Made by a program: the position numbers and the translations under genes
Shown: positions 1 to 22,460 of the stretch, piece after piece
Numbering within the stretch: the stretch's first letter is position 1
Layout of the letters: every line of letters starts with the position of its first letter
Notes under the pieces: model-generated
The model's database searches: none
What the model was told of the DNA's origin: nothing
What the model saw: only the letters and a program-made list of their open reading frames with translations
Virus record (IMG/VR): IMGVR_UViG_3300043446_003696
Coordinates: 1-22,460 of that record
Length of the DNA stretch: 22,460 nt
Source: a virus
Direction: 5' to 3' (one strand)

Positions 1-23
1 TTAGGAAAGTGGCACAGACAAGA

Positions 24-59
24 AAAAGGGGAGGAAACTTTTGGTTTCTCTCCCCTTTC
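24..59 (-). terminator. Rho-independent terminator
   Basis: Seen: the arms at 25-38 and 44-58 pair over 14 bp with a single bulged base, around a short loop. On the minus strand the stem is followed by TTTTTCTT. It lies just downstream of the 32-aa ORF (82-180) and would end the leftmost transcription unit of the window. Confidence 0.8.
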
Positions 60-81
60 TTTTGCTTTTATGGATTACATC

Positions 82-180
82 TTACATATGTCTTTCCATA
101 TTCGCAAACAGGGGATTACCCTCGATATGCCAATAGCGGCAATCGCTTGTAATAAACTGTTTGTTCATTTGGTTAGACAT
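82..180 (-). CDS. Hypothetical 32-aa peptide
   Basis: A minus-strand ORF runs from ATG at 178-180 to TAA at 82-84. The product begins MSNQMNKQF and ends FANMERHM. I do not recognise it. It has no hydrophobic segment and one Cys. Support is contextual: it sits alone between a strong promoter (TTGACA/TATAAA at 204-232, whose -10 is also a TATAAATA late octamer at 202-209) and a clear terminator (24-59). The Shine-Dalgarno is weak (AGG about 11 nt upstream). It could be a real micro-protein, or the unit could make a non-coding RNA. Confidence 0.45.
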   Translation of the reverse strand: MSNQMNKQFITSDCRYWHIEGNPLFANMERHM

Positions 181-201
181 TGTTTTCGACCTAAGTGTTT
201 T

Positions 202-209
202 TATTTATA
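202..209 (-). promoter_or_regulatory. T4 late-type octamer TATAAATA
   Basis: Perfect match on the minus strand to the T4 late promoter -10 element, 22 nt upstream of the ATG of the 32-aa ORF. The same bases form the -10 of an overlapping sigma70-type promoter (204-232), so the unit may be transcribed both early and late. Confidence 0.6.
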
Positions 210-232
210 AGACATTTTATAAAAAATGTCAA
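204..232 (-). promoter_or_regulatory. sigma70-type early promoter (TTGACA-17-TATAAA)
   Basis: The -35 TTGACA is at 227-232, touching the 3' end of the tRNA-Arg (233). The spacer is 17 bp and the -10 TATAAA is at 204-209. A perfect palindrome (211-230) fills the spacer and runs into the -35. It would drive the 32-aa ORF unit. Confidence 0.7.
211..230. repeat. Perfect 8-bp palindrome over the promoter spacer
   Basis: GACATTTT at 211-218 and AAAATGTC at 223-230 are perfect inverted repeats around 4 bases. As RNA it is a hairpin 2 nt after the tRNA-Arg 3' end and could aid 3' processing or weak termination. As DNA it sits between -35 and -10 like an operator for a dimeric regulator. The sequence alone does not separate these. 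Confidence 0.6.
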
Positions 233-305
233 CAGGCACGGAGAGGGTCGAACTCCCAATCGACATCTTAGAAGGATGCTGCATTATCCATTATGCTACG
301 TGCCC
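233..305 (-). tRNA. tRNA-Arg (anticodon UCU)
   Basis: The minus strand folds as a 73-nt cloverleaf. The acceptor arm GGGCACG pairs with CGTGCCT (first pair G-U), with discriminator G at 233. The anticodon stem closes a CTTCTAA loop, giving anticodon UCU, which reads AGA. The T loop is GTTCGAC. CCA is not encoded. An early promoter at 392-420 would transcribe it with an approximately 80-nt leader. AGA-reading tRNAs are common in cyanophages, where AT-rich phage codons differ from the host's codon use. Confidence 0.93.
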
Positions 306-309
306 AAGA

Positions 310-355
310 GACCTCCCTGTTTGTGCATCGTTGAGAGGCATGGGAGGGGCAGGTC
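310..355 (-). other. Possible structured leader upstream of tRNA-Arg
   Basis: Between the early promoter (392-420) and the tRNA, arms at 310-317 and 347-355 can pair (GACCT, bulged G, CCC with GGGAGGTC) around a loop of about 29 nt. I looked for a second tRNA here and found no T arm. It may be a precursor leader cut off during tRNA maturation, or a small RNA. Confidence 0.25.
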
Positions 356-391
356 TTACGCGAAGTTTGGACCCCCGCTGCCTATAAGAGT

Positions 392-420
392 ATTGTACTA
401 CTCCTCTTTACAGGTGTCAA
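392..420 (-). promoter_or_regulatory. sigma70-type early promoter (TTGACA-17-TACAAT)
   Basis: -35 TTGACA at 415-420, spacer 17, -10 TACAAT at 392-397, directly after the TAG stop (398-400) of the preceding gene. Predicted start is near 385. It would express the leader and tRNA-Arg(UCU). Confidence 0.75.
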
Positions 421-808
421 GCCAAGGAGCACAAAGTCTCATTTCTCCCCCAAGTTTCTTACACTCTTCAGTGTAACACTTAGAAGTATCTGGAGCCTTC
501 TCTATCAACCTCGGCAAAGGTATTCTAGGGGTTCCGTAGTCTCCTGTCAAGCGTTCATAATCACGAATAGCTTTATCTACATCACGTTCTACTCTTCTTT
601 TTATGATGTTCGGGTCCTTAAGCAGAACATCATTGATTATGGTCTGAGGGAACAACCTCCTCTGAACCTCGTCTAAGAGGTCCCAGAGGCGCTCAGAGGG
701 CGCTCCAGTGCATTGGGAGAGTGTTGCCACAATGCCACTGAGTATGACGCTTATAAAGATTATTTGCTTCTTATTTGGACTCTTCTTTCCGAAGTTAAAA
801 TTAAACAT
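398..808 (-). CDS. Small membrane-anchored cysteine protein (spanin-like candidate)
   Basis: 136-aa protein starting MFNFNFGKKS at ATG 806-808. An N-terminal basic stretch (GKKSPNKKQ) is followed by one hydrophobic segment at about residues 16-32, then a largely helical, charged domain rich in Arg, Lys, Asp and Glu, and a C-terminal tail with four Cys in CYTEEC and LCAPWLDTC. This is the topology of a type II signal-anchor protein with a periplasmic domain. The cysteines could form disulfides there. It lies two genes downstream of an exported lysozyme, so an Rz-like spanin role is possible, but this is inference from topology and place; I recognise no family. There is no canonical lipobox (LSQC). 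The start is unusual: a terminator-like hairpin and T7 run directly precede the ATG, with a GATAAATA octamer beyond. A promoter-like sequence (522-550) lies inside. Confidence 0.7.
   Translation of the reverse strand: MFNFNFGKKSPNKKQIIFISVILSGIVATLSQCTGAPSERLWDLLDEVQRRLFPQTIINDVLLKDPNIIKRRVERDVDKAIRDYERLTGDYGTPRIPLPRLIEKAPDTSKCYTEECKKLGGEMRLCAPWLDTCKEE
522..550 (-). promoter_or_regulatory. Intragenic sigma70-type promoter (TTGACA-17-TAGAAT)
   Basis: -35 TTGACA at 545-550, 17-bp spacer, -10 TAGAAT at 522-527, inside the 398-808 gene in sense orientation. It could supply extra early transcription of the tRNA-Arg region or make a truncated transcript. It may also be a chance match, though the spacing is ideal. 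Confidence 0.45.
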
Positions 809-835
809 AAAAAAAGAGGAGTAGAAACACTCCTC
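809..835 (-). terminator. Hairpin with T7 run, abutting the next ATG
   Basis: Arms 816-822 and 829-835 pair over 7 bp (GAGGAGT/ACTCCTC) with a 6-nt loop. On the minus strand it is followed by TTTTTTT (809-815) and then immediately by the ATG of the 398-808 gene. It lies 8 nt after the Hc1-like stop codon. It can end the Hc1-like transcript, and it is also the 5' leader of the next gene. Confidence 0.75.
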
Positions 836-837
836 TG

Positions 838-845
838 TATTTATC
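838..845 (-). promoter_or_regulatory. Late-type octamer GATAAATA fused to a stop codon
   Basis: Minus strand TGATAAATA overlaps the TGA stop (844-846) of the Hc1-like gene. A start 6-7 nt downstream would fall inside the 5' arm of the 809-835 hairpin, so a late transcript would lack the intact hairpin while read-through RNA would contain it. Confidence 0.5.
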
Positions 846-1041
846 AAGCGGATGCTTTTGCTTCCTTTCGGGCAGTTTTCTCATCTGAGATTTCTGCTCT
901 ACGTGACTTCGCAAGTCTAGTAATTTCTTGAAGTGCTTTACGGGCTCTTGTACCAGCGGCACTATTTCCCTTTGCAAACTTCTCATCTTCGGTTTGCCAA
1001 GTCGCAAATGCATCAGCAATTAGTTGTGTAGTTTCAGACAT
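844..1041 (-). CDS. Hc1/histone H1-like small DNA-binding protein
   Basis: 65-aa protein from ATG 1039-1041, with a clear Shine-Dalgarno AAGGAG at 1046-1051. The middle and C-terminal part (KGNSAAGTRARKAL, then ITRLAKSRRAEI) matches the pattern of the Hc1/bacterial histone H1-like family as I remember it: K-G-N-x-A-A, R-x-R, then I-x-x-L-A-K-x-x-R-x-E. Related small proteins occur in cyanobacteria and T4-like cyanophages. Expected role: binding DNA through a basic helix pair, perhaps compacting phage or host DNA, but this has not been tested for this protein. It lies between lysozyme and a membrane protein, each separated by terminators, so it is probably expressed as a single-gene unit. Confidence 0.8.
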   Translation of the reverse strand: MSETTQLIADAFATWQTEDEKFAKGNSAAGTRARKALQEITRLAKSRRAEISDEKTARKEAKASA

Positions 1042-1070
1042 AATACTCCTTCAAATAATAATTAGGATTA

Positions 1071-1099
1071 ATTATATATATCCTTTTTATATTAAAAAA
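1071..1099 (-). promoter_or_regulatory. Possible weak promoter for the Hc1-like gene
   Basis: A perfect TATAAT is at 1071-1076, 30 nt upstream of the Hc1-like ATG. Seventeen bp further upstream lies only the TTTTTT of the preceding terminator (1094-1099), so the -35 is poor. It could need an activator, or the gene could be read through from upstream. Confidence 0.3.
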
Positions 1100-1120
1100 G
1101 GGGATAATGTGATTATCCCC
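1094..1120 (-). terminator. Rho-independent terminator after lysozyme
   Basis: Arms 1100-1108 and 1112-1120 form a perfect 9-bp stem (GGGGATAAT/ATTATCCCC) with a 3-nt loop. On the minus strand it is followed by six T. It lies 20 nt after the lysozyme stop. Confidence 0.88.
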
Positions 1121-1139
1121 TTACAAATTATTCAGTTTT

Positions 1140-1781
1140 TCAAACTTCCGCCAGGATCAGTCGGTTAGCATAATCATAGGCATACGAAGTGCGGGCACCA
1201 TGATGCCCCCAACCAATCCAACTATACGCATAGTCCATGTAACGATCGATAGACTTACCAGGAGTCTTCATTCTATCTTCGATCTGTTTCCACTGAACTT
1301 CAGTTGTTAGATAACGAAGTTGCGTGTGAATTGATGATGGAGAATCACCAATTCTTCTAGCAAAATCACCCAATCCATAATAACGGTTGGCAGATGTCCA
1401 TTGAATCAGTCCATAACCGCCACCGCAGTTACTCCAACTGGTTCTACTACCACCTTCACAGATATTAGGCACGAATGTTGATTCTTGTCTAATATTGCCC
1501 ATGATGGTAGCAAGGGCGTTTCTGTCTTTAATACCAATACCCTGGAAATACGCCAGAGCAGCATTCTCATGTTCATTACACCCTTTACAAATTAGCCTTT
1601 TCTCTTTTGGCTTTTCGGGAGCAACCTCTTTGGTCGCTGTCTTTAATGTAGGCTCCTCTTTGATGATTGAATATTGTGGAGGACCACTCACAGGTGGAGG
1701 AGGAAACACGTTAGGCAGTGTTGCCGCATTGGTTGTAACCGTTGCCAGGAGAGGCAGGGCTACAGTAAAGAAGTTTTGCAT
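1140..1781 (-). CDS. Exported phage lysozyme (tail-lysozyme-like fold)
   Basis: 213-aa protein from ATG 1779-1781. Residues 1-20 (MQNFFTVALPLLATVTTNAA) look like a Sec signal or signal-anchor sequence, with possible cleavage after TNA. Next comes a proline-rich linker (PPPPVSGPP), a charged stretch and a CKGC motif, then a lysozyme-like domain from about residue 73: AALAYFQGIGIKDRNALATI, NIRQEST (probable catalytic Glu in this motif), GYGLIQWTS and a C-terminal WIGWGHHGA. These features match the Phage_lysozyme2-type fold (tail lysozyme/peptidoglycan hydrolase) as I remember it. An N-terminal export signal points to host lysis without a classical large holin (SAR or Sec-exported endolysin), rather than a tail-tip enzyme, but both are possible. 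It is a single-gene unit: a consensus promoter lies at 1912-1940 and a terminator at 1094-1120. No strong Shine-Dalgarno is visible. Confidence 0.85.
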   Translation of the reverse strand: MQNFFTVALPLLATVTTNAATLPNVFPPPPVSGPPQYSIIKEEPTLKTATKEVAPEKPKEKRLICKGCNEHENAALAYFQGIGIKDRNALATIMGNIRQESTFVPNICEGGSRTSWSNCGGGYGLIQWTSANRYYGLGDFARRIGDSPSSIHTQLRYLTTEVQWKQIEDRMKTPGKSIDRYMDYAYSWIGWGHHGARTSYAYDYANRLILAEV

Positions 1782-1880
1782 TAAGTTTAATTGAACTCTA
1801 CATCCGTATAGGGAAAGCGCACTTCCCTCTTCTCAGAGGGCAGACCCCACGGCTCTAAATCACACTCAAAGTCTCATAAT

Positions 1881-1910
1881 AAAAAACCCTGCTCATAACA
1901 GGGATTTTTT
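1881..1910. terminator. Bidirectional terminator
   Basis: The CCCTG stem arm (1887-1891) pairs with CAGGG (1899-1903), flanked by six A on one side and six T on the other, so it works on either strand. It ends the 1937-2110 gene. It begins only a few nt after the -10 of the lysozyme promoter, so the lysozyme transcript would start with this hairpin. Confidence 0.85.
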
Positions 1911-1911
1911 C

Positions 1912-1940
1912 ATTATAAGTTAATATTTAGGATTTGTCAA
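1912..1940 (-). promoter_or_regulatory. Full-consensus sigma70 promoter (TTGACA-17-TATAAT)
   Basis: -35 TTGACA at 1935-1940 overlaps the TGA stop (1937-1939) of the preceding gene. The spacer is 17 bp and the -10 TATAAT is at 1912-1917. It directs transcription to the lysozyme gene through the terminator hairpin at 1881-1910, which would form right at the RNA 5' end. A CCTAAATA sequence (1924-1931) lies in the spacer. Confidence 0.85.
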
Positions 1941-2110
1941 CCCTCGGGTTCCAGAGAAACAATCTCAAGTTCGTCTCCTTCAGGTTCAATCCACTCATAG
2001 AACTCTGCAAGAATAGCGCGAGCATCCTCTTTATCGATACTCATATCTGCTGCACGATCAAGAGACCATTCCCTCACATGTGCAACGATATCTTCAGTCG
2101 TTGTTTCCAT
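1937..2110 (-). CDS. Hypothetical acidic 57-aa protein
   Basis: Product METTTEDIVAHVREW...EIVSLEPEG, strongly acidic (many Glu and Asp), predicted mostly helical, with no membrane segment. I do not recognise it. I chose ATG 2108-2110, although the frame stays open further upstream. This start overlaps the end of the GIY-YIG gene by only 17 nt, and a consensus promoter (2148-2176) would start transcription about 30 nt before it. There is no clear Shine-Dalgarno. Small acidic early proteins of phages often bind host proteins, but nothing specific is shown here. Confidence 0.7.
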   Translation of the reverse strand: METTTEDIVAHVREWSLDRAADMSIDKEDARAILAEFYEWIEPEGDELEIVSLEPEG

Positions 2111-2537
2111 AATAATCTTTTCGGAAGTACCTGTTGAGGATGTTGCTATTGTAGAACGCTGGGACTCCGTTGTCAAGCGATTCTGTAAGGACATTGTGGT
2201 TGAAGAGTCGTCTGGTCTCCTCAAAGTTTGTTTTGCCCTTTGTTTTATGTAATGATAAGATAGTTCTACTAAAATTTTCTCTGCCAAATTTGTCAATGTC
2301 TTCTTTAAGTTCCGGACAAGACCCATAGTATTCCTTCCAATTTGATTCTGATTTTACCTTTCTTTTTTTACCTTTTGGTGTTCTAAACTGCCAAAGATAT
2401 TTTCTACCAATATATTTCCTACCATTCAGTTTATTTTCTATCAAATAAACAAATCCATAATGTGAACCAATATCATCACTGGTAAAAGGAGTTCCATTAT
2501 AAGTCCAGGGATTTTCATAGTCAATACCTATACTCAT
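2094..2537 (-). CDS. GIY-YIG endonuclease, SegE-like
   Basis: 147-aa protein. The start is ATG 2535-2537 (MSIGIDYENPW). Residues about 27-45 hold the GIY-YIG signature in the SegE-type form: YGFVYLI, then NGRKYIGRKYLW. Further on are WKEYYGSC and a Glu-rich helix with an FGRENF motif, as in phage Seg proteins. Seg-type enzymes are free-standing homing endonucleases that cut related phage DNA and spread their own gene. No separate DNA-binding domain is evident, so it may be a reduced nuclease with another role. It sits beside the nrd genes, a common site for phage homing endonucleases. Two consensus promoter sequences (2148-2176 and 2496-2524) lie within the gene. Confidence 0.82.
   Translation of the reverse strand: MSIGIDYENPWTYNGTPFTSDDIGSHYGFVYLIENKLNGRKYIGRKYLWQFRTPKGKKRKVKSESNWKEYYGSCPELKEDIDKFGRENFSRTILSLHKTKGKTNFEETRRLFNHNVLTESLDNGVPAFYNSNILNRYFRKDYYGNND
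2148..2176 (-). promoter_or_regulatory. sigma70-type early promoter (TTGACA-17-TACAAT)
   Basis: -35 TTGACA at 2171-2176, spacer 17, -10 TACAAT at 2148-2153, within the 3' part of the GIY-YIG gene. Predicted start is near 2141, giving a leader of about 30 nt for the 57-aa gene. Confidence 0.7.
2496..2524 (-). promoter_or_regulatory. sigma70-type promoter (TTGACT-17-TATAAT) inside the GIY-YIG gene
   Basis: -35 TTGACT at 2519-2524, spacer 17, perfect -10 TATAAT at 2496-2501. It lies just after the start codon of the GIY-YIG gene, so RNA would begin inside the coding region near 2489. It could drive the downstream 57-aa gene or an N-terminally shortened nuclease; no in-frame ATG follows before the GIY motif. 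Confidence 0.5.
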
Positions 2538-2682
2538 CAATTATGTCAAGAACTTCGTTCAAATATTTATGGGCAAGGCCTTTCATATCCATATCATGCC
2601 TAATGTGTTCATTATATAAACTATTTTTTAACTTTAAGACACGAACTTTTAATTCATCTTTACTTATTTGATTTTTAGACAT
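2521..2682 (-). CDS. Hypothetical 53-aa basic helical protein
   Basis: Minus-strand ORF from ATG 2680-2682 to TGA 2521-2523. The product begins MSKNQISKDEL and ends LDIIDEYRY; it is lysine-rich and probably helical. I do not recognise it. The ATG follows directly on the T7 run of a terminator-like hairpin (2683-2704), with a TATAGATA octamer beyond it: the same layout as at 806-845. Its 3' end overlaps the GIY-YIG start by 17 nt, suggesting coupling. Confidence 0.6.
   Translation of the reverse strand: MSKNQISKDELKVRVLKLKNSLYNEHIRHDMDMKGLAHKYLNEVLDIIDEYRY
2564..2571 (-). promoter_or_regulatory. Late-type octamer CATAAATA
   Basis: One change from the T4 late consensus, 27 nt upstream of the GIY-YIG ATG and inside the 53-aa ORF. 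Position fits a late promoter for the endonuclease. Confidence 0.4.
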
Positions 2683-2704
2683 AAAAAAAGGAGGTATAAC
2701 CTCC
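2683..2704 (-). terminator. Hairpin with T7 run, abutting the next ATG
   Basis: Arms GGAGGT (2690-2695) and ACCTCC (2699-2704) with a 3-nt loop are followed on the minus strand by TTTTTTT and then ATG (2680-2682). It lies 6 nt after the stop of the 2710-2871 gene and would end the primase-nrdA-nrdB unit. Confidence 0.75.
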
Positions 2705-2706
2705 CC

Positions 2707-2714
2707 TATCTATA
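2707..2714 (-). promoter_or_regulatory. Late-like octamer TATAGATA
   Basis: One mismatch from TATAAATA, overlapping the TAG stop (2710-2712) of the preceding gene and just upstream of the 2683-2704 hairpin. Noted mainly because it repeats the stop/octamer/hairpin/T7/ATG layout seen at 806-846. Confidence 0.3.
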
Positions 2715-2871
2715 CAACATCGTTAGTATTTTTACCTAACCATTCTTTACAAAAGTCATAATCTCCAAACATATACTCATCACATTCAGCCGCTTCTCTA
2801 TAAGCGTTTATGATTGCTTGTTCGCACCATTCGTCATAATTGGAATCCTGCGAAAGTATTTTTGGTAACAT
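2710..2871 (-). CDS. Hypothetical acidic 53-aa protein
   Basis: ORF from ATG 2869-2871 to TAG 2710-2712. The product starts MLPKILSQDS and continues with acidic and aromatic residues (EWCEQAIINAYREAAECDEY, then DYDFCKEWLG); it has three Cys. I recognise no family. The start lies inside the 3' end of nrdB (38-nt overlap) with AGCAGG just upstream. It is the last gene of the primase-nrdA-nrdB unit, followed by a terminator. A role in nucleotide metabolism is only suggested by position. Confidence 0.65.
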   Translation of the reverse strand: MLPKILSQDSNYDEWCEQAIINAYREAAECDEYMFGDYDFCKEWLGKNTNDVV

Positions 2872-4030
2872 CCTGCTTAATGCCCCCTACGACATATGAT
2901 TCTACCTCAGTTTCCTGTGGGGCAACCTGAAGACCTTTGGAAGAAATCCAGTGCTGTGTCCAAGGAAGTGGATTATTGTTTGCCGAAATATCGTATTGTG
3001 GTTTGAGACCAATCGCTTTAAGTCTACGATTTGCAATCCACTCAATATATTGTTGAAGAAGTTTATCATTAAGTCCAATCATACTTCCATCTTTGAACAG
3101 ATAATCTGCCCATTTTTTTTCTTCATTTACAGCACGGTCAAACATTTTATAAGTCCACTCTTCTTCTTCTTTCATAATCTTTTGCATTTCTGGATCATCA
3201 CCTTCCCTCCACTTATTCAGAATGTTCTGAGTAAGTGCTAGGTGTTGATTTTCATCTCTTGCAATAAGAGAGATAATTTTTGCCGATCCTTCCATGAGCT
3301 TGAGTTCACCAAAGGCGAAACTACAAGCAAAACTAACGTAGAAGCGAATACCTTCAAGAATATTAACGTTTGCGACTGCTCTGTACAGTTTTCGTTTGAC
3401 ATCGTTGAGAGTTTCCTTTGCGTTTTGTACTCCTTCAAGTCTGAACATCCAATCGCTGGATGTACCATAACTTTGTGCGGATTGAATAAAGTCATCATAT
3501 GACTCCGTAACGCTCTTAGCACGTTCTAGAATACGCTCATCGTGAATGATAGTATCAAACACCTCAGAGGGGTCTGGATAGATGTTTTTGATGATATATG
3601 TGTATGAACGACTATGAATCATTTCCATAAATCCCCAGACTTCCATACACGCTTCAAGTTCAGGAAGAGAACAATAAGGAATAAATGCCATACCAGGACC
3701 ACGACCCTGAACAGAATCAAGCATAATCTGATACTTCAGATTAGAAGTATAGATATGCTTCTGCTCAGGACGAAGAGTTTGATAATCTCCACGATCCTTC
3801 TGAAGAGACACCTCTTCAGGTCTCCAGAAGTATCCAAGTTGTTGAGTAGTCAGTTTATCAAAAATAGGATATTTGTATGAATCGTACCTTTGAATCCCAA
3901 GAGGTCTACCAAAAAACATAGGTTGCTTTTTTGTATCAACTTGTTCAGTATTAAATACTGTCATTCCTTTAATATTTGTTTCTTGATCTTCCATAGAAGA
4001 AACTTTAAAATCAAACTGCACAGGATTCAC
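2834..4030 (-). CDS. nrdB: Ribonucleotide reductase class I beta subunit (R2)
   Basis: The beta subunit carries the diiron-tyrosyl radical used by NrdA to reduce ribonucleotides to deoxyribonucleotides. Conserved iron ligands and radical Tyr can be placed against E. coli R2 (numbers from the GTG start): Asp105 (MLDSVQGR), Glu136 and His139 (FMEMIHSRSY), Tyr143 (radical site), Glu226 (ILEGIRF), Glu260 and His263 (ARDENQH). All are present, so the enzyme should be active. The chosen start is GTG 4028-4030, because AGGAGG lies 6 nt upstream, inside the last codons of nrdA; ATGs at 3994 and 3964 are alternatives (the latter gives MTVFNTEQ). The 20-nt overlap with nrdA couples translation and keeps subunit ratios matched. 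Length of about 376-398 aa is usual. Phages use it to supply dNTPs during infection. Confidence 0.97.
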   Translation of the reverse strand: MNPVQFDFKVSSMEDQETNIKGMTVFNTEQVDTKKQPMFFGRPLGIQRYDSYKYPIFDKLTTQQLGYFWRPEEVSLQKDRGDYQTLRPEQKHIYTSNLKYQIMLDSVQGRGPGMAFIPYCSLPELEACMEVWGFMEMIHSRSYTYIIKNIYPDPSEVFDTIIHDERILERAKSVTESYDDFIQSAQSYGTSSDWMFRLEGVQNAKETLNDVKRKLYRAVANVNILEGIRFYVSFACSFAFGELKLMEGSAKIISLIARDENQHLALTQNILNKWREGDDPEMQKIMKEEEEWTYKMFDRAVNEEKKWADYLFKDGSMIGLNDKLLQQYIEWIANRRLKAIGLKPQYDISANNNPLPWTQHWISSKGLQVAPQETEVESYVVGGIKQDVTKNTFAGFQL

Positions 4031-6311
4031 ACTCTCCCTCCTCTACTGAACTTAACTCATTAAGAAGATTTTCCAACTCGGATTTCTTTTCTTCAACTAC
4101 CTCATCAGTCTTAATATCATAAGTGTTTTGGTAGTAAGAAGTTTTCCACCCGTACTTGTATGTAGTCAGAAAATCATTTGCCATTACTGAAGTAGGAACT
4201 TCATTATTGGCATAATTTTCTGGATTATACGACCAGTTTCCAGAAATCGCCTGATCAAAGAATTTTTGCATAATAGCAACAATGTTAATATAACCACGAT
4301 TGCTAGGCATATCCCAAAGAAGCGTATAATTGTTCTTGAGAGTATGATACTGCGGGACAATCTGCTTGAGAGGTCCTTTTTTGGACTTCTTAACGGACAG
4401 ATAATCTCTGGGAGGTTCGATTCCGTTTGTTGCATTTGACACAACGGAACTGCTCTCCGATGGCATCTGTGCGGACAGTGTTGAGTGCCTGAGACCGAAC
4501 TCAAGGATAGACGCTCTAAGAGATTCCCAATCGTGTTCATATTCAGTGGAAGAGATTTCGTCTACATCTTTTTTGTAAGTATCGATTGGAAGAATTCCAT
4601 CTGAATACTTAGTACGACCAAAGTATTCGCAATGACCCTTTTCTTTAGCAATTTGATTGGATGCTTTTAGCAAATAAAACTGAAATGACTCAGAAAGTCC
4701 ATGAACTGCATCCCAAGCTTCTTGAGAATCATAATTAAATCCAAGTTTAGCAAGATAGTGTGCAAGTCCAATAAAACCTACTCCAAGAGATCTACGTGCC
4801 TTTGTGGCAATCTCAGCAGCTTTTACTGGATACTTCTGATAGTCAATAAGTTCTTCAAGTCCACGAACAGAAAGATCGCAAAGTTCTTCAAGCTCTTCAT
4901 CAGACTTGACCTTACCCACATTAATGGCAGAAAGAATGCAAAGAGCAATCTCTCCGATATTATCATCAATATGTTGAATGGGATCAGTCGGAAGTGTAAT
5001 CTCTTGACAAAGATTACTCATATTTACTTTATCCTTAAAGGAAGAATGAGAATTGCAATGGTCAATATTCATAATATAGACACGACCCGTTTCCGCACGT
5101 TCCTTAAGGAGGTTAAGAATAAGTTCCTGCGCTTTAACAGTTTTTTTCTTAATGGACGGATCTTTTTCATATGAAACGTAGAGATCATCAAAACCAGGGA
5201 ATCCGAAGCTATCATATAGTCCAGGTACATCGTGTGGGGAGAAAAGCGTGATCTCACCGTCCTGAATGAACCTTTCATAGAAGAGTTTACTAATTTGAAT
5301 ACTGTAGTCAAGTTTGCGAACACGATTATCCTCCGTACCTTTATTGTTTTTCAGCACTAGGATGTCTTCGATTTCTTGGTGCCAGATTGGGAAGTGGACA
5401 GTTGCTGATCCACCACGGATGCCATTCTGAGTGCAGCATCGGACAGTTGCCTCAAACTTTTTGAGGAATGGGACAACACCCGTGTGCTGAACTTCTCCGC
5501 CTCTGATTTTAGCGTTGATACCACGGATTCTGCCTGCGTTGATACCGATTCCCGCCCTTTGTGCAACATATCTGCCAATAGCCATATCGCTACTAAAGAT
5601 ACTATCGAGGGTGTCATCAACATCAACCAGAACACAACTAGCGAATTGTCTAAGTGGCGTTCGCACTCCTGCCATAATGGGGGTAGGAATGTTGATTTTG
5701 TGCTTTGAGATTGCGTCATAATACCTCTTGACATATGACATTCTAGTTTCTTTTGGATACTCTGCAAAAATAGTCAGAGCAATCATTATGTACATAAACT
5801 GTGGCGTTTCATATACTCCACCAGTACTCCTGTCTTGCACAAGGTACTTGTCAACGACCTGACGTAGACCTGCATAAGTGAACAAGAAGTCCCGATTATG
5901 ATCAATATATGAATCAGCTTTTTCAATCTCTTCTTTTGAATACTTGGTATAGATCTCATTATCATATACATCAGCATTTACGCAATTGTAAATGTGATGT
6001 TCAAGTGTAGGAAGTTCCCTCATCTTTCCATAAAGTTGCTTGCGAACTGCAAAAAGAAGTAACCTTGCGGCAACATATTGATAGTTTGGGTGGTCTAGAT
6101 CAATCAAATCAGAGGCAGAACGAATCAGAATTTCCTGAATCTCTCCCGTCGTAATTCCGTCATAGAATTGAATACCAGAGGTCATCTCAACTTGACTCGC
6201 AGAGACGCCTGCAAGACCCTTACACGCCTCTTCAACCATCAAATGCATCTTGTCTAGGTCAAGAGACTCAATGCGTCCATCTCGCTTTTTTACTTTGGTT
6301 CCGTTACTCAT
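4011..6311 (-). CDS. nrdA: Ribonucleotide reductase class I alpha subunit (R1)
   Basis: 766-aa catalytic subunit. The start is ATG 6309-6311 (MSNGTKVKKRDG), with GGAAGA upstream and an ATGA overlap with the primase stop. N-terminal residues about 5-95 form an ATP-cone allosteric domain. Catalytic features matching E. coli NrdA: Cys226 (RQFASCVL), Cys435 and Glu437 (NLCQEI), Cys458 (EIALCIL), the radical-relay pair Tyr726-Tyr727 (TSYYQNT) and the C-terminal redox pair Cys761/Cys764 (CESC). Nothing essential is missing. It pairs with the adjacent NrdB and probably uses host or phage thioredoxin/glutaredoxin for re-reduction. It lies in the early primase-nrdA-nrdB unit behind the promoter at 7301-7328. 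Its last codons carry the Shine-Dalgarno of nrdB. Confidence 0.97.
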   Translation of the reverse strand: MSNGTKVKKRDGRIESLDLDKMHLMVEEACKGLAGVSASQVEMTSGIQFYDGITTGEIQEILIRSASDLIDLDHPNYQYVAARLLLFAVRKQLYGKMRELPTLEHHIYNCVNADVYDNEIYTKYSKEEIEKADSYIDHNRDFLFTYAGLRQVVDKYLVQDRSTGGVYETPQFMYIMIALTIFAEYPKETRMSYVKRYYDAISKHKINIPTPIMAGVRTPLRQFASCVLVDVDDTLDSIFSSDMAIGRYVAQRAGIGINAGRIRGINAKIRGGEVQHTGVVPFLKKFEATVRCCTQNGIRGGSATVHFPIWHQEIEDILVLKNNKGTEDNRVRKLDYSIQISKLFYERFIQDGEITLFSPHDVPGLYDSFGFPGFDDLYVSYEKDPSIKKKTVKAQELILNLLKERAETGRVYIMNIDHCNSHSSFKDKVNMSNLCQEITLPTDPIQHIDDNIGEIALCILSAINVGKVKSDEELEELCDLSVRGLEELIDYQKYPVKAAEIATKARRSLGVGFIGLAHYLAKLGFNYDSQEAWDAVHGLSESFQFYLLKASNQIAKEKGHCEYFGRTKYSDGILPIDTYKKDVDEISSTEYEHDWESLRASILEFGLRHSTLSAQMPSESSSVVSNATNGIEPPRDYLSVKKSKKGPLKQIVPQYHTLKNNYTLLWDMPSNRGYINIVAIMQKFFDQAISGNWSYNPENYANNEVPTSVMANDFLTTYKYGWKTSYYQNTYDIKTDEVVEEKKSELENLLNELSSVEEGECESCAV

Positions 6312-7276
6312 ATTTTCTTCCAAGTAGTAAATTTTAGTTTTGCTTCTAGTCCAGAATATACGTTTGATTCTATCACAGACTGAACATTCAGTCCAGATAA
6401 CACCATTTCATTAATATCTTTTTCCTTTATTTGTGAGGGCCAGATGACTATTTTTTCTCCCCTATCAATAACACGGGAGATTCTTGAATGGATTTCTGCA
6501 TTACGTGGTTCGTTATCATAAATCCAAACAGCATTGTCAATACCCCACTTACTAACATCACCATCAGCTCCACATAAAGCAATCGCATTGCGAATGAAGG
6601 TTGAATCGAATGGACCTTCGGTGATGTAGACAGTTTCAGTTTTTTGTATCTCATCGAGACCGTAGATTTTTGGGGCATCATCGCTTAACATCACAGTAAT
6701 ATATTTAATCTTATTTGGACCAAGTGCTCTCCCCTGAAATCCGACTAAAGTATTTTGATAGAACAAAGGAATAATAATCCTTGGTTCATCTTTGTCTGTA
6801 CTGTCGAATGTTTGTTGAAGAGAATTAGTCCACTCCTTAAATTTGCCGCTATAATAAAATTTATCCGGATTTAATTTTCTCTTTTCTAAGTATAATTTTG
6901 ATGCTGCGTTTTCAGATGCTTTTGGTAAATCTAGTTTAGGTTTAAAGATTGGCACTTCAAAATCAAATTTTGGTTCCTCTACCGTAAAGTTTTTGCCAGT
7001 TTTTCCATCTTTAAATTTCTCAAAGGTATATTGTTTGTAGATTACTGGGTCTAATTGTTTGAGGAAGTTATTAAAGGAAATATTAATACCACAATTATGA
7101 CACTTAAAGTTTGTATTATTTTTGACTTGATATAGGTATCCCCTTGCCTTATTTCTGTTTTTTTGCGAATCTCCACAAATAGGACAACGAAAGTTGTAGA
7201 GATTATGCTTTATTTTCTTAAACTTTTGAAATCGCGCAGAAATCAAATTGATGTACTTTACATCAACAAAATCCAT
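6308..7276 (-). CDS. gp61: DNA primase (T4 gp61-like)
   Basis: 322-aa protein from ATG 7274-7276 (MDFVDVKYIN); a TTG two codons upstream is less likely. An N-terminal zinc-binding motif, Cys31-x2-Cys34 (CPICGDS) and Cys59-x2-Cys62 (CHNC), is followed by a TOPRIM domain with the invariant Glu220 (VYITEGPFD) and an Asp motif (WIYDNEPR, about residue 254). These are the two hallmarks of DnaG-type primases. In T4, gp61 works with helicase gp41 to make RNA primers on the lagging strand; here gp41 is encoded at 16050-17426. It is the first gene of the early unit, followed by nrdA with a 4-nt overlap. Confidence 0.93.
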   Translation of the reverse strand: MDFVDVKYINLISARFQKFKKIKHNLYNFRCPICGDSQKNRNKARGYLYQVKNNTNFKCHNCGINISFNNFLKQLDPVIYKQYTFEKFKDGKTGKNFTVEEPKFDFEVPIFKPKLDLPKASENAASKLYLEKRKLNPDKFYYSGKFKEWTNSLQQTFDSTDKDEPRIIIPLFYQNTLVGFQGRALGPNKIKYITVMLSDDAPKIYGLDEIQKTETVYITEGPFDSTFIRNAIALCGADGDVSKWGIDNAVWIYDNEPRNAEIHSRISRVIDRGEKIVIWPSQIKEKDINEMVLSGLNVQSVIESNVYSGLEAKLKFTTWKKI

Positions 7277-7300
7277 AATCAATCATTAACCTGTTGAAGT

Positions 7301-7328
7301 ATTCTATCAGACTATTTGGTTTTGTCAA
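7301..7328 (-). promoter_or_regulatory. Early promoter (TTGACA-16-extended TAGAAT)
   Basis: -35 TTGACA at 7323-7328, spacer 16, -10 TAGAAT at 7301-7306 preceded by TGA (extended -10, TGnTAnnnT). The leader to the primase ATG is about 20 nt. It would drive primase, nrdA, nrdB and the 53-aa gene as one early unit. Confidence 0.85.
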
Positions 7329-7419
7329 GGCAAAAAGAAGTTATTATTGCAGTCCACTTTACAACAGAATTTGTTGTTTTTTGTAGAGAGTAGAGAGTGA
7401 CTTTCTTTTGAGTTTTCAT
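7312..7419 (-). CDS. Possible 35-aa basic peptide
   Basis: ORF from ATG 7417-7419 to TAG 7312-7314, product MKTQKKVTLY...CLDKTK, basic with a short hydrophobic middle. I do not recognise it. Its 3' end overlaps the primase promoter and there is no good Shine-Dalgarno, so it may be a chance ORF in this 166-bp gap. The gap also has an ACAACA/TGTTGT hairpin (7362-7378) and a GTAGAGA tandem repeat (7383 onward), functions unknown. Confidence 0.22.
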   Translation of the reverse strand: MKTQKKVTLYSLQKTTNSVVKWTAIITSFCLDKTK

Positions 7420-7442
7420 TGGCTTTAACGCCAACACTCAAT

Positions 7443-7450
7443 TATTTATT
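7443..7450 (-). promoter_or_regulatory. Late-like octamer AATAAATA at a stop codon
   Basis: Minus strand TTAATAAATAATT overlaps the TAA stop (7449-7451) of the upstream gene. It resembles the stop-codon/octamer fusions elsewhere in the window. It would transcribe toward the 35-aa ORF and primase. A in the first position is less usual. Confidence 0.3.
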
Positions 7451-7886
7451 AATCAGGTACATTTTGTTGATGCAAATGTCCCTGTCTTTGCATTTGCATT
7501 TCTGATGGCGTCCACCAACCAGATGCAAGAGTTGAAAATGCTGTTGTTAGAAGTGCCAGAAGAACTCCGCATCCAACAGTCATCCATTTAATTTTTCCTA
7601 TTTCTTGCACATCTTCTTCTATTTTATCAATTCTATCATTTACTGCTTCACAATGCTTTTCACTTTCTTCTTTTAGGTTAGTAAGCATTTTTGAAATCAG
7701 GTCATCAGTTTTATTACACTGATCAATTTTTTCTTCATGAACTGCCAGCATTTTACTAATGTTTTGACTTGTCTTACCCATTAATTGAATTGCTTCATCT
7801 ATTTTGTTCATCATAACTTCATATGCAGAAAGTCTCTCTTCAAGCACAGCAATTTTAGTGTCTGCGGATGCGTTTTGATTAAACAT
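7449..7886 (-). CDS. Coiled-coil protein with C-terminal membrane segment
   Basis: 145-aa protein from ATG 7884-7886. Residues about 10-95 are a heptad-rich helical region (ADTKIAVLEERLSAYEVMM, KIDEAIQL, NDRIDKIEEDVQEI), followed by one hydrophobic segment at about 100-124 (WMTVGCGVLLALLTTAFST) and a short Gln/His tail. This is a C-tail-anchored, coiled-coil membrane protein. Close relatives are, as I recall, conserved but uncharacterised in T4-like cyanophages. Holin-related, head/tail scaffold or membrane-remodelling roles are possible; none is shown. A GATAAATA late octamer lies about 66 nt upstream (7952-7959), so it is probably a late gene. The 65-nt leader has repeated GAGGT and ACCTC blocks that can pair in alternative ways. 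Confidence 0.85.
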   Translation of the reverse strand: MFNQNASADTKIAVLEERLSAYEVMMNKIDEAIQLMGKTSQNISKMLAVHEEKIDQCNKTDDLISKMLTNLKEESEKHCEAVNDRIDKIEEDVQEIGKIKWMTVGCGVLLALLTTAFSTLASGWWTPSEMQMQRQGHLHQQNVPD

Positions 7887-7950
7887 TGTCTTTGAGGTGA
7901 TTATTTCTCCTACTACCTCTATGAAACAAATACCTCAAGTAGTATTAAAA

Positions 7951-8184
7951 TTATTTATCCCTAACCCATTTTCTATATGAAGGAGGAATTCTTCTAAAAT
8001 CAACCGTACCATTCTTTTTCCTCTTTCCCAACAAAGGATCAAAACCAGCAGACGGTCCCTTTGGATCTGCTGCACCACTAAATCCAGGTGCTCCAGCAAC
8101 ACTTCCAGTACTAACACCTTCTTCTCTTAAATTGATATAATTGCGAAATGCTTCGATTACCCTATCAATCTTCTTGTTTTCCAT
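7951..8184 (-). CDS. Conserved phage protein, 77 aa (putative virion-associated)
   Basis: Product from ATG 8182-8184. The N-terminal helix (KKIDRVIEAFRNYINL) is followed by a Gly/Ala/Pro-rich middle (GAPGFSGAADPKGPSAGFDP) and a basic C-terminus (GKRKKNGTVDFRRI, SYRKWVRDK). The pattern of N-terminal helix, low-complexity linker with GP-x-AGFDPLLG, and a basic tail matches a small protein I have seen in many T4-like phages, with unknown function. It overlaps the upstream gene by 20 nt and sits in the late cluster. Its stop codon region contains the GATAAATA octamer for the next gene. Confidence 0.8.
   Translation of the reverse strand: MENKKIDRVIEAFRNYINLREEGVSTGSVAGAPGFSGAADPKGPSAGFDPLLGKRKKNGTVDFRRIPPSYRKWVRDK
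7952..7959 (-). promoter_or_regulatory. Late-type octamer GATAAATA at a stop codon
   Basis: The octamer encodes the last codons of the 77-aa gene (GAT AAA TAA) and lies 66 nt upstream of the coiled-coil membrane gene, in the correct orientation for a late promoter. Confidence 0.5.
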
Positions 8185-8557
8185 TGTAGATTTTGTAAAG
8201 CTGTTCTAAACAATATAAATCAACTTGAATATTGTGAATGCTAGATTTTGGATATTCGGGAAGTTTATTCAAAAACATAATAAAAGATTTTAAAGTTGGC
8301 CATAGATTTTTTTCAATTTTAAAAAATAACATAGGAGTTGCAGCTTCTCCAAAAATATTATAAAGAATAATAAAGTGATTTAATAAAAGGTGAGTTTTAA
8401 GCTCACCTTCTCTTTGATATCTTTTTAAAAGTCTTTTAATATACTTAAAATGATTTAAATCTTTTTCAAAATCTTCTCTGGTTACTGCCTGAGGATTTTC
8501 ATAATATTTAATTGCAAATAATAGAAAATTATCTTCATTCAATTCATTAAATATCAT
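8165..8557 (-). CDS. Conserved T4-like phage protein, 130 aa (DUF7207-type)
   Basis: All-helical protein from ATG 8555-8557. Key segments are NFLLFAIKYYENPQ, FKYIKRLLKRYQREGELKTH, LLNHFIILYNIFGEAATPM and FKIEKNLWPTLKSFIMFLNK. This order (FLLFA..YYENP, FKYIKRL, a GELK helix, LNH-ILYN-FG) matches a small family conserved across T4-like and other marine myoviruses, which I recall as DUF7207; its function is unknown. It overlaps the following 77-aa gene by 20 nt and follows the structural gene 8565-9332 closely, so all three likely share the late promoter at 9366-9373. Confidence 0.85.
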   Translation of the reverse strand: MIFNELNEDNFLLFAIKYYENPQAVTREDFEKDLNHFKYIKRLLKRYQREGELKTHLLLNHFIILYNIFGEAATPMLFFKIEKNLWPTLKSFIMFLNKLPEYPKSSIHNIQVDLYCLEQLYKIYNGKQED

Positions 8558-8564
8558 TTTTAAA

Positions 8565-9332
8565 TCATGCCTTTACGGTTAATGTTGTTGCTCCAATACC
8601 AGTTCCAGATGTGGTTCCTGCACCCGCAACATTTCTCAAAATATCTGATGTAAGTGTTTTTGTGACGGCACCTCCACCAGAAAAATCAGTAATTACGCCT
8701 ACAATGGGTCTTGTCATATCAATAGAGTAAACTGTTCCGACTCCAGAATTTCCTGAAGTAAACGCAAATGCAACTCTGTTTGAAATTTGACCATTAAAAG
8801 TGTTATTTAAAACATAACCATCTTCATTGGTATATACTGCAATATTGCAATTTGGAGTTACCGAACCAGCCGTTGCAACTACAGGGGCGCCTGAAGATCT
8901 ATTGAGGACAACAGTTGCACCAGCTCCACAATAAACAGTTTCATTCCAAACTACATGGACATATGCAGTTTGCCCATTGTTTTGAATTCTATCAGTTGCT
9001 CCAGCAGAAACAGAAATTCTTGAATTTTGATTTGGATCCTCAAAGAAAATGGCTACTGGAGTTGCAGCACCTAGACCTGTAGCAGTTAATCCTGTACCAG
9101 TATTATAACCACCGGCAGTATTTAATCCAGCAACATTTACTAGAACTTCATCGTAGTAATCAGTAGAAAGTCCAGAATTTTCGCTAGTATTATATCTTCT
9201 ATAAATCCATCCACGGTTGTCTGCAAAACAATTCCAGGGAGTGTTTTCACGGTCATTCTCAGATAAGTGCTTTGGAAGTCCGTATCTATTATCCTCAGTT
9301 TCAGTAGTTGTTGAAATGCCCCAGAGTGCCAT
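8565..9332 (-). CDS. Putative virion structural protein, 255 aa
   Basis: Starts MALWGISTTTETEDNRYG at ATG 9330-9332, with AAGG about 10 nt upstream. MALWG followed by an acidic/Asn stretch with NRYGLPKHL is a start I associate with a cyanophage virion protein family. Residues about 62-255 are rich in Gly, Thr, Ala, Val and Asn, with many short beta-prone segments (VLVNVAGL, AIFFEDP, YVHVVWNETV, NIAVYTNEDGYVL, RVAFAFTSG, IVGVITDF), as in beta-sandwich head-decoration or fibre proteins. There is no transmembrane segment or enzyme motif. It has a perfect TATAAATA late promoter (9366-9373) placed right after a terminator, so it starts a late unit. Confidence 0.75.
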   Translation of the reverse strand: MALWGISTTTETEDNRYGLPKHLSENDRENTPWNCFADNRGWIYRRYNTSENSGLSTDYYDEVLVNVAGLNTAGGYNTGTGLTATGLGAATPVAIFFEDPNQNSRISVSAGATDRIQNNGQTAYVHVVWNETVYCGAGATVVLNRSSGAPVVATAGSVTPNCNIAVYTNEDGYVLNNTFNGQISNRVAFAFTSGNSGVGTVYSIDMTRPIVGVITDFSGGGAVTKTLTSDILRNVAGAGTTSGTGIGATTLTVKA

Positions 9333-9365
9333 TCTTTTTTACCCTTACTAATTTATTCGTAGAAA

Positions 9366-9373
9366 TATTTATA
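9366..9373 (-). promoter_or_regulatory. T4 late promoter TATAAATA
   Basis: Perfect octamer 34 nt upstream of the 8565-9332 ATG. Its first T is the last T of the preceding terminator's T-run, so terminator and promoter are directly fused. Confidence 0.8.
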
Positions 9374-9401
9374 AAAAAAGGAGATCTTACTTTTGATCTC
9401 C
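9373..9401 (-). terminator. Rho-independent terminator fused to late promoter
   Basis: Arms 9380-9386 and 9395-9401 (GGAGATC/GATCTCC) pair over 7 bp around an 8-nt loop, followed by seven T (9373-9379). The stop codon of the small membrane protein gene (9387-9389) lies in the loop. Confidence 0.82.
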
Positions 9402-9515
9402 TCTATGTAGTAGTAATTTCAAATAAGTTTGAACGAAATCTAAAATTCCATTTTCTTTAAATCTTTTTGTTTTAGAAAGATATTCAGAAAATGCTAAAAG
9501 AAATGCAAGAGTCAT
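9387..9515 (-). CDS. Small membrane protein, 42 aa (54 aa if the earlier ATG is used)
   Basis: ORF ending TAA 9387-9389. The start at ATG 9513-9515 has an ideal Shine-Dalgarno (GGGGAG, 5 nt spacing) and gives MTLAFLLAFSEYLSKTKRF. An earlier in-frame ATG (9549-9551) overlaps the stop of the upstream gene as TGATG, which suggests translational coupling, and would add MLSCLILNWGVT. In either form the N-terminal part is hydrophobic and the rest is a basic amphipathic helix (FVQTYLKLLLHRGDQK). It may be a small inner-membrane peptide (holin-like size). I do not recognise a family. It is the last gene before a terminator. Confidence 0.7.
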   Translation of the reverse strand: MTLAFLLAFSEYLSKTKRFKENGILDFVQTYLKLLLHRGDQK

Positions 9516-9550
9516 AGTGACTCCCCAATTCAAAATCAAACAACTTAACA

Positions 9551-9721
9551 TCAGCAATTTTTAAGAAGTGCTGTTCTAACGGTTCCTGCAATTACATCAT
9601 CAATATCATTATCAGTAGTCTTTGCATAACGATCAAGAAGTTCGCATACAAGTCTCTTAGTGTGGCAAGAACTTAGTGCAGCAACAAGAAGTGGTTTTAC
9701 AACAGCTACTAATGCTCCCAT
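9551..9721 (-). CDS. Hypothetical 56-aa protein
   Basis: ORF from ATG 9719-9721 to TGA 9551-9553, with a perfect GGAGG Shine-Dalgarno 5 nt upstream. The N-terminal half is hydrophobic (MGALVAVVKPLLVAALSS), followed by three Cys, RLVCELLDRYAKTTDNDIDD and a final helix. It could be a small membrane-associated or helical protein. I recognise no family. A CCTAAATA octamer (9750-9757) lies about 30 nt upstream. TGATG at its end couples it to the next small membrane protein. Confidence 0.75.
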   Translation of the reverse strand: MGALVAVVKPLLVAALSSCHTKRLVCELLDRYAKTTDNDIDDVIAGTVRTALLKNC

Positions 9722-9749
9722 AATGTCCTCCGTAATGGATGTCCTATAT

Positions 9750-9757
9750 TATTTAGG
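9750..9757 (-). promoter_or_regulatory. Variant late octamer CCTAAATA
   Basis: About 29 nt upstream of the 56-aa gene in the gap after the 9761-11662 gene. It differs from the late consensus at positions 1-2. It is reported because the same YCTAAATA form recurs at 14409-14416 and 22437-22444, also just upstream of genes. Confidence 0.3.
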
Positions 9758-9760
9758 AAA

Positions 9761-11662
9761 TCAAACACTAATATCAGTTACTCCTTGTTGAACAGCTCTT
9801 TCCTTCTGACGAAGCATTTGAAGAACTCTTTGCTTTTCCTGTCTCTTCTGCTGCACTTGTCTTGCTTGCATTTGCTGAGATTGAGCGTTCTGAGTGGTAT
9901 TCTGAGTAGACTTTTGTGATTGTTGAGTTTTTGGTTGAAGTTCCATTGCCTGTTCAGCAACTCTCTTAGCTATTTTAGTGGCAGTTGCATACATCACTTC
10001 TTCACCACGACCAGGATATCTCCTTTCAAAGTCCGATTTTTTTGATTTCATAGACTTTACAATTCTTTCCTTTTCTTTTGTTTCAGCAGCACTTAAAGTT
10101 TTTTCATCAAGTTGCGTTTCCTCAATACGATAAGCACCAGTTTTTCCTGCTTTTGGATGCATTGCTCTTGCAGTTCTTTCTGCTTTACTCGCAGAAATAG
10201 ATGCAGATGCTCTGGTCACATTATCTTTTTTAAGTTTATTGACCGAAGATTGAGTTTCTCTTTGAGCATCGTCCAGTCTCTGGTCTACAACTGCATTCTT
10301 TGCTCTATCACCAATCACACTCTCGCTCCTTACAGATGCAAGAAGATCATCTAATTTTGACTTTCTCTTTCTTTTTGGTGCAGCAGAAGATTTTGCTTTT
10401 GGTGCTGCTGGTGCTGCTTTTTTAGTTTTTGCCTTTGGTTTTTGTGGAGTAGTTGCACTTCCTTCCCAAGGATCAGAAGGTTTCTCCGCTTTCTTTTTCG
10501 TTGGTGGAGTATAAGAACCACTACTTACTTTTTCTTTCTGTCCTACACCAGCACCACGATAAGTTGATGCTTTTCTTGCTGCGGTATGTGCCGTACTTGG
10601 AGTTTTATCTCCTCCTTCCATTTTACGAGCAACACCTAAAGCACCCTTAGCAACTTTTCTAGCACCCTTCGCTATTGCCGACGATGCTGCACTTTTAGCA
10701 CCCCGAACTTTAGATGAAAGTTTTTTTCTTGCAAGTCTTCCAACTGCTTTTAGTAAATTCCCCCTTTTCTTTTCGCCTGTTGGAGTATCGTGACCAAAGG
10801 TTACTGTTGCTTCCGTTAAAGCATACTCCAGAGCTTCTTCAATATCATCTTCATCATAACCTTCATCAAGAAGTTCATCATAAACACTCTCGACAATATA
10901 ATCAACCTCATCAATTTCAATCATTTCAATTAGAGTTCCACCAAGATTCTCTACTGCCTCGGTAATTGATGGATTAATTACAACTTTATTCTCTATATTT
11001 TTTTCAGTAATTTTACCCTCATTTTTATCTTTTTCAATAAGATCCATTATCTCAATAAGATCATCTCTCCAGTTTGAAAAACTTTCTTTGATTTTTTTCT
11101 TTTTCTTAAACTTACCAGAAACCTCCCCTTCCTCATATCCCTTTCCATCACCATCATCATCCCACCATCTCTTCACTTCTTTTGCTTCTTGAGTTGCAAT
11201 TGCCTTACCAACTGCTTTCCTACGATTTAGAAGATACTTATCAGACTTTGTATTCTTCTTACCGTCATTATCAACATCATCATCTTCCTTACCTACAGGG
11301 TCTAATGCTTCTTTAACAGGATCATTACTTCTAGATTTCCACTTTCCGCCATATTCCTTTTCCATTTGTGATCTAAATCCTTTTACAGCTTTTTTTCTTA
11401 CAGATGCTTTGGGATGGTCCGAAACATTTTGTAGTGGAGACCTTCCACTAGGTGCTTCACCGTGCTCTGGATCTACAAACTCTTCATCAAACTTTTTTGC
11501 TGCAGTTGCTGCCATACTTTTATAAGCATCGGTTTTCTTCATATCTTCAACTGCCTTCTCATTATCTTTACGACGCTTCTTCATATCAGTCTCAAGATGA
11601 GAAGACTCAATAATTTGTTCAAAGTAAATGTCAGTAATATCTCTTACAATATTAGTATCCAT
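9761..11662 (-). CDS. Large basic virion protein with EF-hand-like loops (putative prohead core/internal protein)
   Basis: 633-aa protein from ATG 11660-11662. Order of features: a helical, charged N-terminus; a DxDxDG loop at about 129-141 (DVDNDGKKNTKSD) and a second at about 168-179 (DDDGDGKGYEEG), both resembling EF-hand/dockerin calcium sites; a KKKKKIKESF block; an acidic helical region at 195-285; a Lys/Ala/Pro-rich, histone-H1-like basic region at about 300-435; a conserved-looking segment at 508-572 (YRIEETQLDEKTLSAAE, then RRYPGRGEEVMYATATKIAK); and a Gln-rich tail. The 508-572 block is one I recall from many cyanophage structural proteins. Several sequences fit the T4 gp21 prohead-protease consensus (L/I-x-E): SITE|A, ALTE|A, RIEE|T and QLDE|K. 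I infer a cleaved, DNA-contacting head protein. CATAAATA at 11696-11703 is its likely late promoter. Confidence 0.75.
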   Translation of the reverse strand: MDTNIVRDITDIYFEQIIESSHLETDMKKRRKDNEKAVEDMKKTDAYKSMAATAAKKFDEEFVDPEHGEAPSGRSPLQNVSDHPKASVRKKAVKGFRSQMEKEYGGKWKSRSNDPVKEALDPVGKEDDDVDNDGKKNTKSDKYLLNRRKAVGKAIATQEAKEVKRWWDDDGDGKGYEEGEVSGKFKKKKKIKESFSNWRDDLIEIMDLIEKDKNEGKITEKNIENKVVINPSITEAVENLGGTLIEMIEIDEVDYIVESVYDELLDEGYDEDDIEEALEYALTEATVTFGHDTPTGEKKRGNLLKAVGRLARKKLSSKVRGAKSAASSAIAKGARKVAKGALGVARKMEGGDKTPSTAHTAARKASTYRGAGVGQKEKVSSGSYTPPTKKKAEKPSDPWEGSATTPQKPKAKTKKAAPAAPKAKSSAAPKRKRKSKLDDLLASVRSESVIGDRAKNAVVDQRLDDAQRETQSSVNKLKKDNVTRASASISASKAERTARAMHPKAGKTGAYRIEETQLDEKTLSAAETKEKERIVKSMKSKKSDFERRYPGRGEEVMYATATKIAKRVAEQAMELQPKTQQSQKSTQNTTQNAQSQQMQARQVQQKRQEKQRVLQMLRQKERAVQQGVTDISV

Positions 11663-12962
11663 TAGAATAAACGCTTTCTTTTATTTTTCTATACTTATTT
11701 ATGAAATTGACTCCATATGCCTTACCACCCTTTTGTAAGTTCTGACTATTAGTTCCAATCACACCAGGAGTTTTGCTTGCATAATGCTTAAATGCTCCAG
11801 TTGTTCCTACAAGAGTATTTGGGTGAGTCTTATCTCTCATAGGACTATCCATCTTAACTTCAGTATATTCCATCAAATCCCTAATCCAAGACTTAAACAT
11901 ATAACCTTCTTCTGTCACGCAGATTAAATGATTAGTTCCTCTACGCATTACTTCACCAACCAATCCCGTATTTAAGTTTTCAACTCTATCACCAATTCTA
12001 AAAATTTTATTTCTTACATAATTCTCACGAAGATTTTTCATATCAAACTTTGGAGCAATTTGCCAAAGTTGATAACTCTCTTTCTTTACTTTCGATTTCT
12101 TTATACCCATTCCTTGACGGACAGCATTAAAGAGTGCTTGTGCTTGTCCATCGTCAAGTGTCTTTGGAGTTCCTCTACGGAATGATTTGAAGTCATCATC
12201 CATTACCGCTTTTCTCATTTTGGATGCAGACATTCCTTCTACTCCTTCTGCATCAGCATCACGGACACCAGCAGAAATCACACGAATTTGATCAAATGTA
12301 TAAAGATCTCCATTATACTTTTGTGCAAGATTTTCAAACTCTGCTTGACGATCAGAACCAACTACAATATTGACATTAGTATACCCATCCTCATTTGCAT
12401 TCACAAGAACATTAAAGATAGTCTTCATATCCTTATCATTAATAATGTTTTCCTCAAATTCAGGGAACATTTTTTTCATATATGAAACTTTAATATCAGG
12501 GTCTAAAGGATTTTTCTTTGGATCCTGAGACCTTGATGGATAAATCTTAATATCTCCTCCAGCAGAAATTCTCTTAGCAGATTTCAGAAGTTTTTCGTGT
12601 CCTACTGTTGGTGGATTGAAACGACCAAAAACAACCGTGAGTGGTGGTAGTTCTTCTGCTGGTTGCTCTTCGGGTGCTGCTCCAGGTGCTTGCTGAGGTG
12701 CTGCAGAAGCGGGTGCTTGTGCTGCTTGAGGTTGTGTTGCGGGTGCTGCTGCTTGTTGAGGTTGTGCTGCGGCAGGTTCTTGTGCTCCCTTTGCCTGACG
12801 ACCATCAATATACTTGAGTTTTCCTTTATCAGTTCTTGCAACAAGTTTACCAGAGCGGTCTAACCATCCACCGTGACCGTCCCCAGTATATCCAAGTTTT
12901 TTTGCTTGCAACGCTGCTTGCGATTGGGTTGCTTCTGTTAAAAATCTAGAAAAACTCTTCAT
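11652..12962 (-). CDS. Nucleotidyltransferase-fold protein with capsid-targeting-like N-terminus
   Basis: 436-aa protein; ATG 12960-12962 gives MKSFSRFLTEA. Features: residues 1-11 match the T4 internal-protein targeting peptide MKTYQEFIAEA, with L-T-E|A as a gp21-type cleavage site; about 15-55 is a Gly/Trp/Lys-rich motif (LGYTGDGHGGWLDRSGKLVA); 60-105 is an Ala/Pro/Gln linker; about 108-262 is a cytidylyltransferase-like nucleotide-binding domain with VVFGRFNPPTVGH (T-x-G-H motif, 119-122), IVVGSDR and the C-terminal signature SASKMRK; about 318-365 is a small SH3/KOW-like stretch (FRIGDRVENLNTGLVGEVM); the basic tail ends NKYRKIKES. The enzyme class is likely to transfer a nucleotide onto a small phosphorylated substrate (as in NAD or CoA synthesis), but the substrate cannot be read from sequence. 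The late octamer GATAAATA (12983-12990) lies 21 nt upstream, and it neighbours head genes. Confidence 0.85.
   Translation of the reverse strand: MKSFSRFLTEATQSQAALQAKKLGYTGDGHGGWLDRSGKLVARTDKGKLKYIDGRQAKGAQEPAAAQPQQAAAPATQPQAAQAPASAAPQQAPGAAPEEQPAEELPPLTVVFGRFNPPTVGHEKLLKSAKRISAGGDIKIYPSRSQDPKKNPLDPDIKVSYMKKMFPEFEENIINDKDMKTIFNVLVNANEDGYTNVNIVVGSDRQAEFENLAQKYNGDLYTFDQIRVISAGVRDADAEGVEGMSASKMRKAVMDDDFKSFRRGTPKTLDDGQAQALFNAVRQGMGIKKSKVKKESYQLWQIAPKFDMKNLRENYVRNKIFRIGDRVENLNTGLVGEVMRRGTNHLICVTEEGYMFKSWIRDLMEYTEVKMDSPMRDKTHPNTLVGTTGAFKHYASKTPGVIGTNSQNLQKGGKAYGVNFINKYRKIKESVYSNGY
11696..11703 (-). promoter_or_regulatory. Late-type octamer CATAAATA
   Basis: 34 nt upstream of the 9761-11662 ATG, inside the last codons of the nucleotidyltransferase gene. 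One change from TATAAATA. Confidence 0.5.
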
Positions 12963-12982
12963 ATTGCGTCTTGATATACTTA

Positions 12983-12990
12983 TATTTATC
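12983..12990 (-). promoter_or_regulatory. Late-type octamer GATAAATA fused to a stop codon
   Basis: TGATAAATA: the octamer overlaps the TGA stop (12989-12991) of the 464-aa gene and lies 21 nt upstream of the nucleotidyltransferase ATG. Confidence 0.6.
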
Positions 12991-14383
12991 AATACAGTTT
13001 TCCAAAAGGACCGAACTTATTGCCTTTTTTGATTGCAAGAAACACAATATCCGTCCAAACTTCTGATTGTTTTTTCTCTGGTGTTATTTTAAAAATAGAA
13101 TCTAAAAAAGCAAGTTGCATTAATTTTGCATTTGCGACATGTGGTTTTTCAAAAAATGCAGCTTTCATATTTTTGTCAAATTGCACATTACTTATAATTC
13201 CAGTTTCAACTTTTGTTTTCACCCTATCGAACATAGATTTAAATTCATCCGCTTTTTTTGAATATTCATCCAAAGATTTTGGATAATTACCATTCGCTTT
13301 ATCAAAAGTTTGTCCACAATCTTTTAAAAGTTGAACAACCATTTCTACTTGAGCTTTCCCGCCTCTTGCAGCACCAGCTCCAATTTGCGTTGCTTCCCAT
13401 TTTAAATTACTAAATTTGGAAGAATCATTTGCTTTAATTTGAAACTTAAATCCTTTGCCATTCCTTTTTGTCAATTTAACAATAGTATCTTGTGTCATAT
13501 TTTCGGTCAATTTAATAGTGACTTCAACATTAGGAAAATTATAATCATCAATTTCTTCCAATGTTAATTGTTCAACATTGTATTCTTCAAATTTTGCTTG
13601 CTGTCCTGATACTTTTTTCAAAGATATACCAACCAATTTTCTCTCTTTATATAAAGATCTCATTACAGCATTTAATTCTTCTATGGTTTGACTACCTTTA
13701 CTTCCATCAACAGTCTTATCTATTACATCGGTAATTTTTTTGACTGAAGATTTAATTAACCACATATCAGCTGGGTCCCAATTATCTTTTTTTGATATTC
13801 CAAATTTCTTGACTATAAGACCACTAATATACTCCATAAAAGAACCATTGCCACTATGGTCAAAAATATTCCACTGACTACTAGAAAACTCATCAAACAT
13901 TTTTTTATGCTGCTTCCAAAACACTTCCATCCATTCAAATTCAACAGTTGGATATACTTTTTTGATGCCTTCCATCGTTTCTTTATCGTTCATCATATCT
14001 TCAACAGACTTCCAAGTAATATTATCTTTCAAGACTCTTTCAAAAACATAAGTAGAAGCCTTTTCTTGCATCAAAGTTGTTTTAGCATCTGCAGCTTTAG
14101 TTGCTGTTGGTTTATATGTAATCGTTACCGATTTTAAAGATGACTTTGGATCAAATGAAATAATTGTGGATGGAAAAGAAGATCCACTCACTACTTTTGA
14201 CATATATGGAATTTTCTTTTTATCAAGCATTTCATGAATCTTAGACGAAGTTTCAATTCTATTGGCAGTTCCAACTTTTAGTTTTTTTGTTGTTTTTGTT
14301 GAGGTTTCATTAATTAAAAGAGATCTATCAAGTTTCAATTCTTCCAAAACATCTACAAATTCCGGAACCTTAGCAAAAGCCAT
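12989..14383 (-). CDS. Conserved cyanophage protein, 464 aa, function unknown
   Basis: From ATG 14381-14383 (MAFAKVPEFVDVL). Mixed alpha/beta protein, lysine-rich, with no signal peptide or membrane segment. Notable segments: an N-terminal stretch ending LLINE|TS (fits the L/I-x-E prohead-protease rule), WMEVFWKQHKKMFDEF, DNWDPADMWLIKSS, KLVGISLKKVSGQQAKFEEY and a C-terminus NKFGPFGKLY. The DPADMWL...GISLKK pair resembles the spacing of PD-(D/E)xK nuclease cores (an Asp-containing strand, then S-x-K in place of E-x-K), but a key acidic residue is not obvious, so I do not call it a nuclease. It is located among late genes, after tRNA-Ala. TCTAAATA (14409-14416) is the only promoter-like element directly before it. 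The Shine-Dalgarno is not evident. Confidence 0.8.
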   Translation of the reverse strand: MAFAKVPEFVDVLEELKLDRSLLINETSTKTTKKLKVGTANRIETSSKIHEMLDKKKIPYMSKVVSGSSFPSTIISFDPKSSLKSVTITYKPTATKAADAKTTLMQEKASTYVFERVLKDNITWKSVEDMMNDKETMEGIKKVYPTVEFEWMEVFWKQHKKMFDEFSSSQWNIFDHSGNGSFMEYISGLIVKKFGISKKDNWDPADMWLIKSSVKKITDVIDKTVDGSKGSQTIEELNAVMRSLYKERKLVGISLKKVSGQQAKFEEYNVEQLTLEEIDDYNFPNVEVTIKLTENMTQDTIVKLTKRNGKGFKFQIKANDSSKFSNLKWEATQIGAGAARGGKAQVEMVVQLLKDCGQTFDKANGNYPKSLDEYSKKADEFKSMFDRVKTKVETGIISNVQFDKNMKAAFFEKPHVANAKLMQLAFLDSIFKITPEKKQSEVWTDIVFLAIKKGNKFGPFGKLY

Positions 14384-14408
14384 TTTTTTTTATATACTAT
14401 CTTTCAAG

Positions 14409-14416
14409 TATTTAGA
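14409..14416 (-). promoter_or_regulatory. Variant late octamer TCTAAATA
   Basis: 26 nt upstream of the 464-aa gene, directly after the tRNA-Ala 3' end. It differs from TATAAATA at position 2 only. Confidence 0.35.
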
Positions 14417-14418
14417 AA

Positions 14419-14491
14419 TGGAGAATACCGGACTCGAACCGGTCACCCCTGCCGTGCAAAGGCAGTGCTCTACCAAATGAGCTAATTCCCC
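14419..14491 (-). tRNA. tRNA-Ala (anticodon UGC)
   Basis: 73-nt cloverleaf. The acceptor arm GGGGAAT pairs with ATTCTCC and carries a G3-U70 wobble, the universal identity element for alanyl-tRNA synthetase. The D arm has AGCTCATTTGGTAGAGC. The anticodon stem CTGCC/GGCAG closes a TTTGCAC loop, giving anticodon UGC. The T loop GTTCGAG is normal, the discriminator is A, and CCA is not encoded. It reads GCA and other GCN codons. It has its own early promoter (14502-14530). Confidence 0.95.
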
Positions 14492-14501
14492 AAGTTCAGA
14501 C

Positions 14502-14530
14502 ATTATAAAACCCCTCAACTAAAAAGTCAA
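14502..14530 (-). promoter_or_regulatory. Early promoter (TTGACT-17-TATAAT) built into a terminator
   Basis: -35 TTGACT at 14525-14530 is part of the stem of the terminator at 14509-14536. The spacer is 17 bp and the perfect -10 TATAAT is at 14502-14507. Predicted start (about 14495) is a few nt before the tRNA-Ala 5' end (14491), leaving almost no leader. Confidence 0.85.
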
Positions 14531-14536
14531 GGGGTT
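14509..14536 (-). terminator. Terminator hairpin sharing DNA with the tRNA promoter
   Basis: Arms 14509-14520 and 14525-14536 pair over 12 bp (two G-U) around a 4-nt loop, followed by TTATAAT. It ends the 188-aa gene. The T-run is poor (interrupted by A), so some read-through is expected. Confidence 0.72.
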
Positions 14537-14553
14537 AGAGCAACCTTCCGCTT

Positions 14554-14561
14554 TATTTATC
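14554..14561 (-). promoter_or_regulatory. Late-type octamer GATAAATA fused to a stop codon
   Basis: TGATAAATA overlaps the TGA stop (14560-14562) of the 188-aa gene. A late transcript from here would meet the 14509-14536 hairpin early and might read through into tRNA-Ala and the 464-aa gene. Confidence 0.4.
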
Positions 14562-15126
14562 AGCGAACATTAGCAGCATACCACTTCTCAAAGGCCTCTC
14601 TACTCTTATTTCCTCTTGGGGGCATAGGAGTTCTTTCTCCACGAACAGGAGCATACTTTTTCTTTTCTTCTTTATCGTGTCCTTCTGGATTTTCTCTTGC
14701 TGCTTGTGCTTCACCAAGAATAATATCAATTGCTTCCTCATCAATCACATTCGCCATAATCCACTCTGCTTCTTCCAGAGTTTCTGCATATCCTTCTGCT
14801 TGGAGGAACTCAAGAACTACATCAAAGATATCAAGTTCTTCTCTTGTTAAATCAGGATCAACTCTAACATTTGATCCTGTTCTTTCATTTCTTCTTGCTG
14901 CCATTATATTAGTTCTCCGTGCTCTATGAAATGCTTTACCTGGAGAACCAGCACCACCATCTTCTCTATCAGATTGACGATTTCTAGCATCTACAACTCT
15001 CTGAACTTTTTTATCAGAAAGTTCATCAAGTTGCTCAATTTCATCTACTTGATCAACTTGAGGAGAATAAATTGCTTGATATGCTTCAAACATTCCGAAA
15101 GCATCTTTTCCAGTAAGTCTAGACAT
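14560..15126 (-). CDS. Conserved cyanophage protein, 188 aa (putative head/core protein)
   Basis: From ATG 15124-15126 (MSRLTGKDAFGMFEAY). The N-terminus has IEQLDE|LSDKK, which fits a gp21-type L-x-E site, and resembles the TQLDE|KTLS of the 633-aa protein. The middle is basic (KAFHRARRTNIMAARRNERTG) and is followed by a helical acidic region (LDIFDVVLEFLQAEGYAETL, EEAEWIMANVIDEEAIDIIL) and a C-terminal tail PMPPRGNKSREAFEKWYAA. I recall this C-terminal half as a frequently occurring, unnamed module in T4-like cyanophages. No enzyme motif is seen. A perfect TATAAATA late promoter (15151-15158) lies 25 nt upstream, so it is a late, probably virion, gene. Confidence 0.78.
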   Translation of the reverse strand: MSRLTGKDAFGMFEAYQAIYSPQVDQVDEIEQLDELSDKKVQRVVDARNRQSDREDGGAGSPGKAFHRARRTNIMAARRNERTGSNVRVDPDLTREELDIFDVVLEFLQAEGYAETLEEAEWIMANVIDEEAIDIILGEAQAARENPEGHDKEEKKKYAPVRGERTPMPPRGNKSREAFEKWYAANVR

Positions 15127-15150
15127 CTTTTTATAAAATACTTTTTTAGT

Positions 15151-15158
15151 TATTTATA
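15151..15158 (-). promoter_or_regulatory. T4 late promoter TATAAATA
   Basis: Perfect octamer 25 nt upstream of the 188-aa gene. As at 9366-9373, its first T is the last T of the preceding terminator. Confidence 0.82.
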
Positions 15159-15178
15159 AAAAAAGACCCCGAAGGGTC
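15158..15178 (-). terminator. Rho-independent terminator of the replication operon
   Basis: GACCC/GGGTC stem (15165-15169 and 15174-15178) with a stable UUCG-type tetraloop, followed by seven T (15158-15164). It overlaps the stop codon of the 58-aa gene and marks the end of the ten-gene unit from 22170. Confidence 0.88.
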
Positions 15179-15353
15179 AAACACCAAGAACCGTACCAAT
15201 ACTATCATCTAGAGTTTGAATTACGGAACGAACATCAGCAATTCGCGGAGGAACACTTACCTCATCATAAGTATATCCTTTTTGTGCATCAAAAAGAATT
15301 TGACGAACCGCTGCTGCTTGACGAGCATCCATTTTAATAGTTACTTTACTCAC
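15177..15353 (-). CDS. Hypothetical 58-aa protein
   Basis: Starts at GTG 15351-15353 (MSKVTIKMDARQ when initiated with Met). The GTGA overlap with the mazG stop and a GGAGG Shine-Dalgarno about 7-8 nt upstream support this rather than the internal ATG. Product: short N-terminal strand, helix (ARQAAAVRQILFDAQKGYT), then RIADVRSVIQTLDDSIGTVL; soluble. I do not recognise it. It is the last gene in the replication/nucleotide operon; its TGA sits in the terminator stem. Confidence 0.72.
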   Translation of the reverse strand: MSKVTIKMDARQAAAVRQILFDAQKGYTYDEVSVPPRIADVRSVIQTLDDSIGTVLGV

Positions 15354-15763
15354 AGGTCTCCCTCCACACGATTTTCAGAACGATAAACATCAAAAGTACC
15401 TTCAGGGTAACGAGCACTCAGTTTCTCATAGTTCATCTGAAGGATTTCTTCAAAGTTAGTATCAAGTGCCATAAATGCCTGAGATAGATACCAACAGATA
15501 TCACCAAGTTCACGCTTTAGGTGAAAAGAATTTTCCTCATTATAAGGTTTGCCTTGAAGTACAATCTTTTTGACAACCTCAGTAAACTCACCCGCTTCAG
15601 CACTCATACCCAAAGCAGCAGTCAAAAGACGAGGAACATCAGCATCATTAACCGCCTCAAGTTCAGTCATACGAGCAAGAAGTTGCCCAAAGTCACTACT
15701 TGCTGGACTTGTAGTTTGACGAACGAATTCAATATACTTATTTGTGTCGATAACTTTAGTCAT
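15350..15763 (-). CDS. mazG: MazG-type nucleotide pyrophosphohydrolase
   Basis: 137-aa protein from ATG 15761-15763, ATGA overlap with the upstream gene. The catalytic helix-loop-helix of MazG/all-alpha NTP pyrophosphatases is visible: Glu56, Glu59 and Glu62 (SAEAGEFTEVVKK) and Glu85/Asp88 (KRELGDICWYL), which bind Mg2+. It is a single-domain, short form, as in cyanophages. Family role: hydrolysis of (d)NTPs to (d)NMP and PPi. Cyanophage MazG was first proposed to lower ppGpp, but published enzymology that I recall favours dGTP/dCTP, fitting recycling of GC-rich host DNA. Position in the replication operon supports nucleotide metabolism. Confidence 0.92.
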   Translation of the reverse strand: MTKVIDTNKYIEFVRQTTSPASSDFGQLLARMTELEAVNDADVPRLLTAALGMSAEAGEFTEVVKKIVLQGKPYNEENSFHLKRELGDICWYLSQAFMALDTNFEEILQMNYEKLSARYPEGTFDVYRSENRVEGDL

Positions 15764-16053
15764 AGATTTAAAGGTTCTAATTCGCTTTGTTGTAGTTTAT
15801 TTTTATACTCCTTAAGTTTTTTAGGAGTTTTTGGAGGTTCCTTTTGCACAGGAACAATATCAGTTGTTGGTAATTGTTTTGGCATTTCAATATCAACTAC
15901 CTGACCCATAAGAAATTGATTCCTAGTAATTGTTCTATTTGTTGGGTCAAATGAAACCATCATTAGAGCATCTAATTCATCAGCACAATCACAAATTTTT
16001 CTTCCTGTTTTGATTTCAATGACAGAAAAATAGTCCTCAGATTTATACTTCAA
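15760..16053 (-). CDS. Hypothetical 97-aa protein
   Basis: The frame begins at TTG 16051-16053, overlapping the gp41 stop as TTGA, with GAGGGA about 10 nt upstream. No upstream ATG is available and an internal ATG would remove 30 residues. Product: MKYKSEDYFSVIEIKTGRKICDCADELDALMMVSF, then a basic Pro/Lys-rich tail (KEPPKTPKKLKEYKNKL). The N-terminal half looks like a small beta/alpha domain with two Cys. I recall relatives only as cyanophage hypotheticals next to gp41. The promoter at 16098-16126 may add expression of this gene and mazG. Confidence 0.72.
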   Translation of the reverse strand: MKYKSEDYFSVIEIKTGRKICDCADELDALMMVSFDPTNRTITRNQFLMGQVVDIEMPKQLPTTDIVPVQKEPPKTPKKLKEYKNKLQQSELEPLNL

Positions 16054-17426
16054 AACTTAAATCCCTCAAATGATTTTTTAGGTTTTCTTTCTTCATAATC
16101 ATACTCTTCCTCCTTCCCATTGTCAAGAATATCATTCTGAGCAGATTGTTCGCAATCATAGAGACGCATTTTTGCCCTATCAATACCAACTACAAACCTT
16201 TTATGAATGGTTGGATCATTATAACGGTTCTTAAGTTGTTTTACCAATATTTGCCCAAGACCTTCCAACTCTTCAGTGCTAATAAGAGCAAACATAAGAT
16301 CAGCAGTAGCAGGAAGACCAAAGGATTCAGAAGTATCAGTAAGTTCAACATCAGAACTACCATAACCAGAACGAGTGGTCTGAGTAGCGGAGACAATTGG
16401 GACATTAAACTCAACTGCGAGCCCCCTAAGTTCCTCAGCAATTGCTTTGACAAACGTATAAGAATTGATATTGCTACTTCCACGATACCTAGAGGAAGAA
16501 CAAATATTAAGGTAATCGATGAAAATAATATCGGGTTTAAATGACTTCTTAAGTGCAAGTTCATTAAGAAGTGACTTAAAATGCCCACTATGAGCTGATG
16601 CCGTAGGATACTCTTTAATTATAAGAGTACCTTGAGTTTTTTTGGAGAGGTTTACCACCTTATTCTCAAACATTTTTTTGGGAAGTTCTGCAATATCTTG
16701 AATAGGAACATTCAAAAGGTTTGCATCAATTCTTTCAGCAATTCGCTCTTCTGCCATTTCCAGCGTAATGTACAAAACGTTCCTCCCTTGGAGCAAGACG
16801 GAGCTAGCCACATGGCACATGAATAGAGATTTTCCGACGCCCGTACCAGCAAGAGCGATGTTAAGAGTTTTGTTAGGGATACCACCTTTCGTGATTTTAT
16901 TAAAATATTCAAGATCAAATTCAATTTTATCCTCCTTTTTGTGATAAGATTCATATCTTTGTTCATAATCTAGGAAATAATCGTGACCAATATGGGTATC
17001 AAAACTTACAGCAAGAGCATCGGAAAGAATAGAAGGAATACTATCACGATTTTTCTTTTCATCTTTACCATCGGCAATATGAATTGATTCCATAAGTGCC
17101 AAATAAATAGCACGATCACGACACCACTTTTCTGTGGTATCAACTAACCAAGTAAATTCTACTGGAACATCTTCCAGAGAAGAGATTAGATGCAAAATTT
17201 CTTTAAAAGAAGTATCATTAATATCATTCCTATGTTCAACTTCAATTGAAAGAACTTCTTTAGTTGCTGGTTGATTATATTTTTGAATAAATGCCAATAT
17301 TTCTTCAAATACAATCTTCTGATTACTATCCTCAAAGTACTCAGATTTTAAAAACGGTATAACTTTTCGGACATATTCTTCATTGTGAAGAAGATTGCGA
17401 AGAATTAGAAACTCAACTTTTTCCAT
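16050..17426 (-). CDS. gp41: Replicative DNA helicase (T4 gp41/DnaB-like)
   Basis: 458-aa protein from ATG 17424-17426 (MEKVEFLILRN). The N-terminal helical domain (to about residue 150) is followed by a RecA-type ATPase: Walker A GTGVGKS (194-200), H1a-like YITLEMAEERIAERIDA, Walker B Asp304 (IIFIDYLN), SATQTTRSGYG and a ss-DNA loop region (SSDVELTDTSESFGLPATAD). This matches the DnaB/gp41 hexameric 5'-3' helicase, which works with primase gp61 (6308-7276) in the primosome. The start overlaps the oxygenase gene by 14 nt. It is slightly shorter than T4 gp41 (475 aa, as I recall). The 3' end contains a promoter-like TTGACA-17-TATGAT. Confidence 0.95.
   Translation of the reverse strand: MEKVEFLILRNLLHNEEYVRKVIPFLKSEYFEDSNQKIVFEEILAFIQKYNQPATKEVLSIEVEHRNDINDTSFKEILHLISSLEDVPVEFTWLVDTTEKWCRDRAIYLALMESIHIADGKDEKKNRDSIPSILSDALAVSFDTHIGHDYFLDYEQRYESYHKKEDKIEFDLEYFNKITKGGIPNKTLNIALAGTGVGKSLFMCHVASSVLLQGRNVLYITLEMAEERIAERIDANLLNVPIQDIAELPKKMFENKVVNLSKKTQGTLIIKEYPTASAHSGHFKSLLNELALKKSFKPDIIFIDYLNICSSSRYRGSSNINSYTFVKAIAEELRGLAVEFNVPIVSATQTTRSGYGSSDVELTDTSESFGLPATADLMFALISTEELEGLGQILVKQLKNRYNDPTIHKRFVVGIDRAKMRLYDCEQSAQNDILDNGKEEEYDYEERKPKKSFEGFKF
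16098..16126 (-). promoter_or_regulatory. Intragenic sigma70-type promoter (TTGACA-17-TATGAT)
   Basis: -35 TTGACA at 16121-16126, spacer 17, -10 TATGAT at 16098-16103 in the last codons of gp41. Start would be near 16091, about 40 nt before the 97-aa gene and mazG. It may boost mazG early. Confidence 0.5.
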
Positions 17427-17955
17427 GTGGCATATCAAATACAAATGTTATTCTTGTCTCATCACCGACATTCACGGTTCCATGAGGTAACTTATTGTTG
17501 AACCACAAAAGAGTTCCTGGTTCAACAATAACACTATCAGTACCACAAAAATACTGATACCTGCCTAAAATAGATAGATGATATCTATCTCTTGTTAGAT
17601 AATATGTACCTTCGTCAATATGTGCCCCCACTATTTCATCAACTGGTAAAGAAAGAAATCCACATCGATGCAATTCTCTATTGCCAAAGTACTTGCGTAT
17701 AATCTTCCTAATTTCGCTATGATGCTCATAAGCAGGGGTTTTTATATTAATCTCAGAATTTCCAACAAAATCATCTTTATTTTTTACTCCACCCATTATA
17801 AGCTGAAGGGCACTTATTGGCAAATCGGAAAATCCACGATCAACTAAAGACTCAGAATCCTTAAGGTTTTTTTGATGATCCCAATCTTGAGAATATTTTT
17901 TTAACTGACTTATAACTTTAGAAACATTAATTCCTGTTTTTAAAATCTTTATCAT
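17413..17955 (-). CDS. 2OG-Fe(II) oxygenase, aspartyl/asparaginyl beta-hydroxylase type
   Basis: 180-aa protein from ATG 17953-17955, ATGA overlap with uvsX. The double-stranded beta-helix core has iron ligands His112 and Asp114 (GAHIDEG) and His158 (LPHGTVNVG), with Arg168 (DETRITFVF) for 2-oxoglutarate; the strand pattern LSILGRYQYF...VEPGTLLWFNN is that of the Asp/Asn beta-hydroxylase family. All cofactor residues are present, so it is probably active; the substrate is unknown (protein side chain or other). Cyanophages carry many 2OG oxygenases. This one is placed between uvsX and gp41 and translated with them, which points to early expression and possibly a link to replication or host-protein modification. 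Confidence 0.85.
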   Translation of the reverse strand: MIKILKTGINVSKVISQLKKYSQDWDHQKNLKDSESLVDRGFSDLPISALQLIMGGVKNKDDFVGNSEINIKTPAYEHHSEIRKIIRKYFGNRELHRCGFLSLPVDEIVGAHIDEGTYYLTRDRYHLSILGRYQYFCGTDSVIVEPGTLLWFNNKLPHGTVNVGDETRITFVFDMPHGKS

Positions 17956-18956
17956 GATCCATAACTAAACTCCTGACGGGCAATTTCATCAAGTTTTTTC
18001 ATTACTTCATCAGTGAAATATTCTTCTGGACTTGCGAGAATTTGTTTTGCATAAATTTTCTTGCCATCCATCTCATAACGTCCTGCAACATTCTTCCAAA
18101 GTCCGCCTAGTTCACCCAGTTCTAAAAGACCATAATATCTATCAAGACCTCTTTCATCATAATAAAGACGAATCTCTACTTCTCTATTTTCTTTACTTAT
18201 ACGCGATTTGTGAGTCTTAGCCTTGATAATATTTCCAACCACTTCTGTTCCATCCTTTTCTTTCTTCTTGCTGAGATAAATGATCGTAGAGCTTGCGTAC
18301 TTGAGTCCGCTACCCCCACCCATTTCCTTAGTTGGTACGTAAGATCCGATAACATCATAGGTGTGATTGGTTACTATCATTGGAATATTTGCTTGACCAA
18401 GTTTTAAAGTAAGCATACGAAATGCTCCCTTAATAAGTTGAGATTTGGTCATATCTCTTACTTCTTTGTCGTTCAGTGCGTCAGTAATCTCTTTACTTGT
18501 AGAAAGCATTCCTAGAGAATCTAACACAAACATACAAGGATTACGTTCCGACTCTGGTTTTTTCATATACAAATCAACTGCTTTTAGAGCCTTACTACGG
18601 AACTCTTCAACAGTAACAACATTAACTACAACTAAACGAGAAGTATCAATTCCGCGAGACTCTAAAAGAGATCTATTAATAGCAGCTTCAGTATCAAAGT
18701 AGAGACAATAACCATTGGGATTATTATTGAGAAAATTCTTAACAACGGCGATAGAAAAGAAAGTCTTTCCAGTAGCAGACTCTCCAGCAATAGCAGTAAT
18801 CTTATTGCCAGATACACCACCAAATAAGCTACCTGAAACCAATGCATTAAAGATGTGTGAACCCGTGTCCACATATGTTTCAGTTTCATCAATTTCAGAA
18901 GCTATTTTAGTATAATCATCGCCAATTTCTTTTACAATATCTTTAAGAAAATCCAT
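17952..18956 (-). CDS. uvsX: RecA-like recombinase UvsX
   Basis: 334-aa protein from ATG 18954-18956, with AGGA about 9 nt upstream. RecA-core motifs: Walker A GESATGKT (58-65), catalytic Glu90 (YFDTE), Walker B Asp146 (MFVLDSLG) and a DNA-binding loop region GGGSGLKYAS (about 213-222). It forms filaments on single-stranded DNA for strand exchange and recombination-dependent replication, the main late replication mode in T4. It is shorter than T4 UvsX (about 390 aa), as in cyanophages. It is between a 38-aa peptide gene and the oxygenase, with minimal gaps. Confidence 0.95.
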   Translation of the reverse strand: MDFLKDIVKEIGDDYTKIASEIDETETYVDTGSHIFNALVSGSLFGGVSGNKITAIAGESATGKTFFSIAVVKNFLNNNPNGYCLYFDTEAAINRSLLESRGIDTSRLVVVNVVTVEEFRSKALKAVDLYMKKPESERNPCMFVLDSLGMLSTSKEITDALNDKEVRDMTKSQLIKGAFRMLTLKLGQANIPMIVTNHTYDVIGSYVPTKEMGGGSGLKYASSTIIYLSKKKEKDGTEVVGNIIKAKTHKSRISKENREVEIRLYYDERGLDRYYGLLELGELGGLWKNVAGRYEMDGKKIYAKQILASPEEYFTDEVMKKLDEIARQEFSYGS

Positions 18957-18958
18957 AA

Positions 18959-19075
18959 TTATTTTTTCCTGTTAAAATTAAATGACCATAATTTAGCATA
19001 GAGATCTTTTTCACTTGACCTTTCCAATAATTCGATAATTTTTTTTAATTCTTTTTCTGTGATTGGTATATCCAT
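18959..19075 (-). CDS. Hypothetical 38-aa peptide between gp43 and uvsX
   Basis: ORF from ATG 19073-19075 to TAA 18959-18961. The start overlaps the TAA of the polymerase gene by 1 nt (TAATG), and 2 nt separate its stop from the uvsX ATG. Product MDIPITEKELKKIIELLERS, then EKDLYAKLWSFNFNRKK: an amphipathic helix with a basic aromatic tail. The tight packing strongly suggests it is translated. The function is unknown; it might bind polymerase or UvsX. The promoter at 19170-19199 lies upstream. Confidence 0.75.
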   Translation of the reverse strand: MDIPITEKELKKIIELLERSSEKDLYAKLWSFNFNRKK

Positions 19076-21570
19076 TATAGAAAAAATGACTCTAAACTCA
19101 CCTTTTTTTCCACATTCCAGCCAATAGAATCAAGAATAATTTTAAGGGGCTCTAGAAATGCTTTTTCAAATTGTAAGTCATAATCAATGTATTTGTCAAT
19201 CCCAAGTTCTCTGGGAAAATCTTGAATGAATGAAATTATATTTTCATGAATACTATTTGGTTTTTTCAGATAAAGAAACTTAATTTTTTCCCCATTCTGA
19301 ATAAGAGAATATTTATTTGTTAGATTATTCTTTTTAATATAATAATTAAACAGTAAAGCACCGCGAACATGGATCGGAGTGCCTTTTATGTAAATATCTG
19401 AATTTGATTGATATTTCTGAACATCAGAAGCCGAACGAGGAAATGAAATCTGTTCGGGAGGAAGTTTTCTGAACTCTTTACGAGAATTCTCAATAAACTC
19501 AATCACTTCATCCTCTGTTCCACTCATCATCAGTTTCAGAGCATCCTTAATCATCTTACGACAAGGGGCGGGAGTAGAAGATTTAACTGCTTCGATACCC
19601 ATCATCTTGAGTTTAGGTTCTTCATAACGAACACCTTCACTATCCCAGACATTCAGAATATAACGCTTCTTCGCAGTCCAGATTCCACGGTCAGCAATAT
19701 TCTCCCGCTTCATCTGCATCTTCTGATCATAAGCATTTACATAATCAGCCAATTCTTGGTAACAACCTTCAATATACTTTTCAAGTTCCACTTTACAGAT
19801 CTTATCAAGGAACGAAACAATGCTTTCAGTAGTTTTCTCTCTTCCCTTGAATATAGTTTCAACCAAAGGACCCATATTAAGATAAATGGAATCAGTATCA
19901 GAAGCAATAACATAATCAATATCCTTAGTTTTAAGAAGATTATTTAGATAAATGTTCATCTTACTTTCAATCCAACGAATTGCAACTTGCCCACTTAAAG
20001 TAATTGCCTCAGCATTTTCTAGTTTATAGTATCTAAAATATTGATTGCCAATAGCACCATAAGCAGAGTTGAGAGAAATCTTCTTTGCCATTTGAATATT
20101 ATTACATCTGGCAATTTCCTTTTCCAATTCTTTGGATTTCTTTTTTTCATACTCTTTTTTTGCTTCGATCATTTTCTTTTTGAAAATGACGCGATCTTGA
20201 TACATTTTCTCCATCAATTCGGGAAGAAATCCACGAACATCTTTACGGTACATTGCTCCATTAGCACATACCGCATAATCTTTATACATTTCAAATGTCA
20301 ATTCTTGATTAAGAATTTTTTCAACAGTAACAGATGGATGACGTTCTTCAACAAGAGTTTCTGGACTAATGTTAAATTGCATAATCAAATGTGGATACAG
20401 ACTATTCAAGTCAAAATTAACAACCCAATCATATTTTCCTGGATTAGGTTCCTTTACATAAGCTCCAGCATATTTTTCATTTTTTTGAGTTCTATTTTTA
20501 GGAGGAATTACAATATCTCTTCTCTTTAGATAATTGTAAATTATATTATCCCACATACGTACTTGATAAAACACATCAGCATAATTTACCTTTGCGTCAT
20601 ATGCCATTGTCAAAGCAAGTTCAATTAGTTTCATCTTATCTTCCAAACGGTCAACAAGTTCTACGTCAATGATGTTATACTCAATAAACTTTTGCCAACC
20701 TTTTGTATAAAAATCCTTAAAGGTGTCAAACTCAGAGTGATCTAACTTTTTTTGGCCAAGTTCAACTTCAGCAATATAATCAAGACGATATGATTCTTGA
20801 GCTTTATAGGTAAATTTTTTATAAAGATCAAGATAATCTAATTGAGTCAATCCACCAATATCAAATGTCGTATGTTTGCGACCATTAATAAAAACCTCAC
20901 CTTCAGTTACAAGTCCCCAATTAGACATACGTTTCATTAGTTTCTCACCAAGAACACGATTAAGTCTTTTACAAATATATGGAATATCATAAAGTTGAAT
21001 ATTCCATCCAGTAATTACATCAGGAACATCAACCATCCAATAATTAATAAAATGGTTGAGAAGTTGATATTCGGATGGACAATGATAATATGTTACATCC
21101 TGCCTATTATTATTAAATGGTCTTACTCCCCAAGTAGTAATTTTTTTACTAGTGTAATCTTGAATTGTAATCGAAAGAATTTCTTCAGAAGCAGATTCTA
21201 CATCAGGGAATCCTGCTTCCGAAGCAACCTCAATATCCAGAGTTACCAGTTTAATTTTACTGATATCAAACTTAATTTCATCCTCAGGATACTTTTCAGA
21301 AATATATTGATAGATATATCGATCATTTCCATAAATTTCAAATCCATCAATATTTTCATACTTACTATAAAACTCCCTACAGTCCCTAACTGTTCCTGGT
21401 TGAATTGGTTCAACAACTTCTTCAGTTAAAGTCTTATACTTAGATTGTTTTTTAGTTTTTACAAAAAGAGTTGGAAAAAATTCATCTCTAGTCTCAAATC
21501 TTTTTCCACCTTTCACTCCACGAACCAGAAACTGATTACCAATCAATTGAACATTAGTATAAAAATTCAT
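19075..21570 (-). CDS. gp43: DNA polymerase, family B (T4 gp43-like)
   Basis: 831-aa replicative polymerase with 3'-5' proofreading. The start is ATG 21568-21570, ATGA overlap with the preceding gene. Exonuclease motifs: Exo I Asp112/Glu114 (TLDIEV), Exo II Asp195 (GWNIQLYDIPYI), Exo III Tyr298/Asp302 (EYNIIDVELV). Polymerase motifs: A Asp387 (DLNSLYPHL), B KKISLNSAYGAIG (496-508), C ASDTDSIYL (DTDS 558-561). The C-terminus SLESFFL looks like a clamp-binding peptide for gp45. All catalytic residues are present. Somewhat shorter than T4 gp43 (898 aa). It is the centre of the early operon with uvsX and gp41; there is no intein or intron. Confidence 0.98.
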   Translation of the reverse strand: MNFYTNVQLIGNQFLVRGVKGGKRFETRDEFFPTLFVKTKKQSKYKTLTEEVVEPIQPGTVRDCREFYSKYENIDGFEIYGNDRYIYQYISEKYPEDEIKFDISKIKLVTLDIEVASEAGFPDVESASEEILSITIQDYTSKKITTWGVRPFNNNRQDVTYYHCPSEYQLLNHFINYWMVDVPDVITGWNIQLYDIPYICKRLNRVLGEKLMKRMSNWGLVTEGEVFINGRKHTTFDIGGLTQLDYLDLYKKFTYKAQESYRLDYIAEVELGQKKLDHSEFDTFKDFYTKGWQKFIEYNIIDVELVDRLEDKMKLIELALTMAYDAKVNYADVFYQVRMWDNIIYNYLKRRDIVIPPKNRTQKNEKYAGAYVKEPNPGKYDWVVNFDLNSLYPHLIMQFNISPETLVEERHPSVTVEKILNQELTFEMYKDYAVCANGAMYRKDVRGFLPELMEKMYQDRVIFKKKMIEAKKEYEKKKSKELEKEIARCNNIQMAKKISLNSAYGAIGNQYFRYYKLENAEAITLSGQVAIRWIESKMNIYLNNLLKTKDIDYVIASDTDSIYLNMGPLVETIFKGREKTTESIVSFLDKICKVELEKYIEGCYQELADYVNAYDQKMQMKRENIADRGIWTAKKRYILNVWDSEGVRYEEPKLKMMGIEAVKSSTPAPCRKMIKDALKLMMSGTEDEVIEFIENSRKEFRKLPPEQISFPRSASDVQKYQSNSDIYIKGTPIHVRGALLFNYYIKKNNLTNKYSLIQNGEKIKFLYLKKPNSIHENIISFIQDFPRELGIDKYIDYDLQFEKAFLEPLKIILDSIGWNVEKKVSLESFFL
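19170..19199 (-). promoter_or_regulatory. Intragenic sigma70-type promoter (TTGACA-18-TACAAT)
   Basis: -35 TTGACA at 19194-19199, spacer 18, -10 TACAAT at 19170-19175 in the 3' part of the polymerase gene. Start would be about 90 nt before the 38-aa gene and uvsX. Confidence 0.45.
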
Positions 21571-21815
21571 TCTTTAATCAAGTCCTCGTATTTTTCAATT
21601 AAAGTCGGAGTTGGATTTGCTAGAGTCAGTATCTTATCCGAACTCATCATAAAAGTATCTTGCTTTGTAATTCCAATTAAAAATGGTTCCAAAGTTCTCG
21701 ACAGTCCTTCAATTTGCGGTTCCTTTAGAAGGAACGGTTTAATCAACTTACAATCAGGTTCTCCAATATCAGCACCAACTTCTTCAATCTGACTGATTAG
21801 AATTTGATTGGTCAT
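21567..21815 (-). CDS. Sm-like-type small protein (paralog of the upstream gene), 82 aa
   Basis: The start is ATG 21813-21815 (MTNQILISQIEEVGADIGEP); an ATG at 21857 would add 14 residues but lacks support and would overlap the previous gene further. The end ...SSDKILTLANPTPTLIEKYEDLIKE aligns with the end of the upstream gene product (PADWLVTMVEPTAKLKEMYVEDV), and the N-terminal strands also align. This indicates a duplicated pair. The strand-rich pattern resembles the Sm/Hfq fold. RNA or protein binding is plausible but not shown. It overlaps both neighbours (32 nt upstream, 4 nt downstream). Confidence 0.72.
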   Translation of the reverse strand: MTNQILISQIEEVGADIGEPDCKLIKPFLLKEPQIEGLSRTLEPFLIGITKQDTFMMSSDKILTLANPTPTLIEKYEDLIKE

Positions 21816-22170
21816 CAGGTACAGAATCTTGATTAGTCTGTTCTCTTTGCTCTCCATAATTAATTACATCCTCTACATACATTTCTTTTAATTTTGCAGT
21901 CGGTTCAACCATTGTTACCAACCAATCTGCGGGAATGGGAATTCTTTCATCAGCCGACAAAGGAATCCATGGATATAAAGAAACTTCAAATCCACTCTTT
22001 TTAAGTGATCCAGAATCTTCAACCAAATTTGGTTTATACATTTTTACAATACAAGGTTTAGTTAGAAAATATCCAACTACCCTACGTTCATTTTCCTCAC
22101 CGACAACCATTTCTGCAACATCAGCAATTAGGTCTTCTCCCGATTTGAGAAGCATCAATTTAATAGTCAT
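21784..22170 (-). CDS. Sm-like-type protein, 128 aa (cyanophage family)
   Basis: From ATG 22168-22170 (MTIKLMLLKSGEDLIADVAE), with GGAGG 12 nt upstream (wide spacing); a TTG at 22182 is less likely. Segments: KLMLLKSGEDLIADV, VVGYFLTKPCIVKMY, EVSLYPWIPLSADERIPIPA, DWLVTMVEPTAKLKEMYVED, then a hydrophilic Gln/Asn/Asp tail. This beta-strand order matches a family for which I recall an Sm-like structure of putative cyanophage origin having been solved; I cannot check this here. Sm/Hfq proteins bind RNA as rings. As the first gene after the early promoter, it could act on host or phage RNA. Confidence in the gene is high; the fold is a memory-based inference. Confidence 0.78.
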   Translation of the reverse strand: MTIKLMLLKSGEDLIADVAEMVVGEENERRVVGYFLTKPCIVKMYKPNLVEDSGSLKKSGFEVSLYPWIPLSADERIPIPADWLVTMVEPTAKLKEMYVEDVINYGEQREQTNQDSVPDDQSNSNQSD

Positions 22171-22191
22171 ACTAAGAACCAACCTCCATAT

Positions 22192-22220
22192 ATTCTATCA
22201 AGAAAAAAAGGAGGAGTCAA
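22192..22220 (-). promoter_or_regulatory. Early promoter (TTGACT-17-extended TAGAAT) built into a terminator
   Basis: -35 TTGACT at 22215-22220 lies in the terminator hairpin (22203-22244), the 17-bp spacer contains its T7 run, and -10 TAGAAT (22192-22197) has a TGA extension. It starts the ten-gene replication operon. Confidence 0.85.
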
Positions 22221-22244
22221 CCTGGTTTTTGCCAGATGCTCCTC
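22203..22244 (-). terminator. Two-part hairpin terminator
   Basis: Outer GAGGAG/CTCCTC stem (22211-22216, 22239-22244) and inner CTGG/CCAG stem (22222-22225, 22232-22235), followed by seven T (22203-22209). It ends the unit carrying the 52-aa gene. Confidence 0.8.
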
Positions 22245-22264
22245 GCGCCGACGATATTCAGTTT

Positions 22265-22272
22265 TATTTATT
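22265..22272 (-). promoter_or_regulatory. Late-like octamer AATAAATA at a stop codon
   Basis: GAATAAATA overlaps the TAA stop (22268-22270) of the 52-aa gene. The downstream terminator is close, so its use is doubtful; it is reported as part of the recurring stop/octamer pattern. Confidence 0.25.
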
Positions 22273-22426
22273 CGTCACCACCATCAGCACCACCACCAGC
22301 ACTAGAACGACTTCTTACAGGAACTGCTTTTCCTTTTGCAATTTTTTTCGCGTTTTCTCCAGAATAAACAGTGTGGGGAACTGCATTTTTATATGCAATT
22401 GTTTTGAACTCGTTGAAAGATTTCAT
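22268..22426 (-). CDS. Hypothetical 52-aa protein with MKSFNEF start
   Basis: ORF from ATG 22424-22426 to TAA 22268-22270. Product begins MKSFNEFKTIAYKNAVPH; the middle is basic (GENAKKIAKGKAVPVRSRS) and the end is Gly/Asp-rich (AGGGADGGDE). The N-terminus resembles the T4 capsid-targeting peptide (MKTYQEF...) and that of the nucleotidyltransferase gene (MKSFSRF), but no L/I-x-E cleavage site follows. It may be a small head-internal or DNA-binding protein. No Shine-Dalgarno is seen; a TCTAAATA octamer (22437-22444) is close upstream. Confidence 0.65.
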   Translation of the reverse strand: MKSFNEFKTIAYKNAVPHTVYSGENAKKIAKGKAVPVRSRSSAGGGADGGDE

Positions 22427-22436
22427 TTTTTATTTT

Positions 22437-22444
22437 TATTTAGA
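22437..22444 (-). promoter_or_regulatory. Variant late octamer TCTAAATA
   Basis: 11 nt upstream of the MKSFNEF ATG. It overlaps an in-frame TAA (22440-22442) that could be the end of a gene extending beyond the window (codons read ...R K D Y L stop); seven codons are too few to identify it. Confidence 0.3.
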
Positions 22445-22460
22445 GATAATCTTTACGAGT

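Follow-up and report, generated by a model that had tools for sequence, protein, structure and literature searches.

The closest described precedents for this locus are the internal head proteins of phage T4. For IPIII, targeting has been assigned mainly to residues 4 and 7 and processing to residues 8 and 10, and it has already been proposed that leaders of this kind let T4-like phages package diverse proteins (PMC9026906, a review). Among openly licensed PMC papers, that T4 review is the only one in which "capsid targeting sequence" and "cyanophage" occur together. From cyanophages, two homologs of the enzyme described here have been detected by mass spectrometry in CsCl-purified particles, namely ORF91 of S-SCSM1, called NMNAT (PMC9602691), and gp154 of S-CREM2, which begins MKNFSSFLTEA (PMC10665884); both carry the same leader as the 436-aa protein of the present locus. 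The accessible portions of both papers suggest that the enzyme enters the host, warn that abundant soluble proteins may co-purify and mention no targeting leader. Since presence in the virion and entry into the host have been suggested, packaging of the enzyme is prior art as a suspicion, and what appears to be new here is the leader mechanism and its breadth. A virion NMNAT/cytidylyltransferase being on record in those portions, the statement in the preliminary description of this DNA that no characterised example of the enzyme class as an injected protein was known needs to be amended.

The locus lies in a virus record of 22,460 bases, the whole of which is called the window below. By sequence comparison the relatives of this contig are cyanomyoviruses, and its translated genes include what we take to be T4-like replication genes (primase, NrdA, NrdB, gp41, UvsX and gp43); the source is a virus of marine cyanobacteria, a T4-like cyanophage. 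The features discussed are collected in Table 1. A plus-strand reading of 11652-12962 was rejected, as stop codons occur all through it. The product of the nucleotidyltransferase gene matches phrog_395 (cytidyltransferase) with an E value of 8e-104, and S-SCSM1 ORF91 is 60% identical to it across 98%. It has five main parts, a leader, a DGHGxW module, a linker, a nucleotidyltransferase domain and an SH3-like domain, besides a low-confidence tail. In the whole-protein model (overall pLDDT 70.6, pTM 0.45) confidence is high in the transferase core and weak elsewhere; a helix is placed at residues 4-12 with low confidence, the pLDDT of the leader being about 53, and residues 11-50 are predicted at about 71-86. 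Within the DGHGxW module G29, G31 and G38 are conserved, and related stretches occur in the S-CREM2 virion proteins gp12 and gp14; S-CREM2 gp154, unlike the 436-aa protein, lacks the module. S-CREM2 gp12 combines its DGHG-type module with PLRFASFMAEA near the start; the name Cas9 given to it by the depositors was not adopted, there being no Pfam match.

Table 1. Features of the nucleotidyltransferase locus and its neighbours (positions in the window)
Feature	Position	Strand	Description
Nucleotidyltransferase gene	11652..12962	minus	ATG 12962, stop 11652, 436 aa
Leader MKSFSRFLTEA, residues 1-11	12930..12962	minus	Proposed capsid-targeting sequence (CTS); invariance in 80 homologs and T4 CTS determinants
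Proposed prohead-protease cut after E10	between 12933 and 12932	minus	
DGHGxW module, residues 14-51	12810..12923	minus	Short helix and beta strands; would be kept after the proposed cut
Q/A/P-rich disordered linker, residues 52-106	12645..12809	minus	Column entropy highest here; pLDDT <50 at 55-101
Nucleotidyltransferase domain, residues 107-275	12138..12644	minus	GRFNPPTxGH and MSASKMR motifs, near-invariant
SH3-like beta domain, residues 309-365	11868..12038	minus	Five strands at 326-365 (model); phrog_4808 match at 309-365
Neighbour, 633 aa	9761..11662	minus	Has many L/I-x-E sites; homologous to ORF92, a virion protein of S-SCSM1
Neighbour, 464 aa	12989..14383	minus	phrog_1462, E 3e-90; position as S-SCSM1 virion protein ORF90
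Neighbour, 188 aa	14560..15126	minus	Homologous in part to ORF89, a virion protein of S-SCSM1
Late-promoter-like GATAAATA core, ATAAATA	12983..12989	minus	Upstream of the transferase ATG

Conservation of the leader was assessed in 80 IMG/VR homologs gathered with patterns outside the leader. M1, K2, F4, F7, E10 and A11 are invariant in all 80, and the variable positions are 3, 5, 6, 9, 12 and 13. Among 46 distinct DNA leaders there are synonymous codon changes at K2, F4, F7, E10 and A11, while position 8 is always L or I and E10 is constant. With the transferase domain of divergent relatives alone as query, 58 usable loci were obtained, nearly all of which start with a leader variant in which hydrophobic-x-E is followed by A, G or E (MKTFNKFLTEA, MKEFGKFLTEA, MKQFGKWLTEA, MANKNFTSWLSEA, MKKLSSFLKEG and MKSFRQYVTEE among them); a few have the shortened start MKTFSEA (MKTF-x-E-A) and one, L362, has no leader. 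The transferases of P-HM2, S-RSM4 and the jumbo phages Munch and Paride, which are distant stand-alone forms, have no leader. A pooled set of homologs was biased with respect to the leader because part of it had been selected by motif, and conservation was therefore judged from the 80-homolog and domain-only sets. As read from these sequences, the leader is under selection, more than chance would give.

The conserved leader positions 4, 7, 8 and 10 coincide with the IPIII determinants: the extreme N-terminal leader carries the targeting residues 4 and 7 in the 80 homologs, and the L/I-x-E site stands at 8-10 in the 46 distinct leaders. The likeness to IPII and IPIII extends over a 10-residue N-terminal leader in which position 4 is F or Y, position 7 F, position 8 L or I and position 10 E, followed by A11. 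The preliminary description had compared residues 1-11, MKSFSRFLTEA, and the linker and T-x-G-H domain behind them with the T4 start MKTYQEFIAEA, had taken the leader as capsid-targeting, and had named loss of the start in close homologs as evidence against this. Translation of the ORF agrees with the residues given, T4 ipII and ipIII do begin with that start, the close homologs keep theirs (the invariant positions hold in 80/80), these positions are the mapped T4 determinants, and homologs occur in purified virions; the capsid-targeting reading is well supported. The cleavage region of T4 gp23, FGSFLTEAE, is also nearly the same as FSRFLTEAT in the leader, and the T4 genome, scanned likewise, yields ipII, ipIII and the uncharacterised 61.1. 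The cargo differs, being a conserved enzyme here and a small basic protein in IPII and IPIII. T4 Alt, an ADP-ribosyltransferase, is likewise an enzyme that loses an N-terminal piece to the prohead protease and is then injected, as is proposed here; it differs in its shorter propeptide (MELITE) and in its enzyme class.

The machinery that such a leader would need is found in relatives of the source virus, the head genes lying outside the 22-kb window. A gp21-type protease and a gp23-like cut site are present in G001, S-SCSM1 and S-CREM2, and a scaffold is likewise present in relatives. The G001 transferase is 86% identical to that of the window, and the G001 prohead protease is 83% identical to that of S-SCSM1. 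At the position of the T4 gp23 cut (FLTE/A) the major capsid protein has L-x-E in all three, as MLME/S in G001, FLAE/A in S-SCSM1 and LLTE/A in S-CREM2. The core proteins gp67 and gp68 of T4 have no counterpart in cyanophages (PMC2984593). The docking partner is therefore one that we infer, perhaps a gp22-like scaffold, and docking may differ from that in T4; import and cut are here proposed from sequence.

The leader recurs on other proteins. A scan of IMG/VR viral contigs for MKxFxxF[LIVMF]xEA gives at least 125 matches. Among the matches listed, 120 of 120 ORFs of at least 60 aa have the motif at the true start, and without residues 1-11 the ORFs fall into up to 39 BLASTP clusters, an upper figure because clustering at E 1e-4 may hide remote homologs. 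When E and A are swapped in the pattern as a control, the collection as a whole contains 58 matches; 13 are start-like, and some of the control matches are plausible leader variants. Pfam domains in 37 representatives of the matches listed are cytidylyltransferase-like, GNAT, glucosaminidase, DPBB_1, DUF192, DUF6267, DUF6321 and WYL_2. It seems rather likely that MKxF-x-x-F-[LI]-x-E-[AG] serves marine T4-like viruses as a general tag with predictive value for head cargo, by which dozens of unrelated proteins would be imported into the prohead, freed by the protease and injected.

Proteomic data from purified virions can be set against the distribution of the leader. GenBank marks ORFs 89-93, 95 and 97 of S-SCSM1 as virion proteins, and a RegA homolog is included in the virion list of this phage. 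The strict pattern, searched in six frames, finds only two starts in the S-SCSM1 genome, ORF91 and ORF30, of which ORF30 has the leader and is not marked as detected; with two leader ORFs and one detection this phage alone was rejected as a statistical test, the numbers being too few. S-CBWM1 was rejected as a third mass-spectrometric test because this phage falls outside the T4-like group, its virion NMNAT starts without a leader, and its virion proteins are unmarked in the accessible part of the source. S-CREM2 has five start-like leader ORFs, gp154 (the transferase), gp6 (SAM lyase), gp13, gp14 (APH/Ser-Thr kinase, with a GTG start) and gp136. Every one of them belongs to the virion set found by mass spectrometry, 52 proteins out of 219 ORFs (P = 6.5e-4). 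If only the pattern chosen in advance is counted, three of three are virion proteins (gp154, gp6 and gp13; P = 0.013); both values are given because the regular expression was later widened to admit Q at position 2 and a GTG start, gp154 coming from the first pass.

Detection in virions could also reflect carry-over of an abundant soluble enzyme, the leader being a matter of chance or an unrelated N-terminal helix. Co-purification is raised by the authors of both mass-spectrometric studies in the portions cited above, and the RegA homolog in the S-SCSM1 list fits carry-over, but position-specific conservation that matches the T4 determinants, the occurrence of the leader on many unrelated proteins together with the swapped-motif control, and the five of five S-CREM2 leader ORFs that are virion proteins make this explanation very improbable. 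Packaging of the enzyme by its leader, with cleavage, is the strongly favoured explanation. In the mechanism proposed, the transferase would be head cargo expressed late along with the structural proteins. Through residues 1-10 or 1-11, folded as a short amphipathic helix, it would dock with the prohead scaffold, much as T4 internal proteins are loaded, and a gp21-type prohead protease would cut after E10 to leave residues 11-436 free inside the head. At infection the freed enzyme would exit with the DNA and be active before new phage proteins exist. Injection of the mature enzyme into the host is likely.

The transferase gene is within an island of virion-protein genes. In tblastn comparisons the product of 9761..11662 matches ORF92 at E 8e-39 (48% over 197 aa) and that of 14560..15126 matches ORF89 at E 1e-16 over 69 columns; the product of 12989..14383 did not match ORF90 directly at 1e-3, and its likeness is positional only. 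The late promoter of cyanomyoviruses has the sequence NATAAATA (PMC2984593). This sequence stands upstream of four genes, the transferase gene and the neighbours at 15126, 11662 and 9332, and CTAAATA upstream of the genes at 14383 and 9721, while neither occurs within 70 nt of gp41, uvsX, gp43, nrdA or primase. In 80/80 homologs TAAATA lies no more than 60 nt from the ATG, mostly 26 nt away. Over the whole window ATAAATA occurs 13 times against 8.5 expected, which is not significant, and the promoter reading rests on position and on conservation across homologs, not on window-wide enrichment. A place in this island, whose virion proteins are of unassigned role, would suit a transferase that is packaged and trimmed but serves the head or its assembly, for instance in scaffold turnover or DNA packaging, and not the infected cell. 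An assembly role for a conserved nucleotidyltransferase active site is not obvious, and T4 IPI and Alt, which have such propeptides, act in the host; an assembly function is accordingly considered unlikely.

If the enzyme is injected, its substrate decides what it could do. The protein has the motifs of the PF01467 superfamily, (H/T)xGH (in GRFNPPTVGH, residues 113-122) and SxSxxR, on a Rossmann-like fold, and its catalytic motifs are intact in the predicted sequence. Structure prediction supports the nucleotidyltransferase domain noted earlier: the core has a pLDDT of mostly 88-94, and in Foldseek the structures NadD, PPAT, archaeal NMNAT and NadM all match at probability 1.00, which leaves no choice among them. 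The relatives L142, L097 and S-CREM2 gp154 score above the PF01467 cut-off. For the 436-aa protein itself Pfam yields nothing at 0.001, a profile search of PDB sequences gives no match at 0.1, and the protein falls below every NCBIfam NMNAT cut-off, the best NMNAT model giving E 0.011 and 14.9 bits against 341. Its modelled fold is that of an alpha/beta nucleotidyltransferase, and the enzyme may belong to the NMN/NaMN adenylyltransferase type. With NadR, NadM, NadD and phrog_3462 it shares the fold and motifs of the G-R-F-x-P-x-x-x-G-H and S-x-S-x-x-R type; from these phage and bacterial NMN/NaMN adenylyltransferases it differs in having TxGH and not HxGH, in its leader and extra domains, and in scoring below the family cut-offs.

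NAD synthesis is the first choice, at about an even chance. Sequence models of NadR/NMNAT match weakly and lean that way, one relative matches the phage NMNAT family phrog_3462 weakly, L097 joins leader and transferase to a P-loop kinase in a NadR-like pair, and MSASKMR resembles what we take to be the ISxTxxR motif of NMNAT. Each of these tells against a PPAT-like enzyme, a cytidylyltransferase or one acting on another phospho-substrate. T-x-G-H in place of H-x-G-H, the ranking of PPAT structures with NadD, as often matched in Foldseek, and the usual annotation as cytidyltransferase favour such an alternative, which is compatible with the same packaging and only a little less probable than an even chance. 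If it makes NAD, the enzyme could maintain or restore the NAD pool early in infection.

Enzymes in cyanophage virions have so far been unexplained and doubted as contamination; the leader offers a mechanism and helps to tell true cargo from carry-over. Its presence on many unrelated proteins of related marine viruses makes carried, and probably injected, proteins predictable, so that candidates can be named from genomes and metagenomes. The cargo of a general tag would include nucleotidyltransferases, a SAM lyase, a kinase, an acetyltransferase, cell-wall hydrolases and unknowns, and would amount, if the tag is truly general, to a stock of ready-made, exchangeable infection effectors whose members could be named with nothing more than the sequence. 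It becomes testable which host functions, among them NAD, SAM and protein phosphorylation, change before viral gene expression.

The leader of the Bellamy transferase lies 16 codons upstream of the annotated start, so the tag has been clipped by annotation. The relative L097 combines the leader, a nucleotidyltransferase and a P-loop kinase in one protein, with the two enzymatic domains paired in a NadR-like way. In P-HM2 and S-RSM4 the gene is split, the transferase and the SH3-like domain being separate proteins, and the stand-alone transferase has no leader. The PHROG that matches the SH3-like domain bears the name ribonucleotide reductase alpha subunit; such reductase names sit over the transferase gene in some phage records, probably in error.

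Like the window transferase protein, the S-CREM2 virion proteins gp12 and gp14 contain a DGHG-type module and carry a leader-like sequence at the start. The latter is a kinase; the former was named 'Cas9' by its depositors, an identity that Pfam does not support.

Coordinates of the features compared
Feature	Location	Strand	Description
Bellamy transferase, leader and clipped start	L083 15001-15048		
L097 protein	L097 11230-12507	minus	kinase AAA_33/zeta-like
SH3-like domain	window 11868-12038	minus	
T4 gene 61.1	L235 18966-19130	minus	54 aa, start MKTFKEFIKED
S-CREM2 gp12	L209 7704-10313	minus	
S-CREM2 gp14	L209 10579-12846	minus	
52-aa ORF	window 22268-22426	minus	start MKSFNEFKTIAYKN
633-aa neighbour of transferase gene	window 9761-11662	minus	repeated L/I-x-E-A/S/G sites

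The repeated sites of the 633-aa neighbour, whose S-SCSM1 homolog is a virion protein, resemble those of scaffold or core proteins cut up by the prohead protease. The 52-aa ORF begins like the T4 internal head protein IPI (MKTFKEFTSTTT), E10 being absent from both, and may encode a small internal protein. The start of T4 gp61.1 matches the leader pattern, and the protein is a candidate for an unrecognised T4 internal protein.

Follow-up and report, generated by a model that had tools for sequence, protein, structure and literature searches.

A predicted sigma-70 early promoter and a terminator-like RNA hairpin occupy the same DNA directly upstream of a tRNA-Ala(UGC) gene in a relative of T4-like cyanophages. 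Promoter sequence and hairpin overlap exactly, are conserved and constrained jointly in related viruses, and form, together with a late-promoter box and a short leader, one cassette at one locus. The element probably divides two transcription units of the same strand: the hairpin would end or trim the upstream RNA, and the sigma-70 promoter would start the tRNA early in infection.

The window, namely the whole 22,460-base stretch analysed, is an IMG/VR virus record. Its minus strand contains genes of DNA polymerase, UvsX, helicase, MazG, cytidyltransferase and ribonucleotide reductase. Between the gene of a 188-aa protein and the tRNA-Ala gene, the minus strand reads TGATAAATAAAGCGGAAGGTTGCTCTAACCCCTTGACTTTTTAGTTGAGGGGTTTTATAATGTCTGAACTT and then passes into the tRNA (Table 1). 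On the mazG side, a terminator fused to a late box (15151-15178) closes the preceding unit and opens the upstream late gene. The first-pass annotation had regarded the 188-aa gene as a late unit, which agrees with the late box immediately preceding it (15151-15157) and with the annotation of its S-SCSM1 relative as a virion protein.

Table 1. Features at and around the fused element (positions in the window)
Feature	Position	Strand	Remark
Terminator GACCC-TTCG-GGGTC + T7, U-tract continuing into late box (TTTTTTTATAAATA)	15151..15178	-	
Upstream gene, 188 aa, function unassigned	14560..15126	-	Variable family with a common C-terminal domain
T4-type late-promoter box ATAAATA (GATAAATA, 14561-14554)	14554..14560	-	Overlaps the upstream gene's stop codon
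Conserved leader GGAAGGTTGCTCT	14537..14549	-	First bases at the expected late-transcript start
12-bp terminator-like hairpin	14509..14536	-	
-35 hexamer TTGACT	14525..14530	-	Within the 5' arm of the hairpin
-10 hexamer TATAAT	14502..14507	-	First T is the 4th T of the short U-tract 14510-14507
Predicted early start site of the tRNA transcript	~14495	-	~7 nt past the -10; predicted from spacing
tRNA-Ala(UGC), G1 at 14491	14419..14491	-	G3:U70 identity pair present; CCA not encoded
CTAAATA, late-box-like	14409..14415	-	Between the tRNA and the next gene
Downstream gene phrog_1462, function unassigned	12989..14383	-	Presumed virion protein

The hairpin, read on the minus strand from 14536 to 14509, is AACCCCTTGACT-TTTT-AGTTGAGGGGTT, and the 51-nt stretch containing it has a folding energy of -17.1 kcal/mol (z -3.6). 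The promoter, TTGACT-N17-TATAAT on the same strand, has both hexamers with a spacing within 16-18 nt, matches at 11 of 12 positions and is among the five best sites of the scanned 14.5 kb. It lies 10 nt from the tRNA, and the predicted start precedes the tRNA by 4 nt. Both this start within about 4 nt of the tRNA 5' end and the location of TATAAT in the terminator tail had been proposed in the first-pass annotation; its placement of TTGACT in the 3' strand of the stem is true for the plus strand only, the hexamer being in the 5' arm on the transcribed minus strand.

The sense RNA contains a stable GC-rich hairpin, typical for intrinsic terminators, but the U-rich tract of about 7-8 nt expected of them is absent, UUUU being followed here by AUAAU. 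The hairpin at 14536-14509 was not listed by a consensus terminator scan. Its approximate d'Aubenton-Carafa-style score is negative (-13 to -32, varying with the stem cut), compared with +19.5 for the terminator at 15178-15165. As a terminator, the hairpin is probably weak and leaky. Of the earlier proposal that one 35-bp element both stops the upstream unit and starts the tRNA, the overlap of hairpin and promoter stands, while strong termination is at odds with the weak U-tract.

The combination of a -35 hexamer in a GC hairpin with a -10 hexamer, each matching at 5/6 or better, has one instance in the window, compared with 0.017 per Markov-simulated window. In five long records, the -35 lies inside a GC hairpin at 14 of 185 strict sigma-70 sites and at 4 of 575 TTGAC[AT] sequences without a -10 (p = 2e-6). 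Conservation in relatives is a stronger argument against chance than the simulated-window count. Recurrence of the arrangement in related phages, named as a check in the first-pass annotation, was confirmed: besides this virus, the element is present in more than 100 related viral DNA fragments. These metagenomic sites are of common ancestry, the island perhaps having been passed on by recombination, and the counts given below are not independent events.

Among relatives picked via the upstream protein, irrespective of the element, those with tRNA-Ala directly behind the gene have TTGAC inside a hairpin together with TATAAT or TATACT. With a pattern scan, 80 loci with the element were fetched, 65 of them distinct, with tRNA-Ala next in 52; several of the remaining sites are located at a contig edge or have a tRNA-like sequence overlooked by ARAGORN. 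Selection by the leader only gave 81 distinct sites, with the hairpin at 80 and both hexamers at 76, a result opposite to the refuting case named in the first-pass annotation, in which relatives with the hairpin would not conserve the hexamers. Selection by promoter and tRNA, blind to the hairpin, gave 40 distinct sites, 27 of them with a hairpin (7 bp or more across the -35); the other 13 comprise 6 plain promoters, 5 spacer hairpins and 2 interrupted hairpins. The distance from the -10 to G1 of the tRNA is 9 or 10 nt at all 40 sites. The element is present in a single copy in each of nine long virus records of 60-215 kb. No match to it was found in the genomes of 84,980 bacterial and archaeal species, and derivation from a host was dropped as an explanation.

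Two kinds of constraint can be separated within the hairpin. In 17 distinct hairpins of equal length (the ungapped set A2, to which pair counting applies), 99% of cells are paired, and the fifth stem pair occurs as A-U, U-A, C-G, G-C and U-G. The covariation score is 0.159, compared with 0.097 +/- 0.010 after shuffling, and none of 500 shuffles reached the observed score. All six -35 columns are invariant on the promoter side of these hairpins, and the only changes in the opposite columns are G-U to G-C and U-G to U-A. G-U cells number 61 among all distinct hairpins, versus one A-C cell. On folding, the sense strand gives -17.0 and the antisense strand -13.2 kcal/mol, with the sense fold better in 21 of 22 cases. 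A bidirectional terminator was rejected, since the antisense fold is weaker and the variation disrupts antisense pairs.

Covariation of the outer stem, together with a frozen -35 strand whose partner drifts through G-U, argues for selection on both the promoter DNA and the sense-RNA hairpin. The element is thereby a natural example of two selections on one DNA stretch that are separable in an alignment, the -35 strand being fixed by the promoter and its partner drifting only within the limits of the RNA hairpin. Because the early start is downstream of the hairpin, the selected minus-strand hairpin RNA must originate upstream. Chance overlap of promoter and hairpin was ruled out by the simulation, the genome test, the covariation and the leader-selected and promoter-plus-tRNA-selected sites.

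The cassette is larger than the hairpin and promoter, and includes the late box (ATAAATA), the leader, the hairpin/promoter and the tRNA. Its position is fixed, between mazG and the virion cluster, the order in most contigs being polymerase, uvsX, helicase, mazG, a variable gene, the cassette, tRNA-Ala, a variable gene and cytidyltransferase, on to primase and nrdA. Upstream genes belong to one family in 55 of 76 cases, and 16 families were found among the genes downstream of the same element, the slot of the downstream gene being filled by many different families in relatives. A second genomic context, without the tRNA, also exists, including in a marine single-cell virus. An unrelated tRNA-Ala(UGC), with G3:U70 kept, is substituted for the tRNA behind the same element in L031, L081, L083, L098, L124 and L141. 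Some cassettes (L059, L071, L137 and L145) have no extra late gene upstream, and insulation from that gene is therefore not the whole reason for the element. Simple insulation also leaves the late box and the conserved leader ahead of the hairpin unexplained.

The late box, 24 nt upstream of the -35, corresponds to NATAAATA, named as the late promoter in S-PM2 (PMC2984593). It is present at 24 of 27 sites with the hairpin and at none of the 13 others (p = 5e-8; 1.7% per site expected by chance). The leader starts 4-5 nt past this box at 103 of 106 sites, at the expected start of a late transcript, and is conserved at 1.03 bits per column, compared with 0.19 further upstream (35 dereplicated cassettes). 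The position of the late box and its link to the hairpin form suggest that late transcription begins just upstream and enters the element.

According to the preferred reading of the element as a divider of two units, RNA from the late gene (15126-14560), or from the late box, would fold into the hairpin, which would end or trim part of the upstream RNA, termination being only partial given the short U-tract. Early in infection, host RNA polymerase with sigma-70 would use TTGACT-N17-TATAAT within the hairpin DNA, and the tRNA-Ala transcript would begin about 4 nt before the mature 5' end. Late transcription would partly continue into the tRNA, which would be expressed both early and late instead of being shut off late.

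In T4-like phages, the late polymerase carries gp55. The first-pass annotation had proposed that a polymerase held up at the terminator would block the promoter, so that transcription from upstream could silence the tRNA (early on, late off). From the coordinates, a polymerase located where the U-tract ends (~14502) would indeed cover the -10 and the start site, and the footprints of the early and late promoters would overlap. Such a switch is nevertheless decidedly unlikely: the U-tract is weak, the late box feeds transcription toward the tRNA, and sigma-70 promoters go quiet without occlusion once the late polymerase has gp55. A leaky terminator makes late shut-off doubtful and late read-through into the tRNA possible, and late read-through or a short late RNA appears at least as likely as silencing by a stalled polymerase. 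Still less probable is recycling, whereby polymerase terminated at the hairpin would stay on the DNA and restart at the overlapping promoter, upstream transcription thus boosting the tRNA. Post-termination polymerase of E. coli slides and re-initiates nearby in vitro in 37-55% of terminations (PMC6978380), but recycling here would require sigma-70, absent from the late polymerase, and no sequence feature demands it.

The late box and leader also bear on a relay from early to late expression, in which the sigma-70 promoter would supply the tRNA early and read-through from the late box, 53 nt further up, would supply it late; the promoters would be mutually exclusive by their overlapping footprints, and RNase P would cut the hairpin leader off the late precursor. 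The tie of the late box to the hairpin form, its regular distance to the leader, the weak terminator and the pairing of early and late promoters, proposed as a 'middle' mode in RB49 and S-PM2 (PMC2984593), are all consistent with such a relay; a conserved hairpin with a U-tract is, however, needless for read-through, and the relay is a tentative alternative only.

The conservation of the leader from the expected late start onwards is also what a late small RNA, about 45-50 nt long, would display, with a 13-nt conserved single-stranded 5' end, a terminator hairpin and a 3' end incidentally bearing the tRNA promoter; the predicted fold, a free 5' end plus the hairpin, fits it. Such a small RNA is unlikely, as no Rfam match besides the tRNA was found at the cassette, three long phage contigs held no convincing target complementary to the leader (one 10-base match outside the element, in G001), and a DNA-binding site adjoining the -35 would give the same picture. 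An alternative leader hairpin, GGUUG-CUC-YAACC, considered as a candidate antiterminator, is present in many variants and, judged by eye, disrupted in L067, L092 and L116. Taken together, a relay or a small-RNA gene, that is, a late promoter 20-25 nt upstream of the hairpin making either a short late RNA (GGAAGGUUGCUCU plus the hairpin) or a late tRNA precursor, with the same hairpin DNA serving as the early tRNA promoter, is conceivable, though doubtful. If true, one 60-bp element would combine an early promoter, a late leader and a terminator, with mutually exclusive promoters.

Among known systems, the closest is the promoter-early stem-loop (PeSL), described in PMC4503421 and PMC3950731, which cite Arbiol 2010 and Comeau 2014, as 'composite conserved promoter-terminator motifs' of T4-like phages; its defining features are partly drawn here from these citing papers. 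PeSLs are linked to gene shuffling; PMC4503421 describes them as dense in hyperplastic regions and reports that S-PM2 does not have them at high density. Like PeSLs, the element unites a sigma-70 early promoter and a terminator-like stem-loop in one short composite intergenic cassette with variable neighbour genes. It differs in the placement of the -35 within an arm of the hairpin, in a U-tract that leads into the -10, in the presence of a late box and leader, in its position before a tRNA, and in its single copy per record, compared with the many similar copies per genome of PeSLs. PeSLs are further characterised by effective termination at the stem-loop, where a weak U-tract is predicted here, and by exchange of flanking genes through recombination between copies. 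Flank variation at the element comprises the 16 downstream families and the second, tRNA-free context; no exchange event or breakpoint was identified. In 50 kb of RB49, the -35 lies in a hairpin at 0 of 40 sites, the hairpins there occupying the spacer, surrounding the -10 or preceding the promoter. Assignment as a plain PeSL was rejected, since copy number and anatomy are unlike those of RB49. Judged by its layout, the element works like a PeSL, yet is a distinct, strongly conserved single-copy variant.

The 'middle' mode promoters are similar in having a sigma-70 site near a late box on one strand, whereas here the hairpin separates the late and early starts and the early -35 belongs to the hairpin. 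Intrinsic terminators of cyanomyoviruses (TransTermHP sets, PMC3037559) likewise have a GC-rich hairpin with T residues, found here 24 nt past the stop codon, but the U-tract of the element is short and broken by the -10 box.

In some relatives the parts of the cassette are separated. S-SCSM1, DSL-LC02 and S-SCSM2R have a plain sigma-70 promoter without a hairpin at the same distance from the tRNA. In Bellamy and SynMITS9220M01, the tRNA directly follows mazG or a small gene and has no promoter, as expected if the promoter matters once the tRNA is separated from the early operon; in Syn9, tRNA-Ala is located elsewhere, inside a tRNA cluster. Where the tRNA was lost (L044/L045 and L228), the hexamers are decayed and the hairpin is retained. 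The tail in L228, the clear case of a hairpin without a promoter in the leader-selected set, is now T6 plus AATAAATA.

Other arrangements were observed at or near the same site. In L203, near 4374, the leader runs directly into the 3' half of a tRNA-Ala, the hairpin, the promoter and the 5' half of the tRNA having apparently been deleted. In L298 (S-SRM01), L266, L267, L273, L283 and L295, a hairpin ACCTAAT-GCCG-ATTAGGT exactly spans the spacer between -35 and -10 before tRNA-Ala, resembling some elements of RB49. At the syntenic site of Bellamy (L198, ~2649-2667) and SynMITS9220M01 (L197, ~2481-2499), a UUCG-loop hairpin, ACCC-TTCG-GGGT, directly adjoins the promoterless tRNA-Ala.

Fusion of a terminator to the following promoter is a feature of compact T4-like cyanophages, for early and also for late promoters. 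Further hairpin-embedded early promoters number only 1-3 per record, and in most of them TTGAC is located in the loop and a full U-tract is followed by the -10. Such a composite, with TTGACA or TTGACT in the loop, was found in L001-L007, L011-L014, L018 and L022-L026; it is located just downstream of a homologue of the 188-aa gene, and the gene after it resembles the SegE-type GIY-YIG endonuclease gene at window positions 2094-2540. In five virus records, the late box TATAAATA stands right after the U-tract in 12 of 168 T-runs behind a hairpin, compared with 5 of 13,960 other T-runs. The window contains one such case at 9404-9366 (minus strand), and the fusion of terminator and late box at 15178-15151 (minus strand) is a further one, with a hairpin below the cut-off length. 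In the fused tRNA element, which is small and clonable, occlusion, polymerase recycling and early/late read-through are directly testable.

A second structured RNA was found in the window before another tRNA. An abiF RNA (RF03085, 53.8 bits, cut-off 37) is located at 347-311 on the minus strand, immediately before tRNA-Arg (305-233), with a TTGACA-N17-TACAAT promoter, bearing an inverted repeat around the -10, upstream of it (near 420-390). No gene of an abortive-infection protein was seen beside it in the window, and the Pfam search was null for the ORF 398-847; the RNA could be a phage-borne decoy of the RNA partner of host AbiF. The pair of abiF RNA and tRNA recurs in the 215-kb record L160, at 3050-3086 (51.7 bits) and 3092-3165, respectively.
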